From Thermosipho atlanticus DSM 15807 (GTDB taxonomy: Bacteria > Thermotogota > Thermotogae > Thermotogales > Fervidobacteriaceae): a stretch of DNA of 64,000 bases. Position numbers and translations under genes: made by a program. Every line of letters starts with the position of its first letter. Position 1 is the first letter of the stretch. Location: contig NZ_FQXN01000002.1 of NCBI RefSeq assembly GCF_900129985.1, forward strand, positions 124,001 through 188,000, in the 5' to 3' direction. Shown here piece by piece: positions 1 through 64,000 of this stretch. Under the pieces are notes generated by a model. It saw only the letters and a list, made by a program, of their open reading frames with translations, did no database searches and was not told where the DNA came from.

Positions 1-1351
1 TTTCTGTGACATAAAGTTTCGAGGTTCTAGGGAAAATCTTATAGAAATTTCCAGAGTGATTCCCGTCAGCGGCTACAAAATCTGGGATTCCGTCGTTGTC
101 TAAATCTCCAATAGTTCCAGCGTCAAAGTCATATGGTGGGTTATTTTCATATGAATAACTTCCATGAACAAGTTCAAGACTTAAATATTGCGGTTTATTA
201 TCATTAGTTATTCCAACCCCTTTGAAAAGATAAACACTACCTCCAAAGTTTTTTCTTTGTCTCCAGGCGTCAGTTCCTACAAATATATCTTTATATCCAT
301 CCCTGTCAATATCACTAATTTTTATAATAGTTGGTGAAAAACTTGGAAGACTTTTTGGGGATTTGGAATTTGGAATGGAAGGATCTACAAAAGTTGTTGG
401 GCCCAGTTTTCCATCATTTTCTACTATTTTAAGACTGTTTTTTTTGCTAAATGTGAGTTTGTTATTAACCATTTTTCCAAAGTAGATGATTATATTCTTT
501 TTGTTGGTGTGACCAGCAACGATATCAATTATTCCATCATTATTTACATCTCCAACATCAAGTACTCCACCGCCATACCATTCATCTGAGGAAATACTTC
601 TATCTTCAAAAAGAAAGATTATATTTTTTTCGTTAAAAAATCTGTTGATTCCCTTTTTGTAATCATTTAACCAAACCCAAAATCTTCCTTTTCTATCAAC
701 GTACAGGATATCTTTAAATCCATCACCGTTATAATCAAAACTCGCCATAGCTGAAACGGTCCAATTAGTTACAAATCCGCTTCCTGCACTTCTGTTGTCT
801 ATTTTAACTTTAAAATAGTTAATTCTATGGTAAGAGATTTGTTTTGGTGAAAGAACATCATTCACATATTGTGCATAAAACCATGAATTATACGAAAACA
901 TATCTAAACTTCCATCGTTGTCAAAGTCGTCTATAATCATTGTACCATCACCGTTATATACAGGAAGATAATATTTTCTAATATCTTTTAGAATCAGATT
1001 TCCTTCATCATCAAACTTTTTGTTTTCTTTGATCACAACCTTTCCATGATATGTCAAAGAAATGATATCAGCATATCCGTCATTGTTATAATCAACAGCA
1101 AAGGTTTGTGAAACATCACTGAAAGGTCCCGAATCAGAATCAGCGTAAATAGCGTTTATTTTATAAACATTTACAGCAACTATTTTGCCTTCAATAACTC
1201 TGGTAGCGATGTTTTTTATAAAAATTGCACCCCATGCCTTTTCGGGATATTGTTGACTGTAGTTTAAAATTGGAAATTTTGCTGTAAAAGTTCCCGCTAT
1301 CAAAACAATTTGTAATAAAATCAAATAAGTTATTAAAAGTCTTTTTAACAT
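1..1351 (-). CDS. Secreted FG-GAP/VCBS repeat protein (3' end outside window)
   Basis: The frame is open from an ATG at 1351 to the left edge, about 450 codons, so the C-terminus is missing. The N-terminus (MLKRLLITYLILLQIVLIAG) is a typical signal peptide with a Lys/Arg start and a hydrophobic core. The mature part has at least six calcium-loop motifs of the DxDxDG kind (for example DYNNDGYAD, DFDNDGSLD, DYNGDGFKD, DVNNDGIID, DIDRDGYKD, DLDNDGIPD). These repeats build integrin-alpha-like beta-propellers in FG-GAP/VCBS proteins, which usually bind ligands or polysaccharide outside the cell. AGGAGG lies 5 nt upstream of the ATG. The gene is divergent from the HAD gene. The exact ligand cannot be told. 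Confidence 0.85.
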   Translation of the reverse strand, partial: MLKRLLITYLILLQIVLIAGTFTAKFPILNYSQQYPEKAWGAIFIKNIATRVIEGKIVAVNVYKINAIYADSDSGPFSDVSQTFAVDYNNDGYADIISLTYHGKVVIKENKKFDDEGNLILKDIRKYYLPVYNGDGTMIIDDFDNDGSLDMFSYNSWFYAQYVNDVLSPKQISYHRINYFKVKIDNRSAGSGFVTNWTVSAMASFDYNGDGFKDILYVDRKGRFWVWLNDYKKGINRFFNEKNIIFLFEDRSISSDEWYGGGVLDVGDVNNDGIIDIVAGHTNKKNIIIYFGKMVNNKLTFSKKNSLKIVENDGKLGPTTFVDPSIPNSKSPKSLPSFSPTIIKISDIDRDGYKDIFVGTDAWRQRKNFGGSVYLFKGVGITNDNKPQYLSLELVHGSYSYENNPPYDFDAGTIGDLDNDGIPDFVAADGNHSGNFYKIFPRTSKLYVTE

Positions 1352-1436
1352 ATTAAAACCTCCTAAGTTTTCCAAATAATATTATATCATAATAAAATTA
1401 TAAATAAAAAAATAAAAAGCATATGTTTGATTATTA

Positions 1437-1445
1437 TGATACAAT
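1437..1445 (+). promoter_or_regulatory. Extended -10 promoter candidate for the HAD-manC operon
   Basis: TGA followed by TACAAT (1440-1445) fits the TGnTATAAT extended -10 form. No convincing -35 is present. It lies about 50 nt upstream of the first possible start codon, in the divergent intergenic region 1352-1504, which is otherwise only AT-rich. Confidence 0.35.
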
Positions 1446-1504
1446 AAAAAATGGCAAAGTAAATTTATTAATTTTGAGAGGAGATATTTTTATGAGGGGA
1501 CCTT

Positions 1505-2110
1505 ATGCACCGTATTGATAATATAGTCTTTGATCTAGGAAGAGTATTGATTAATTGGGATCCGTATAGTTATATGATAGAGAAATTTAAGACAGAAGTA
1601 GCTGATTTTTTAAAAAAAGCTGTGTTTGATACAGATGATTGGGATTTGATGGATAAAGGAGAGTTAACAGAAGAAGAATTATGGGAAAAAAAGTTGATAA
1701 AATATCCAGAATATAGGGAATATATTTTACATATGAAAGAAAAAGTTGTAGAACTCCTAACTCCAATTGAAAAAAATGTAAAATTAATTCCTGTTTTGAA
1801 ACATAAAGGATTTAAGCTATATATCCTTTCAAATTTTAGTAAAGTGACGTTTGATAAAGTATATAAAAAATATGACTTTTTTAAATACTTTGATGGAATG
1901 ATCATTTCAAGCCATGTGGGGGAGATAAAACCAGATGAAAAGATTTATAAAATACTAATTGAAAAGTACAATATAAATCCGGAAATTTCTTTATATATTG
2001 ATGATAAAATTGAAAATATTTTAACTGGACAGAAGGTAGGTTTTAAAACTATACATCTTGAGAAACCGGAGTTATTGAAGGCAAAATTGAGAGCATATAT
2101 AAATTTTTAA
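1505..2110 (+). CDS. HAD-superfamily phosphatase (YihX-like)
   Basis: This 201-residue protein has the haloacid dehalogenase motifs in order. Motif I is FDLGRVL (nucleophile Asp in residues 8-14). Motif II is LSNFSK near residue 110, the motif III Lys is in GEIKPDEK near 140, and motif IV is YIDDK near 165. The DLG form of motif I matches YihX-type sugar-phosphate phosphatases such as glucose-1-phosphatase, but the substrate here is inferred only. It is 12 nt upstream of mannose-1-phosphate guanylyltransferase, so a sugar-phosphate role is plausible. The start ATG 1505 has AGGGGA 4 nt upstream. A better-placed GAGGAG at 1478-1483 serves an ATG at 1492 that opens only an 8-codon frame. Confidence 0.8.
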   Translation: MHRIDNIVFDLGRVLINWDPYSYMIEKFKTEVADFLKKAVFDTDDWDLMDKGELTEEELWEKKLIKYPEYREYILHMKEKVVELLTPIEKNVKLIPVLKHKGFKLYILSNFSKVTFDKVYKKYDFFKYFDGMIISSHVGEIKPDEKIYKILIEKYNINPEISLYIDDKIENILTGQKVGFKTIHLEKPELLKAKLRAYINF

Positions 2111-2122
2111 TGGGGGGATTAG

Positions 2123-3178
2123 ATGAACTGTGTTCTTATTATGGCAGGTGGTAAGGGAGAAAGATTTTGGCCATATTCCACAGATGAGAAACCAAAACAA
2201 TTTATCAATCTTTTTGGAAATAAAACAATGATTCAACAAACTATTGGAAGATTAGAAGGGATCGTACCATTTGAAAATATTTTTGTTGTTACAGGTGAAA
2301 GATATTTAAAGCTTGTAAAAGAACAGTTGCCAAATATTTCCGAAGAAAATATTATTATAGAACCAGTAGGTAGAAACACAGCTCCTTGTATTGGACTTTC
2401 AGCATTTTATATAAAAAGAAAATTTGGAGATGTAAATTTAGCTGTTTTACCTGCAGACCATCTTATACAAGACACTCAAAACTTTAAAAAAGCACTTTTA
2501 AATGCTTTTGAATTTATTAATAATAATAAAAGTGCAATTGTAACATTAGGTATAAAACCAGATAGACCTGAAACGGGATATGGTTATATAAAATTTATTG
2601 ATAGTGAAAATGTTGTTTTAAATGAAACAGTTTTAAAAGTTGACAAGTTTGTAGAAAAACCTAGTAAAAATATGGCTGAAAAATATTTAAAGGAAGGTAC
2701 GTATCTTTGGAACGCTGGGATTTTTGTATGGAAAATAAGTACGATTATAAACAATATTAAAAAGTTTCTACCTCATACATTTGATATTCTCGATGGTTTA
2801 TTTACTTTTTCCGAAGAAGAATATAATCTTAAACTGAGAGAATTTTATCCAAAGGTTGATAATATTTCCATAGATTATGGCGTTATGGAGCATGCCGAAA
2901 ATATATATGTTATTCCTTCCGAATTTGGGTGGGATGATGTTGGTAGTTGGACAGCTGTCGAAAGACATAGTGATAAAGATGAAAGCGGGAATGTAAAAGG
3001 CGAACATATATTTTATTTTAATTCAAAAGGAAATATAGTAAAAAGTAAGAAAAAAACAATATTAAATGATGTGGAAGATCTCGTGATTATTGAAACAGAC
3101 GAGTATCTTATTGTTTCAAAAAAACAAAGCATACAAAAAATAAAGGATATAAAGAAGAAAATGTTGAATAATGAATGA
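2123..3178 (+). CDS. manC: Mannose-1-phosphate guanylyltransferase
   Basis: The enzyme makes GDP-mannose from mannose-1-phosphate and GTP for glycan synthesis. The 351-residue protein starts with the nucleotidyltransferase signature MAGGKGERFWPYST followed by EKPKQF. It continues with the family motifs EPVGRNTAPCIGLSA (about 80-95), VLPADHLI (about 110) and FVEKPS (about 177). The DYGVMEHAE segment near 250 is also typical of the GMP family. It lacks the C-terminal isomerase domain found in bifunctional ManC/AlgA proteins (usually about 470 residues), so it is the short, single-function form. GGGGG precedes the ATG. It is co-transcribed with the HAD gene and ended by the hairpin at 3201. Confidence 0.9.
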   Translation: MNCVLIMAGGKGERFWPYSTDEKPKQFINLFGNKTMIQQTIGRLEGIVPFENIFVVTGERYLKLVKEQLPNISEENIIIEPVGRNTAPCIGLSAFYIKRKFGDVNLAVLPADHLIQDTQNFKKALLNAFEFINNNKSAIVTLGIKPDRPETGYGYIKFIDSENVVLNETVLKVDKFVEKPSKNMAEKYLKEGTYLWNAGIFVWKISTIINNIKKFLPHTFDILDGLFTFSEEEYNLKLREFYPKVDNISIDYGVMEHAENIYVIPSEFGWDDVGSWTAVERHSDKDESGNVKGEHIFYFNSKGNIVKSKKKTILNDVEDLVIIETDEYLIVSKKQSIQKIKDIKKKMLNNE

Positions 3179-3200
3179 AAATAGAAAACATTAAAAAAAA

Positions 3201-3235
3201 AATATGGCCCTGTAACAGGGCCATATTTCTTCTTT
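3201..3235. terminator. Bidirectional rho-independent terminator between manC and gdh
   Basis: The 12-bp perfect stem AATATGGCCCTG / CAGGGCCATATT has loop TAA (3201-3227). The minus strand continues with nine T (complement of 3193-3201), ideal for glutamate dehydrogenase. The plus strand continues with a broken T-rich tract. Confidence 0.9.
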
Positions 3236-3236
3236 A

Positions 3237-4520
3237 TTACATTGGGAAATATCCTCTTTTTTTGACAGCTTCTGCTACTCTTCCAATTGCAACTATGTAA
3301 GCAGCTGTTCTCATATCGGTATTGTACTTTTGTTTTGTTGCAAATACTTCTCCAAAAGATCTTTTCATGATTTTTGTTAACTTTCTTCTAATATCTTCAA
3401 TTTCCCAGAAGTGACTTTGTAAATCTTGGACCCATTCAAAGTAAGATACTGTGACACCACCAGCGTTTGCAAGTATATCAGGAACAACGAGTATATCTTT
3501 TTCAATGAGAATTTTTTCAGCTTCTTCAGTAGTAGGGCCATTTGCACCTTCAACAATAATCTTTGCTTTGACGTCATTTGCAATTTTTTCAGTAATTGCA
3601 TTTTCAAGTGCAGCGGGGACAAGGATATCTACATTCATTGTCAAGAGTTCTTCATTAGTGATTGGAGTACCTTTTGGATATCCTTTAATGATTCCACCGT
3701 TTTGATCTCTGTAGGCGATCAAATCGTCTATATCAAAACCTTCGGGGTTATAAAGGCCACCAGATACATCACTTACTGCAACAATTTTTGCACCATATTC
3801 TTCGGATAAAATCTTTGCAGAGAAAGAACCAACATTACCAAAACCTTGAATGGCAACTGTCGCTTTAGAAATATCAATACCACTTACGTTACAAGCTTCT
3901 GAAGCAGTGATTGCGACGCCGCGTCCTGTTGCTTCAGGTCTTCCTTCAGAACCACCAAGATCAAGAGGTTTCCCGGTTACTACACCTAATGTTGTTTGAC
4001 CTACGTTCATGCTAAAAGTATCCATGTACCATGCCATGATTTTTGCATTGGTGTTTACATCTGGAGCGGGAATATCTTTTGTTGGTCCAACCATCATTTG
4101 AATTTCTGAGAAAAATCTTCTGCTAAGTTTTTCTAGTTCTTTTTCTGATAACTTGGATGGATCAACTCTTACTCCGCCTTTTCCTCCACCATATGGAAGA
4201 TTAACCACAGCACATTTCCATGTCATCCAGAATGCGAGTGAAGAAACTTCATCTAAGTTTGTTTCTGGATGATATCTTATACCACCCTTTGCTGGTCCTC
4301 TTGCAGTGTTATGTTGAACTCTATATCCTTCAAAAATTTCAACTCTGCCATCGTCCATTACTACCGGAAAATGAACTGTAAGTGATTTTTGGGGCCAAAG
4401 TAGAAAGTTACCTATGTTTGGATCTAAATCCATGAGTTTAGCAGCTTTTAAAAATTGGTGCTGAGCCATTTCATAAAGTGGACCAGGAGCTTTAAGATTT
4501 CCCATTTTGCTGATCTCCAT
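3237..4520 (-). CDS. gdhA: Glutamate dehydrogenase
   Basis: The enzyme interconverts glutamate and 2-oxoglutarate plus ammonia with NAD(P). The 427-residue protein has the family signature PYGGGKGGVRVDP with the catalytic Lys (about residue 110). The DVNTNAKIMAWYMD segment contains the conserved catalytic Asp. GFGNVGSFSAK near 220 is the Rossmann dinucleotide loop. Size fits hexameric bacterial and archaeal GDHs. A longer frame reaches 4589, but ATG 4520 has AGGGAGG 8 nt upstream and gives the expected N-terminus (MEISKMGNLKAPGPLYEMAQ). It is a single-gene unit with a palindrome in its promoter (4615-4631). Confidence 0.95.
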   Translation of the reverse strand: MEISKMGNLKAPGPLYEMAQHQFLKAAKLMDLDPNIGNFLLWPQKSLTVHFPVVMDDGRVEIFEGYRVQHNTARGPAKGGIRYHPETNLDEVSSLAFWMTWKCAVVNLPYGGGKGGVRVDPSKLSEKELEKLSRRFFSEIQMMVGPTKDIPAPDVNTNAKIMAWYMDTFSMNVGQTTLGVVTGKPLDLGGSEGRPEATGRGVAITASEACNVSGIDISKATVAIQGFGNVGSFSAKILSEEYGAKIVAVSDVSGGLYNPEGFDIDDLIAYRDQNGGIIKGYPKGTPITNEELLTMNVDILVPAALENAITEKIANDVKAKIIVEGANGPTTEEAEKILIEKDILVVPDILANAGGVTVSYFEWVQDLQSHFWEIEDIRRKLTKIMKRSFGEVFATKQKYNTDMRTAAYIVAIGRVAEAVKKRGYFPM

Positions 4521-4607
4521 TTTTAAATACCTCCCTGACTTTTTGTAGAAACTCAACTTTATTATCACGTAGAAATACGATTTTTTCAATACTCATATTT
4601 TGTGAAA

Positions 4608-4635
4608 ATCCTAACATAATTGCAAATTATGGCAA
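4608..4635 (-). promoter_or_regulatory. Candidate gdh promoter with overlapping palindrome
   Basis: On the minus strand, TTGCCA (4635-4630) and TAGGAT (4613-4608) are separated by 16 nt. The spacer and first bases of the -35 hold a perfect inverted repeat, CATAATT-GCA-AATTATG (4615-4631), which would suit a dimeric repressor. The rest of the 196-nt region between fhs and gdh is AT-rich leader and the fhs terminator. Confidence 0.4.
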
Positions 4636-4688
4636 AATATATTCTATTTCTTTAGTATGCTAAATTATGCTTTTTTTATAAATTAAAA

Positions 4689-4708
4689 AGCTCCCTTAAG
4701 GGAGCTTA
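4689..4708 (-). terminator. Rho-independent terminator of the fhs operon
   Basis: Perfect 8-bp stem AAGCTCCC / GGGAGCTT with loop TTAA. On the minus strand it continues into TTTAATTTATA. It lies 8 nt after the fhs stop codon. Confidence 0.85.
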
Positions 4709-4716
4709 ACATTGTT

Positions 4717-6372
4717 TTATGATAACCCAACAATATTTCCATCTTCATCAATATCAATATTTACAGCATTTGGAATTTTTGAAAGTCCAGGCATTCTCAT
4801 TATATCACCTGCTAAAGCTACAACAAATCCTGCTCCAGCGGAAAGTTCAAAATTTCTAATTGTAAAATCGTAGTCTTTAGGAGCGTTTATTTTCTTGGGA
4901 TCATCTGAGATACTGGATTGAGTTTTTGCAATTATAACTGGCAAGGTGTCATAACCATGTTTCTTTAGAAATCTTAGTTTGCTCTTTGCAGTATCTGTGT
5001 AAATAACATCTCTAGCACGGTAAATTTCTTTTGCAAGAATCTTAATTTTTTCTTCAAGGCTCATATCATTTTTAATTAAAGGTGTATATTGATTCTCTAC
5101 AATATTTTCTAATACAAGGTTTGCAAGATCAATCGCACCTTCGCCACCTTTTTCAAAAGCGTAAACTAATGCATGGGGTGTTTCGCAATGTTTTGAAAAT
5201 TCTTCCAGTTCTTTTTGAGTGTCGGTATTGAAAACATTAAGGGTTACAACAACAGGGACGTTGTATTTTTTCAAATTTTCAATATGGGTTTTTAAATTTT
5301 CTAATCCTTTTATCATTGCTTCAACATTTTCTTTATCAAGTTCATTTTTCTTTAATCCACCATGATATTTTAATGCTTTAATAGTGGCAACTATAACTAC
5401 AACATTTACATCGTATCCCGCTGTAGGTGCAACAAAATCAAGGAATTTTTCAGCACCAAGATCGGCTGCAAAACCAGCTTCTGTAACAACATAGTCTGCA
5501 AGTTTTAGGGCCATTTTGGTTGCGATGATACTATTTGTCCCGTGAGCGATATTGGCAAACGGACCTCCATGTATAAAAGCTGGAGTATTTTCTATGGTTT
5601 GCACAAGGTTGGGTTTAATTGCATCTCTTAACAGTGCTGCCATTGCACCTTGAATTTTTAAATCTTTAACCTTAATGAGTTTTTTATCATAACTTTGTGC
5701 AACAACGATATTTGAAATTCTTTCTTTTAGATCTGTAATATCCTTTGCTAAACACAAAATTGCCATTATTTCAGATGCAGCTGTTATAATAAAACCATCT
5801 TCCCTAGGATAACCGTTTGCAGAACCTCCAAGGCCAACTACAATCTGCCTTAATGCTCTATCATTCATATCCATAGTTCTTTTCCAGTATATCTTTGCTG
5901 GGTCAATTCCAAGTTCGTTACCAAACTTAATATGGGCATCAATTACGGCAGACAGAAGATTGTGTGCAGCAGAAACAGCATGAATATCACCTGTAAAATG
6001 AAGATTTATGTTTTCCATTGGAAGAACTTGCGAATACCCTCCACCAGCAGCTCCACCTTTGATTCCGAAAACGGGCCCTAAAGAAGGTTCTCTTAAAGTA
6101 ACTATAGATTTTTTTCCAATTTTATTTAGAGCCATCGAAAGTCCTATACTGGTTGTAGTTTTTCCTTCACCAGCTGGAGTAGGAGTCATTGCAGTAACAA
6201 GTATTAATTTTCCATCTTTTTTGTTTTCAAGTGTTTTAAGTATTTTTGTGTCGACTTTGGCAATGTATTTTCCAAATGGTTCTAGAAATTCGTCACTAAT
6301 ACCTATTTGTTTTGCTATTTCTTCAATATTTTTTAAATTAGCTTTTCTTGCAATGTCAATGTCACTTTTCAT
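4717..6372 (-). CDS. fhs: Formate--tetrahydrofolate ligase
   Basis: The enzyme makes 10-formyl-THF from formate, ATP and THF, feeding purines and initiator-tRNA formylation. The 551-residue length is normal. Family motifs are [16 protein letters not shown] (P-loop, about 63-78), [20 protein letters not shown] (about 93-112) and [16 protein letters not shown] (about 270). The start ATG 6372 has GGGAGG 6 nt upstream and overlaps the end of the sensor kinase gene by 11 nt, indicating translational coupling. It is the last gene of a four-gene operon; the link with Hsp33 and a kinase is not an obvious pathway. Fmt and TrmFO, encoded near the right end, use related folates. Confidence 0.95.
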
Positions 6373-7603
6373 GACTATCCTCCCTTATTTCAAATTTCGT
6401 ATATCCATTCTTACTTTCAATTGAGATTTTCAGATTCATCTGATTACAAAGTTGTTTAACAAGAAAGAGACCTAATCCATGACCTTTGGAGCTTCTCGAT
6501 TTGTAGAATCTTTCAAATATCTTTTCTTGTTCTTCTTTACTAATTCCAGGACCGTGATCAATTATTTCAATTTTATTTTCCGATAATTTTATCTCATATG
6601 GTGGTTTACCATGAAGAATAGCATTTTCAAGGAGATTTGATATAATTCTTTCTAAAGCTTCTTTATTGGCAATAATTGTCCCATTTCCGCTGAGAGATAT
6701 TTTAACATTATATTGTTTTTCTTTAAGTTTTACTATTTTTTCTGTTAAAGGTCGCATGTCAATTTTTTCTGTTGTAAGTTGATAGTTTTTAGATAAAAGC
6801 AACATATTTTCTATTAGTTCCTTCATTTTATATGCAGTCTCCCTTATTGATTCTACCGATTCTTCGAGAATGGTTTTGTCTTTGTAACCCCATCTCCTAA
6901 GCATCTCAGAATATCCAATAAGGTTTGCTATAGGTGTTTTTAATTCATGAGAAACATTTGAAACGAACTCTTCTTGGAGTTTGTAATTTTTTTCTACTCT
7001 ATCCATTAATTCATTGAATTTTTCAACTAATTCATCTATTTCATCGTTTGTATTTGGTTTAATAAATCTGAATCCAAGATCATTTCCTTTAATATTTGCG
7101 AGTTCAGTAACAAAATTTTTAAGGTGTTTCATTGAATTTTTTGAAACAATATACGTTAAAAAGCTTGTTAAAGAAACAGCCAAGATATATATAAGAAAAA
7201 ATCGCATACGAATATCATTTAAAAATCTCATTATTGGAGTAATATCTTTAGCTACTATCATTTTTTCATTTATTTTTAAAAAATAAAATGTTCTATCACC
7301 TATTTTTTGTAAACCACTCATTTTTATATCTAAATATCCTAAATTATATGGATCGGAGAGTACTTCTCCGTTATAAATGAGATAAAAATCTCTTTTGGAA
7401 TTTTGCAGGAACATTCCCCTCATTATTCTTTCCATGGTACCAAACCCATGCTTGTTTAAAAATGTGGCAGATTCTCGCAAATCGTTTTTTATTGAATTTA
7501 TTGCAACAGTTCTAATTGAAAAATAGAAAGTTATTAATACAATTGATAAAACGATAGCAACTATTAAAGTTGTAAGATAAGTAATTTTTGAAGTTAAACT
7601 CAT
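6362..7603 (-). CDS. Membrane sensor histidine kinase (no adjacent response regulator)
   Basis: The 413-residue protein has an N-terminal transmembrane helix (about 8-30), an extracytoplasmic domain of about 100 residues and a second helix (about 135-155). A HAMP linker, then HisKA with the phospho-acceptor in [14 protein letters not shown] (about 225), and HATPase_c with N box [13 protein letters not shown]1 DHGPGIS and G2 GHGLGLFL follow. The architecture is PhoR/EnvZ-like. ATG 7603 follows GGGGGA and begins 1 nt after the hslO stop; a longer frame to 7639 would overlap hslO. No response regulator gene lies nearby, so its partner must be elsewhere. The signal is unknown. Confidence 0.9.
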
Positions 7604-7604
7604 A

Positions 7605-8468
7605 CTAATCCCCCAGCTTTTCAAGTTTAATTTTTTCAATTTCTTTTTTTGTGAAATAATATTTTGTATTACACCATTTACAGACGACTTCCGTTTTTTC
7701 TTTATTTAAAAGAAAATTTAAATCTTCCTTAGTCAAGACTTTAAGTGATTCGTATGCTATTTCTTTTGAACAATCACATTTAAATTTTACCTCTTTTTCA
7801 AGTATTTGTTCAATTGCGTCTCCGAAAATATAAGTTATTACATCAAGAGGGCTGTGATTTGATAGAAAATCACTTATAGGTGTAATTTCTTTAAACTTTT
7901 TTTCAATTTTTTCAATGATTTTTTTATCAAGACTTTTGTCGAGAATTTGGATAATAATTCCGCCTGCCTTTTTGATACCATTTTTGTCTATTAAGACACC
8001 TAGTGCAATGGCAGACGGAATTTGTTCAGAAACAGTAAAATAGTATGCTAAATCTTCCGCAATTTCTCCGCTAATTAAAGGAATAGGAGTGACGTAAGGA
8101 TGTTTTAATCCTAAATCTCTAACAACTTTTAAAGTTCCTCCTCCAATTGCCGATTTTAAATCAAATTTTCCTTCTTTATTCAACTGGTAATCTAAGATAG
8201 TTGGTGATATATAACCTCTTATATTTCCATTATGTTTAGCTTGAGCAACAATGCTTTTGAGTGCACCACGACCTTCGATAATGTAAGTTAATCTTTCTTT
8301 TTCAGATAACCATGGAATCATCAATGAAACTCCAGTTAAAAGGCGTCCCAATGCAACTGCTGGTAAAGGAGATAATTCATGTTTTTTTTGTGCAAAAGCA
8401 ACTAATTGTGTACTATCAATTACAGAAAATCTAACTAATGCGTTATAAGCTATACCGTGTTTTAACAT
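7605..8468 (-). CDS. hslO: Hsp33 redox-regulated chaperone
   Basis: Hsp33 is a cytoplasmic holdase activated by oxidation and heat. The 287-residue protein has the normal length. Its C-terminal zinc site is CDC (about 240-242) and CKWC (about 271-274), the CxC...CxxC redox switch. The N-terminal domain has MLKHGIAYNALVRFSVIDST and the conserved GRLLTG segment. ATG 8468 is preceded by AGGGTG. It lies 11 nt after the 69-residue unknown gene and immediately before the sensor kinase gene, so all are probably one transcript from the promoter at 8803-8832. Confidence 0.95.
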   Translation of the reverse strand: MLKHGIAYNALVRFSVIDSTQLVAFAQKKHELSPLPAVALGRLLTGVSLMIPWLSEKERLTYIIEGRGALKSIVAQAKHNGNIRGYISPTILDYQLNKEGKFDLKSAIGGGTLKVVRDLGLKHPYVTPIPLISGEIAEDLAYYFTVSEQIPSAIALGVLIDKNGIKKAGGIIIQILDKSLDKKIIEKIEKKFKEITPISDFLSNHSPLDVITYIFGDAIEQILEKEVKFKCDCSKEIAYESLKVLTKEDLNFLLNKEKTEVVCKWCNTKYYFTKKEIEKIKLEKLGD

Positions 8469-8479
8469 TTTTTCACCCT

Positions 8480-8689
8480 TTAATTTAAATATTTGTTGGT
8501 TACATCTTTAACAGCTTCAAAATTGTCGGAAAACATTACTTTTTTGACTTCAAAATCAAGTAATTTGTTTTTATAAATAATTTCTAGAATTTGATCAACA
8601 TGTTTTTGAGAAGGAACAAAAAGAATTGGTAATATATGGTATTCATTTTCCCCTAAAAGAACTAACCAATAAAACGGTGTGTTCCTCAT
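8480..8689 (-). CDS. Small protein of unknown function, first gene of the Hsp33 operon
   Basis: The 69-residue frame has a strong Shine-Dalgarno (AGGAGG, 7 nt before ATG 8689) and a standard gap to hslO, so it is very probably translated. The predicted protein has no signal peptide or clear helix-bundle pattern. It starts with a short hydrophobic stretch (FYWLVLLGE) and continues as alternating beta-alpha (ILPILFV, then VDQILEIIYKN). No family was recognised. Position at the head of the operon suggests a link with stress control or simply co-transcription. Confidence 0.65.
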   Translation of the reverse strand: MRNTPFYWLVLLGENEYHILPILFVPSQKHVDQILEIIYKNKLLDFEVKKVMFSDNFEAVKDVTNKYLN

Positions 8690-8741
8690 GTTTCCACCTC
8701 CTATGATTTTTTGCGATTCTGTGAAACTAAGAAAAGAATAA

Positions 8742-8765
8742 TGGAACTGGTGGAACTTTGGAACA
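8742..8765. repeat. Three tandem TGGAAC copies in the Hsp33 operon leader
   Basis: TGGAACT occurs at 8742-8748 and 8751-8757, and TGGAACA at 8759-8765, a spacing of 9 and 8 nt. They lie inside the predicted 105-nt leader of the minus-strand transcript, between its promoter and first gene. They could be a protein or RNA binding site, or chance. Confidence 0.5.
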
Positions 8766-8802
8766 CTTAAAAAGAAAAGCGGAGAAAATGCGGGCTAAAT
8801 AT

Positions 8803-8832
8803 ATTATACACTATTTTTTTATTTGGGTTCAA
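8803..8832 (-). promoter_or_regulatory. Promoter of the 69aa-hslO-kinase-fhs operon
   Basis: Minus strand TTGAAC (8832-8827) and TATAAT (8808-8803) with an 18-nt spacer. The start of transcription would be near 8796. A perfect -10 makes this a vegetative-type promoter rather than an obvious heat-shock one. Confidence 0.5.
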
Positions 8833-8846
8833 TATTTTGGTTTTTC

Positions 8847-8875
8847 TTTAAAAATTTTTCAAGTTGTGGTAAAAT
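8847..8875 (+). promoter_or_regulatory. Promoter of the recJ transcript
   Basis: TTTAAA (8847-8852), 17-nt spacer, TAAAAT (8870-8875) preceded by TGG, an extended -10. It sits 53 nt before the chosen GTG start of recJ, and supports rejecting upstream in-frame starts. Confidence 0.4.
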
Positions 8876-8927
8876 AGTAAAGAAAAAAGTAGGGATAAAA
8901 AAAAATAAAAAAGGAAGGAGTAGGATA

Positions 8928-11858
8928 GTGAAATGGGAACTAAAACAAATTAATAAGGAGTTGGTAGAAAAGTTTTCAAAGGAACTCAATGTTCCTTTTT
9001 TAACTGCTCAGTTATTAATTAATAGAGGTTTTACAGATTTAAATAGTGCTAATAGATTTATTTATCCGAAGCGTGACCACCTTCGCTCGCCATTTTTATT
9101 AAAAGATATGGATAAAGCAGTAAATTATTTACTTATGGCTAGGGATAAAAAATATCCCGTGTTTGTTTATGGTGATTATGATGTAGATGGTATAACTGGT
9201 GCAGCAACATTAGTTAGCTTTTTACGAAAATTTGGTTGGAATGTAGATTATTACATTCCTAATAGGTTAGATGAAGGATATGGAATTCAACCGAATATGA
9301 TTGAAGAGTATGCAAAGAAAGGTTATAAAGTTTTATTGAGTGTTGACTGTGGAATCACGAGTTTTGAAGCAGTCGAGAGAGCTAGAGAATTAGGAATGAT
9401 CGTAATTATTACTGATCATCACTCCGTCAAAGAGAAGATACCAAATGCACATGCTGTTGTTGATCCTAAGAGACACGATGATCCATATCCTTTTAAAGAT
9501 TTTGCTGGCGTAGGAGTGGCATATAAATTAATCAATGCAATTGCTGAGAAATTAGATATACCAAGGGAAGAAACAGATGCTTTACTAGATTTAGTAGCAC
9601 TGGGAACAATAGCTGATATGGTAGATCTAGTTGATGAGAATAGATATATAGTAAAAGAAGGTTTAAAAAAGTTGAATGATACAAAAAGAGTGGGACTTGT
9701 TCAATTGATGAAAAAATTGAATATCACCAATATTTCTAGTCAAGATATTGGATATAGGGTTGCGCCGAAATTAAATGCTGCTGGAAGGCTCTACTCTGCT
9801 GAAGATGCTTTCAAATTGATAATGACGGAAAGTATTTCTTCAGCAGAACAACTTGCGGAAATTTTGATGGGATATAATTTCACCCGCCAAGAGATTGAAA
9901 ATAAAATATTTGAAGAAGCTATTGAAAAGATTGAAACATCAAATCTGAAAGACCTTCCACTTCTAGTAGTTTATAGTAAAAATTGGCATGCGGGAGTTTT
10001 AGGTATTGTTGCTACGAAGTTAGTTCAAAGATACAACAAACCTTCATTAGTTATTACAATTGAAGATGGAGTAGGAAGGGGCTCAGGTAGAAGTGTAGAT
10101 GGGGTTAATATTTTGGAGGTATTAAGTGAATTTTCGGAGTTTTTTGAGGAATTTGGTGGACATCCGATGGCTGTTGGTTTTAGTATAGCTGAAAGCAAGA
10201 TAGAAGACTTTATAGATGCAATTTCCAATCGATTTAATGAAACATTTTTCAAATCGGATACAAAAATAGAAATAGATGCAATTTTAGGAATAGATGAAAT
10301 CGACGAAGAAATATTAAATGCTTTGAGTTTTCTCGAACCATATGGACATGGAAACCCGGAACCGGTGTTTATGATAAAGAATTCTGTAGTTGACAAAATA
10401 AGGTTTTTTGGAAGTAGTGGAACAAATGTAAGAATGAGCCTGAGAGGTAAAAATCGGATAATTGAGGGAATTGGTTTTGGACTTAGAAAAAGCTACAACG
10501 AAATCCCAGCAATTCAAACATTTTTAACATCTCTAGATGTTGCTGCAAATATTAGGCAAAATGGTGTTGGGCCAATATTGAATGTTATTGATTTTAAAGT
10601 TTCTTCTTCATCAGATGAAGAATATAAAGATAAGTATTTTATATATTCTTTTACAAATAACTGGAAGAATCAGCATTCAAGTGATTTTGAACATTATTCA
10701 ACTTCCGATGAACTTGCCCAAAGGTATGAGAAAATCGAAAAGTATCTTAATATTAATAGACCTTTTGTCTTACAATCTGATCCTTCAACCAGGAATGCGT
10801 TTTTAATGCTTTTAATGCGGAAAGGGCGAACACTTATAGTGAATTCCACAAATATAGATGCCCTTCACGTCTATGAAAGTTTGTCTAGGCATTCACCGCA
10901 GGAACTTTCATTTGTCAATTCATTAAGTAGAAAATATTCAAGTCATGTAATTACAAATGCAATAATGGTTATCGAAGGAGAAATCAATATTGATGATTTT
11001 GATTTCATTGTTTTGAATGAAATTCAATTTCTTTCTTCTCTTTCTTATGATCTATTTTCAAAGCTCATTTCAAAGATAAGTAAAAAAGAAGTTATTATAA
11101 CTTCTTTGTATAAATTTGAAACAAATTTACCATTATACATCGAGGAAAAGAAATTAAATTTTGGTTTGGAAGATAGAAGAGAAAGTGATAAAACCGTCAA
11201 ACATGATTCTGAAGCAATAGCATTCTTATTTTCTAATTTCTCGTACGTAACAAAATTTTATGAAAAACTAATTAAAAATGGATTTTATTACAAAGATTTG
11301 GTTTTTTACAGCCCTATCCTTGAACCTTTCCAAAAACGTGCAATAAGTACTCTTGTAAAAAAAAGAAGGATTAAAAAAATTGTATGTTCTACAAATTCTG
11401 ATGGTTTACCTTCAATGCTCCAAAACGGTGTTGAAATAAGATTATATGATTTTCCTTTAACAATTAAAGAATTAATTGACGCCGTTTCTGGAGACTCATA
11501 TTCAATTTTACAACTTTTTTACAACAAAGAGGATGCACAACGAAGATTGAGACATCTTAGAAACATATTCCCGGATGAGAAAACAGTGAAAGAAGTTTTG
11601 CAAGTGATTGAAAGTAAGAATATAATAGATGAAGAAACGATTAGGAAATTATCTGAAGAGCGAAAAATACCTTTGAAAGTTTTAAAATCGATAATAAAAG
11701 ATTTTAAAGAAAAGAGACCAATTTTAAGACTTAAAGAACGAGAAGTTGAAATACCATATTTTGAAAAATATACAATGAGGCTATTAAATACACCTGTAAA
11801 AGATATTTATAAGATGATAGAGGAAAGGGATATGTACGATGTATTTTTACAATTGTAG
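8928..11858 (+). CDS. recJ: Single-stranded-DNA exonuclease RecJ with long C-terminal extension
   Basis: RecJ degrades single-stranded DNA 5'-3' in repair and recombination. The DHH domain has YGDYDVDGITGAA (about 81-93), SVDCGI, ITDHHSV and VDPKR. DHHA1 has GRGSGRSVDG and GGHPMAVGFS (about 408-417). An OB-like part ends near 560. About 410 further residues follow, far longer than the usual 560-800-residue RecJ. They resemble a decayed two-lobe helicase: LQSDPSTRNAF near 613 where a P-loop would be, FIVLNEIQFL near 690 like a Walker B box, and ILQLFYNKEDAQRRLRHL near 856 like the end of RecQ helicase lobe 2. GTG 8928 is chosen because AAGGAAGGAG lies 7 nt upstream; the frame is open further upstream but precedes the likely promoter. 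Confidence 0.9.
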   Translation: MKWELKQINKELVEKFSKELNVPFLTAQLLINRGFTDLNSANRFIYPKRDHLRSPFLLKDMDKAVNYLLMARDKKYPVFVYGDYDVDGITGAATLVSFLRKFGWNVDYYIPNRLDEGYGIQPNMIEEYAKKGYKVLLSVDCGITSFEAVERARELGMIVIITDHHSVKEKIPNAHAVVDPKRHDDPYPFKDFAGVGVAYKLINAIAEKLDIPREETDALLDLVALGTIADMVDLVDENRYIVKEGLKKLNDTKRVGLVQLMKKLNITNISSQDIGYRVAPKLNAAGRLYSAEDAFKLIMTESISSAEQLAEILMGYNFTRQEIENKIFEEAIEKIETSNLKDLPLLVVYSKNWHAGVLGIVATKLVQRYNKPSLVITIEDGVGRGSGRSVDGVNILEVLSEFSEFFEEFGGHPMAVGFSIAESKIEDFIDAISNRFNETFFKSDTKIEIDAILGIDEIDEEILNALSFLEPYGHGNPEPVFMIKNSVVDKIRFFGSSGTNVRMSLRGKNRIIEGIGFGLRKSYNEIPAIQTFLTSLDVAANIRQNGVGPILNVIDFKVSSSSDEEYKDKYFIYSFTNNWKNQHSSDFEHYSTSDELAQRYEKIEKYLNINRPFVLQSDPSTRNAFLMLLMRKGRTLIVNSTNIDALHVYESLSRHSPQELSFVNSLSRKYSSHVITNAIMVIEGEINIDDFDFIVLNEIQFLSSLSYDLFSKLISKISKKEVIITSLYKFETNLPLYIEEKKLNFGLEDRRESDKTVKHDSEAIAFLFSNFSYVTKFYEKLIKNGFYYKDLVFYSPILEPFQKRAISTLVKKRRIKKIVCSTNSDGLPSMLQNGVEIRLYDFPLTIKELIDAVSGDSYSILQLFYNKEDAQRRLRHLRNIFPDEKTVKEVLQVIESKNIIDEETIRKLSEERKIPLKVLKSIIKDFKEKRPILRLKEREVEIPYFEKYTMRLLNTPVKDIYKMIEERDMYDVFLQL

Positions 11859-11866
11859 GTGAGAAA

Positions 11867-12481
11867 TTGATAATTGCAATTGATTATGGAGAAAGCAAAT
11901 GTGGTTATGCTTTTGGCGAGAAGTTTATTAGAAAAAGTGGTACTGTCAAAAGAAGTGAGTTAAATAATATTTTAAAAAATTTCAAAGAAGTAGTTTTAGG
12001 TTTTCCTTTGTCTATGAGTGGAAATTATTCCACTCAAAGTTATAAAGTATTAAAGTATGCCGAAAAGCTTTTAAGAAAAGGTTTTAAAGTTTTCTTATAT
12101 GATGAAAGGTTAACAACTTCGATGGCGGCATCTTTCGGTATAAAAGAAGATGACACTTTTAGTGCAAGACAAATATTCCTAGATTATATATCTAATCCAA
12201 AAGTTGCTCAGGAATTTAGGCTTTTAAAGGAATTAGAAGAAAGAAAGATAGAAGTTCCTGGAAAAGTGTTATACTACGAAAGTTTACCTATTAAAAATTT
12301 GAAAGGTGATGTTTGTACCAAAAATTATTCTTTAGCTTATTTACATATGAAAAAAGGCAATTTTGTATTTGGGAATCCCGATACAATTGTAGAAAAATAT
12401 GATTTAATAATTACTCAAAGAGAGGATAAAGATAAAGTAGGTAAATATTTAAAAAGCGATGGGCAATTGTTAGTGATATAG
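11867..12481 (+). CDS. YqgF/RuvX-like RNase H-fold nuclease with extra C-terminal domain
   Basis: The first about 125 residues match the YqgF family: IIAIDYGESKCGYAF (acidic residue 6), VVLGFPLSMSG, YDERLTTSMA and DDTFSARQIFLDYI. YqgF enzymes process pre-16S rRNA and were proposed as Holliday junction resolvases. The usual length is about 135-150 residues, but this one has 204. The last about 75 residues (from VPGKVLYYESLPIKN to the end) form an unrecognised domain ending YLKSDGQLLVI. The TTG start at 11867 follows GGTGAG, 8 nt after the recJ stop. It is in the recJ transcript and immediately precedes the tRNA gene. Confidence 0.75.
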   Translation: MIIAIDYGESKCGYAFGEKFIRKSGTVKRSELNNILKNFKEVVLGFPLSMSGNYSTQSYKVLKYAEKLLRKGFKVFLYDERLTTSMAASFGIKEDDTFSARQIFLDYISNPKVAQEFRLLKELEERKIEVPGKVLYYESLPIKNLKGDVCTKNYSLAYLHMKKGNFVFGNPDTIVEKYDLIITQREDKDKVGKYLKSDGQLLVI

Positions 12482-12491
12482 GTTTGGGTTT

Positions 12492-12568
12492 GTGCCTGTA
12501 GCTCAATTGGATAGAGCACTGGACTCCGGATCCAGAGGTTGCGGGTTCAATTCCCGCCAGGCACACCA
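12492..12568 (+). tRNA. tRNA-Arg (anticodon CCG)
   Basis: Full cloverleaf of 77 nt. The acceptor stem is GTGCCTG / CAGGCAC and the D stem GCTC / GAGC. The anticodon stem is CTGGA / TCCAG with loop CTCCGGA, so the anticodon is CCG and it reads CGG. The T stem is GCGGG / CCCGC with loop TTCAATT, and the CCA end is encoded. It starts 11 nt after the preceding gene and ends 22 nt before the peptidase start, so it must be excised from a protein-coding transcript or have an internal promoter. Confidence 0.97.
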
Positions 12569-12590
12569 AAAAATGAAAGGGGGAAATTCC

Positions 12591-13661
12591 GTGGAAAAGT
12601 TAAATAATTTGTTGAATGAAAAAAACATTGACGCGTTGTTAGTTATAAACATTGAAAATTCGAATAATGCAACTACTAGATTTATATCAGGTTTTTCCGG
12701 GAGTTTTTCGGTAGTTTTATTTACAAAAGATAGAAGAATTATAATTACTGATTCAAGATATTGGGAACAAGTAAAACTTGAAACGGAATTTGATCTTATA
12801 AAATTTCAAGGAAGTCAAAAGTTAATAAATTTAGTTGTGGAAACGTTGAGAAAATTAGATGTGAAAAGTGTCGGCATCGAGAAAAGTAAAATTTCTTTAG
12901 CATTATTTGAATCTTTAAAAGAAAGTTTGGATATTAATTATGTAGACGTCACTAATGAACTGTTAAATTTAAGAGCTGTCAAAAATGAAATTGAGATTGA
13001 AAAAATCAGAAAAGCTATTTATATAGCTGAAGAAGCTTTTAAAATGACACTTGAAATAATAAAGCCTGGTATAACTGAGAAGGAAGTAGCAGCGTACTTA
13101 GAATACCAAATGAAACTTTTGGGTGCTGATAAGATTGCGTTTGAAACAATTGTAGCATCTGGTTGGCGTGGGGCCCTCCCACATGGTATAGCTAGTGAGA
13201 AAAAAATTGAGAAAGGAGAACCTGTAGTTGTTGATTGGGGTGCAATTTACAAAGGGTATGTAAGTGATTTAACCAGGGTGTTTTGCATAGGTGAACCAGA
13301 TGAAAAAGTGAAAGAAATTCACAAAATAGTTATTGAAGCTCAAGAGAGAGCAATAAACGGTGTGAAATCGGGTTTAACCGGTGCAACAGTAGATAACATG
13401 GCAAGAGAGTATATTGAGAAAAAAGGATACGGAGAGTATTTTGGCCATTCACTCGGTCATGGAATAGGTTTAGAAGTCCATGAAGAACCAAGGTTTGGAC
13501 CAACGTATAAGAAAGTAATTCCTACGAATTCAGTTGTAACGGTTGAACCAGGGATATATCTTCCTAATGAGTTTGGAATAAGGATTGAGGATGATATTCT
13601 TGTAACAGATAACGGATGCGAAGTTTTAAGTAGTTTGCCCCGAAACATTTTTGTAATATGA
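12591..13661 (+). CDS. M24 family Xaa-Pro aminopeptidase/dipeptidase
   Basis: This metallopeptidase removes residues next to proline from peptides. The 356-residue protein has a creatinase-like N-terminal domain (1-125) and a pita-bread catalytic domain. Metal ligands are seen in VVDWGAIYKGYVSDLTRVF (two Asp), GHSLGHGIGLEVHE (His), VTVEPGIYLP (Glu) and GIRIEDDILVT (Glu). The true start is GTG 12591, preceded by GGGGG at 12579-12583. The same frame is open through the tRNA gene, which yields a false 33-residue extension. Its stop codon overlaps the atpZ start as ATGA. Confidence 0.92.
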   Translation: MEKLNNLLNEKNIDALLVINIENSNNATTRFISGFSGSFSVVLFTKDRRIIITDSRYWEQVKLETEFDLIKFQGSQKLINLVVETLRKLDVKSVGIEKSKISLALFESLKESLDINYVDVTNELLNLRAVKNEIEIEKIRKAIYIAEEAFKMTLEIIKPGITEKEVAAYLEYQMKLLGADKIAFETIVASGWRGALPHGIASEKKIEKGEPVVVDWGAIYKGYVSDLTRVFCIGEPDEKVKEIHKIVIEAQERAINGVKSGLTGATVDNMAREYIEKKGYGEYFGHSLGHGIGLEVHEEPRFGPTYKKVIPTNSVVTVEPGIYLPNEFGIRIEDDILVTDNGCEVLSSLPRNIFVI

Positions 13662-13906
13662 AGAAAAATAATAAAGATAACATAGGAAAAGAAATTGTAA
13701 AGTTAAATCTTGTTCTTGTATTTGGAACGACTGTACTAGGAAATATAATAGTAGGATATTTTTTGGGTAGGATATTTGATTGGCTGTTTAAAACAGAAAA
13801 GTTATTTGTAATAATATTTTTATTCTTTGGAGCAATTTCTGGAATATATAATGGAGTAAAACAACTTTTAAAGGAAGTTGAGAGGATTGAAAAACGCAGA
13901 AAGTAG
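13658..13906 (+). CDS. atpZ: AtpZ/AtpI-like ATP synthase accessory protein
   Basis: The 82-residue protein has two predicted transmembrane helices (about 15-37 and 48-65) joined by a short GRIFDWLFKTE turn. It ends in a charged tail. This is the usual size and shape of AtpZ, the small companion of AtpI encoded at the head of ATP synthase operons. Proposed roles are assembly of the c-ring or magnesium/calcium transport. The ATGA overlap with the peptidase gene couples its translation to the gene upstream. Identification rests mainly on topology, the GYFLGRIFD motif and position. Confidence 0.8.
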   Translation: MKKNNKDNIGKEIVKLNLVLVFGTTVLGNIIVGYFLGRIFDWLFKTEKLFVIIFLFFGAISGIYNGVKQLLKEVERIEKRRK

Positions 13907-14253
13907 TTTTTTTAAAAAAATTATATATGTTATAATCACTGTGTACGTTTTGGTAACTGTGATCTCTTTGTTTACAGTAAAAAGTAAAGTGTTTTTAATT
14001 TGTTACAGTTTGGGAACATTTGGGGCGATTTTGTACACGTATTCATTATACCGTGACATAATTAATATGTATAATAAGAAGAAAAGAACTACAAAGGGAT
14101 TTTATATTAGATATCTTTTCTCGGCAAGTCTTTTTTTACTTGGAGCTTCTCTTTTTGAAAAGAAAACTTTAGCTGTTATTAGTGTATTTCTGGGGTTAAT
14201 AAATGTAAAACTAGCAGCGTATATAGCAGGCTTTCTGTTCGGAGGTGACCGAC

Positions 14254-14270
<17 letters not shown>
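13887..14270 (+). CDS. atpI: ATP synthase protein I
   Basis: The 127-residue protein has four predicted transmembrane helices, as AtpI has. AtpI helps assemble the c-ring of the F1Fo ATP synthase. It lies between atpZ and atpB, the normal place. The start is uncertain: an in-frame TTG at 13878 directly abuts AAGGAAG, while TTG 13887 is 9 nt downstream of it and is preferred. The reading frame overlaps atpZ by about 20 nt and atpB by 17 nt. Sequence conservation is weak in this family. Confidence 0.75.
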
Positions 14271-15370
<1,100 letters not shown>

Positions 15371-15385
15371 TGCGAGGCGATTTAA

Positions 15386-15871
15386 ATGGAAATGTTTGAA
15401 ATTAATTTAACATCAGTTGTTCAACTGATGAGTTTTTTACTGCTTTTGTATGTGTTGAAAAAATTCTTGTATGATAAATATTTTGAGGTTACTGAAGCTA
15501 GAAAAGAAAAAATTGAAGGAGAAATAAAAAAAGCTGAAAGTTTAAGAAAAGAAGCAGAAATGCTAAAAGAGCAATCAGCGAAAGAGTTACAGGAAATAAG
15601 GGATAAATCTGACGAGATAATAAAAAAGGCTAAGGAAGAAGCTGAGAGAATAATCATGGAAGCTAGAAAACGAGCAGAAGATGAAGCAAGTAAAATATTG
15701 GTTTCTGCAAGAGAACAAATCGAACGTGAAAGGTCGGAAATGCTTTCTGAAGTTGAGCAAAAGGTTGGAGAGATAGCAATTGTATTAGCGATGAAGATTT
15801 TGAAAGGGACCCTTGATGAAAAAGCAAAAAAAGAATATTTAATGAAAGTTTTAAAGGGGTCTGAAAAATGA
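15386..15871 (+). CDS. atpF: ATP synthase subunit b
   Basis: The 161-residue peripheral stalk protein has one N-terminal membrane helix (about 8-27). A long, highly charged coiled coil of Glu, Lys and Ala follows (about 35-150). The length matches bacterial b subunits of about 155-170 residues. ATG 15386 is preceded by GAGG. The stop overlaps the start of atpH as ATGA. Confidence 0.95.
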   Translation: MEMFEINLTSVVQLMSFLLLLYVLKKFLYDKYFEVTEARKEKIEGEIKKAESLRKEAEMLKEQSAKELQEIRDKSDEIIKKAKEEAERIIMEARKRAEDEASKILVSAREQIERERSEMLSEVEQKVGEIAIVLAMKILKGTLDEKAKKEYLMKVLKGSEK

Positions 15872-16431
15872 GGTATTCGATAGTAGCTGGGAAGTATGTA
15901 AAGGCACTTTTAATTGTAGCTAAAAAACTTCAAAAAATAGAAAATTATAAAGTGTTACTTAATATCTTAAATATGATATATACAAATTTTTCTAGTTTTT
16001 TAAATAATCCAACTGAGAAAATAGAAAAAAAGATGGAATTTTTAGAAATTATTTATAAAGAAGTATTAAGTCAAACCAAAGAAGCACAATACGATGATAT
16101 TTTTAAAAAATTTGTGGAAATTGTTTTTGAGAATAAAAGACAAAAATATATTCCACAAATTGCTTTGATGTATAAATATGCTGCTATAGAAGTTGAAAAC
16201 AAAATACCAGTAAAAGTTGTAAGTGCCACTAAATTGAGTGAGGAAGAAGAAAAAGTTTTAATTGAATTTGTAAGAAAGTATACGGAAAGAGAACCGATAT
16301 TTGAGAAAGAGATTGATGAAGATTTAATTGCTGGAATAATTTTAGAGTTTGCTGGAAAAAGATTGGATATAAGTATAAAAGGAAGACTTGAAAAAATTGG
16401 TAGAGAAGTTTTTTCCTTAAGGAAGGGGTGA
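15868..16431 (+). CDS. atpH: ATP synthase F1 subunit delta
   Basis: The 187-residue protein fits the delta (OSCP) family, which joins F1 to the b stalk. Helical N-terminal domain [20 protein letters not shown] and the C-terminal motif [15 protein letters not shown] then [20 protein letters not shown], where the family has GG-x-D-S-hydrophobic, are visible. It overlaps atpF by four bases. Confidence 0.93.
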
Positions 16432-16435
16432 AATT

Positions 16436-17959
16436 TTGAGAATAAATCCCGGAGAACTTGTAAAAGTTCTGGAAACTAAGATAGAGAATTTTAAAGAGGA
16501 TATGAATTTGGAAGACGTTGGGACTGTTATTCAAGTTGGAGATGGAATTGCAAGAGCGTACGGTTTAAATAATGTAATGACTAATGAAATGATAGAATTT
16601 GTTGAAACTGGAACGATAGGTATAGCATTCAATCTTGAAGAAGATAATGTAGGTATCATCATTTTAGGCGACTACAGAAATATAAAAGAAGGTCATACTG
16701 TAAAAAGACTGAAAAGAATTATGCAAGTACCAGTTGGTGAAAGTCTCCTTGGAAGGGTTGTTAATCCTCTTGGAGAACCTGTTGATGGTTTAGGTCCAAT
16801 TGAAACAAGTGAGTATAGAGATGTGGAAGTAAAAGCACCTGGTGTTATTTATAGAAAACCGGTTGATACTCCTTTACAGACTGGTATCAAGTTGATAGAT
16901 GCTCTTATTCCCATTGGTAGAGGTCAAAGAGAATTGATAATTGGAGATAGACAAACGGGTAAAACTGCTATTGTAATAGATACGATTATTAACCAAAAAG
17001 GAAAGGGAGTTTATTGTATCTATGTTGCAATTGGACAAAAAGCATCTGCGGTAGCAAGAATAGTTGATAAGCTAAAACAGCACGGAGCAATGGAATATAC
17101 TACCGTTGTTGTTGCAAGTGCTGCTGATAATGCAGCTTTACAATACATAGCACCATATGCAGGTTGTGCAATGGGAGAATATTTTATGTATAATGGAAAA
17201 GATGCGCTTGTAATCTACGATGATTTGTCAAAGCATGCAGTTGCTTACAGACAACTGTCACTTCTTATGAGAAGGCCTCCAGGAAGAGAAGCTTATCCGG
17301 GTGATGTATTTTATCTTCATTCAAGACTTCTTGAAAGAGCTGCCAGACTTGATGAAAAATACGGTGGTGGTTCTTTAACTGCATTACCAATTATTGAAAC
17401 TCAAGCAAATGATATATCGGCATATATTCCTACAAATGTTATTTCTATTACAGATGGACAGATATACCTTGAACCATCACTATTCTATGCTGGTCAAAGA
17501 CCAGCGGTTAATATTGGTTTGTCAGTTTCACGTGTTGGTGGTGCAGCACAGGTTAAAGCTATGAAACAAGTAGCTGGTTCCTTGAAACTTGATCTTGCAC
17601 AATATCAAGAACTTGAAACATTTGCTCAATTTGCAACAGAGCTTGATTCTGCTACGCAAGCTCAAATTATCAGAGGACAAAGACTTATGGAATTAATGAA
17701 ACAAGAACAGTATTCGCCTCTTGAAGTTGAAGAACAAGTTGTGGTTTTATTTGCCGGTATAAATGGATATCTTGATGATATTCCTGTGGAAATGGTGCAA
17801 ACATTTGAGAAAAGATTTTTACAATTTATACATGAAAATAAACAGGAGATTTTAAATAAAATAAAAGAAGAAAAAGTTTTAACTGAGGAAATTGAAAATG
17901 AACTTAGGAAAGCTATTGAAGAATTTAGAAGCGATTTTCTCAAGTTTCTTGGGAAGTGA
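16436..17959 (+). CDS. atpA: ATP synthase F1 subunit alpha
   Basis: The 507-residue alpha subunit has the Walker A motif [13 protein letters not shown] (about 168-180), the Walker B region [17 protein letters not shown] (about 262) and the F1 signature [17 protein letters not shown] with the Arg finger (about 365). It starts with TTG 16436 behind GGAAGGGGTG. The order delta-alpha-gamma-beta-epsilon is the standard one. Confidence 0.97.
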
Positions 17960-17965
17960 TAAACG

Positions 17966-18787
17966 ATGAGCAGAGGAAAACTTTTACAGATCAAAAGAAG
18001 AGTCCAATCTACGGAATCTTTGAAAAAGATTACAAAAGCTATGGAAATGGTTGCAACAGCAAGAGTAAAAAAGATCGAGAAAAAACTGCAAAATGTTAGA
18101 GAATTTTTGAGAGAAACAAAAAGGTTGATTGAGAATGTTGAACTAGAAGGAAATCATCCTTTTTTGACGGGGCAAGGTAAAAAAGCTTTAGTAGTTTTGT
18201 CAACTGATATGGGTCTTTGTGGAGCTTTTCCTGCTGAAATTGCAAGATTTGCTTTGTATGTGATCGAAAAAGAAAACATTGATTATGTTTATTCAGTTGG
18301 GACAAAAACAACACCTTACTTTAGAAAAAATGAAAAAACAAAGAGAATATATGAGAGAGTTTATGATGTTCCAACTTTTGATTTTGCTAATACAGTAATG
18401 TTGGATTTATTGAATGATAATGTAGGAAGCGTTTATATAGTATACGGTCATTTTAAGAACAGATTAATGCAAAAACCTGAGGTAATAAAGGTGACACCTT
18501 TAGAGAAGAAGAGTTTAAAAGAGTCAAGATATGAATATGAACCAAATGTAGAAGAACTCACGGCATCGTTGTTACAATTTTATGTTTCAGCTAGTATCTA
18601 TTCATTGGCTTACGAAACAAAAGTTAGTGAATTATATGCAAGACAAAATGCAATGAGAAATGCAACAGAAAATGCCGAAGAGGTCATAAGGGATTTGACT
18701 TTAGAGTTAAATAAAGAAAGACAAGCATCAATTACCCAAGAACTTATTGAAATAGTTTCTGGTGCTCAAGCGTTACAGGAGGAATAA
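17966..18787 (+). CDS. atpG: ATP synthase F1 subunit gamma
   Basis: Gamma is the rotor shaft. The 273-residue protein has the N-terminal coiled-coil helix with TESLKKITKAMEMVATARVK and the C-terminal signature YETKVSELYARQNAMRNATE followed by NKERQASITQELIEIVSGA. The length is slightly under the typical 285, as in other thermophiles. It lies 6 nt after atpA and 23 nt before atpD. Confidence 0.96.
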   Translation: MSRGKLLQIKRRVQSTESLKKITKAMEMVATARVKKIEKKLQNVREFLRETKRLIENVELEGNHPFLTGQGKKALVVLSTDMGLCGAFPAEIARFALYVIEKENIDYVYSVGTKTTPYFRKNEKTKRIYERVYDVPTFDFANTVMLDLLNDNVGSVYIVYGHFKNRLMQKPEVIKVTPLEKKSLKESRYEYEPNVEELTASLLQFYVSASIYSLAYETKVSELYARQNAMRNATENAEEVIRDLTLELNKERQASITQELIEIVSGAQALQEE

Positions 18788-18795
18788 TTAAATAA

Positions 18796-20220
<1,425 letters not shown>

Positions 20221-20249
20221 AAATGCGTGGGCCGTTGGCTCACGCATTT
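20221..20249 (+). other. Strong intra-operon hairpin between atpD and atpC
   Basis: AAATGCGTGGGCC pairs with GGCTCACGCATTT through 13 base pairs including one G-U, with loop GTT. The stem starts at the base after the atpD stop. It has no U-run and is followed after 3 nt by the atpC Shine-Dalgarno, so it is unlikely to be a full terminator. Possible roles are mRNA 3' end protection, partial attenuation or control of atpC translation. Confidence 0.75.
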
Positions 20250-20265
20250 GTTGGGAGGTGTTGAT

Positions 20266-20547
20266 TTGATTTTGAAAATTTTTTCTCCTGATGGTCTAAT
20301 ATTTGAAAAAGAAGTAAAAATAGTAACTTTTAGAACTGTTGAAGGCGAAATGGGAATTTTGGATAAGAGAGCTCCTATGATCGGAAAATTAAAAGTTGAT
20401 AAACTTATAGCTAAAGATGAAAATAATGAATACAAATATATGATAGATGACGGCTTTGTACATTGTGATGGTAAAAATGTTATAATAGTTACTAAGGGGG
20501 TTAAAATTCCTAAGGATATGGATCCACATATTTATATGGGGGGATGA
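20266..20547 (+). CDS. atpC: ATP synthase F1 subunit epsilon (short form)
   Basis: The 93-residue protein covers only the N-terminal beta-sandwich of epsilon (KIFSPDGLIFEKEVKIVTF and GEMGILDKRAPMIG are conserved). The C-terminal two-helix domain that inhibits ATP hydrolysis in the usual 130-140-residue subunits is absent. The start is TTG 20266, 7 nt after GGGAGG. A longer frame from 20227 begins inside the hairpin and is rejected. The stop overlaps the upstream part of the degV start region. Confidence 0.93.
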   Translation: MILKIFSPDGLIFEKEVKIVTFRTVEGEMGILDKRAPMIGKLKVDKLIAKDENNEYKYMIDDGFVHCDGKNVIIVTKGVKIPKDMDPHIYMGG

Positions 20548-20549
20548 TT

Positions 20550-21377
20550 ATGATTGCATTTGTGGTTGATTCATCTTTTGATATGCCCGTTAATGTCAAG
20601 CTAAAATACCCAATATATTATGCGCCATTAAGAGTATATATAGATGGAAAAGAGTATGTAGATAAAGTGAGTATGACAATAGATCAATTTTATGATATGC
20701 TGGAAATCGCAAAAGATTTTTCTACTTCTCTTCCAAATCCTAAAGAATTTGAAGATTTAATAAATAGACTGTACAAAGAATACGATCATATATATGTATT
20801 ATCAATATCAAGCAAACTCAGTGGTACATATAACATGTTTAAAGCTGTTTGTGAACCTCTAGCTGATAAAGTAACGGTTTTAGATTTAAAAGCAGCTAGC
20901 TTTGAATCATATGCAATATATAGGGGAATTGTTCATTTTTTGGAAAAAGGCAAACAAATTACTCAGGAATTAGTAAATGAAATAAAGAAAAATACCAGGA
21001 TCTTTTTTGGAGTAATGACTTTGGACTTTTTAGAAAAAGGTGGAAGAATAGGGAAAGCAAAAGCATTACTTGGAAGAGTATTAAGAATAAAACCTATTTT
21101 GACAGTAAATGAAGAGGGTGAAGTTGAATCTGTAGGGATGGCTAGAAAACTTACGTCTTTGTCAGAAAAAATAATTGAAAAGGCTGAAGAGTTTATAAAG
21201 GAAAGAGGATTAAAGGATCCGTACTTAATGGTTGGATATGGTAGCAAAAAGTTTATAAAGTACGTAGATGATATTAAAAAACATTTTGGTATAAAAGATG
21301 TAGTAGCACAAATAAGTGCCGCTGTAGGGGTGCATACTGGTCCTGAACTTTTCGGACTTGTTGTTAGCAAGTACTAA
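20550..21377 (+). CDS. DegV family fatty-acid-binding protein (FakB-like)
   Basis: The 275-residue protein has the DegV fold: VVDSSFDMP at the start, SISSKLSGTYN (about 90), LDFLEKGGRIGKAKALLGRVL (about 150) and GPELFGLVV at the end. FakB proteins hold a fatty acid while the kinase FakA phosphorylates it; a FakA candidate is at 51945. The link to FakA is inferred. ATG 20550 is 6 nt after GGGGGG; the in-frame ATG 20544 touches the Shine-Dalgarno. It is coupled to atpC. Confidence 0.9.
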   Translation: MIAFVVDSSFDMPVNVKLKYPIYYAPLRVYIDGKEYVDKVSMTIDQFYDMLEIAKDFSTSLPNPKEFEDLINRLYKEYDHIYVLSISSKLSGTYNMFKAVCEPLADKVTVLDLKAASFESYAIYRGIVHFLEKGKQITQELVNEIKKNTRIFFGVMTLDFLEKGGRIGKAKALLGRVLRIKPILTVNEEGEVESVGMARKLTSLSEKIIEKAEEFIKERGLKDPYLMVGYGSKKFIKYVDDIKKHFGIKDVVAQISAAVGVHTGPELFGLVVSKY

Positions 21378-21413
21378 AAATAAAGAGGGGGGAAGGAGTT
21401 TACCTCCGAAAAT

Positions 21414-21908
21414 ATGGACAAACATTTAACTAGGTTGTTTTCTAAGTCTTTACCCGGAACAGATTTGATTGTGTTTGTGGCTATCTTTTTTTCGATAGGA
21501 TTTACTTCCAATGTTTTTGCAAGTATTTTTTCTTCTTTTCTTACAGTAGCTAACACGATATTTACAATAGGGGTTTTAGGATATGCTTTGGTAATATGGA
21601 AATGGAATGCATTTTTGTTAAAAAACGAGGAAAAAGATAAATCGGTGTTTTATTTGTACTTAATTCTTTTTGTTTTATTCTGTTTTGCGTCGTATTTTGT
21701 TCCATGGTTATTTTTAATTTCTGGTATTCTTGTGGTATCATTAATATTAACAATAAATAAACGTGTTGGAAATGTTGTTAACGAGGAGGAAACATTATTA
21801 TCTGATACGTGGTTGAAGTTGATATATACAATATTAACTTTTACGTTTTATTTAGTGGAGTTGGCTCCAGATGTGAATGAGAGAATGAGACTTAAAAATG
21901 ATGTTTAA
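21414..21908 (+). CDS. Membrane protein of unknown function
   Basis: The 164-residue protein has about five hydrophobic segments, at about 17-36, 42-62, 78-96, 98-117 and 130-148, connected by short charged loops. It is followed by a polar tail ending in Arg/Lys. No family was recognised. It lies between degV and hpf in the same direction. The ATG has no Shine-Dalgarno at normal distance: GGAG is 15 nt upstream, and ACCTCC in between can pair with it. Confidence 0.65.
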   Translation: MDKHLTRLFSKSLPGTDLIVFVAIFFSIGFTSNVFASIFSSFLTVANTIFTIGVLGYALVIWKWNAFLLKNEEKDKSVFYLYLILFVLFCFASYFVPWLFLISGILVVSLILTINKRVGNVVNEEETLLSDTWLKLIYTILTFTFYLVELAPDVNERMRLKNDV

Positions 21909-21925
21909 AATTGGAGGTGAAGTTT

Positions 21926-22456
21926 ATGGATTACAGAATTTCGGTAAAAGGTTTTGATTTTACAAATGCTATGAAAAACTATCTTGAGAAGAGGTTGGAA
22001 AAAATTGACAGATTTTTGGAAGATAATGCCCATATAGAAATTAAATTTGAAAAAGATGCTGTGAACTTCGTTGGAAAATTTATGATCCATTATCTTGGAA
22101 AAGATATAATAGTGACAGAATCTGATACAGATATTTATGTTGTTATTGATAAATTGTCAGATTCATTTGAAAAAAAATTGAAAAGAGAGAAAGATTATGT
22201 AAGACCTAGTCATAAAGCAAATGTTAAAGGATTGGGAGAAACTTTTGCTGATGAAATGCCTGAAGAAGAGTTAAATGAAAAAATAGTAGCTGTAAAAAGA
22301 GTGAATTTAATGATTACAAGTATTGACGAGGCTATAGCTCAGATGGAAATTATGAAACATGAATTTTTTGTTTTTAGAAATATGGATACCAATGAGATTA
22401 ACATGTTGATAAAAGGGAGAGACGGAAAATTAGTTTTGTATGAGTTTGAAGAATAA
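21926..22456 (+). CDS. hpf: Ribosome hibernation promoting factor, long form
   Basis: The protein of 176 residues dimerises 70S ribosomes in stationary phase. The N-terminal domain (1-100) has the HPF/YfiA pattern (DYRISVKGFDFTNAMKNYL, then LEKIDRFL). The C-terminal dimerisation domain (about 120-176) has KRVNLMITSIDEAIAQMEI and HEFFVFRNMDTNEINMLI. ATG 21926 follows GGAGGTGA by 5 nt; the in-frame TTG 21911 is just before this Shine-Dalgarno. A terminator follows directly. Confidence 0.95.
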   Translation: MDYRISVKGFDFTNAMKNYLEKRLEKIDRFLEDNAHIEIKFEKDAVNFVGKFMIHYLGKDIIVTESDTDIYVVIDKLSDSFEKKLKREKDYVRPSHKANVKGLGETFADEMPEEELNEKIVAVKRVNLMITSIDEAIAQMEIMKHEFFVFRNMDTNEINMLIKGRDGKLVLYEFEE

Positions 22457-22460
22457 TAGA

Positions 22461-22488
22461 TTAAGCCCCAGATGGGGCTTAATTTTTT
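22461..22488 (+). terminator. Terminator after hpf
   Basis: Stem TTAAGCCCC / GGGGCTTAA (22461-22469 and 22474-22482), loop AGAT, followed by TTTTTT. This ends the transcript that includes the ATP synthase genes. Confidence 0.92.
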
Positions 22489-22491
22489 ATG

Positions 22492-22500
22492 TGGTAAAAT
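22492..22500 (+). promoter_or_regulatory. Extended -10 promoter of the sensor kinase operon
   Basis: TGG-TAAAAT at 22492-22500, directly behind the hpf terminator and 29 nt before the GTG of the kinase. No good -35 was seen. Confidence 0.35.
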
Positions 22501-22529
22501 ATTTATGATAACTTAAAAGGAGGTATTTT

Positions 22530-25211
22530 GTGGAATTTCCCTCTAAGATAGTATATGAAGGAATCTCTGAATTGTTCGAAAACGGTTATCCAAATGAAAA
22601 ATTGCAAACTTTAATTGGAGAAGTCAGAAGTTATTTAAATGTAAAAGATGCAAACCTTGCAATTTATGAAGAAAATAGGGATGTTTTAAGAATCGTAGCA
22701 GGAGAAAAAGAACTTATTTCAAAAAAGATAAACAAAGCAGAGTTAATGAAATCTCCAAAAGTTGAAATAAATGGAGAAAGTTATTTTGTTGTACAATTAA
22801 GATTCGAAAAAAATATTATAGGGGCATTACTTCTAAGTGATGAAATTAGTTTAAAAAAATATGAAATTTATTTTGAAAGTCTATCTAGTGCTCTGTTTTA
22901 TTCATATAATTTGTTCTTATCGAGAATGAAGATGACACGAATGGAAAAACTTCTTGAAATTACAGATGTGTTCGGGAATACGGAAAATATAGAGGATTTA
23001 TTTGAAAAGTTTGTTAATGCGATGTTTGAGCATTTGCCTAGTGAAATAATATTTATTGCAAAAAAAACAGGTGAGGATTTTCAAATAGTAAAATCTAGAC
23101 CAAAGGTTTATACTAATTTATTTATTCCAGGATTTTCAGACTTTTCGTTAAGTATTTTTGCTAATGAACCACAGATTATTATAAAGCCTAAGTTTGAAAA
23201 TAGTGTTGTAGATGTAAAAATAAAATCTCTTATTACAGTACCTTTTGTGTTAAACAAAAATGATGAGAAGTATTGGTTAGTTTTTATAAACAAAACACAT
23301 GGAAGAGGGTATATACCTGAGAAAAGCTATGAAAGTTTTGATCTTGATATTGCCATTGATGCAACAAAAAGGTTTCAGCTTGCTTTTTCTCGACTTACCT
23401 TTTATGAAAAATTAAAGAAAGAGATTGAAAAACTCAAGAAATTAAGAATTGAACATGAAAGACTTATAGAAAACCAAAAAGAACAATTAAGAAAGATGAA
23501 TATGGTTCATTATATAAGTCAAGCTATGCGAAGTAGTTATGATCCTAAAGACGTTTTAAAAATTCTTTTAATTGGACTGACTTCTGGAAGAACATTAGGG
23601 TTTAACAGAGCCCTTTTGTTAATGAAAGATAGTGAAAAAGAAGTTTTAGTGGGAAAGGCTTGGATTGGTCCTGCAACTGGTGAGGAAGTTGAAAAAGAAT
23701 GGAAAGTTGCAAATCAGCGGGCAATGAGATATGGAGATGTTGTGCAATATCTAATAGAAGAATCGATAGGTTTAACTTTGGATAACGAACTGACAAAGAA
23801 AATTAAAGGAAAAATTTTTCCATTTAAATCTCATAGATTTCTTGAAAGAGCTGTAGTGAGAGGGAAAATTGTACATGTGAATGAAAAGGTAATTTTAGAA
23901 ACACAGTCTCCAGATTTTTTATTACCAATTCTTGAAACGAATGAGTTTGTAATCGTTCCATTAATTGGAAAGAATGACACAATTGGTGTAGTCATACTTG
24001 ATAACAAATATTCCAAACAACCTATTAGTCCAACAGATATAGAAATTTTAAGGGTTATTTCAGATAGTGCAGGTCTTGCAATAGAGAATTCTATTAATTA
24101 TTCCGAGTTAAGGGAAAAAACTTTGAATTTAGAAAAGCAAAAATATGTTATTGAATATCTAAAAGATTTTTCTGAATTGGTACTCCAAAATTTATCTGCC
24201 GCTGTAGTGGTTCTTGATAGAGAAGGTAAGATTACGGAATGGAATAGGAAAGCGGAAAACTATTTTAGAAAAAATAAGGAACAAATGTTAGGGAAAAAAC
24301 TAAGTATCTTAGGTAGATATTTTGTCGATATTGAAGAAATGTGTAACAAAGTGTTATACGAAAAGAATGAAATTAAATTAACCGATTATCAAATTCAAAT
24401 ACTTGACCAGGAAAAGTTTTTTGACGTTTCTATTTCGCCGTTATGGGATGCGGAAAGGATCATGGTGCGTGGGACTATAATTACGTTTGAAGATGTAACA
24501 GAGAGAGTGTTTCTCGAACAAGAAAGGAAAAAGCAAGAAAAGTTGGCGGTGTTAGGTGAAATGTCGGCGAGAGTTGTCCATGAATTAAGGAATCCAATAT
24601 CTGTATTGGGAGGTTTTATCAAGAGATTAGAAAAATATTCTGACGACGAAAATAAAAGAAAAAAGTATTTAAAAATAATTTCAGACGAAATTTTAAGATT
24701 AGAAAATATAGTATCGGAAATTCTCGAATTTAGTAGGGACAAAAAGGTTTTAAATTTTGAAGAATTTAATTTGAATGAATTAATTTCTGAAGTATTTTTA
24801 TTGCACGAAGAAAAAATAAAAACAAAAAATATCATGTTTGAGTTTAAGACTGACAGCGAAAGAATTGAAATTTATGCTGATAAATCAAGAATAAAACAGG
24901 TTTTAATTAATTTGTTACAAAACGCAATTGATGAAACACCGGAAGGTGGTAAAATTGAATTTAGAGTGAAAAAAGAATTAAATACTGTTAAAGTAATTAT
25001 ATGGAATCAAGGCCAACCTATACCTAAAGAAATATTGAAAAAATTATTTACTCCATTTTTTACAACTAAAGTTCACGGAACAGGTTTGGGACTCCCAATT
25101 TGTAAGAAAATAATAGAAGAGGAGCATAATGGAAAAATTTGGGTTGAACCTACTGAAGATGGAAATTCATTTATATTTGAGCTACCATATAAAAAAGAAG
25201 GGGAGGCTTAA
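22530..25211 (+). CDS. Soluble multi-GAF/PAS sensor histidine kinase
   Basis: The 893-residue protein has no membrane helices. The first about 540 residues look like two or three GAF-type domains (about 20-125, 145-290, 330-520) with a coiled coil near 290-325. A PAS domain lies at about 545-655 (AVVVLDREGKITEWNRKAE). The HisKA H-box is ARVVHELRNPISVLGGF (about 680), and HATPase_c has NLLQNAIDETPEGG and HGTGLGLPICKK (about 850). Architecture is NtrB/KinA-like, without a response regulator nearby. GTG 22530 follows AGGAGG. It heads an operon with PanD 3 nt downstream. The signal may be a small cytoplasmic molecule or redox state; this is inferred. Confidence 0.9.
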   Translation: MEFPSKIVYEGISELFENGYPNEKLQTLIGEVRSYLNVKDANLAIYEENRDVLRIVAGEKELISKKINKAELMKSPKVEINGESYFVVQLRFEKNIIGALLLSDEISLKKYEIYFESLSSALFYSYNLFLSRMKMTRMEKLLEITDVFGNTENIEDLFEKFVNAMFEHLPSEIIFIAKKTGEDFQIVKSRPKVYTNLFIPGFSDFSLSIFANEPQIIIKPKFENSVVDVKIKSLITVPFVLNKNDEKYWLVFINKTHGRGYIPEKSYESFDLDIAIDATKRFQLAFSRLTFYEKLKKEIEKLKKLRIEHERLIENQKEQLRKMNMVHYISQAMRSSYDPKDVLKILLIGLTSGRTLGFNRALLLMKDSEKEVLVGKAWIGPATGEEVEKEWKVANQRAMRYGDVVQYLIEESIGLTLDNELTKKIKGKIFPFKSHRFLERAVVRGKIVHVNEKVILETQSPDFLLPILETNEFVIVPLIGKNDTIGVVILDNKYSKQPISPTDIEILRVISDSAGLAIENSINYSELREKTLNLEKQKYVIEYLKDFSELVLQNLSAAVVVLDREGKITEWNRKAENYFRKNKEQMLGKKLSILGRYFVDIEEMCNKVLYEKNEIKLTDYQIQILDQEKFFDVSISPLWDAERIMVRGTIITFEDVTERVFLEQERKKQEKLAVLGEMSARVVHELRNPISVLGGFIKRLEKYSDDENKRKKYLKIISDEILRLENIVSEILEFSRDKKVLNFEEFNLNELISEVFLLHEEKIKTKNIMFEFKTDSERIEIYADKSRIKQVLINLLQNAIDETPEGGKIEFRVKKELNTVKVIIWNQGQPIPKEILKKLFTPFFTTKVHGTGLGLPICKKIIEEEHNGKIWVEPTEDGNSFIFELPYKKEGEA

Positions 25212-25214
25212 AAA

Positions 25215-25571
25215 ATGCAAGAAATTTTATTGAAATCGAAAATTCACATGGCAACTGTTACTGACAAAAGTGTCGAATATATGGGAAGTATTGGCATAGA
25301 TTTAGAGATTATGGAAAAAGCAGGAATAAAGCCTAATGAACTTGTTTTAGTGGCGGATGTAAATAACGGTCAAAGATTTGTTACGTACACAATTCCTGAA
25401 GAAAGAGGAAGTAAAAAAATAGTTATAAATGGTGCGGCTGCTAGATTGGTAGAGAAAGGCGATAAAGTTATTATTATGGCATTTGGAATATATTCTGAAA
25501 AAGAATATAAAGGTTCAAAAGTTTTGATAATGGACGATGGTAACAATATATTAGAAATTAAAGGGGGATGA
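25215..25571 (+). CDS. panD: Aspartate 1-decarboxylase
   Basis: The enzyme makes beta-alanine for pantothenate and CoA. It is made as a proenzyme that cleaves itself at Gly24-Ser25; the sequence YMGSIGID has exactly Gly24 and Ser25. Other family features are Lys9, RFVTYTIPEERGS (Tyr near 58) and NGAAARL. The 118-residue length is normal. It is 3 nt after the kinase gene and 3 nt before the Cys-rich gene, so it belongs to the same operon. No other pantothenate genes are in the window. Confidence 0.93.
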   Translation: MQEILLKSKIHMATVTDKSVEYMGSIGIDLEIMEKAGIKPNELVLVADVNNGQRFVTYTIPEERGSKKIVINGAAARLVEKGDKVIIMAFGIYSEKEYKGSKVLIMDDGNNILEIKGG

Positions 25572-25574
25572 AAG

Positions 25575-25766
25575 ATGGTTTGCGAAAATTATGAAAAAAA
25601 TCTTCAAAACTGTAATTGTAGTTACCCTGGTTGTCCTAGGAAAGGAAAGTGCTGTGAATGTCTAGCGTACCACAGAGAACGCGGGGAGTTGCCTGCATGT
25701 TACTTTACTGATGAAGAGGAAAAAACTTGGAATAGAAGTATTGAATATTTTGTAAAGAGAAGATAA
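25575..25766 (+). CDS. Small cysteine-rich protein (DUF6485-like)
   Basis: The 63-residue protein has eight Cys in [24 protein letters not shown] and PACYF. This pattern recalls a family of small Cys-rich proteins in anaerobes (DUF6485, from memory). The cysteines could bind zinc or an iron-sulfur cluster. AAGGGGGATG precedes its ATG. It is packed between panD and an unknown gene. Confidence 0.75.
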
Positions 25767-25767
25767 T

Positions 25768-26556
25768 ATGGTATACTATGGACCAGAAAAATTGAAGAAA
25801 ATTTGTGAAATTGATTTACCTGATGAAGAATACCTAATTGAATTTTTGTATAATTATAAAGAAAAATTAGATGTTTTTCACAAACATCTTATTCTTATTT
25901 CAATTTATTTGCAGAATAATTTTACACTTGTTGTAGGAAGTAACCCGGAAAACAAGGTTATTTATGGAGTAACTATTTCTAATCCATTTGAAAGAACACC
26001 ATCTTTGTATAAAATAAAAGATTACTACAATGAAGAACTTGCAAATTTTTATAATACAATTTTTGAAAGTTCTAAAATTCCAAAAGTACAGGCTGGAATT
26101 TTGAGATTTCCAATTCAAACACATTTTTTAGCTGTAGGTGGAGATAAAACGCTAGTTTCAAAGGAAATGTTTAATGAAGAAGTGACTGGAAAGCCTTGGT
26201 TGAACTTTGCAAAAAAGGTTGATAACAAGATGTATGAAAAGATCATAGAACTCTCTAATGGTCACATCGATTTTTTAAGATCTTTTGTTACAGACGACGG
26301 AGTGTATTTTGTAGGATTAAATGATGGGGATTTTAGAAATCTTTATGCTGAATTTTTCTCATTTTTGAGAAATAAATACAAGTTTTCACCAGGTAAATTC
26401 TTTCCAATTTCTGGAGTTAAAGAAAAGGTTATAGGGATGTTTAAAATAGAACTTGAAGATATTAATAACGCTCAAATTTTTGATAAGATAAATATGTTTA
26501 TTGAGGATTTCTCAAAATTTAAGGTTTTTTTAAGGGATATAGGGGGGATAGTATGA
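25768..26556 (+). CDS. Protein of unknown function
   Basis: The 262-residue protein is cytoplasmic by composition, without signal peptide or membrane helix. It is mixed alpha/beta with aromatic-rich segments (for example FEFFSFLRNKYKF-like stretch near 205). No known motif was recognised. It is 1 nt after the Cys-rich gene and overlaps the next gene by four bases, so it is translated as part of the operon. Confidence 0.65.
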   Translation: MVYYGPEKLKKICEIDLPDEEYLIEFLYNYKEKLDVFHKHLILISIYLQNNFTLVVGSNPENKVIYGVTISNPFERTPSLYKIKDYYNEELANFYNTIFESSKIPKVQAGILRFPIQTHFLAVGGDKTLVSKEMFNEEVTGKPWLNFAKKVDNKMYEKIIELSNGHIDFLRSFVTDDGVYFVGLNDGDFRNLYAEFFSFLRNKYKFSPGKFFPISGVKEKVIGMFKIELEDINNAQIFDKINMFIEDFSKFKVFLRDIGGIV

Positions 26557-27155
26557 TTAATCTCGAAAGTGTAGAAGCATTGCTTACAAAAGTTCCTGGA
26601 GTAAAGGCTGCGAAAATAGTCCAAGAAGGTGATGAGATAGTTGAGATACATATAGTTGCCGATAGTGAAAAAAGTCCAAAACAAGTAGTAAGAGATGTGG
26701 AAACTGTTTTGCTTGCAAGTACTGGATTAAAAATTGATAGAAGAATTGTTAGTGTTGCTCAAATTAAGGGAGATATTCAAAAAGCAAGAATTTTACCCTA
26801 TTCGCTATCAAGTTTAAAAGTAGAAGAGAAAGATTCAAGGACAATAAAAGTTTCCGTCGTGATTGAGCATGGGAATGAGGAATTTTATGGCGATGCAACA
26901 GGTCCAAAAACTTCAAGGAATGTACCTATTATAATCGGGAATGCTATTTTAAATGCTTTAGCTGATATTCACGATTATGCAATTTCAATTGATGATACTA
27001 TTGAAGTATACTTAGCAGGTAAAAAATTTGTTATTACTCATCTTACAAAAGAGTATAATGCAAGTGAAGAAAGTATCATAGGTGCAGCTGAAATAGAGAA
27101 TGACAGATTCAAGGCAATAGCAGAGAGTGTTCTTGATGCATTTAGAAGAATATAA
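26553..27155 (+). CDS. Conserved protein of unknown function
   Basis: The 200-residue protein begins ESVEALLTKVPGVKAAKIV and continues with EIHIVADSEKSPKQVVRDVE and LKIDRRIVSVAQIKG. These segments look strongly conserved and I have the impression of similar unnamed proteins in Firmicutes. The second half has KVSVVIEHGNEEFYGDATGP and a Gly-Asn-Ala-rich stretch. The pattern suggests two small alpha/beta domains. No function can be assigned. It overlaps the previous gene by ATGA. Confidence 0.7.
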   Translation: MINLESVEALLTKVPGVKAAKIVQEGDEIVEIHIVADSEKSPKQVVRDVETVLLASTGLKIDRRIVSVAQIKGDIQKARILPYSLSSLKVEEKDSRTIKVSVVIEHGNEEFYGDATGPKTSRNVPIIIGNAILNALADIHDYAISIDDTIEVYLAGKKFVITHLTKEYNASEESIIGAAEIENDRFKAIAESVLDAFRRI

Positions 27156-27175
27156 TTTAAAAGTGAGGATTACAT

Positions 27176-27901
27176 ATGAAATATTTTGAAACCTGGGATT
27201 TTCCTGGCGATTTGAATATGGCAATTGATTATGTGCTTGGTAGGTTTGGATATCCCTTCCTCCGTTTTTACACCTGGAAAGTCCCAACCTTATCTTTAGG
27301 TGTAAATCAAAAAATTGAGAATATAAACTTTAAATTTATTAAAGAAATTGGATATGAATGTGTTAGAAGACCAACTGGTGGAAGAGCAGTTTTCCATTTT
27401 AAAGAGCTAACATATAGTGTTGTAATTCCAAAAGGTCATAAGTTCTTTAATTTGTCTGTTCTAGAATTCTACAAACAGATTTCCCTGATTTTAGTTGAAG
27501 GTTTAAATAATTTGGGCTTTCCAGTAGAATTGAGTGAGAGAAATCTTAAAGGTAATACCTCTGCATGTTTTGATTCCCCTTCATGGTATGAAATTACATT
27601 GAAAGGGTATAAAGTTGTTGGAAGTGCTCAAATGAGGACAAAAGAATTTGTTCTTCAGCATGGTTCAATAATTCTTGAAACTAATAATGAAATAAAGTAT
27701 TGTTTTAAAAATATTGAACCAGAGGTAGCGCAATATGGTTTAGATTTACATATGAAAATCAACATATTTAAATTGAAAGATACCTTATTAGATGCTTTTA
27801 GTAAGTATTTTGAAATTGAAAAGTTAGAGAATTTCGATGAAATAATTCAACTTGCAGAACAGGAGAAGGAGAGATTTGTTTGCAAGGGAAATTATATGTG
27901 A
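27176..27901 (+). CDS. Lipoyl/octanoyl transferase (LipM/LplA family)
   Basis: The 241-residue protein attaches octanoate or lipoate to lipoyl domains. Family motifs are RRPTGGRAVFH (about 62-72), SACFDSPSWYEI (about 140), KVVGSAQMR (about 158) and LQHGSI (about 170). The Cys in SACF is at the position of the LipM nucleophile, which favours octanoyltransferase over lipoate ligase, but this needs comparison. ATG 27176 has GTGAGG upstream. Overlaps rsmI by 22 nt. Confidence 0.85.
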   Translation: MKYFETWDFPGDLNMAIDYVLGRFGYPFLRFYTWKVPTLSLGVNQKIENINFKFIKEIGYECVRRPTGGRAVFHFKELTYSVVIPKGHKFFNLSVLEFYKQISLILVEGLNNLGFPVELSERNLKGNTSACFDSPSWYEITLKGYKVVGSAQMRTKEFVLQHGSIILETNNEIKYCFKNIEPEVAQYGLDLHMKINIFKLKDTLLDAFSKYFEIEKLENFDEIIQLAEQEKERFVCKGNYM

Positions 27902-28563
27902 TAGGGACACCAATTGGAAATATTGAAGATATTACATTAAGAGCATTGAGAATAATCAAAGAAGTAGATCTAATATTATCTGAAGATACACGAAGAACTC
28001 TAAAACTTTTAAATTATTATTCTATTTCAAAACCTATAGATTCGTTTAACGAACACAGTTCTTCAAAAAAGAAAGAACGAATACTGGAAAAATTAAAAAA
28101 GGGAGAAAAAATAGCTTATATAAGTGATGCAGGAATGCCGGTAATAGCAGATCCTGGAACAGATTTGATAAGACTGTGTTATGAAAACAATATAGAAGTA
28201 GATGTGATCCCGGGGCCTAGCGCTGTATTAACCGCTTTGACAGCTAGTGGTTTTTACGGAAATAGATTTACTTTTTTAGGATTTATGCCCAGAGATAAAA
28301 AGAGGAGGAGACTTTTAAGGAAGCTGATAAAAGATGAGCAATTAACAAACATATTTATATTTTTTGAAAATCCCGAAAGATTGTTAAAAACGTTAAAAGA
28401 TATATTAGAAATAATTGGCGATATTGAAATATTCATTGCGCGGGAGATGACGAAAAAATTTCAGGAATATTTTAAAGGTATAGTTAGTGAAGCAATAGAG
28501 CATTTTAAAACTGGAGTGAAAGGTGAATTAACGATAATAATGAAATTTGAGAAGAAAATTTAA
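27880..28563 (+). CDS. rsmI: 16S rRNA (cytidine-1402-2'-O)-methyltransferase
   Basis: RsmI methylates C1402 at the ribosomal P site. The 227-residue protein has GTPIGNIEDITLRAL (about 8-22), SEDTRRT, YISDAGMPVIADPG and VIPGPSAVLTALTASG, all typical. It is about 50 residues shorter than the E. coli protein at the C-terminus. The TTG 27880 start lies behind AGGAGAAGGAG. It overlaps the end of the lipM-like gene and is the last gene of the kinase operon. Confidence 0.93.
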   Translation: MQGKLYVIGTPIGNIEDITLRALRIIKEVDLILSEDTRRTLKLLNYYSISKPIDSFNEHSSSKKKERILEKLKKGEKIAYISDAGMPVIADPGTDLIRLCYENNIEVDVIPGPSAVLTALTASGFYGNRFTFLGFMPRDKKRRRLLRKLIKDEQLTNIFIFFENPERLLKTLKDILEIIGDIEIFIAREMTKKFQEYFKGIVSEAIEHFKTGVKGELTIIMKFEKKI

Positions 28564-28570
28564 AAAAAGA

Positions 28571-28598
28571 TTGACAAAAAATTTTTAAGGTGTATACT
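28571..28598 (+). promoter_or_regulatory. Promoter of the cold-shock gene
   Basis: TTGACA (28571-28576), 16-nt spacer, TATACT (28593-28598). One of the best matches to the vegetative consensus in the window. Transcription should begin near 28605. Confidence 0.75.
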
Positions 28599-28604
28599 TA
28601 ATAT

Positions 28605-28652
28605 AACCCCGAGTGGGGAATGTAAAATGATTTACGAGGAGGCGTTTTTTTT
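28605..28652 (+). promoter_or_regulatory. 5' leader of the cold-shock mRNA
   Basis: The predicted mRNA begins with CCCC-GAGT-GGGG (28607-28618), a small 5'-terminal hairpin. A 9-codon frame from ATG 28627 ends with a TGA that overlaps the cspA ATG (ATGA). The Shine-Dalgarno GAGGAGG is at 28636-28642, followed by a run of eight T. Such leaders often control expression with temperature, but here this is inferred. Confidence 0.5.
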
Positions 28653-28850
28653 ATGAAAGGTACAGTTAAATGGTTTGATGCAAAGAAAGGTTACGGATTT
28701 ATTACTAAGGAAGACGGAGAAGACATATTTGTCCACTGGAGTGCAATCCAGACAGATGGTTTCAAAACATTAAAGGAAGGTCAAGAAGTCGAGTTTGACG
28801 TTCAAGAAGGCCAAAAGGGTCCTCAAGCGGCAAACGTAAAACCCCTTTAA
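28653..28850 (+). CDS. cspA: Cold-shock protein
   Basis: A 65-residue nucleic-acid chaperone that melts RNA structure. RNP1 is KGYGFIT (13-19) and RNP2 is DIFVHWSAI (28-36). The usual Phe in the VHFSA motif is replaced by Trp. The gene is monocistronic, with its own strong promoter, structured leader and terminator. Confidence 0.97.
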
Positions 28851-28867
28851 TCCGTTAACCAATAATT

Positions 28868-28892
28868 AGCCCCCAAAAATGGGGGGCTTTTA
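28868..28892. terminator. Terminator between cspA and the zinc-ribbon gene
   Basis: Stem AGCCCCC / GGGGGCT (28868-28874 and 28882-28888), loop of 7, followed by TTTAATTT on the plus strand. On the minus strand a TAATTATT tract follows the stem, so it may also serve the convergent gene. Confidence 0.85.
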
Positions 28893-28894
28893 AT

Positions 28895-29110
28895 TTATTT
28901 ATTGGAGGAATTATCGGATTTCTTTGAAGTTGATTTTTTGCTATCAGTAATGTAAAATCCACTTCCTTTAAATACAATACCTACCCTTCCAATTGCCCTT
29001 TCCATTCCATTACCACAAACATCACAAATTATTTCCGGATTATCATTAATACCGTGTAATTCAACTTTCTCGGTTCCACAACGAGTGCATATGTACCTAT
29101 ACATAGGCAT
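28895..29110 (-). CDS. FmdB-family zinc-ribbon protein
   Basis: The 71-residue protein has CTRCG (8-12) and CDVCG (about 29-33) in the N-terminal ribbon. The body is typical: MPMYRYICTRCG, then RAIGRVGIVFKGSGFYITD, then a Ser/Lys-rich tail. Members are often called regulators, but the function is unproven. It is single and has its own promoter overlapping that of priA. Confidence 0.93.
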   Translation of the reverse strand: MPMYRYICTRCGTEKVELHGINDNPEIICDVCGNGMERAIGRVGIVFKGSGFYITDSKKSTSKKSDNSSNK

Positions 29111-29149
29111 TTTATCACCTCCTTTACTTGAGTGACAATTCTATATATT

Positions 29150-29177
29150 ATTATATATATCGACAAAATTTAGTCAA
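29150..29177 (-). promoter_or_regulatory. Promoter of the zinc-ribbon gene
   Basis: Minus strand TTGACT (29177-29172), 16-nt spacer, TATAAT (29155-29150). On the plus strand a TATAAT at 29180-29185 next to it may be the -10 of priA, so the two promoters are back to back. Confidence 0.55.
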
Positions 29178-29222
29178 GTTATAATATTTTCGATGTGATA
29201 AAATTTATTAGAGGTGATAAAG

Positions 29223-31472
29223 ATGGTATATGAAATAGCACTTTCCGGTTTTTCTAGTAATAAAACTTTTTTATACTCATATGACACACATCTTGAAATA
29301 GGTGAAAGAGTTTATGTAACTTATAATGGAAAAAAGAATGTGGGGTATGTGGTAGAGAAAAAAGAAGCATCGGGACGTTATAAAGAAATTTTAAATAAAA
29401 TTGATGGTAGAAGTTTTTTGCCTGAGTGGTATGTAAAAGTAATTAAGGAAATTTCCAATATTTACAGTTCACCAATAGGGAAATTGCTTGATTTATCTTT
29501 TCCAAATAATATTGAAGATTATTTTGTAAATAAAGTGAAGGCTATAAGCCCTTTATATCCAATTGAAGAGTTAAGTGAACAAGATTTTGTAAAAAAGTAT
29601 GGAGAAAAAAAATTGAATGAATTAGTAAGAAATGGAATTGTGAAAATAGAAAAAGATTTAAAAGTTCGAAAGCCTCGACCTCAAAGAGAAATTTATGTTT
29701 ATTTAGATTCGAGTTTAAAAGAAATTAGTGAAAAGAGATTGACAAAAAAACAGGAAAAAGTTATCAATTATATTCTTTCAAGGGAGAGTGCAACATACAG
29801 TGAATTAAGGGATATCTTTGGAATTTCTAAAGATACTCTCTTGCAGCTTGAAAGAAAAAGAGTAATAAAATTGTATGAACATCCTATTGAAAATAATAAA
29901 AGAAAAGTAGAATTAACCCAAAGTCAAAGAGAAATAGTAAATGATATTATAAAAAAACATGGAAAACACTTGTTGATGGGAGTTACAGGTAGTGGAAAGA
30001 CAGAAATTTATTTAGCTGTTATGGAATATTATTTAAAATTTGGTAGAGTTTTATACCTTGTACCTGAAACTTCGTTAATAGAACAAACGTTTTCTAGAAT
30101 AAAATCAAGATTTCCTGAGCTCAACATAGGTATTTATCATAGTTATTTAACGAAATCAAAGAAAACAGATGTTTGGTTGAAAAGTGTAACGGGAGAAGTA
30201 GATATATTATTGGGAACAAGAAGTGCTATTTTTGTTCCTTTGAAAGATTTAAATTTGGTTATTGTAGACGAGGAACATGACGATAGTTATTATCAAGACT
30301 CTGAGCCTATATACGATGCCATTAGTATACTTGAAAGATATCCGCAAACCGTTATCTTTGGAAGTGCAACTCCAAGACTAGAACATTATTATGCCGCTAA
30401 AAATGGTGAGTTTTATTTTCATTATTTAACCGATAGGTTTGGAACGGTTTTACCAGAAGTTGAGATTATTGATTTAAATACCGAGGAAAAAATAACTCCA
30501 CATATTTCTAAAAAAATGCTAGATGAAATCAATTTTGAGCTTGGAAAGGGAAATAGTGTCATAACATTTGTAAGAAGAAAAGGTTTTTCTCTTTTGATGT
30601 GTCAACGCTGTGGTTACTTTGTGAAGTGCCCAAATTGTGATGTAGCTCTTACATATCACAAAGATGAAGGCAAGTTGAAATGTCATATATGTGGGCATAC
30701 TCAAAACGTCATAAATGTCTGTCCTTCGTGTGGTTCTGTCATGCTTCTTGAAAAAGGGACGGGAACTGAGAGAATGGAAAAGGAGCTTATGCAATTTTTT
30801 CCAGGAAGAGTTATAACGCGAGCGGATACAGAGATAATAAAAAGGCCAAATTTATTTAACGATGTAATTAAATCTCTATTAAATGGGGAACTCGATATAC
30901 TTGTAGGTACAAAGATGATAACTAAAGGATTGGATATCCCAACCATTTCGTTAATTGTGGTAACTGACATCGATGCAATTTACAAATTGCCTGATTACAA
31001 TTCTGAAATAAAGGCTTTTCAGCTCCTTGTTCAGGTAATTGGGAGATCTGGAAGAAGAACCAAAGGAAAAGCTTTAATTCAAACGTATAATCCTGAAAGT
31101 GAGGTAATACGATATGCAATTGAACAAGATGTTGTCACTTTTTATGATATTGAGCTAAATAAAAGAAAAAAACTGAATTATCCACCATTTTCTGACATAG
31201 TTCAGGTTATAACATTTTCATCTGATAAAGAATTGGGTTATGCATCTACAACAAAGTTGGTTGACGAGATTAGAAAAAAGATAGACGATGAAATAATTGG
31301 ACCTACAGAGTATTTGATCCCCAAAATGAGAAATAATTATTTGCACCATTTTGTGATAAAAACAAAGGATGTAAAAAAAGTCAATAAAATCTTAAATCAA
31401 GTTTTGCTAAACTATCCTACTAAAGCTATTATTAGGGTGAATCCACCTTCTTTACTTACTTATGTGAGGTAA
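29223..31472 (+). CDS. priA: Primosomal protein N' (PriA helicase)
   Basis: PriA restarts stalled replication forks. The 749-residue protein has the helicase motifs GVTGSGKTEIYL (Walker A, about 258-269) and VDEEHDDSYYQD (DEEH box). The zinc-binding insert has four CxxC pairs, CQRCG, CPNCD, CHICG and CPSCG (about 462-505). Motif VI is VIGRSGRRTKGKAL. ATG 29223 follows GAGGTGAT. It meets tex end to end with a 13-nt gap and no terminator. Confidence 0.95.
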   Translation: MVYEIALSGFSSNKTFLYSYDTHLEIGERVYVTYNGKKNVGYVVEKKEASGRYKEILNKIDGRSFLPEWYVKVIKEISNIYSSPIGKLLDLSFPNNIEDYFVNKVKAISPLYPIEELSEQDFVKKYGEKKLNELVRNGIVKIEKDLKVRKPRPQREIYVYLDSSLKEISEKRLTKKQEKVINYILSRESATYSELRDIFGISKDTLLQLERKRVIKLYEHPIENNKRKVELTQSQREIVNDIIKKHGKHLLMGVTGSGKTEIYLAVMEYYLKFGRVLYLVPETSLIEQTFSRIKSRFPELNIGIYHSYLTKSKKTDVWLKSVTGEVDILLGTRSAIFVPLKDLNLVIVDEEHDDSYYQDSEPIYDAISILERYPQTVIFGSATPRLEHYYAAKNGEFYFHYLTDRFGTVLPEVEIIDLNTEEKITPHISKKMLDEINFELGKGNSVITFVRRKGFSLLMCQRCGYFVKCPNCDVALTYHKDEGKLKCHICGHTQNVINVCPSCGSVMLLEKGTGTERMEKELMQFFPGRVITRADTEIIKRPNLFNDVIKSLLNGELDILVGTKMITKGLDIPTISLIVVTDIDAIYKLPDYNSEIKAFQLLVQVIGRSGRRTKGKALIQTYNPESEVIRYAIEQDVVTFYDIELNKRKKLNYPPFSDIVQVITFSSDKELGYASTTKLVDEIRKKIDDEIIGPTEYLIPKMRNNYLHHFVIKTKDVKKVNKILNQVLLNYPTKAIIRVNPPSLLTYVR

Positions 31473-31485
31473 ATTTAATATTTAT

Positions 31486-33606
31486 CTAGTCTATTATTTC
31501 AAGACTTATGCGTTTTAGTTCATTATCAATGCTTGTGATTTTTACGTTTACAATTTGATTCAAACGAATAGTATCTTTTACAAATTTTTTGTGAATAAAC
31601 CCACTTTCTTTTAGACCAATATCTACAAATATACCAAAATCCGTAATGTTAGTAACTGTCCCCTGTAATTCCATTCCGATTCTTAAATCTTCAAATGAAA
31701 GAATATTGTCAAATAATAATGGTTGAGGTAATTCTTCTCTGGGGTCTCTTCCAGGATTCAACAATTCGGAAATTAAATCTTTTAAAGTATAGATTCCAAC
31801 ATTTAATTTTTTTGATAGGTCTTCAAGTTTTTTCTCGTCATCAAAAATTTGTGAGAGAACTGATTTAACTTCATTGTTAACTTTTATATCTTCAACATTA
31901 AAACCAAACAAATTTAGCAATCTTCCGGTAGTTTCATAATTTTCGGGATGAATCCCTGTCATTTCAAGAGGATTTTTTCCATCTAGTATCCGTAAAAAGC
32001 CTGCACATTGCTGAAAACTTTTTTTCCCCATTCCTTTAATTTTGAGTAGTTCCTGTCTTTCGTTGAATTTCCCAAGTTTTTTTCTATACATTACAATTTT
32101 TTTAGCAATATTTGGTGAGATTCCAGAGACATATTCTAGCAGTTTTGGAGAAGCCGTATTTAAGTTAACTCCTACTTTATTGACGATATCTTCTACAACA
32201 CTATCTAGTTTTTCTTTTAGTTTTTTTTGGTCAACGTCATGTTGATATTGGCCCACACCTAATGATCTAGGTTCTATCTTTACAAATTCAGCGAGTGGAT
32301 CTAAAACTCTTCTACCAATACTAATTGCTCCTCTAACTGTGACATCAAGTTCCGGAAATTCTTCTTTTGCAAGTTTTGAAGCAGAGTATACTGATGCCCC
32401 TGCTTCATTTACAAAAAGATATTTCATTTTTAAGTTATGCTTTTTAATTAACCATACAATAAATTGTTGGGTTTCCCTCGAAGCAGTGCCGTTTCCTATA
32501 GCTATGAGGTTTAAATCGTATTTTTTGATTAATTCAAGGACAATTTTTTCTGACTTTTTATAATCATTAAAGGGAGGTACAGGGTAAATAGTGTTATTTT
32601 CTAGGAATTTTCCGTATTCGTTAAGGGCGACAATTTTGCAACCTGTTCTGTATCCCGAATCTATTGCTAATATCCTTTTCTTTTTAATTGGAGGAGTAAG
32701 TAAGAGTTGTTCAAGATTTCTAGCGAAAATTTCAATTGCTCTATTATCAGCTTTTTCTTTTAGAATGTTTCTTATTTGAGTAACAATCGAAGGAAAAAGC
32801 ATATTTTTCCATCCGTATTCTAGACCGTTAAGTATGATTTGATTATTTTTTTCCCATTTTGTTAAGTAAAGTTTAAAAAGTTTGTTTTTATATTTTTCAT
32901 CAATCTTTATATTTACTTTTAGAACGCCCTCTTTTTCCCCTCTATTAATTGAAAGTATTCTGTAATCTGGTATATTCTTTATTCTTTGAGAGAAATCAGA
33001 AAAAATTTCGTATTTTGTTTTAATGTTTTTAAATTCTTTTTTCTTATACGATTGCAAAACTCCATAATTTAAAAGATAATTTTGGAGTGTTTCTCTTATT
33101 CTTTTATCATGGGCAAACCATTGCCCAATAATATGAGAAACTCCTTCTTTTACTTTCTCAACAGAGTTAAAAATTTCATTGAAAAAATTACTGGCAGCAA
33201 TTTCAAAATCTATTTTTTTATGGAATAGCATTTTTGCAAGTGGTTCCAATCCGTTTTCTATTGCGATATCAGCTTTTGTCTTTTTTCTTCTTTTAAAAGG
33301 AAGATATATATTTTCTAATTCGGATAATTTTGTGCATGCTTTTATTTCTGCTTCTAATTCTTTTGTTAGTTTACCCTGTTCTTTAATAGCTTTTAAAACT
33401 GTAGTTTTATATTTTTCTAAGTTTTGGTAATACTCATATTTTTCCTTAATTTTTCTTATTTGTTCTTCATTAAGATTTCCAGTTGCTTCTTTTCTGTATC
33501 TACTAATAAAAGGAACAGTGTTGTCATTTAGTAAAAGCTCTATGGTGTTTTTCGTTTGCCAAGTTTCAATGTTCAATTCTTTAGATATTAATTCTATAAT
33601 TCTCAT
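31486..33606 (-). CDS. tex: Tex family RNA-binding transcription accessory protein
   Basis: The 706-residue protein has the Tex order. An N-terminal helical region contains FISRYRKEATGNLNEEQIR. The YqgF-like domain has ILAIDSGYRTGCKIV (about 313-327). The helix-hairpin-helix region has VGVNLNTAS and ELLKIKGMGKKSFQQCAGFL. The C-terminal S1 domain (about 635-705) has TVTNITDFGIFVDIG. Its cellular role is RNA-linked and not fully known. ATG 33606 follows GGGAGG. It is single and divergent from the ferredoxin-like gene. Confidence 0.95.
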   Translation of the reverse strand: MRIIELISKELNIETWQTKNTIELLLNDNTVPFISRYRKEATGNLNEEQIRKIKEKYEYYQNLEKYKTTVLKAIKEQGKLTKELEAEIKACTKLSELENIYLPFKRRKKTKADIAIENGLEPLAKMLFHKKIDFEIAASNFFNEIFNSVEKVKEGVSHIIGQWFAHDKRIRETLQNYLLNYGVLQSYKKKEFKNIKTKYEIFSDFSQRIKNIPDYRILSINRGEKEGVLKVNIKIDEKYKNKLFKLYLTKWEKNNQIILNGLEYGWKNMLFPSIVTQIRNILKEKADNRAIEIFARNLEQLLLTPPIKKKRILAIDSGYRTGCKIVALNEYGKFLENNTIYPVPPFNDYKKSEKIVLELIKKYDLNLIAIGNGTASRETQQFIVWLIKKHNLKMKYLFVNEAGASVYSASKLAKEEFPELDVTVRGAISIGRRVLDPLAEFVKIEPRSLGVGQYQHDVDQKKLKEKLDSVVEDIVNKVGVNLNTASPKLLEYVSGISPNIAKKIVMYRKKLGKFNERQELLKIKGMGKKSFQQCAGFLRILDGKNPLEMTGIHPENYETTGRLLNLFGFNVEDIKVNNEVKSVLSQIFDDEKKLEDLSKKLNVGIYTLKDLISELLNPGRDPREELPQPLLFDNILSFEDLRIGMELQGTVTNITDFGIFVDIGLKESGFIHKKFVKDTIRLNQIVNVKITSIDNELKRISLEIID

Positions 33607-33780
33607 TTTTTACCTCCCTGAACAATTATATCAGATTTAAGAGTTTTCAATATAGCCAATTAATGTGAATTTTAAGTGTTTAACTTTGAGAATTTCACTT
33701 TTATATATTTTTATAACATTTTATTTTTGAATATTTAAACATGTATAATAATTTGTAAAGTAAAAAAAGGGGGGGTATAT

Positions 33781-34095
33781 TTGTCGAAAAGGGTCGTTGC
33801 TCATCCTATATTAGAAGAAATACCAGATACAAAAGAACTTGAATTTGAATTTGAAGGATTAAAACTAAAAGCTATAAATGGTGATACTATAGCAAGTGCC
33901 TTAATTGCAAATGGGATAGATATTTTTGGATATTCCGAGAGCGGAAAACCAAAAGGTTTTTTTTGTGCCATTGGAAAATGTTCTTCTTGCCTTGTGATTG
34001 TTAATGGAATTCCGAATGTTCGGGCATGTATAACTCTTGTTGAGGATGGGATGAAGATTGAAAGGCAAAAAGGGAAGGGGAACCCTACATGGTGA
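33781..34095 (+). CDS. [2Fe-2S] subunit of amino-acid-type dehydrogenase complex
   Basis: The 104-residue protein has the Fer2_4 pattern CAIGKCSSC then C near 81 (CxxxxCxxC...C), as in the sarcosine-oxidase alpha N-terminal domain and the HcnA-like small subunits. It passes electrons between the flavin subunits. The start TTG 33781 follows a run of G (GGGGGG). It overlaps the next gene by seven bases. The 174-nt upstream region has TATAAT near 33744 but no good -35. Confidence 0.85.
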   Translation: MSKRVVAHPILEEIPDTKELEFEFEGLKLKAINGDTIASALIANGIDIFGYSESGKPKGFFCAIGKCSSCLVIVNGIPNVRACITLVEDGMKIERQKGKGNPTW

Positions 34096-35894
34096 AAAAA
34101 ACACAAGCGTTAGTTATAGGAGCGGGTCCTGCAGGATTATGTGGCTCTATCGCTATTGCAGAAAATGGTGTAGAAGTATTGGTTGTTGATGAAGGGCTTT
34201 GGCCCGGTGGGCAACTTCCAAAACAAACTCATAAATTTTTTGGACATGAAGTTTTTTTTGCATCTGTAAGGGGTTTTGAAATTGGGGAAAAATTATATCA
34301 GAAAGCTTTAAATTTAGGTGTAAGGTTTAAAATGAAAACTACGGTAAGCGGTATATATGAAGATTCAATCGTTTTGTTCGATAGGGAGAATGAAAAAATT
34401 GAAGAAATAAATGCAGATTACATATTAATTGCAACAGGGGCTTCGGAAAAATTTATATCATTTAAAAAAAATTACTTGCCAGGTGTATATGGTGCAGGGG
34501 CTGTTCAAACACTTATGAACCAATATAGGGTTTTACCAGGCAATGATTTTTTAATTGTTGGAGCAGGTAACATAGGTCTTATAGTAGCATATCAGTTGTT
34601 ACAGGCCGGAGCAAATGTGAGAGCAATTGTAGAGGCAACTGATAAAGTGGGTGGCTATCTTGTTCATGCAAATAAAGTTAAGAGAATGGGAATACCTATT
34701 CTTCTCAAACATACAGTTGTTGAAGCAATAGGGGAAGAAAAAGTAAGAGGTGCAATAATAGCAGAAGTGGATGATAACTTTAAACCAATAAAAGGTACTG
34801 AAAAAGAGTTAGCAGTTGATACAATTTGTTTGGCTGTGGGGTTACAACCAAGTGTTGAACTTGCTGCTCAGGCAGGTGCTGAAATACAATTTGTTCCCGA
34901 GTTAGGTGGATATGTTCCAATACGGGATGAAAATATGAAAACAACAATTTATACTTTGTACATTGCAGGTGATCTTGCAAGCATTGAAGAAGCGTCAACT
35001 GCAATGATAGAGGGATATATAGCAGGTTACAATATAGCCAGGAAAATTACGAACAATGATTTATCTGAAAAGATTGAAAAAATGAAACGTGAATTGGAAG
35101 AGTTTAGAAGAGGGCCGTTTTCTTCAAAAGTAAGAAGAGGGTTAAAGAAATTTGGAATAGACTATCCAGAAGGAGGTTACAGAGTAGAACAGCAGAAAGA
35201 CAATGGCCCAAAAGGAAAATTGAGGGTTAAAATAGAATGTCCGCAAAACATACCCTGTAATCCATGTGAAACTTCCTGCCCAACTGGTGCTATCACTGTT
35301 GGAGGTAATATAAATGGAATACCTCATGTAGATTATGATAAATGTATTGGATGTGGAATTTGCGTTATGAAATGTCCGGGGCTTGCTATTTTTCTGATTC
35401 AAGAAAAAGATAATCACTCAATTATTGGTATTCCTTATGAATTTGAACTTCCTGAAAATGGAGAAAAAGTACTATTAATGGATAAAGAAGGAAAAATAGT
35501 AGGAGAAGGTAAAGTGGAGAAAATAACAAAGAACTTAAAAGGAAAAACACATATAGTTTACTTAAAAGTTCCTAAGGGTCTTGAGGAGGTAAGACATTTC
35601 TCGAGAATTTTAAAAGAAGAGGAAGAAATAGTTTGTAGGTGTGAAGAAATAACGAGAAGCCAGGTGGAAAGTGCAATTGAGGAAGGATTTACTGATTTTG
35701 AAGAACTTAGAAGGTATTTAAGAATTGGTATGGGACCATGTGGAGGAAGAGTATGTAGATTGCAAGTCTTATCAATTTTGGCATTAAAAACTGGAAAACA
35801 AATTTCTGAATTTGATTTGGGAAGATTCAGACCTCCCAGTATACCTCTTCCATTTAGAGCAATATTAAGAGGAGATGAAGAAAATGAAGTATAA
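34089..35894 (+). CDS. FAD/NAD(P)-iron-sulfur alpha subunit of the dehydrogenase complex
   Basis: The 601-residue protein starts with a Rossmann FAD site (VIGAGPAGLCGSIAI, about 8-22). A second nucleotide-binding motif VGAGNIGLIVAYQLL (about 157-171) and IYIAGD-like CIAGDLAS near 295 follow. A two-cluster ferredoxin-like domain is at about 383-440 (CNPCETSCPTGAI, then CIGCGICVMKCPG). The C-terminal BFD-like [2Fe-2S] domain has CRCEE (about 516) and CGGRVCR (about 555). This is the domain order of large subunits of dye-linked proline, hydroxyproline and related dehydrogenases. The exact substrate is not known. Confidence 0.88.
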   Translation: MVKKTQALVIGAGPAGLCGSIAIAENGVEVLVVDEGLWPGGQLPKQTHKFFGHEVFFASVRGFEIGEKLYQKALNLGVRFKMKTTVSGIYEDSIVLFDRENEKIEEINADYILIATGASEKFISFKKNYLPGVYGAGAVQTLMNQYRVLPGNDFLIVGAGNIGLIVAYQLLQAGANVRAIVEATDKVGGYLVHANKVKRMGIPILLKHTVVEAIGEEKVRGAIIAEVDDNFKPIKGTEKELAVDTICLAVGLQPSVELAAQAGAEIQFVPELGGYVPIRDENMKTTIYTLYIAGDLASIEEASTAMIEGYIAGYNIARKITNNDLSEKIEKMKRELEEFRRGPFSSKVRRGLKKFGIDYPEGGYRVEQQKDNGPKGKLRVKIECPQNIPCNPCETSCPTGAITVGGNINGIPHVDYDKCIGCGICVMKCPGLAIFLIQEKDNHSIIGIPYEFELPENGEKVLLMDKEGKIVGEGKVEKITKNLKGKTHIVYLKVPKGLEEVRHFSRILKEEEEIVCRCEEITRSQVESAIEEGFTDFEELRRYLRIGMGPCGGRVCRLQVLSILALKTGKQISEFDLGRFRPPSIPLPFRAILRGDEENEV

Positions 35895-37020
35895 AGTCTG
35901 TATAATTGGTGGGGGAATCGTTGGTACTGCTATTGCATATTTTTTGGGGAAATTGGGAGAAACGTCAGTAGCAGTTTTTGAAAAGAGATATTTATCTTCA
36001 GGTGCTACAGGTAGATGTGGTGGAGGAATTAGACAGCAATGGAGTACAGAAGCAAATGTTAGACTTGCGATGAGGAGTGTTAAATTTTTTGAACGATTTA
36101 AAGATGATGTGGGAATGGATATAGAATACAAACAAGGAGGTTATCTTTTATTATCATTTAGTGAGGAAGAAGCAAAGCAATTTGAGAAAAATGTAAAAAT
36201 GCAAAAAGAGCAAGGATTAAATGTAGAAATCTTAACTCCTAAAATGGTAAAGAATAAATATCCATTTATTAATATTGACAATTTAATACTTGCAACGTTT
36301 TGTCAAAGCGATGGACATGCCAACCCGCATAAGGCAACTTTTGGATATGCAAAAGCTGCCCGTGAGATGGGAATTGATGTCTATACTCATACTGAAGTTA
36401 ATAGTATTGATGTTAAAAATGGTGAAGTGTGTGGAATAAATACGTCGAAAGGTTATTTTGAGTGTGAAGTTCTTGTGAATGCGGCCGGGGCATGGTCAAA
36501 AGAAGTTGGAAAAATGGTGGGTGTTGACCTGCCTACGGAAAGTTATAGGCATCAGATTTTTGTAACAGAGCCACTGAATTTCTTTTTTCCATTTATGGCC
36601 ATTAGTTTTTCTGGTAATTTTTATATGCGTCAAACTCTTCATGGGCAGTTTATTATGGGACAGGGAGATAAGGATGAAAAACCGGGTATAAATGAAAATG
36701 TAACATTTAAGTTTGAAAAGGAAATGGCTAAAAAAATGACTAAATTATTTCCTTTCCTTAAAAACTTGAGGATTTTGAGACATTGGTCAGGAGAGTACAA
36801 TATGTCTCCAGATGCACAACCTATTCTTGGTGAATCAAAAGATATTAAGAATTTTTATTATGCAGTCGGCTTTTCTGGTCATGGATTTATGCTTGCTCCA
36901 GCTGTTGGAGAAGCAATAGCGGAATTAATAGTTTATGGCAAAACTTTGCATAGCGATATTTCGCATTTAAATACTGAAAGATTTGGAAAAGGTATAATTC
37001 AAGAAAAAAATGTTGTGTAA
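35884..37020 (+). CDS. FAD-dependent catalytic beta subunit (DAO/sarcosine-oxidase-beta family)
   Basis: The 378-residue protein has the FAD motif IIGGGIVGTAIAYFLG at the start, then GATGRCGGGIRQQWS (about 42-56), where the flavin sits, and NAAGAWSKEVG (about 195). The end has NFYYAVGFSGHGFMLAPAVG, typical of the DAO family. It would oxidise an amino acid or N-methyl amino acid. ATG 35884 is preferred because it is 8-9 nt after GGAG; ATG 35875 is too close. The gene overlaps the alpha-subunit gene by 11 nt. Confidence 0.88.
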   Translation: MKYKVCIIGGGIVGTAIAYFLGKLGETSVAVFEKRYLSSGATGRCGGGIRQQWSTEANVRLAMRSVKFFERFKDDVGMDIEYKQGGYLLLSFSEEEAKQFEKNVKMQKEQGLNVEILTPKMVKNKYPFINIDNLILATFCQSDGHANPHKATFGYAKAAREMGIDVYTHTEVNSIDVKNGEVCGINTSKGYFECEVLVNAAGAWSKEVGKMVGVDLPTESYRHQIFVTEPLNFFFPFMAISFSGNFYMRQTLHGQFIMGQGDKDEKPGINENVTFKFEKEMAKKMTKLFPFLKNLRILRHWSGEYNMSPDAQPILGESKDIKNFYYAVGFSGHGFMLAPAVGEAIAELIVYGKTLHSDISHLNTERFGKGIIQEKNVV

Positions 37021-37036
37021 AATATGTTGCAATTTG

Positions 37037-37045
37037 TGTTATAAT
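37037..37045 (+). promoter_or_regulatory. Extended -10 promoter of the solute-binding protein gene
   Basis: TGT-TATAAT at 37037-37045, 38 nt before the start codon, in the 62-nt gap after the dehydrogenase genes. The binding protein can thus be expressed separately. Confidence 0.45.
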
Positions 37046-37082
37046 ATTAAAGCTGTAATCTCTTAAAAGGAGGGGAAGAGGT

Positions 37083-38345
37083 ATGAAGAAACTGTTGGTT
37101 TTACTTTTTGTGATTAGTTTGGTATTCTTTGCCTTTTCACAAACAAAGATTGTTTTTTGGCATGCTATGGGTGGAGGGCATGGTAAAACTCTTGAACAAA
37201 TAGTACAAAATTTTAATGAAACACATCCAGATATTCAAGTTGAGGCTATTTATGTTGGGAATTATGGGGCACTCAGTCAAAAATTACTTGCTGGTGCTCA
37301 AGCTGGAGAACTTCCAACTATTTCACAAGCATATTCTAACTGGACTGCAAAGCTTATTCAAAGTGGTGTAGTTCAATCATTAAACGATTTTATAAATGAT
37401 CCAAAAATTGGACTTACGAAAGAAGAATGGGAAGATATCTATAAACCACTTAGAGATAATGGCACCTGGGGAGATACAGTTTATGCTGTACCATTTAATA
37501 AGAGTTTATATGTTCTTTATTATAACGTAGATCTCTTCACATTATACGGTTTAGATGTTCCAAAATCTATTAATGAACTTTACTATGCTGCAAAAGTATT
37601 AACTGAAGATATCGATGGTGATGGAACAATTGATCAGTATGGTCTTGGATTCAGAACAACTGTCGACTTTTTCAATATACTCTTAACATTAAGAGGCGGT
37701 TCAATATTAAGATTTGAAAATGGAAAATGGGTATCAAATATTGATAGTCCTGAAACCAGAGAAGTACTTACATTTGTTAAAAAATTAATTGATGAAGGTA
37801 TAGCATATTATCAAGGCGGATACATGGATGGTCCTTTCGGTCAACAAAAAATTGCAATGTTTATTGGGACAATTGCAAGTAAACCATATGTCAACAAGAG
37901 TACAGCTGGTAAATTTACTTGGGCATGGGCTCCTGTCCCCGTTTGGAAAACAAGAAAAGTTCCATTTGCAGGTACAGATATAATTATGTTTGCAAACGCA
38001 TCTGAAGAAGAGAAAAAAGCAGCTTGGGAATTCATGAAATACTTGATTTCACCTGAAGTAACAGCATTCTGGGCAATAAATACAGGTTATATCCCTGTAA
38101 GAAAAAGCGCTCTTGAAACTAACATTTGGAAAGAATACTTAAAAACAGATCCTTTAGCAGAAGTTCCATTATCACAAATCGACAATGCAGTGTTTGATCC
38201 ACAAATAGGTGTTTGGTACGAAATAAGAACAGTTGTTGGAAACATGTTCTCCGATTTTGTAAATGGAAAAGTTGATATGGAAACAGCAATTAAAACAGCA
38301 GATGATCAAATTAAGAAATATCTTGCTGAAGAATACGGAGAATAA
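37083..38345 (+). CDS. Extracellular solute-binding protein, family 1 (UgpB-like)
   Basis: The 420-residue precursor has a signal peptide (MKKLLVLLFVISLVFFAFS) without the lipobox Cys, so it should be free in the periplasm-like space. The mature part begins TKIVFWHAMGGGHGKTLE, very like sn-glycerol-3-phosphate or sugar binding proteins, and has AVPFNKSLYVLYYN (about 138-151). No ABC permease or ATPase genes are adjacent, so its transporter is elsewhere. Shine-Dalgarno AGGAGGGG. It follows the dehydrogenase genes and might supply their substrate, which is inference. Confidence 0.9.
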   Translation: MKKLLVLLFVISLVFFAFSQTKIVFWHAMGGGHGKTLEQIVQNFNETHPDIQVEAIYVGNYGALSQKLLAGAQAGELPTISQAYSNWTAKLIQSGVVQSLNDFINDPKIGLTKEEWEDIYKPLRDNGTWGDTVYAVPFNKSLYVLYYNVDLFTLYGLDVPKSINELYYAAKVLTEDIDGDGTIDQYGLGFRTTVDFFNILLTLRGGSILRFENGKWVSNIDSPETREVLTFVKKLIDEGIAYYQGGYMDGPFGQQKIAMFIGTIASKPYVNKSTAGKFTWAWAPVPVWKTRKVPFAGTDIIMFANASEEEKKAAWEFMKYLISPEVTAFWAINTGYIPVRKSALETNIWKEYLKTDPLAEVPLSQIDNAVFDPQIGVWYEIRTVVGNMFSDFVNGKVDMETAIKTADDQIKKYLAEEYGE

Positions 38346-38363
38346 TTCAAGCGAAAAATATAG

Positions 38364-38392
38364 GGCCACCCATTTTTAGGGTGGCCTTTTAT
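38364..38392 (+). terminator. Terminator after the solute-binding protein gene
   Basis: Perfect stem GGCCACCC / GGGTGGCC (38364-38371 and 38379-38386), loop ATTTTTA, followed by TTTTATTTT. Confidence 0.92.
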
Positions 38393-38400
38393 TTTATAAT

Positions 38401-38409
38401 TGATATAAT
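38401..38409 (+). promoter_or_regulatory. Extended -10 promoter of the clamp-like gene
   Basis: TGA-TATAAT at 38401-38409. The Shine-Dalgarno GAGGTGA follows at 38417, so the leader would be only about nine nucleotides. Confidence 0.45.
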
Positions 38410-38424
38410 ATATTTTGAGGTGAA

Positions 38425-39465
38425 ATGTTGAAAGTCACAATTAATGCTGAAAAACTAAAAAGAATAATTGCACATATTGATAAAGTTTGTGGGTCAGTGG
38501 AACCAATTAATAGATTGGTTGGTATTTCATATGATAATGGTTATTTAACCCTTTATGGAAGTGATGGCTGTTTTACAGTTAAAGCAAAGATAACGGAAAT
38601 GAATCCTACCTCACTAAAATTTTCAATTTCATTGGATATTCTCAAATATTTTATATCAGAACTTAAAGGGAATGTTTTTATTTATTCCGATGGGAACTTT
38701 GTTACTTTTAAAGTGAAAGAAGAAAATTTAAAGCTTAGAGTAGGAAAATTTCGTTTTGAAAAATTTGAAGACAGATTTGATGTTGTTTCAAAAGTAAGCA
38801 GTATATTTTTCACCAAAGATTTAGATTTTGCAACTTCACATATAGAAGAAGGATGTATGGTAGATATATTTTTTAATGACAAAATTAAAATAGCTGCAGA
38901 GTATAAGAATATAATTTGTTATACATCAAGAGATGTACTGGAGAGTTATAGTAACATTTCATGGAGTATCCCGTATTATTCTGCCCGGCACATAGTAAAG
39001 TCGTTAAAAGATACATCTTCCAAAGATCTAATAATTGGAAAAAGTTTAAATCACATGGTGATTAAAGGAGATTTTCTTTATAATTTATGTGGTGAGGAAA
39101 TAGTAGACAATAAATTATTTTTGGTTGAAAAGGAACTGAAAGAAAGTGCTCTTATTTCAAAACTTAGTTTGAAACATTTAAAACATTATTTGAGGCGCTC
39201 TATGATGCTTGGCAGAAATTCCCAAGTTAAACTTTCTGGAACAAAAAGAGGAATATTTTTTTATACTTTTTCACGTGGAATGGAGTATAAAGGTATGCTT
39301 GAAGGAAGAATTGAATCCTCGTTTTCGACAATTGCAAACGCTTATTTTTTAAGAAGTGCTTTAAATAGAATTGGTGGAGAAAATCTTTTGTTAATGCTTA
39401 GTAAAACTCATTTGATAATAACAACATCACAAAAGAAAAGATTTATTTTATTACCACTTATTTAA
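38425..39465 (+). CDS. Divergent DNA polymerase III beta clamp-like protein
   Basis: The 346-residue protein has the general pattern of the sliding clamp: [19 protein letters not shown] at the start, short repeated strands such as [17 protein letters not shown] (about 40-56), and a C-terminal end [10 protein letters not shown] similar to the clamp ending YxxMPxR. Length is near the usual 360-370. Similarity is weak, so it may be a second, specialised clamp or a diverged main clamp. It is monocistronic, not next to dnaA, recF or gyrB, where the normal clamp gene usually sits. The start is ATG 38425 or TTG 38428. Its end overlaps ispG by 8 bp. Confidence 0.55.
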
Positions 39466-40477
39466 AGTACTTTTCAACTTCACTCAAAATATCCTTTTCT
39501 TTATACTCCCCAACAATTTTCCCTTTATAAAATAAGATAAATCCTTTTTTAATACCTGCTATACCAATATCGGCGTCTTTTCCTTCTCCAATACCGTTAA
39601 CCACACATCCAAGTATAGCTATTTTTACATTTTTGTTTATTTTCGAGAATTTTTCTTCGACTAAGTTAGACCACTTTTCTACATCGATCTCCGTTCTTGA
39701 ACATGTCGGACAAGCAATAACCTCTAGTCCCTTTTTCAAACCAAGGGAAATTAAGATCTTTTTTGCGATTCTGACTTCGTTAACGGGATCTCCCGCAATA
39801 GATACTCTTATTGTATCTCCTATACCTCTGTATAATAGAAACCCTAGGGCTATAGATGATTTAACGATTGACCATTCAAAAGTACCTGCTTCAGTTACCC
39901 CGATGTGTAATGGATAATTAGTAAGCTGAGAAATTTTTTCGTACGCTTGTATTGTTTCTTTTACATTTGAACTTTTTACGGAAATTACAATATTTTCAAA
40001 TCCATTTTTTTCCAGGATTCTAACTTCTTTTAAGGCTGCTTCACATAATGCATCAACCTTTGGAAGATGTTCTAACTCTTTTGGGATAGAACCAGAATTT
40101 GCTCCGACTCTTATAGGAATGTTGTATTCTTTTGCAATTTTAATTACTTCTTTTACTTTTTGTTCATTACCTATATTTCCCGGATTTATTCGCACTTTTT
40201 TTGCGCCGTTTTTAATACTTTCAATGGCTAATTTGTAATCATAGTGGATATCAGCTATAACGGGAATAGGTGATTTTTTTGTTATTATTTTTAAACTTTT
40301 TACAGCTTCAAAGTTTGGCACAGAAACTCTTACGAGATCACATCCTGCTTTGTACAGTTGATTAATTTGATTTAAGGTGGAAGTATAATCCTCGGTTTTT
40401 GTATTAGTCATTGATTGAATTGCGACAGGATTATTACCACCAATTTTTACTTTGCCAATTTCAATGACTTTTGTCAT
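39458..40477 (-). CDS. ispG: 4-hydroxy-3-methylbut-2-enyl diphosphate synthase
   Basis: IspG is a [4Fe-4S] enzyme of the MEP isoprenoid pathway. The 339-residue protein has [30 protein letters not shown] and RINPGNIG. The cluster Cys residues are in [10 protein letters not shown] (about 255) and [18 protein letters not shown] (about 292). It is the short bacterial form. ATG 40477 follows AGGAG by 8 nt; GTG 40486 lies inside that Shine-Dalgarno. Dxs and IspF of the same pathway are elsewhere in the window. Confidence 0.95.
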
Positions 40478-40509
40478 ATTGTTCACTCCTTAAATATATT
40501 TACAAAAAT

Positions 40510-40538
40510 AATATACCTCTATATTATTTTTTTGTCAA
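40510..40538 (-). promoter_or_regulatory. Promoter of ispG
   Basis: Minus strand TTGACA (40538-40533), 17-nt spacer, TATATT (40515-40510). Nearly consensus. Confidence 0.65.
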
Positions 40539-40547
40539 AGTTCACAA

Positions 40548-40576
40548 TTGTAAAAAGTTTGGATTTTTGATAAAAT
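40548..40576 (+). promoter_or_regulatory. Promoter of the site-2 protease gene
   Basis: TTGTAA (40548-40553), 17-nt spacer, TAAAAT (40571-40576) preceded by TGA, an extended -10. Back to back with the ispG promoter. Confidence 0.5.
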
Positions 40577-40616
40577 AAAGTTTAGTAAGATAAAATAATA
40601 CTTGGAGGTGATTAAA

Positions 40617-42095
40617 ATAACTTACATTTTAGCATTTATTATAGTTTTCATGTTTGTAGTTATCGTTCATGAATTTGGACATTTTTTGTTTGCTAAGATA
40701 TTCGGTGTTGATGTGCTTGAGTTTGCAATAGGTTTTGGCCCAATACTTTATAAAAAGAAATTTGGCAAAACATTACTTAGAATAAATTTAATACCACTTG
40801 GAGGTTACGTGAGGCTAAAAGGAGAACAATTGGATGAAGAAGGAGAAAATGCATTATATTCTAAACCAGCCTGGCAAAGGCTTTTGATTGCTTTTGCAGG
40901 CCCTCTTTTTTCTATTTTGACTGCTTATATATTATTTATTCCAATAGTTTCTATCTGGGGTGTTCCGGCAGTTACTGTTGGAAAAGTTATTGAAAACACT
41001 CCAGCTCAAGAGTTTGGATTAAAAGACGGTGATGTAATTTTAGAGGTAAATGGAAAAAGAGTATTTGATTCGACAGAGGTTAGTGAAATTATATCTCAGG
41101 GAAAACAAGTTGATTTGACAATTCTGAGAAACGGTGAAAAATTAAAATTGTCTATAACACCACAATTATCACCACAAGAATACATTTTGGTTTTAGACGA
41201 TGTTTCTGGAAAATTAGTAGGGAAAGTTGAAAGAATAAACGGATTTCTACCAGGAAGTGATATAAAGTTAAAAGCGGGTGATTTTGTTGTTATAGAAGAT
41301 GAATATGGTAATACTTTAACAGGAGCAATTGTTAGTTATTCATATGTTCCTGAGAGATATACAATAGGTTTTTATTACGCTGGGGTAAAACCATTTGTAA
41401 ATAAGGATATAACTCCGTTTAAAAAAGGAGATAAATTATTAAAGGTTAATGATTTGGAGATAACTGATTATTTATCTATTATTAAACTGGCTACTGCTCT
41501 AGGACTTTCTGAGAAACAGCTATATGTTGATATTTGGGGGAAACGGATTAATAGCTATGTGGAACCTCTTAGTGAACAATTAAATATTCAAATAGAACGT
41601 GATAATGAGGTAATCAATTTAAGTTTATCGAAAGAGAAATTTTCAAAGATTATTTCAGAACCTGAGTTTTTTGAAAGTGAAAATTATATTTTAAAGCCGA
41701 GTAATTTTATTGAAACAATAACACTTTCTGTACAAAGATGTAATTCAGCTGCAATTATGATTTGGAAAGCTTTTCAAAAATTATTTTTTACTGGTCAGGG
41801 TGCCAAAAATGTTGCAGGACCAATAGGAATTGCCGTAATTGTTGGTCAAGCTGCAAAAGCAGGTTGGGAAACTATTTTAACTGTTGTTGCATTTTTTACT
41901 TTGAATTTGGGAATTTTTAATTTATTACCTCTTCCTGCCCTTGATGGTGGTCGAATAGTGTTTTCATTAATAGAGATAATAGCTCGTAGAAAAATTGATA
42001 GAAGAATTGAAACAATAATACATACAATCGGTTTCTTTATTTTGATGGGATTACTATTTTATTTCATGTTTGCAGATATATCAAAATTTTTCTAA
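40617..42095 (+). CDS. rseP: Site-2 protease, RseP/RIP family
   Basis: This intramembrane metalloprotease cuts membrane-bound regulators. Motif HEFGH, the zinc site, is at about residues 20-24. The PDZ domain covers about 125-205 (GKVIENTPAQEFGLKDGDVI). The second metal motif is LLPLPALDGGR (about 440). Four membrane helices are expected. The length of about 492 is on the long side, with a second domain between PDZ and helix 3. The start is problematic: the family begins a few residues before the first helix, and GGAGGTGA is at 40604-40611. The codon 5 nt downstream is ATA (40617), no ATG fits, and TTG 40602 or GTG 40608 lie before or inside the Shine-Dalgarno. Confidence 0.88.
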   Translation: MTYILAFIIVFMFVVIVHEFGHFLFAKIFGVDVLEFAIGFGPILYKKKFGKTLLRINLIPLGGYVRLKGEQLDEEGENALYSKPAWQRLLIAFAGPLFSILTAYILFIPIVSIWGVPAVTVGKVIENTPAQEFGLKDGDVILEVNGKRVFDSTEVSEIISQGKQVDLTILRNGEKLKLSITPQLSPQEYILVLDDVSGKLVGKVERINGFLPGSDIKLKAGDFVVIEDEYGNTLTGAIVSYSYVPERYTIGFYYAGVKPFVNKDITPFKKGDKLLKVNDLEITDYLSIIKLATALGLSEKQLYVDIWGKRINSYVEPLSEQLNIQIERDNEVINLSLSKEKFSKIISEPEFFESENYILKPSNFIETITLSVQRCNSAAIMIWKAFQKLFFTGQGAKNVAGPIGIAVIVGQAAKAGWETILTVVAFFTLNLGIFNLLPLPALDGGRIVFSLIEIIARRKIDRRIETIIHTIGFFILMGLLFYFMFADISKFF

Positions 42096-42106
42096 GGGGG
42101 TATATT

Positions 42107-42544
42107 GTGGAGATCAAAATAACTGACAAAGAGATGTTGGAAATTTCATTTGAAGATTTAAAAAATTTTTCCGAAACTAGAATGATTCACATTCCAAGAA
42201 AAATAGTGATGAATTTCATTGAAAATGGCGAAGTTATTGGTTTTGTAAATTTTGATATGAGATATTTTAACAAAAATGCTTATATAACATATTATTTAAT
42301 ACCCGAAGAAAGGGGAAAGGGCAAAGGTAAATTAATGTTAAGGGAAGCAGTTAATTTTGCATTTAATGAGTTGAATCTTGAAAGACTTACAGCTGAAGTG
42401 TATGAGTATAATATTAAGTCAATAAACTTGCTAAAAAGATTTGGATTTAAATTAGAAGGGCAGATTAGAAAAGGAAAATATCATGACGGAAAATATTACG
42501 ATATATTGATTTATGGTTTGTTAAAAGAAGAAAGAGCGGGATAA
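42107..42544 (+). CDS. GNAT N-acetyltransferase (RimJ/RimL-like)
   Basis: The 145-residue protein has the acetyl-CoA loop pattern IPEERGKGKGKLMLREAV (about 65-82). The late segment NIKSINLLKRFGFKLEGQIR (about 104-123) is typical of RimJ/RimL protein or antibiotic acetyltransferases. The substrate is unknown. GTG 42107 follows GGGGG. It is 11 nt downstream of the site-2 protease gene and its stop codon lies inside the terminator hairpin. Confidence 0.88.
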   Translation: MEIKITDKEMLEISFEDLKNFSETRMIHIPRKIVMNFIENGEVIGFVNFDMRYFNKNAYITYYLIPEERGKGKGKLMLREAVNFAFNELNLERLTAEVYEYNIKSINLLKRFGFKLEGQIRKGKYHDGKYYDILIYGLLKEERAG

Positions 42545-42565
42545 CCCCGCTCTGCTTATTTTTTT
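42533..42565. terminator. Terminator between the GNAT gene and the convergent unknown gene
   Basis: Stem AGAGCGGG / CCCGCTCT (42533-42540 and 42546-42553), loop ATAAC that contains the GNAT stop codon. It is followed by GCTTATTTTTTT on the plus strand. Confidence 0.88.
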
Positions 42566-42912
42566 AGATTAAAGTAATCAGAATTTTCGTCGTTTTCTAT
42601 TCTAAGATATCTATTTTTTGCTGATTCAAAAATTCTTTCAATAATCGGAAAAAGATCACTATTTTTAGCTAATTTTTCTATTTTTTCTTTCAAGGGTGTT
42701 TTGAATCTAAATGATTCTCCATCAAATTCTATATATTCAGCAAAGGATTGGTCAATTGAAGAATCGACATTTGAAAGGAATTTTATAAGTATATTTATAA
42801 AAACTTCTCTAACATCCGATTTTCTTTTTGATTCAGCGAGTTTTTCGCGATATTCTGACTCAATTTCGTGATAATACTTTACATATGATAAAATTTTTTC
42901 ACCTTTAATCAT
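42556..42912 (-). CDS. Small protein of unknown function
   Basis: The 118-residue protein is charged and predicted all-helical, without signal peptide or membrane helix. It begins MIKGEKILSYVKYYHEIESE and has a short central FDGESFRFKTPL strand pair. No family was recognised. It lies 15 nt downstream of rsmE in the same direction, so it is the second gene of that operon. The ATG has GGGGTGAT upstream. Confidence 0.65.
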   Translation of the reverse strand: MIKGEKILSYVKYYHEIESEYREKLAESKRKSDVREVFINILIKFLSNVDSSIDQSFAEYIEFDGESFRFKTPLKEKIEKLAKNSDLFPIIERIFESAKNRYLRIENDENSDYFNLKK

Positions 42913-42927
42913 AGGATCACCCCTTTT

Positions 42928-43611
42928 TTAGATTTTTGACAATTTTAAAGAAAAGTAACTTAAACTAACAAGTGCAGCGGTTTCAAAGCGCAAAATTTTC
43001 CTTCCTAGTACAATACCAACAAAATTTTGTTTTAATATTTTAATTTCTTCTTCCGAAAAACCACCTTCTGGCCCAACTATGAGTCCAACGTTGTTTCCTA
43101 TTTCTTCTGGAATTTTTTTACCATTAAAATCCAGAAAAAACGTATTTGCTGGAGCAACTTCGGTTATATCGTTGAAGTTAATAATTTCGAATTTTGGAAA
43201 ATGGAATCGAGCGCATTGTTTGCAACTGTCCCTGATAAGAAAATTTATTTTATCTTGTTTTTGCGAATAATCTCTATTGGAGAATTTGGTTTTAGTAATA
43301 TATATTTTATCTACACCAAGTTCCACCGCTTTTTCTATTAACCAACGGAGCCTTTCCCATTTTCCTGAGGGAGCAAAGAGGATCAATCTTGAATTATTTT
43401 TTTCTTCGCCTATATATTTAGACTCCAAAATACTACCAAAAGATTCTTTTTTTCCTAATTGTTTTATTTGAACTTTGTATTTATTACCATTTCCATCCGT
43501 ACAAATAACAATATCTCCAGCTTTTTTTCTGACAACTTTAAAATGAGTGGTTTCATGACTGTCAAAAAAAGCATTTTCATTATCAACAGTGCAAAAGAAA
43601 ATATTTGGCAT
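42928..43611 (-). CDS. rsmE: 16S rRNA (uracil-1498-N3)-methyltransferase
   Basis: RsmE is a SPOUT-family methyltransferase that modifies U1498 of 16S rRNA. The 227-residue protein has HFKVVRKKAGD (about 22-32), KWERLRWLIEKAVELGVDKI, DSCKQCARFHFP and the knot motif LIVGPEGGFSEEEI then LGRKILRFETAAL. ATG 43611 follows GAGGTGAT. It is divergent from leuS with a 95-nt shared regulatory region. Confidence 0.95.
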   Translation of the reverse strand: MPNIFFCTVDNENAFFDSHETTHFKVVRKKAGDIVICTDGNGNKYKVQIKQLGKKESFGSILESKYIGEEKNNSRLILFAPSGKWERLRWLIEKAVELGVDKIYITKTKFSNRDYSQKQDKINFLIRDSCKQCARFHFPKFEIINFNDITEVAPANTFFLDFNGKKIPEEIGNNVGLIVGPEGGFSEEEIKILKQNFVGIVLGRKILRFETAALVSLSYFSLKLSKI

Positions 43612-43643
43612 TAAATCACCTCAATTTAATTATACAATATAAT

Positions 43644-43672
43644 TTGTTGAAGTTAGACATTTGTAGTATAAT
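43644..43672 (+). promoter_or_regulatory. Promoter of leuS
   Basis: TTGTTG (43644-43649), 17-nt spacer, TATAAT (43667-43672), about 35 nt before the start codon. No room exists for a T-box leader. Confidence 0.5.
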
Positions 43673-43706
43673 TTTCTTAAAGAGAAATTATTACAGGAGG
43701 GATTGT

Positions 43707-46184
43707 ATGAAAGAATATAAACCTCAAGAAATTGAAAGTAAATGGCAAAAAATTTGGGAAAAAGAAAAGGTTTTTGAAACAGAACAATATTCAGAAAGAC
43801 CAAAGTTTTATGATCTTGTGATGTTTCCTTATCCTTCTGGAACGTTACATGTAGGCCATGTAAAAAATTATGTTATTGGTGATATTGTTGCAAGGTATAA
43901 AAGAATGAAGGGTTATAATGTTCTTCATCCTTTTGGTTATGATGCTTTCGGGCTACCAGCTGAAAATGCCGCTATTAAAAATAAGATACATCCTGAAGAA
44001 TGGACTTTCAAAAATATAAATATAATTAAAAATCAAATAAAAAAAATAGGAATTAGTTATGATTGGACGAGAGAAATTGCTACATGTAAAGAGGACTATT
44101 ATAAATGGACACAATGGTTGTTTATTAAATTATACGAAAATGGGTTAGCTTACAAGAAAAAAGGAGCGGTTAATTGGTGTCCAAACTGTAATACTGTTTT
44201 GGCAAACGAACAAGTGGTAGATGGAAAGTGTGAAAGATGTGGGACAGAAGTTACTATTAAGCACTTAGAACAATGGTATTTTAAGATTACAGAATACGCT
44301 GAAAAACTTCTAAATGATTTGGATAAATTAGAAGGTTGGCCAGAAAATGTAAAAATTATGCAAAGAAATTGGATTGGAAAAAGTATAGGTGCAGAAGTTG
44401 ATTTTCCAGTAGATGGATTAGATATGAAAATAAGAGTGTTTACTACACGACCTGATACTCTTTGGGGAGTTACATTTATGGCTATTTCTCCAGAATCCCC
44501 TCTTGTCGAACAAATTGTAACCGAAGAGAAAAAAGAAGAGTTATATAAATTTTTACATAAAGTTTCTCTTGAAGATAGATTTAAGAGAACAAGTGTTGAT
44601 GCGGAAAAAGAAGGGATTTTTCTTGGAAGATATGCTATTAACCCCGTAACTGGCGAAAAAATTCCGATATATGTAGCAAATTACATTTTATATGAGTATG
44701 GAACAGGAGCTATAATGGCTGTTCCTGCGCACGATCAAAGGGATTTTGCCTTTGCAAGGAAGTATGGTTTACCAATAATGGTTGTAATTGACAACCCTGA
44801 AAGTCCTTTAGATCCAGATAAGATGGAAGAAGCATATGAAGAAGAAGGAATAATGATCAATTCTGGTCCTTTTAATGGTTTGAATAGTAAAAAAGCAATT
44901 GAAAAGGTAATTGAATATCTTGAGGAAAAAGGGATTGGGAAAAGGAGTGTTCAGTACAAATTGAGGGATTGGCTAATTTCTAGGCAAAGATATTGGGGAG
45001 CACCTATCCCAATAATTTATTGTGAAAAATGTGGGACAGTGCCAGTTCCTGAAAAAGATTTACCAGTAAAATTACCCAAAGAGATAGAATTTTTACCCAC
45101 AGGACAGTCGCCATTAGCGTTGAATGAACAATTTTTGAATACAACATGTCCAAAGTGTGGTGGGCCCGCAAGACGTGACGCTGATACAATGGACACTTTT
45201 GTAGATAGTTCTTGGTATTATTTAAGGTATGTAAATCCAGATATGGATGATAAACCATTTGATTCTAAAGATGTTAATTATTGGCTTCCAGTTGATCAGT
45301 ACATAGGTGGAGTGGAACACGCAATTTTACATTTGCTTTATTCAAGATTTATTACCAAGGTCTTACATGATCTTGGTTATATAAATTTCGATGAACCATT
45401 TACCAATCTCTTTACTCAAGGAATGATATACAAAGATGGATGGAAAATGAGTAAATCTAAAGGCAATGTAGTTTCACCGGATGATATGATAGAAAAATAT
45501 GGCGCTGATACATTAAGAACATATATTCTTTTTATGGCTCCACCAGAAAAAGATGCAGAATGGAATGATGCAGGAATAGAAGGAGTAAATAGATTTTTAA
45601 AGAGATTATGGAATAATTTTTACAAGATATTACCTTTTATAAAGGATACTACAAAAGAAAACATTGTATTAAAGAATAAAAAGGAAAAAGAATTGAGAAA
45701 AAAACTTCACCAATCTATTAAGAAAATTACCGAGGATATTGAAGGAGGATTTAAATTTAATACAGCTATTGCAGGACTTATGGAACTCAACAATAGCTTA
45801 AATGAATATTTAAATACTACTATTGAAGATGAATTGAATGTTCCACTGCTAAGAGAACTTGCTGAAAATCTTGTTTTGATTCTTTCACCTTTCGCACCAC
45901 ACATGGCAGAAGAAATGTGGTATGATTTAGGTAAAGACACACTTATAGTAAATGAGCAATGGCCAACATATGATCCTGAAGCACTTAAAGAAGATGAAGT
46001 TACGATTATAATTCAAGTTAACGGGAAAGTAAGAGGGAAAATTAACGTTTCAGTTGATGAAGATGAGGAAAATATAAAGAAGTTAGCATTAAAAGAGCCG
46101 AAAGTTGCTTCATATGTTGAAGGAAAAGAAATTGTGAAGATAATTTATGTAAAGAATAAGCTTTTAAATATTGTCGTAAAATAA
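43707..46184 (+). CDS. leuS: Leucyl-tRNA synthetase
   Basis: The 825-residue class I synthetase has the HIGH-type motif PYPSGTLHVGHVKNY (about 40-54) and the editing domain with TTRPDTLWGVTFM (about 248). A zinc-binding segment has CEKCG and CPKCGGPARRD, and the KMSKS motif is WKMSKSKGNV (about 582). The anticodon-binding domain is at the end. ATG 43707 follows CAGGAGG; a longer open frame from 43605 crosses the promoter and is rejected. Confidence 0.98.
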   Translation: MKEYKPQEIESKWQKIWEKEKVFETEQYSERPKFYDLVMFPYPSGTLHVGHVKNYVIGDIVARYKRMKGYNVLHPFGYDAFGLPAENAAIKNKIHPEEWTFKNINIIKNQIKKIGISYDWTREIATCKEDYYKWTQWLFIKLYENGLAYKKKGAVNWCPNCNTVLANEQVVDGKCERCGTEVTIKHLEQWYFKITEYAEKLLNDLDKLEGWPENVKIMQRNWIGKSIGAEVDFPVDGLDMKIRVFTTRPDTLWGVTFMAISPESPLVEQIVTEEKKEELYKFLHKVSLEDRFKRTSVDAEKEGIFLGRYAINPVTGEKIPIYVANYILYEYGTGAIMAVPAHDQRDFAFARKYGLPIMVVIDNPESPLDPDKMEEAYEEEGIMINSGPFNGLNSKKAIEKVIEYLEEKGIGKRSVQYKLRDWLISRQRYWGAPIPIIYCEKCGTVPVPEKDLPVKLPKEIEFLPTGQSPLALNEQFLNTTCPKCGGPARRDADTMDTFVDSSWYYLRYVNPDMDDKPFDSKDVNYWLPVDQYIGGVEHAILHLLYSRFITKVLHDLGYINFDEPFTNLFTQGMIYKDGWKMSKSKGNVVSPDDMIEKYGADTLRTYILFMAPPEKDAEWNDAGIEGVNRFLKRLWNNFYKILPFIKDTTKENIVLKNKKEKELRKKLHQSIKKITEDIEGGFKFNTAIAGLMELNNSLNEYLNTTIEDELNVPLLRELAENLVLILSPFAPHMAEEMWYDLGKDTLIVNEQWPTYDPEALKEDEVTIIIQVNGKVRGKINVSVDEDEENIKKLALKEPKVASYVEGKEIVKIIYVKNKLLNIVVK

Positions 46185-46197
46185 AGGAGGAGAGTTT

Positions 46198-47202
46198 ATG
46201 AAAAAATTATTAGTTTTAATGGTTGTTTTGATTTCTGCTTTGTTAGTTTTTGGTGAGGAAGCAACATCGACTACGCTTCCAGGTACAACTGTTGTAGCTA
46301 TAGTGAATGGTGAAGAAGTTACACTTGATCTTTTAAATTCACAAGCAAATATTAATGGTTTACTTGTTAAAATTTCTGAAGTGGATCAAACTTTCTTTAA
46401 TGTATTAACAAACACTGATGAGGGTGTAAAACTTTTAATGAGGTATAAAAGAGCCGTTTTGGATCAAATAGTTGATAAATTACTTATAGTGCAATTTGCT
46501 GAGAAGTATGGGGTTAGGCCAACGGATGAAGAAGTAAAGCAATTTGTAGATAAACAAATTTCTGATTATTTATCTTCACAAGGAATTGACGAAGATACCT
46601 TTAATATGTATTTACAGTATGCAAATATGGGAACATTGAAGGAATTTAAAGAAAAATTATTTTTTGATACATTGGTGAATATGTCTATAAAGAATTTATT
46701 TGATTATGCATCACAAGATGCTACAGTAACTGATGATGAAATTAAAGCTTATTATAATGAAAATATTGATAAATATTCTACCCCCACACAATTTGACTTA
46801 TATGTTTTAACGTTTACAAATGAGACTCAAGCAAAAATGGCAAAGGATAAGGTAGCATCCGGTATAGATTTTCAAACAGTTGCTAACGAATTTAATTTGG
46901 GAGATTTTAAGTTTGAAAACATAGCTAAAGGTCAGGCATTTCCTGATAAACTTTGGGAATATATAGAAAATGCTATGGTTGGGGCTATTTTAGGTCCTAT
47001 TAATGTTGATGGCACGTTTTATATTGTAAAAATTTTGGAAAAAATACCTCCACAAGTGAAAGAATTTGAACAGGTTAAAGAGGAAATTGCAAATGAATTA
47101 TTGAGTAATAAAAAGTCTGAAGTTTGGTCTAAGTTTATAGATGAGGAATTTGCTAAATTTAAAAAAGAAAGTCAAGTAAAAATTTTGTACACTACTGAGT
47201 AA
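46198..47202 (+). CDS. SurA/PrsA-like secreted peptidyl-prolyl isomerase
   Basis: The 334-residue precursor has a signal peptide (MKKLLVLMVVLISALLVFG). A SurA-N-like helical domain begins with VVAIVNGEEVTLDLLNSQAN (about 31-50). A rotamase-like domain follows near 200-300 (YSTPTQFDLYVLTF, then GIDFQTVANEFN). It would help proteins fold outside the cytoplasmic membrane, such as toga proteins. The parvulin core is degenerate, so isomerase activity is uncertain. AAGGAGG precedes ATG 46198, 13 nt after leuS. Confidence 0.85.
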   Translation: MKKLLVLMVVLISALLVFGEEATSTTLPGTTVVAIVNGEEVTLDLLNSQANINGLLVKISEVDQTFFNVLTNTDEGVKLLMRYKRAVLDQIVDKLLIVQFAEKYGVRPTDEEVKQFVDKQISDYLSSQGIDEDTFNMYLQYANMGTLKEFKEKLFFDTLVNMSIKNLFDYASQDATVTDDEIKAYYNENIDKYSTPTQFDLYVLTFTNETQAKMAKDKVASGIDFQTVANEFNLGDFKFENIAKGQAFPDKLWEYIENAMVGAILGPINVDGTFYIVKILEKIPPQVKEFEQVKEEIANELLSNKKSEVWSKFIDEEFAKFKKESQVKILYTTE

Positions 47203-47250
47203 GTTTATTTACATAGAGACAAGCTCATAAAGGCGAATTGTATTCTAATA

Positions 47251-47287
47251 CCCCCTCTGCTAAGATTGAATAGAAGGGGGGCTTTTT
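47251..47287 (+). terminator. Terminator after the leuS-surA-like operon
   Basis: CCCCCTCT pairs with AGAAGGGGG (one bulged A), followed by GCTTTTT. The rest of the 177-nt gap to mtnA holds the mtnA promoter. Confidence 0.8.
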
Positions 47288-47336
47288 ATATCTAATAAAA
47301 GATTATTTGTTATAAATCGAACCTTCTTTTTTAATA

Positions 47337-47345
47337 TGATATAAT
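47337..47345 (+). promoter_or_regulatory. Extended -10 promoter of mtnA-serS
   Basis: TGA-TATAAT at 47337-47345, 34 nt before the start codon. No good -35. Confidence 0.45.
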
Positions 47346-47379
47346 ATCTTGTGACTAAAAATCAAAGGAGGTAGAGTTA

Positions 47380-48420
47380 ATGAAACTTAAAACGATGACA
47401 ATGGAATGGACGGGAAATGAGTTAATTTTGATTGATCAAAGAAAAATACCTTTAAAAGAGGAATATATGACTTGTAAAACATATGAAGAAGTTGCTATTG
47501 CGATAAAGGAAATGGTTGTAAGAGGAGCCCCTGCAATAGGAGCTTCGGCAGCTTTTGGGTACGTTTTAGGTGCAAAAAAGTTTAATGTAAATACTTTTGA
47601 AGAGTTAAAAGAAAAGATGTTTCATGTAAAAGAGGTTTTAGCAAATACAAGGCCAACGGCGGTAAATCTTTTTTGGGCATTGGAAAGAATGGAAAAAACT
47701 TTACTTAATTTTGGTAAACTAGATGGTATTGTCGAAAAACTCGAAGAGGAAGCAATGGCTATTGCAAATGAAGACATTGAGGCAAATAGGAGAATGGGTA
47801 AATTTGGTGCAAAACTTTTAAAAGATGGTGATACTGTACTTACACATTGTAATGCGGGAGCTCTTGCAACTGTAGATTATGGTACAGCATTAGGTGTAAT
47901 AAGAGCGGCCGTTGAAGAAGGAAAAAAGATAAAAGTGTATGCTGATGAAACAAGGCCATATTTGCAAGGTGCGAGACTTACAGCTTGGGAATTAATGAAA
48001 GATGGTATAGATGTGACTCTTATAAGTGATAATATGTCAGGCTGGGCAATGAAACTTGGTAAAATAAATGCCGTTATTGTTGGTGCAGATAGAGTGGCTG
48101 CAAACGGAGATGTAGCAAACAAAATTGGTACGTATATGGTTGCGGTTCTTGCTAAAAGACATGGAATACCTTTTTATGTTGCTGCTCCAACTAGTACAAT
48201 TGATTTAAATACCAAAACAGGAAAAGATATACCAATAGAAGAAAGGAGACACACTGAGGTTACACATTGTGGTGGAACACAGATAGCCCCTGATAATGTA
48301 AAAGTATTTAATCCAGCCTTCGATGTTACAGATGCAGAATTAATAACTGCAATAATTACGGAAAAGGGTGTAGTTTACCCACCATATGAAGAAAATCTGA
48401 AAAAACTCTTTGAGGAGTGA
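47380..48420 (+). CDS. mtnA: S-methyl-5-thioribose-1-phosphate isomerase
   Basis: MtnA works in methionine salvage. The 346-residue protein has [17 protein letters not shown] (about 45-61), the catalytic Cys region [19 protein letters not shown] (about 157-175), [18 protein letters not shown] and the catalytic Asp region [19 protein letters not shown] (about 230-248). ATG 47380 follows AAGGAGG. It is 4 nt upstream of serS, an unusual pairing. Confidence 0.97.
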
Positions 48421-48424
48421 TTGT

Positions 48425-49699
48425 ATGATAGATATTAAGTTATTAAGGCAAAATCCAGAAATATTTGCTGAAGCATTAAAAAAACGTAATGCAGACACAA
48501 ACATAATAAATGAAATTATAAAGATTGATCAAGAATGGAGGAAATTAACTACCGAGATAAACAATTTAAAATCTGAAAGAAATAATCTTTCAAAGCTTGT
48601 AGCAAAAGCAAAGGCAGAAAAAAATGAAGAAAGAGCAAAAGAAATTATTGAAGAAAGTAAAAAAATTGGTGAAAAAATAAAGGAACTTGAAAAAGTTCAA
48701 CAAGAATATGAAACAAAAATGAAAAATATTGCTTTGAATATTCCAAACATTCCACATGAAAGTGTTCCTATTGGTAAAGATGAAACAGAAAATATTGAGA
48801 TAAGAAGGTGGGGTGAACCGAGAAAGTTTGGTTTTGAACCAAAGGCACATTGGGATTTGGGTCCAGAGATAGGATTGATGGATTTTGAAAGGGCAGCAAA
48901 ATTAAGTGGTTCTAGATTTACAATAATGTATGGGTATCTTGCAAAACTAGAAAGAGCACTTATTCAGTTTATGTTAGATTTCCATACAAAAGAGCATGGA
49001 TACATTGAGGTTTGGGTTCCTCATTTAGTGAAGCGAGAGACAATGATTTTTACAGGTCAATTGCCGAAATTTGAAGAAGAAGCTTACAATATCGAAAAAG
49101 ATGATCTGTTTTTAATACCTACTGCTGAGGTGCCTCTTGCTGCTTTGTATGCAGGAGAAGTTTTAAATGAAAAAGATTTACCTAAAAAATTTGCTGCATC
49201 CACCCCTTGTTACAGAAGAGAAGCAGGAAGTTATGGAAGAGATGTGAGGGGAATGATAAGGCAACATCAATTTGATAAGGTTGAACTTGTATGGATTACT
49301 ACCCCGGAAAGATCATTTGAAGATCTTGAGACGTTAACAAGGGATGCTGAAAAGATTTTACAACTTCTCGAGCTTCCTTACAGGGTAGTTTCTTTATGTA
49401 CTGGTGATTTGGGTTTTGCTGCTGCCAAAACTTATGATATTGAAGTCTGGCTTCCATCGTATAATACGTATAAAGAAATATCTTCTTGTAGTAACGATAC
49501 AGATTTTCAGGCTAGACGTGGGAACATAAGGTACAGAGGAAGGGATAATAAACTTCATTTTGTACATACATTGAATGGGTCGGGAGTCGCAATTGGAAGA
49601 ACATTGGTCGCTATTATTGAGAATTATCAAAACCCAGATGGTTCTATAACAATTCCAAAAGTTCTGGTACCGTATATGGGTGTTGAAAGAATTCCTTAA
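48425..49699 (+). CDS. serS: Seryl-tRNA synthetase
   Basis: The 424-residue class II synthetase has the long N-terminal coiled coil (about 30-100) that grips tRNA-Ser. Motif 2 is [20 protein letters not shown] (about 260-279). Motif 3 has [20 protein letters not shown] (about 378-397). ATG 48425 follows GAGGAGTG; the in-frame TTG-start at 48410 lies within mtnA and has no Shine-Dalgarno. Confidence 0.98.
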
Positions 49700-49705
49700 A
49701 TTAAG

Positions 49706-49733
49706 TCGCACAGCGGAGGCTGTGCGATTTTTT
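49706..49733 (+). terminator. Terminator after serS
   Basis: Perfect stem TCGCACAGC / GCTGTGCGA (49706-49714 and 49719-49727), loop GGAG, then TTTTTT. Confidence 0.93.
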
Positions 49734-49740
49734 ATATGTA

Positions 49741-49749
49741 TGATAAAAT
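49741..49749 (+). promoter_or_regulatory. Extended -10 promoter of the dxs operon
   Basis: TGA-TAAAAT at 49741-49749, 36 nt before the GTG of dxs and the only visible start site for the long gene series that follows. Confidence 0.4.
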
Positions 49750-49785
49750 AATAAAGATGATAGTTTTTCATAAGAAGGTGAAAGG

Positions 49786-51633
49786 GTGGATTATATCTCT
49801 AAAATTAGAAAAATGAATTATTTAGAATTGAAAAAGTTTGCAAGGGAAATAAGAGAATACATAATAGATGTTATTTCAAAAAATGGAGGACATTTAGCTT
49901 CGAATCTTGGTACAGTAGAATTAACATTAGCGTTGTATAGAGTTTTTGATCCTTACAAGGATTATATAATTTGGGATACTGGTCACCAAACCTACACCCA
50001 TAAATTGTTAACTGGAAGGTGGGAATTATTTCCTACAATTAGAAAATATGATGGTATAAGTGGTTATACAAGTATTTTCGAGTCACAAGCTGATAGGTTT
50101 GGTGCAGGGCATGTTGGCACGTCTATTGCTGCTGCTCTAGGAATCGAACAAGGTTTGAAATTGCAAGGAAAAGAAGCCCACGTTGTAGTTGTTATTGGTG
50201 ATGGTGCACTTACTTCCGGTGAGGCATTAGAGGCTTTAAATCAAATAAAAACGCTTAATTCAAAAATCAAAGTTATTATAAACAGTAATATGATGTCAAT
50301 TTCCAAAAATGTGGGAGCTTTATCAAATTTTTTTGATAGATTAAGGACCAGTAAAATTTATTTGGAAATGAAACAAACTATGAAAAAAACTATTAAGGGA
50401 AGTGTTGAAAAAGAATTAAAAAGATTAAAAGAAGCTTTGAAAGTGTCTATAACTGGTGATGACTTTTTCGAAGCATTATCTATAAAGCATTTAGGACCTG
50501 TCGATGGGCACAATATAAAAGAGATGGAAGAAGAATTCAGAAGAATAAAAGATTATGATTATCCTGTTGTTGTAACTGTTAATACTCTAAAAGGTAAAGG
50601 TTTTCATTCTTCAGAGGGAAATCCAGAAAAATATCATAGTGCGGGGAAATTTGATATTTCTTCAGGAACGTTTATAAAGCATCCTGGTTTTATTTCTTTT
50701 AGTGAAGTTTTTGGAAAAATGTTAGTAAAACTTGCTGAAAAAGATGAGAAAATAATAGCAATAACAGCAGCTATGAAAAGAGGGACAGGCTTAGACGAAT
50801 TTGCAGAAAAATTTCCAGATAGGTTTTTCGATTTAGGTATTACCGAACAAACTTGTGTTACATTTGCAGGTGGTCTATCAAGGGTTGGTTTAAAACCAGT
50901 GTTTGCTGTATATTCTACCTTTCTTCAAAGGGGATTTGATCAAGTTATTCACGATATAGCACTTCAAAAATTGCCAGTTGTTTTTGCTATTGATAGAGCG
51001 GGTCTTGTGGGTGAAGATGGACCAACTCATCATGGAGTATTTGATATAGCATATTTAAGAATAATTCCGAATCTTAAAATATATGCTCCCAGAGATGTTC
51101 AAGATTTGGCTAACACGTTATATACAATTTTTAAGTTACCTATTGATGGTCCAGTTGCAATTAGATATCCTAGGGATTCAGAATTTGGTGAATTCGAGCA
51201 AATTTATGATAAAATTAAGATGATAGATTTGCAAGATTGGGAAATATTAAATCGCGGTAAAAATGTAGCAATTATTTCAACTGGTACAATTACAAATAAC
51301 GCGCTAAAAGTAGCCTTAAAAAATGGCTGGACTTTAGTATTTGCTAGGAGTATAAAACCAATAAACACAGAAGTTTTGAATTGGGTTTTAGACAATCATA
51401 AGTACGTATTTTCTGTTGAAGAAGGTTCAATAGAAGGAGGTTTTGGTGAATCGCTTAACAAATACGGTAAAATTTTTAATATAGGAATACCTGATCGATT
51501 TATTGTACATGGTAGTAGAAAGAAACTTTTAAAAACATTGGAACTCGATGAAGAGGGGATTTTAAAACAGATTATGCGAATAATTGAAAGGAGGAATGCA
51601 TATGAAAATACAAACGGAATTTGGAGAACTTGA
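49786..51633 (+). CDS. dxs: 1-deoxy-D-xylulose-5-phosphate synthase
   Basis: Dxs condenses pyruvate and glyceraldehyde-3-phosphate, the first step of the MEP pathway. The 615-residue protein has HLASNLGTVELTLALYRVFD (about 38-57), the thiamine diphosphate motif VIGDGALTSGEALEALNQ (about 143-160) and DRAGLVGEDGPTHHGVFD (about 404-421). The start GTG 49786 follows AAGGTGAAAG. Its end overlaps asp23 by 32 nt. Confidence 0.97.
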   Translation: MDYISKIRKMNYLELKKFAREIREYIIDVISKNGGHLASNLGTVELTLALYRVFDPYKDYIIWDTGHQTYTHKLLTGRWELFPTIRKYDGISGYTSIFESQADRFGAGHVGTSIAAALGIEQGLKLQGKEAHVVVVIGDGALTSGEALEALNQIKTLNSKIKVIINSNMMSISKNVGALSNFFDRLRTSKIYLEMKQTMKKTIKGSVEKELKRLKEALKVSITGDDFFEALSIKHLGPVDGHNIKEMEEEFRRIKDYDYPVVVTVNTLKGKGFHSSEGNPEKYHSAGKFDISSGTFIKHPGFISFSEVFGKMLVKLAEKDEKIIAITAAMKRGTGLDEFAEKFPDRFFDLGITEQTCVTFAGGLSRVGLKPVFAVYSTFLQRGFDQVIHDIALQKLPVVFAIDRAGLVGEDGPTHHGVFDIAYLRIIPNLKIYAPRDVQDLANTLYTIFKLPIDGPVAIRYPRDSEFGEFEQIYDKIKMIDLQDWEILNRGKNVAIISTGTITNNALKVALKNGWTLVFARSIKPINTEVLNWVLDNHKYVFSVEEGSIEGGFGESLNKYGKIFNIGIPDRFIVHGSRKKLLKTLELDEEGILKQIMRIIERRNAYENTNGIWRT

Positions 51634-51931
51634 TATAACATTAAATGCGATTAGGAAATTAGTTTATTTAGCAATTCTTGAAACTTATGGACCAGTAAGC
51701 ATTGCAACAGAGAACTGGCTCTCAAAGATTGTGGGTAGTGAAGAAAGTAGAGTAAAAATTCAGGAAGATGAATTTGGACATATAAAAGTTGATGCCTACG
51801 TGGAGATAGAGTATGGAACGAAAATTTCTGAAGTGGGAAGGAATATAATTGAAAACGTTAAACATAAATTAAAAGAATTTGCCGGATGTGAAAGTGTTGA
51901 AGTAAATGTCCATGTAATAGATGTAAAATAA
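51602..51931 (+). CDS. Asp23/Gls24 family protein
   Basis: The 109-residue protein has the Asp23 pattern: GELDITLNAIRKLVYLAIL, YGPVSIA and KVDAYVEIEYGTKISEVGRNI. Its exact role is unknown; in Bacillus the homologue yloU is next to the fatty-acid kinase gene yloV, and the same order is kept here. ATG 51602 follows GGAGG by about 8 nt; ATG 51596 is nearer and less likely. Confidence 0.88.
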   Translation: MKIQTEFGELDITLNAIRKLVYLAILETYGPVSIATENWLSKIVGSEESRVKIQEDEFGHIKVDAYVEIEYGTKISEVGRNIIENVKHKLKEFAGCESVEVNVHVIDVK

Positions 51932-51944
51932 GGAGGTAGATGTC

Positions 51945-53567
51945 TTGAAAAGACTAACAGCTGAAAAGCTGAAGCTTTGTTTTATGAAAGGTACAGAAAA
52001 TCTACTAAAACATAAAGATGAAATTAATGCTTTAAATGTTTTTCCAGTTCCAGATGGTGATACAGGTTCAAATATGTCTGCAACTATGTTAGAAGGATGT
52101 AAATATTTGGAAAGTATAGAGAATAAGGTAACAATGGAAAAGGTATTAAATGCTATAAAAAACGGAACTTTAATGGGTGCAAGAGGAAATTCTGGTGTGA
52201 TACTTTCGCAGATTTTTAGAGGATTTTGTGATTATTTAAAAAATGTAAAACAGATTACAGTTGCTGATTTTGCATTTGCTTTTAAATCTGCAAAAGATGT
52301 GGCTTATGGTGCTGTTATGAAACCTGTAGAAGGAACGATTTTGACAGCTATAAGGTACTTGTCTGAAAAAGTAGAGGAGCTTTCTGATGCACAAGATTTT
52401 AATGAATTTTTTGAAAAAACGCTGATGATATTAAAAAAAGCAGTTGATGATACTCCAAATTTATTAAAGAAATTGAGAGATGCAGGTGTGGTAGATGCTG
52501 GAGCAAAGGGTTTATATTACATTATGGAAGGATTTTATAAATACATTCAGGGTGAAACTACAATTAATCTTGATGTTAAAACTACTAGTATGCCTGTGGA
52601 AGAAATACAGTTTATACCTGAAGATTTAAAATATCAGTATTGTACCGAGTTGATAGTGAGAGCTTTTGATGAATTGAATAATGGACAAGAAGAAGAGATT
52701 AGGAATTTCTTATATGAAATAGGAGATTCTGTTGTATTTTTTGTGCAGGATAATGTTATAAAGCTTCATGTTCACACAAATAATCCTGGAACGGTTATTG
52801 AAAAACTTCTGGGAGTTGGAGAACTTTTAAAGGTTAAGATAGATAATATGAAAGAACAGCATGAACATTTTATTGAAACGGGGTATAAAGAAGAAGGCCC
52901 AAGAAAGAAAAACGCAATTGTTGCGGTATCTCCAAGTGAAGGTATTTCAAGGATTCTCAGAGATTTAGGTGCAGATATGATTGTTATTGGTGGCCAAACG
53001 ATGAATCCAAGTACGGCAGATATAAAAGTGGCAGTTGAAGCTCTTAATGCAGACAATGTCTTTATATTTCCGAATAATTCGAATATAATTCTTGCTGCTA
53101 GGCAAGTGGCATCTTCAATAGAAGATAAAAATGTGTATGTAGTGAACACAAAAAATGTTCAAGAATGTGTTGCGGCTTTAATAAGACATGTTCCAGATGA
53201 AGAACCAGAGAACTTGCTTAAAGTTTATGAAGAGGCTGTTTCGGAAGTAGTAACGTTGTCTGTTACCAGAGCAGTTCGGAATGCTAGATTAAATGGTGAG
53301 AAAATAAAGAAAAATGAATATTTGGTATTTGTGAACAATTCACTTCAAACACATGATTTGGATTTCAAAAAAGCTTTAGAAGATGCGTTTGCTAAAATTG
53401 AAGATTTAGAAGAAAGAGAAATTATAACGATTTTACTTGGAAAAGATGCAACTCCTATTGAAATAAATATTTTAGAAAAGTTAGTCAAGCAAAAATATCC
53501 AAATTTAGAAATTGAAACATACGAAGGAGAGCAAGTGCATTATCCATTTTTAATATTAATAGAGTAG
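51945..53567 (+). CDS. fakA: Fatty acid kinase catalytic subunit FakA (DAK2/DegV domains)
   Basis: FakA phosphorylates fatty acids held by FakB. The 540-residue protein has the Dak2 kinase domain with NVFPVPDGDTGSNMSATM (about 30-47) and MGARGNSGVILSQIFRG (about 76-92). The C-terminal domain covers about 330-540. TTG 51945 follows AAGGAGG. A FakB-like DegV protein is at 20550. It is in the dxs operon behind asp23. Confidence 0.93.
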   Translation: MKRLTAEKLKLCFMKGTENLLKHKDEINALNVFPVPDGDTGSNMSATMLEGCKYLESIENKVTMEKVLNAIKNGTLMGARGNSGVILSQIFRGFCDYLKNVKQITVADFAFAFKSAKDVAYGAVMKPVEGTILTAIRYLSEKVEELSDAQDFNEFFEKTLMILKKAVDDTPNLLKKLRDAGVVDAGAKGLYYIMEGFYKYIQGETTINLDVKTTSMPVEEIQFIPEDLKYQYCTELIVRAFDELNNGQEEEIRNFLYEIGDSVVFFVQDNVIKLHVHTNNPGTVIEKLLGVGELLKVKIDNMKEQHEHFIETGYKEEGPRKKNAIVAVSPSEGISRILRDLGADMIVIGGQTMNPSTADIKVAVEALNADNVFIFPNNSNIILAARQVASSIEDKNVYVVNTKNVQECVAALIRHVPDEEPENLLKVYEEAVSEVVTLSVTRAVRNARLNGEKIKKNEYLVFVNNSLQTHDLDFKKALEDAFAKIEDLEEREIITILLGKDATPIEINILEKLVKQKYPNLEIETYEGEQVHYPFLILIE

Positions 53568-53576
53568 GTGATATGA

Positions 53577-53978
53577 ATGAAAGAAGTATTTAGAGTTTCT
53601 AGGATAGATGATAAATATATATACGTCGAAAGAGATACTACTGCATGTGGTAGTTGCTCACTTTCAGGAAGTTGTAATGTTCAGAACATTACGGAAATGA
53701 AAATTGAAAAAAAGAAAAACTTAGAAGTTTTTCCAGGAGATTTTTTAATATTGGATATGAAATTAAGGCCAGCATTGATTGCGTTCTTTTTATACGGTCT
53801 TCCTATCGTATTCTTGATTGTTGGAGTTGGGTTAGGTGGTTTTTTTGAATTATCAGACTTTCTTAGTTTTGCAATTGGTATTTCATTTATGAGTGTTGCA
53901 TTTGTGATAAATTATTTTATCGATAAAAAATATAAACCAGAAATTGTAGATGTAAAACATAATCGGGGGGAAATATAG
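53577..53978 (+). CDS. SoxR-reducing/RseC family membrane protein
   Basis: The 133-residue protein has an N-terminal domain with four Cys-type positions (TACGSCSLSGSCN, about 22-34) and two membrane helices (about 61-81 and 88-110). This is the RseC/MucC pattern; members accompany Rnf or sigma-E systems. No Rnf genes are in the window. It is 9 nt after fakA and shares one base with the lipase-like gene. Confidence 0.82.
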   Translation: MKEVFRVSRIDDKYIYVERDTTACGSCSLSGSCNVQNITEMKIEKKKNLEVFPGDFLILDMKLRPALIAFFLYGLPIVFLIVGVGLGGFFELSDFLSFAIGISFMSVAFVINYFIDKKYKPEIVDVKHNRGEI

Positions 53979-54748
53979 TGATTTATCAGTTTAGAAAAGG
54001 GAGCGGAAAAAAAGGTTGGATAGTTGTTGTGCATGGTTTGGGTGAACATATAGGCAGATATGAGAAATTAGTCGAAGGACTAATTAAAAGAGAATTTGGT
54101 GTAATAGGTTTTGATCTTCCAGGGCATGGAAAAAGCCAAGGAAGAAGAGGACATACGTCAATTGAAGAAATTATTAAAGTGATCAATAACTTAACTAACG
54201 ATATCGAAAAATTCCATATTTTTGGTCATAGTTTAGGCGGATTAATTGCTATTAGATATGTACAGGAAAACGTGGATCGTGTTAAAACGTTGGTTGTTTC
54301 TTCACCGGCATTGTACATCAAGCCATCTATTTTACAAAAAGTTCTGTTAAGTATAATGATATATTTTTATCCTTCATTAACAGTTAGTAATGGAATAGAT
54401 CCAAATCTTTTATCTAGAAACAAAGAGGCTGTGGAAAAATATGTGAAGGATAAATTGGTACATGACAGAATTAGTGTAAAATTGGGAAGAAGTCTTGTGA
54501 AAAATATTCAACTTGCTCATAGTAGAGTTAATGATATAGTTGTTCCTACACTAATGTTAGTTGGAACGGAGGATAAAATAACGCCTCTTGACGGTTCATA
54601 TGCCTTCTTTGAGAGATTGCAATTACCAAAGGAAGATAAATTATTAATAAAATATGAAGGTGGTTATCATGAAATGTTTGAAGATCCAAAATATCGTGAA
54701 AAGTTTTATAATGATATTTTTGAATGGTATGAAAATCGATGGAGGTGA
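53978..54748 (+). CDS. Alpha/beta hydrolase, monoacylglycerol-lipase-like
   Basis: The 256-residue hydrolase has the nucleophile elbow FGHSLGG (Ser near 85). The oxyanion region is VVHGLGEHIGRY (about 18-29), and DLPGHGKSQGRRGHTS is typical of monoacylglycerol lipases. The Asp is in GTEDKITP (about 200) and the His in GGYHEMFED (about 229). No signal peptide. The GTG start is at 53978. Substrate unknown; short-chain esters or monoacylglycerols fit. It is next to fakA, which also concerns fatty acids. Confidence 0.9.
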   Translation: MIYQFRKGSGKKGWIVVVHGLGEHIGRYEKLVEGLIKREFGVIGFDLPGHGKSQGRRGHTSIEEIIKVINNLTNDIEKFHIFGHSLGGLIAIRYVQENVDRVKTLVVSSPALYIKPSILQKVLLSIMIYFYPSLTVSNGIDPNLLSRNKEAVEKYVKDKLVHDRISVKLGRSLVKNIQLAHSRVNDIVVPTLMLVGTEDKITPLDGSYAFFERLQLPKEDKLLIKYEGGYHEMFEDPKYREKFYNDIFEWYENRWR

Positions 54749-54752
54749 ATAA

Positions 54753-55034
54753 ATGAAGATAGATGAAAAATTAGTTGACGAAGTTGCAATGTTGGCTAGA
54801 TTGAAAATAAGTGACAAAAAAACTTTTATAAAGGAAATGCAGAAAATTGTTGACTATTTTCAGATTCTTGAAGAAGTGGATACTTCAGAACTTGAGCCAA
54901 TGTACACACCTATAGAAAATGCTACTAAGTTAAGGGATAATAAAGTAAGGAATTTTGAAGATGTTGAGTCTATTCGCAAAAACTTTCCGAACAGAGATAG
55001 AAATTACTTAAAAATTCCAGGAATTCACAAATAG
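54753..55034 (+). CDS. gatC: Aspartyl/glutamyl-tRNA amidotransferase subunit C
   Basis: GatC holds together GatA and GatB in the enzyme that makes Asn-tRNA or Gln-tRNA. The 93-residue protein has the family pattern [14 protein letters not shown], then [20 protein letters not shown] (about 29-48), and LRDNKV near 58. gatA and gatB are not in the window. Shine-Dalgarno GGAGGTG. Confidence 0.93.
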
Positions 55035-55042
55035 GAGGTATT

Positions 55043-55492
55043 ATGAAAGTTATAGCAACCAACAAGAAAGCGTATTCAGATTACACGATTATTGAAACAT
55101 ACGAGGCAGGTATAGAATTGAGAGGGACAGAGGTTAAATCATTACGAGATATGGGTGCAAATTTTAAAGATAGTTTTTGTAGGATAAAAAATGGAGAAGT
55201 ATATTTATTAAATCTTAATATTCCCCCATATAGAAATGGGAATATCTTTAATCATGATCCGGAAAGGCCTCGGAGGTTATTATTACACAAAAAAGAAATT
55301 CATCGATTACTTGGAAAGGTAAAAGAGCAAGGTTTAACTATTATACCTACGAAGTTATATTTCAATGAGAGAGGTTTAGTAAAAGTAGAAATAGCTGTAG
55401 CAAAAGGGAAGAAGCGGTATGATAAAAGAGAGGATATTAAAAAGAGAGAAATTAACAGAAAAATACGAGAGTATTTAAAAAGAAATAGATAG
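55043..55492 (+). CDS. smpB: SsrA-binding protein SmpB
   Basis: SmpB brings tmRNA to stalled ribosomes. The 149-residue protein has [40 protein letters not shown] and the C-terminal basic tail [20 protein letters not shown]. No tmRNA gene is seen in the window. ATG 55043 follows AGGAGG. Confidence 0.97.
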
Positions 55493-55502
55493 GAGGGGAA
55501 TA

Positions 55503-56223
55503 ATGAGTTTACTTGAAAAAGTAGAAGAAAGAATTAGACAGTTTAAAGAAAATTACAATCCAGAATTTATAGAGGTTTCGGAGGTAGAAGTTAATAAATA
55601 TATTTGAACATACGAATTTAAAAGCAACAACTACCGAGCAAGATATATTAAAGTTATGTGCAGAAGCTAAAGAATATAATTTTAGGGGGGTTTGTGTAAA
55701 TCCTTCTTTTGTTTCTTTAGCAAGAAGGAATCTTGAAGGTACTGATCTGAAAGTTGTAACTGTTGTTGGTTTTCCATTGGGGGCAACATCCATTGAATCG
55801 AAAGCTTTTGAAGCAAAAAAAGCTGTTGAAGATGGTGCAGATGAAGTAGACATGGTTATTCACATTGGACATTTGAAATCCGGTAATTATGAATATGTAT
55901 ACGAAGATATTGCTTCAGTTGTTAATGCTGCAGGTGTACCTGTGAAAGTAATTATTGAAACATGTTATTTGACAGATGAGGAAAAAATAGCAGCTTGTGT
56001 AATTTCTATGGAAGCTGGGGCAGCTTTTGTGAAGACATCAACAGGTTTTGGAACTTACGGTGCAAAAGTTGAAGATGTAAGTTTAATGAGATGGGCTGTG
56101 AGTGGGAAATTAGGTGTGAAAGCTTCTGGAGGGATTAAAACATATGAAGATGCAATAAATATGATTAAAGCTGGAGCAACTAGCATAGGTACAAGCTCTG
56201 GGGTTTCAATTGTGAAGAGGTGA
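55503..56223 (+). pseudogene. deoC: Deoxyribose-phosphate aldolase with a one-base frameshift
   Basis: DeoC splits deoxyribose-5-phosphate into glyceraldehyde-3-phosphate and acetaldehyde. ATG 55503 (behind AGGAGGGG) opens 34 codons, ending VEVNKYI and TGA at 55605. The +1 frame then continues from 55606 without a stop to 56223: [39 protein letters not shown], the Schiff-base Lys in [11 protein letters not shown] and the second Lys in GVKASGG. Joining the two gives a full-length protein like the Thermotoga enzyme. The break lies in ATATTTGAA, where one T is extra. This may be a sequencing error, a recent mutation or a recoded gene. All catalytic residues are in the intact second part. Confidence 0.85.
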
Positions 56224-56227
56224 TATT

Positions 56228-57343
56228 TTGAAAGTTTTAGGTCTCATTTTAGCTGGAGGAAAAAGTGAAAGGCTCGGGAAATTAGTGTATAAAAGGGCAA
56301 GCGCAGCTTTACCCATTGCTGGGAAGTATAGAGCAATTGATTTTACTTTAAGCAATATGGTAAATTCTGGAATAATTAAAGTCGGTGTATTAACCCAATA
56401 TAATCCAAGAAGTTTAATGGATCATCTTGGTTCTGGTAAAGAATGGGATTTGGATAGAAAAAAAGGTGGACTGTTTATTTTACAGCCATATATAGGATTA
56501 AATGGTCAATACTGGTATAAAGGAACTGCTGATGCTATTTTTCAGAACATAACAATTTTAAAAAGGGGAGACGAAGACTATGTACTAATAGGTTCTGGAG
56601 ATCATGTTTATAAAATGCTTTATAACGATTTATATATGTTTCATTTTTCAAAAAGTGCTGATATAACTTTACTAACAAAAGAACTTGATGAAAGTTACAA
56701 TATAAAAGATTATGGTAGTGTAATAGTAAATGATGATATGAGAATTGTTGAATTTCATGAAAAGGTTGAAAATCCACCTTCAAGGAGAGCATTCTTAGGC
56801 GTATATTTTATGAATAAACATTTGTTAATGGAACTGTTATATTCTACTGTTCCTAATGAGAAATATGATTTGTTGTTAGATGTTATTTTACCAAGAATTA
56901 ATGAACTCAAAGTTTATGCGTATGATTTTAAAGGATATTGGAGGAATATAAAAAAAGGAGTTAATGAATATTATAAAATTAATATGGAAATTGTTGAAAA
57001 TAGAAAAATTCGTGAAGAGTTATTTTTTAAAAATGGGAAAGTATTTACAAAGTTGAAAGATTTTCCACCTGCTAAGTTTACTGCAACGTCAGATATTGAA
57101 AATTCTATAATTGCTGACGGTTGTATTGTTTCCGGTGTGGTCAAGAATTCTGTACTTTTTAGAGGAGTGACTGTGAAAGCAGGTGCCAAGATCGAAAATT
57201 CTATAATAATGCAAGGAACTTTAGTGGAAGAAGGTGCGGTAATTAAAAATGCCGTAATTGATAAAGATTGTATAGTAAGAGAAGGACAAACACTTATTGG
57301 AGATTTTGAACCGGTAGTGTTAGAAAAAAGAATGATAGTATAG
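56228..57343 (+). CDS. glgD: Glucose-1-phosphate adenylyltransferase regulatory subunit GlgD
   Basis: The 371-residue protein resembles ADP-glucose pyrophosphorylase but has a less conserved catalytic region: [19 protein letters not shown] instead of the GGxGTRLxxLT form. [20 protein letters not shown] and a C-terminal left-handed beta-helix (about 285-365) follow. GlgD pairs with GlgC, encoded 11 nt downstream, in glycogen synthesis. TTG 56228 is 4 nt after deoC. Confidence 0.9.
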
Positions 57344-57354
57344 GAGCTGATAGA

Positions 57355-58599
57355 ATGAAAAATGTTTTAGCTCTCATTCTAGCAGGTGGGCAAGGGACTC
57401 GCTTAGGAGTTTTAACGGAAAAGATAGCTAAACCTGCCGTTCAATTTGGAGGAAAATATAGGTTAATAGATTTCACTTTAAGTAATTGTGTTAATTCTGG
57501 TATTTATAAAGTAGGAGTTCTTACGCAATATAAACCCCATCTTCTTAATAAACATATTGGTATTGGAAAACCTTGGGATTTAGATAGAAAAGATGGTGGA
57601 ATAACTATATTACAACCGTATTTTACTGAAAAGGCAAAAGTTTGGTTTAGTGGAACTGCTGATGCAGTTTATCAAAATATTGAATTTGTTGATGAATATT
57701 CTCCTGAATATGTTGTTATCCTTTCCGGGGATCATGTTTATTCAATGGATTACAACGAGCTAATTGATTACCATATTTCAAAAGGTGCTCTTGCAACTGT
57801 AGCATGTCTTGAAGTACCCCTTTCAGAAGCAAACAGGTTTGGAATAATGGTAACGGATCTTGAGAATAGGATTATAGAATTTCAGGAAAAACCTGAAAAA
57901 CCTAAATCAAATCTTGCTTCATTAGGTATATACGTTTTTCAATGGAGCTTTATTCGAGAAGTTTTAATACAAGATGCAAATAAACCAGAAAGCTCTCATG
58001 ATTTTGGGAAAGATATTATACCTGAGATTATTAAAACAAAAAGAGTGTTTGCTTTTCCTTTTGAAGGGTATTGGAGGGATGTTGGAACAATATACTCCTA
58101 TTGGGAAGCAAATCTTGAATTAACAAGAGTAATACCTGCTTTCAATATACATGATGCCAGCTGGAGAATTTATACACATTCTGAAGAAATGCCACCGGCT
58201 TATATATCAAAAAAATCAAAGATAAAAAATTCGTTGATTAGTGAAGGTTGTGAGATATATGGAAACGTGGAAAGTTCGGTTATATCTCAAGGAGTTGAAA
58301 TAGGAGAAAATTCAGTAATAAAAAATTCAGTTGTTATGTCAAAAGTAAAAATTGGGAAGAATTGTTATATAGAGAATGCTATAATTGCTGAAAATGCAAT
58401 TATTGGTAATTCAGTGAAAATAGGAGAAGGCGAATATGCAGAAAGCAAATTAAATAATAAAGTTTATAACAGTGAAATTTCTGTAATAGGAATGGATAGT
58501 ATAATCGAAGATAATGTTGTCATAGGTAAAAATTGTGTAGTTGGAATAGAGAAAATATTACGTTCTGGTTTAACGTTAAATTCTGGAGAATATATTTAA
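57355..58599 (+). CDS. glgC: Glucose-1-phosphate adenylyltransferase
   Basis: GlgC makes ADP-glucose for glycogen. The 414-residue protein has [20 protein letters not shown] (about 7-26), [32 protein letters not shown] (about 100), [10 protein letters not shown] and [12 protein letters not shown] hexapeptide-repeat beta-helix forms the end. The AGGAGC Shine-Dalgarno precedes ATG 57355. It is coupled with glgD. Confidence 0.96.
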
Positions 58600-58629
58600 A
58601 AAACTTCAATCATTGCTGAGGTGTTAAAT

Positions 58630-59625
58630 TTGAGAATAACTAAGATAAATGAAAAAAATTATAAAGAATGTGTAACCTTAATTTATCGTGAAAAAAAGGA
58701 GTATTTCGATTTTCTCTTTAAAAATCCGATTAAAATAATTGAAAAAGCTGTTTCCAGATCAATTCCACCGTTTTTACCTGAAAATTCCATAGTTTTTGAG
58801 GATAATAAAGGGAATGTATTAGGAGTTCTTTTATTTGCTCCTAAAAGTGCTTTTAGACATGGTTACGAAAAATGGTTTAAAGTGTTGGGTTTTAAGGTCT
58901 TTGGTACAGGGTTGAAATTATCTTCAATTATAGGGCAAATTCTAATCAATTTTACTGTTGATGATGTTTATATGATTTCAGTTTCAGGAAAATCATTGGA
59001 TGTAGAGTATGAATTGCTATATCATTTTATAACCTCCCATGAATTCTCTCGAATTATAGCAGATGTACCTAAATCGATCTTGGAAAAATATAGAATTTTT
59101 GGGTTTGTAGAAAGTCAAGTTTTTAACGATAGAATAGTAAGAATGCACAAAAAGATGAGTTATAAAACTGCAAGTGGTATTGGCTGGGATACTCATCCCC
59201 TTGTTAAGGACAGAAAACTAGTCTTAGGTGGAATTGAAATTCCATATGACTTTGGTTTAAAAGGGCATTCAGATGCTGATGTTTTAGTTCATAGTATTAT
59301 AGATTCGTTAATTGGTGTCTCACTTAAGATGGATATTGGTAAAGTTTTTCCTGAGGATAAAGTTCCAGAAGGTATGAGTAGTATGAAAATGCTTGAAGAA
59401 GTGTTAAGAATGATAAAATCAAAGGGTTATTTTCCAACAAGTATAGATTGTGTAATAATTTCAAAGTACAAACTTGGGCAATTTAGAGAAGATATTGCAA
59501 ACAATCTTTCAGATACATTAAGTTGTCCCGTAAGCTTGAAATTTAAGACTGGAAATGAAGTTTACCCCGAATCTAAAGGGTTAGGTATAACTTCCATTTG
59601 TGTTAGCAATTTAATAGTAATTTAG
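58630..59625 (+). CDS. ispF: GNAT-like domain fused to IspF (MEP pathway)
   Basis: The last about 155 residues are IspF, 2-C-methyl-D-erythritol 2,4-cyclodiphosphate synthase. They show GWDTHPLVKDRKLVLGGIEI with the metal DxH (about 183-203), GHSDADVLVHSIIDSLIG and DIGKVFPED. The first about 175 residues resemble a GNAT acetyltransferase: LRITKINEKNYKECVTLIY at the start, FEDNKGNVLGVLLFAP in the middle and KYRIFGFVESQVFNDRIVRM late. IspF is normally a stand-alone 155-160-residue protein. The junction is in one frame with no internal Shine-Dalgarno before MSYKTASGIGWD. TTG 58630 follows GAGGTG; GTG 58621 lies inside that site. Confidence 0.85.
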   Translation: MRITKINEKNYKECVTLIYREKKEYFDFLFKNPIKIIEKAVSRSIPPFLPENSIVFEDNKGNVLGVLLFAPKSAFRHGYEKWFKVLGFKVFGTGLKLSSIIGQILINFTVDDVYMISVSGKSLDVEYELLYHFITSHEFSRIIADVPKSILEKYRIFGFVESQVFNDRIVRMHKKMSYKTASGIGWDTHPLVKDRKLVLGGIEIPYDFGLKGHSDADVLVHSIIDSLIGVSLKMDIGKVFPEDKVPEGMSSMKMLEEVLRMIKSKGYFPTSIDCVIISKYKLGQFREDIANNLSDTLSCPVSLKFKTGNEVYPESKGLGITSICVSNLIVI

Positions 59626-59641
59626 TAAGAGAGGTGGTAAT

Positions 59642-60259
59642 GTGAAAAAAGTATTAGTTGGTTTGTTATTGATATTATCTTTAATTTCCTTTTCAGAAAT
59701 ATATTCAATTAAAATTGACGATACTCCGTTAGGGACAGCAGTTTTAAGAGAAATTACTGATGAAGTTTATCAAGTAGTTACTACTATAGATTATGGAGTA
59801 TTTTATACAATTGAATCAACTACCACATATGACGGACCATATTTTAAAGATTATATTGCAACATTCAGTGTTGATGGGACAACTACTGGGAGAATTATAG
59901 GAAGTTATGACGGGGAAGTTGCGAATTTTACTTTTGAATCTCAAGTTAGTTCAAATACAATTTCTTTGAACAAGCAGAATTTAGTTATTTTAGATAACAA
60001 TTTCATGCTTTCACATTTTTTAAAGATTATTGAATATCCTTCCCCTATTTTTGAAATAGTAATACCTCAGCTTTTATTTAATCCTTCAAAAACGGAATAT
60101 GCTGTTGGCGAAGCGATTTTAAATAAAAAAGGGGATACTTTTGTGATTTCATTTGAAAATGAAAAAATACTTATTACTGTAAAAGATAATAAAATTTACA
60201 AAATCGAATATCCCGATTCTTCAATAACTGTGGAGCTGGTTGAAAATGAAGACTTCTGA
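59642..60259 (+). CDS. Secreted protein of unknown function
   Basis: The 205-residue precursor has a signal peptide (MKKVLVGLLLILSLISFS) without a lipobox Cys. The mature part is beta-rich with many Thr, Tyr and Asp residues and no Cys (YDGPYFKDYIATFSVDG is typical). It may be a DUF3108-like or lipocalin-like secreted protein, but no family is certain. GTG 59642 follows GAGGTGGTAAT. It overlaps rsmA by 14 nt. Confidence 0.7.
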   Translation: MKKVLVGLLLILSLISFSEIYSIKIDDTPLGTAVLREITDEVYQVVTTIDYGVFYTIESTTTYDGPYFKDYIATFSVDGTTTGRIIGSYDGEVANFTFESQVSSNTISLNKQNLVILDNNFMLSHFLKIIEYPSPIFEIVIPQLLFNPSKTEYAVGEAILNKKGDTFVISFENEKILITVKDNKIYKIEYPDSSITVELVENEDF

Positions 60260-61037
60260 TTTGTTGAAACAATATGGAATAAAGTTAAAAAAAAACTTAG
60301 GTCAGAACTTTCTATCAAATACTGAGATAGCTAGACAAATTGTTGAAGTTGCAAATGTAAAGGCTGATGACGTGATATTGGAAATTGGACCTGGAGCTGG
60401 GACTCTAACTGAAGAACTTTTGAAAACAGGTGCAAAAGTTGTAGGAGTAGAGATAGACAAGAGATTGAAGCCTCTTCTCGAGAGATTAAATGAATTTGAA
60501 AATTTTACATTGGTTTTTGAAGATTTTTTAAAATTTGATATTTCAACCTTGCCAAAACATTTTCGGGTGGTTTCAAATATTCCTTATTCTATAACAGGAC
60601 CGATATTAAAAAAACTTTTATTTTCAGATTTCTCAGATGCATATTTAATGGTTCAAAAGGAAGTTGGTGAAAGACTTTTAGCACCAATAGGTGATTCGAA
60701 TAGGAGTTTTTTGACTGTTGTAGTACAAACCTTCTGTACCGTTGAAAAGGTATTGACAGTTTCAAAAGGTAATTTTGTTCCCAATCCCAAAGTTGATAGT
60801 GTTGTGTTACATATATCTAAAAACACGGAAGTGTATGAAAAATACGATATAAAAATATTTTGGGATTTTGTTTCAAAATGTTTTGGTCAGAAAAGGAAAA
60901 CTTTGTATAATAATTTGAAAACATTTGTAAATAACTTAGATGATTTAAAGAAAAAATATGATTTAACGTTGAGACCTGAGCAAGTTAGTAAGGAAATGTT
61001 TTTACAAATATTTGAAGAATTGCTGAGCCCCAATTAG
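60246..61037 (+). CDS. rsmA: 16S rRNA (adenine-1518/1519-N6)-dimethyltransferase
   Basis: RsmA (KsgA) dimethylates two adenines near the 3' end of 16S rRNA. The 263-residue protein has KLKKNLGQNFLSNTEIA (about 12-28), the SAM site ILEIGPGAGTLTEELL (about 43-58), VVSNIPYSITGPILKKLLF (about 108-126) and GQKRKTLYNNLK. ATG 60246 is preferred; TTG 60240 is also possible. The stop codon lies inside a hairpin. Confidence 0.96.
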   Translation: MKTSDLLKQYGIKLKKNLGQNFLSNTEIARQIVEVANVKADDVILEIGPGAGTLTEELLKTGAKVVGVEIDKRLKPLLERLNEFENFTLVFEDFLKFDISTLPKHFRVVSNIPYSITGPILKKLLFSDFSDAYLMVQKEVGERLLAPIGDSNRSFLTVVVQTFCTVEKVLTVSKGNFVPNPKVDSVVLHISKNTEVYEKYDIKIFWDFVSKCFGQKRKTLYNNLKTFVNNLDDLKKKYDLTLRPEQVSKEMFLQIFEELLSPN

Positions 61038-61048
61038 GGGCTTATCTT
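61026..61048 (+). terminator. Weak hairpin at the rsmA stop codon
   Basis: AGCCCC / GGGGCT (61026-61031 and 61037-61042) with loop AATTA, then TATCTTTT. It overlaps the rsmA TAG and precedes the fmt Shine-Dalgarno. It may be a partial terminator inside the operon. Confidence 0.5.
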
Positions 61049-61066
61049 TTGAAAAGGAGGGAACAC

Positions 61067-61981
61067 ATGAAGATCATATTTTTAGGTACACCAGATTTCG
61101 CCAGCGAACATTTAGAATATTTATTGAGAAATAATTTTAATGTTGTTGCCGTTATATCCCAACCAGATAAACCAAAAGGTAGAGGAAAGAAAATTTTACC
61201 AACACCGGTAAAAGAGCTTGCATTAAAATATGGTATTCCTGTATTTCAACCAAAAAGTTTGAACAAGGAAGGATTAAAAATAATTGAGGAGTATAAGCCT
61301 GATATAGGAATAGTAGTTGCATATGGAAAACTTTTAAAATCACCTTTTCTAGATGCGATCCCTTTTTATAACGTACATGCTTCATTATTGCCTAAGTATA
61401 GGGGAGCTGCGCCTATTCAAAGGGCATTAGAAAATGGAGAAAAGAGAACTGGTATTACTATTTTTAAAATAGGAGTAGGAATGGATGACGGACCAATTGC
61501 TATTCAAAAAGAAATAGTTGTGGGAGAATATGAAACGTTTGGTCAATTGTATGTAAAACTTTTAGAAGTTGGTAAGAAAACACTGGAAAAGTTTTTAAAA
61601 AATTATCCAACAAAGCTCGTTCCACAAAATGGTGAGCCAACTTTTGCTCCAAAAATTAGTAAAGAAGATTTAAACGTCAATTTTTCAGATAGCTGTTTAA
61701 AAGTTAAAAACAAAATAAGAGCTTACGATCCTGTTCCTGGTGTAAAAGCGATTTTGAATGGCAAAATCGTAAAACTCTTTGGTGTGTTTTATTTTGAACA
61801 AGCTAATATCAACAAACCAGGTGAAGTACTCGAGATTAAAGAAGAAGGAGCAATAGTAGGTTGTAGTGACGGTGTTGTTGGAATTAGAAACATACAATTT
61901 CCAGGTAAGAAAAAGATAACTTTTATGGAAGCAAAAAATGGTAAGCTTTTAAAAGTGGGTGATGTTTTTGAAAAGAGTTAA
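61067..61981 (+). CDS. fmt: Methionyl-tRNA formyltransferase
   Basis: Fmt formylates initiator Met-tRNA with 10-formyl-THF (made by Fhs, encoded near the left end). The 304-residue protein has IIFLGTPDFASEHLEYL, VISQPDKPKGRGKK, FYNVHASLLPKYRGAAPIQR (about 103-122, active-site Asn and His) and GITIFKIGVGMDDGPI. ATG 61067 follows AAGGAGG; a TTG at 61049 is too early. It overlaps trmFO by 14 nt. Confidence 0.97.
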   Translation: MKIIFLGTPDFASEHLEYLLRNNFNVVAVISQPDKPKGRGKKILPTPVKELALKYGIPVFQPKSLNKEGLKIIEEYKPDIGIVVAYGKLLKSPFLDAIPFYNVHASLLPKYRGAAPIQRALENGEKRTGITIFKIGVGMDDGPIAIQKEIVVGEYETFGQLYVKLLEVGKKTLEKFLKNYPTKLVPQNGEPTFAPKISKEDLNVNFSDSCLKVKNKIRAYDPVPGVKAILNGKIVKLFGVFYFEQANINKPGEVLEIKEEGAIVGCSDGVVGIRNIQFPGKKKITFMEAKNGKLLKVGDVFEKS

Positions 61982-63269
61982 TATAGTTGGTGCAGGACTT
62001 GCAGGTGTAGAAGTTGCATGGAAACTAGCAAAAGAGGGTATATCAGTAAGAATATTTGAGCAAAAACCTCTTAAGTTTTCACCAGTTCACAAGTCTAAAT
62101 ATTTTGCGGAGTTAGTGTGTAGCAATTCTTTAAAATCGGAAAGTTTGGAAAATGCTGAAGGTGTGTTAAAACAAGAAATGAAAATGCTAGATTCGATAAT
62201 TTTGCATTGTGCTGAAAAACATAGAGTACCTGCCGGAAAAGCTTTAGCTGTTGAAAGAGAGGGTTTTTCTAAATGTATAACTGATATTATTTCTTCGTTT
62301 CCAACTGTTGAGGTAATTAATGAAGAAGTGAAATCAATTGATTTGGACACGAATGAAATATGGGTAATTGCTACAGGACCAACTACGGATGGAGAATTTG
62401 CAAAGTGGCTTTCAAAGATTACAGATGGATTCTTAAACTTTTTTGATGCAGTAGCTCCTATTATTTCAGGTGAGAGTATAAATTTTGATGTTTGTTTTTT
62501 TGGTAATAGGTATGGAGAAGGTGGTGGAGACTACGTAAATTGTCCAATGACGAAAGAGGAGTATGAACGATTTCATGAGGAATTACTAAAAGCCGAGAAA
62601 ATTGAAATGAAAGATTTTGATAAAAGTTTGTTATTTGAAAGATGTCAGCCGATAGAAGAAATCGCAAATACCGGTAAGAAATCCTTAGCATATGGTCCAT
62701 TACGTCCTGTAGGATTTTTAGATCCTAGGACCGGTAAAAGACCGTATGCAATTGTTCAGCTGAGGAAAGAAGATGAAGCGGGGAATATGTATAATATAGT
62801 TGGTTTTCAAACTAGATTGAAGTGGAAAGAGCAAGAAAGAATAATACGCCTTATACCAGGTTTAGAAAATGCAGAGATTTTGAGGTATGGTGTAATGCAC
62901 AGAAATACATATATTAATACTCCAAAAGTTTTGGATAAATATTTAAGGCACAAAAAATATAGAAATTTATTTTTTGCTGGACAAATTGTTGGAGTTGAGG
63001 GTTATCTTGAATCGGCGGCAAGTGGAATTTATGTAGGTCTAAATATTAATAGGGTTTTAAATGGTAAAGAATTAATTACATTTCCTGAAAAAACAATGAT
63101 TGGAGCATTAATTAGGTATGTTACGACAGCGACGGATTTAAAACCAATGTATGCAAATTTTGGACTTGTAAATGTAAAAACAGAGTTGAGAAATAAAAAA
63201 GAGAGAAGAAAATTTTTATCTAATATTTGTATAGAAGAAATGAAAAAGTTTGTGGATATGCTAAAATAA
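61968..63269 (+). CDS. trmFO: Folate/FAD-dependent tRNA (uracil-54-C5)-methyltransferase
   Basis: TrmFO makes m5U54 in tRNA with 5,10-methylene-THF and FAD. The 433-residue protein has the FAD motif VNIVGAGLAGVEVAWKLAKE at the start. AELVCSNSLKSESLENAEGV (about 49-68), RYGEGGGDYVNCPMTKEEY and FAGQIVGVEGYLESAASG (about 340) are family segments. TTG 61968 is 4 nt after GGTGAT and gives MKRVNIVGAG, the usual start; GTG 61959 and ATG 61962 are alternatives. It overlaps fmt. Confidence 0.96.
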   Translation: MKRVNIVGAGLAGVEVAWKLAKEGISVRIFEQKPLKFSPVHKSKYFAELVCSNSLKSESLENAEGVLKQEMKMLDSIILHCAEKHRVPAGKALAVEREGFSKCITDIISSFPTVEVINEEVKSIDLDTNEIWVIATGPTTDGEFAKWLSKITDGFLNFFDAVAPIISGESINFDVCFFGNRYGEGGGDYVNCPMTKEEYERFHEELLKAEKIEMKDFDKSLLFERCQPIEEIANTGKKSLAYGPLRPVGFLDPRTGKRPYAIVQLRKEDEAGNMYNIVGFQTRLKWKEQERIIRLIPGLENAEILRYGVMHRNTYINTPKVLDKYLRHKKYRNLFFAGQIVGVEGYLESAASGIYVGLNINRVLNGKELITFPEKTMIGALIRYVTTATDLKPMYANFGLVNVKTELRNKKERRKFLSNICIEEMKKFVDMLK

Positions 63270-63287
63270 AGTTTAGGAGTGATTTCA

Positions 63288-64000
63288 TTGAAATATGCTT
63301 TATTAGGATTAGGAATTAGTAATAAAGAAATATTAAAATATCTTTTAAAAAAAGGTGAAAAAGTTTTTGTAAGTGAACAAAAAAAACTTAGTGATAGTGA
63401 TAGAAAATTTTTAATTGAAAACAATGTCGATTTTGAAGAATTGGGACATTCATCTAAAGTTTTAGAAAACGATGTTATTTTGGTTAGTCCTGGTATTCAT
63501 TTTGACAATCAAATTATTAAAAAAGCAATAAGCGAGGGTATTAAAGTCGATACAGAAATATCTTTTTGTACCAACGAATTTGAGAAATTAGGTTGGTTGC
63601 CATATATAGTAGCAGTTACTGGGTCTGTAGGGAAAAGTACGACTGTATCAATGATTCATCATGTATTAAATAAACATACAAGATCTTTATTAGCAGGAAA
63701 TATAGGTATTCCTGTAGCTAAATTGTTAAATGATAACTTAAGGGCAGATTATTTAATTTTAGAAGTTAGTAGTTTTCAACTGTATTGGTCTCAATTGTTC
63801 AAGCCCAATCTTTCTGTAATTTTAAATATCTATCCCAATCATTTAAATTGGCATCCTGATATGGAACATTATGTTATGTCAAAGTTTAAGATAGCTATTT
63901 TTCAAGATGAAAACGATATTTTTGTTTATAATCCAGATGATTCGCATATTATAAATAAATTAGATTTGGTTAAAGCTCGAAAAATACCATTTGTAAAATC
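63288..64000 (+). CDS. murD: UDP-N-acetylmuramoyl-L-alanine:D-glutamate ligase (3' end outside window)
   Basis: MurD adds D-Glu in peptidoglycan synthesis. About 237 codons are present and the frame runs off the right edge. The N-terminal Rossmann domain has MKYALLGLGISNKEILKYLL, and VILVSPGIHF is typical. The P-loop is VTGSVGKSTT (about 105), a variant of the usual TGTNGKTT. Family motifs GNIGIPVAKLL and LEVSSFQLYW (about 160) and NIYPNHLNWHPDMEHY (about 183) follow. The start is TTG 63288 behind AGGAGTGAT, 18 nt after trmFO. Confidence 0.95.
   Translation, partial: MKYALLGLGISNKEILKYLLKKGEKVFVSEQKKLSDSDRKFLIENNVDFEELGHSSKVLENDVILVSPGIHFDNQIIKKAISEGIKVDTEISFCTNEFEKLGWLPYIVAVTGSVGKSTTVSMIHHVLNKHTRSLLAGNIGIPVAKLLNDNLRADYLILEVSSFQLYWSQLFKPNLSVILNIYPNHLNWHPDMEHYVMSKFKIAIFQDENDIFVYNPDDSHIINKLDLVKARKIPFVK

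Follow-up and report, generated by a model that had tools for sequence, protein, structure and literature searches.

IspF (MEcPP synthase, YgbB; PF02542, TIGR00151) is taken, in a survey of the MEP pathway, to occur either as a stand-alone enzyme or as part of the bifunctional protein IspDF (PMC10663253). IspDF fusions are also mentioned in the structure paper on the IspF of Bacillus subtilis, in which complexes of IspD, IspE and IspF are called controversial (PMC5821942). When the open-access literature was searched for IspF together with GNAT, Thermosipho or Fervidobacterium, no description of a fusion of IspF with a GNAT domain came up, and in the open-access literature searched no regulatory domain on IspF is described. 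The locus considered here lies in a stretch of 64,000 nucleotides from Thermosipho atlanticus DSM 15807, which is called the window throughout. It encodes an IspF that is preceded by a GNAT-derived domain, a partner in which this known enzyme differs from the fusions described so far and for which a non-catalytic role is proposed below. The features of the locus are collected in Table 1.

Table 1. Features of the fusion gene and of the extended IspF genes of a second family. Coordinates are those of the window unless a locus is named.
Feature	Residues	Coordinates	Strand	Basis or remark
Fusion gene, IspF with N-terminal domain	331 aa	58630-59625	+	TTG start at 58630, stop 59625, frame unbroken
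Shine-Dalgarno sequence GAGGTG of the fusion gene		58618..58623	+	sequence; 6 nt 5' of TTG 58630
N-terminal domain, putative pseudo-GNAT	1-175	58630..59154	+	hhalign, AF2, Foldseek
Helical insert between GNAT strands 3 and 4	73-110	58846..58959	+	alignment column identity, AF2
Expected site of the acetyl-CoA pyrophosphate loop	117-130	58978..59019	+	reads SVSGKSLDVEYELL; motif absent
Junction joining the last strand of the GNAT part to the first of IspF	176-178	59155..59163	+	AF2 strands 169-175 and 179-193
IspF (YgbB) catalytic domain	182-326	59173..59607	+	Pfam, structural matches, alignment
KFKTGN at the phosphate-side motif position of IspF		59539-59556	+	sequence
IspF with N-terminal extension, G100		L136:1231-2022		
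IspF with N-terminal extension, G101		L133:1439-2290	complement	

The fusion gene and its IspF domain

The interval assigned to the gene in the preliminary description is correct, and the frame is open throughout. Both the alignment of relatives and the Shine-Dalgarno sequence favour the TTG start over the GTG at 58621 that is obtained mechanically; of the 20 relatives, 19 have a comparable Shine-Dalgarno match ahead of the N-terminal start, which in three of them is weak (four bases). Because the GNAT-IspF fusion is intact in all 20 genomes of the window's family and both halves are under purifying selection, it cannot be put down to chance or to a sequencing error. A split gene or a separate IspF, either of which would have spoken against the fusion, was looked for in the close relatives and none was found, all 20 being fused. 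An apparent internal stop in the gene of one genome (G080) was rejected, as it sits upstream of the start.

The YgbB domain is recognized at 136.8 bits against a Pfam cut-off of 26.7 (E 1e-39), the NCBIfam IspF score of 114.7 lies slightly below its cut-off of 116.45, and solved IspF structures superpose on this part of the protein at 1.2-2.2 A. The expected zinc ligands D187, H189 and H221, whose roles we take to be those of Asp8, His10 and His42 of the Escherichia coli enzyme, are all present and are invariant across the family alignment. On the phosphate side the TTxE motif is absent and K[ST]GN is found instead; the glutamate of TTxE (Glu135 in E. coli) is presumably a metal ligand, and the lysine could replace the metal there, irrespective of the fusion. 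Most stand-alone IspF proteins of Thermotogota show the same replacement, which is thus independent of the fusion. Families f1, f2, f3, f9, f10 and f11 have K[ST]GN or something close to it (KTAN, KSAN) in their IspF, and TTxE is kept in f7 and f8. The fused protein is the sole IspF of the genome, and the same holds in each of the 20 family genomes. The genome has separate genes for Dxr, IspD (G000:C3:67263-67922) and IspE, and in one related genome uppS is the second gene after the fusion gene, so that IspF is expected to be both needed and active. Judged by its sequence this part of the protein looks catalytically complete, and we infer that it functions as an IspF.

The N-terminal domain as a GNAT by descent and fold

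AF2 models the approximately 175 residues that precede IspF as a single compact domain (pLDDT 88.8, pTM 0.87). Searches of this domain against GNAT families, the check proposed in the preliminary description, gave different answers depending on the method: they were negative with Pfam and NCBIfam models, and positive in profile-profile and structure comparison. No Pfam or NCBIfam GNAT model exceeded its cut-off for any fusion member tested. The best sub-threshold match was Acetyltransf_7 (E 0.015, in two of 18 members), and all others were dismissed as chance. Likewise, hmmsearch of PDB sequences with the profile of the domain returned nothing meaningful. When whole genomes were searched, the same profile weakly found genuine GNAT genes, including one of the window's own genome (E 0.008) that matches a Pfam GNAT model at E 1.5e-13. 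Compared by hhalign with an alignment of 26 real GNATs from Thermotogota, the domain gave a colinear match of 156 columns (probability 97.6%, E 3e-12), which begins at the first helix and ends at the GF that follows strand 5. The E value was still 9e-12 after the three nearest GNATs had been left out, and reversed and 100 column-shuffled controls gave at most 3.6% (78.6 for the match against 21.8 for the best control).

Structure comparison gave the same result. The top PDB matches in Foldseek were all GNATs, including 1u6m and 4m85 (TM 0.70-0.72), puromycin and dopamine N-acetyltransferases and others, and the inactive HAT-like domain of O-GlcNAcase was also in the list. The order of secondary-structure elements in the model (b1-a1-a2-b2-b3-b4-a3-b5-a4-b6-b7) fits that of a GNAT. 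By profile-profile comparison and by the model, the N-terminal domain is a GNAT by descent and fold, and the earlier claim of a GNAT-like domain fused to IspF is borne out.

Loss of the cofactor loop

The loop Q/R-x-x-G-x-G/A that should follow strand 4 is absent in all 19 aligned members, and in the 20th (L007) as judged by reading. It is retained, as RGQGLG and similar sequences, in the related stand-alone GNATs; within the window's own genome, the stand-alone GNAT reads SVDKRFRGQGLGTKLL at the position of the cofactor loop, whereas the fusion protein reads SVSGKSLDVEYELL. In 11 of the 19 aligned members three residues are deleted here, and the members of genera g2 and g3 are three residues shorter at this place than the window protein. 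The acetyltransferase-like pattern that had been noticed earlier therefore holds for fold and descent; it is not to be read as an acetyltransferase, since the cofactor loop is gone in every member. With the loss of the acetyl-CoA pyrophosphate loop the domain probably no longer acetylates, and it is most likely a pseudo-GNAT. A few GNATs with atypical loops may stay active, and going by the sequence itself some catalysis may persist.

Selection and the helical insert

Purifying selection on the domain is strong, with dN/dS values of about 0.05-0.12 in most close pairs with measurable dS, similar to those of IspF. Its most conserved part is the helical insert between strands 3 and 4, where the mean column identity (0.73, against 0.72 for IspF) is higher than in the rest of the domain. 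Within the insert F75, R76, Y79, W82, G87, G94 and K96 are invariant, and so is K72 directly before it. AF2 confidence is lowest in the insert (63-81); in a monomer model this is suggestive of a surface that depends on a partner, and it may merely reflect the depth of the alignment, which is shallow (18-19 sequences).

Distribution and gene neighbourhood

Among 103 Thermotogota genomes surveyed, the domain was found in 20, which are exactly those of the window's family (five genera, apparently Fervidobacteriaceae, the family of Thermotogales to which NCBI assigns Thermosipho), and in all 20 it is fused to the single IspF of the genome. The question whether the fusion is kept across Thermotogales is thus answered in the negative: it is limited to one family of the order, and the other families, f2 and f3, have a stand-alone IspF in different gene neighbourhoods. 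Among the best 80 IspF loci in GTDB genomes, one (L052) is the fusion. Other long extensions in that set were rejected: they were identified as IspD, either from its motif or on reading (L112, L130), or seemed to be meaningless translated flank (L121, L125). Long frames around IspF in G092, G047-G052 and other genomes were also rejected as fusions, the examples that were read being antisense frames or stop readthrough from a neighbouring gene.

Upstream of the fusion gene, glgC is present in all 20 genomes, either adjoining or separated by one gene of about 1 kb (L008, L011). That gene (L011:466-1452, L008:499-1488) encodes a conserved protein of about 328 residues with a C-terminal membrane helix, which occupies this position in other genera and is absent from it in the window. 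Downstream, frr and uppS follow the fusion gene in L011, and in Thermosipho-like genomes a small exported protein is followed by ksgA. In the window the small protein (59642-60259, forward strand) carries an N-terminal signal-like stretch; it is conserved at this position in genera g1, g4 and g5 (45-69% identity) and was not found beside the fusion gene in g2 and g3. The window's genome also carries a stand-alone GNAT (G000:C2:278666-279244; L051, L142) that belongs to the subfamily of the fused domain and whose RGQGLG loop is intact. At the threshold set, its occurrence in the family is patchy, G078 and G083 alone having close copies.

Two genomes that belong to a different family of the class (G100 and G101) encode IspF proteins with 115-125 additional N-terminal residues, and on the tree the IspF domains of these proteins cluster with those of the window's family, the support being moderate (85/88). 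One of the extensions gave no match to the profile of the fused domain, and p was 0.08 when the tested extension was compared with real GNATs in the GNAT register. One of the two resembles the latter half of a GNAT that lacks the cofactor loop, in a match that is not significant. The extensions may share their origin with the fused domain, may have arisen separately or may be unrelated to it.

Proposed function and alternative explanations

Taken as a whole, the following explanation seems to us rather probable. The gene would encode one protein of 331 residues in which a GNAT-descended, loop-less domain is closely attached to IspF and is retained for assembly, docking or sensing. This domain would descend from a stand-alone acetyltransferase of the kind still found in Thermotogota; after the fusion, the acetyl-CoA pyrophosphate loop would have been lost, and acetylation probably with it. 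A new surface, centred on the basic and aromatic helical insert, would serve the only IspF of the cell, which might be the reason for the retention of the domain. By analogy with the homotrimers of IspF, three copies are predicted per trimer. These would most likely form contacts between subunits or between trimers, or dock a partner or a ligand, and the effect of the pseudo-GNAT on IspF would be a non-catalytic one.

The view that the fusion is merely an open frame, from which two separate proteins arise by an internal start or by processing, has in its favour two ATG codons that the window gene contains at the junction, at residues -11 and -7 relative to the IspF motif. It is nevertheless hardly credible. 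No Shine-Dalgarno sequence precedes these codons, in line with what the preliminary description had noted for the IspF half. Nor do the 20 relatives share a conserved internal start, and three of them (L011, L014 and L020) have no start codon in the linker at all. In the AF2 model, moreover, only about three residues separate the two strands at the junction, so that the domain passes almost directly into the first strand of IspF. Very improbable, too, is a merely superficial likeness to GNATs, with the N-terminal part being an unrelated alpha/beta domain. The sub-threshold scores of all Pfam and NCBIfam GNAT models, of which Acetyltransf_7 comes closest, are what such a domain would give; the profile-profile match with its clean controls and the PDB matches, all of them GNATs with TM up to 0.72, have already largely refuted this reading.

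Two further explanations accept the GNAT descent. In one of them the protein is a bifunctional enzyme: its N-terminal domain would be active as an acyl-CoA-dependent acetyltransferase whose cofactor loop is unusual, and the substrate would be a protein or an isoprenoid-related compound. Fold, descent and strong purifying selection agree with this; however, none of the 20 members has the pyrophosphate-binding loop by which motif A is defined, 11 of the 19 aligned have a three-residue deletion at that place, conservation is found in the helical insert and not at the cofactor site, and to our knowledge no MEP step uses an acyl donor. An active acetyltransferase is therefore improbable. A ligand sensor, in which the old CoA or substrate pocket would bind a metabolite (a nucleotide, an acyl-CoA or an isoprenoid diphosphate from further down the pathway) and so regulate IspF allosterically, is unlikely, and this reading overlaps with the explanation preferred here. 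The invariant K72, R76 and K96 and the nearly invariant K89, in or beside the insert, could bind phosphate, and regulation would explain why the domain has been retained on an essential enzyme.

A wider proposal, which is put forward tentatively, is that throughout the family the pseudo-acetyltransferase has become fixed as a subunit or a sensor at the essential IspF step, that the family of G100 and G101 has the fusion as well, or a descendant of it that is shrinking, and that it would hence represent an undescribed regulatory or assembly domain of the MEP pathway.

Comparison with known systems

A pseudo-GNAT fusion that is family-wide and under selection would provide a natural handle on the control of IspF or on its co-assembly with other MEP enzymes, a question that is controversial (PMC5821942). 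It would also be a clean example of an enzyme fold turned into a non-catalytic domain while catalytic relatives persist in some of the same genomes.

The window protein shares its catalytic domain and zinc-ligand residues with known IspF proteins (e.g. B. subtilis, 5iwx); these are stand-alone or fused to IspD, whereas here a GNAT-derived domain stands in front. In IspDF (Campylobacter jejuni 1w55, Helicobacter pylori 8xhu) an N-terminal domain is likewise joined to IspF by a short linker and decorates the IspF core. The partner there is IspD, a cytidylyltransferase of the same pathway, whereas the N-terminal domain of the window protein is unrelated to IspD, gave no IspD match in Pfam or NCBIfam, and occurs in a genome in which the IspD gene is separate. 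The stand-alone GNATs of Thermotogota (L142-L168; about 190-210 residues, weakly RimI-like) have the same fold order as the fused domain and share with it the long helical insert that follows strand 3 and precedes strand 4, but they are encoded by separate genes and, unlike the fusion, still have both the RGxGxG cofactor loop and the motif N..A..LY..GF. Although it is C-terminal, is carried by a glycosidase and has no close sequence relation to the domain described here, the pseudo-HAT domain of O-GlcNAcase (3zj0, 6r45) is also a GNAT fold on an unrelated enzyme, and it too is thought to be without acetyltransferase activity.
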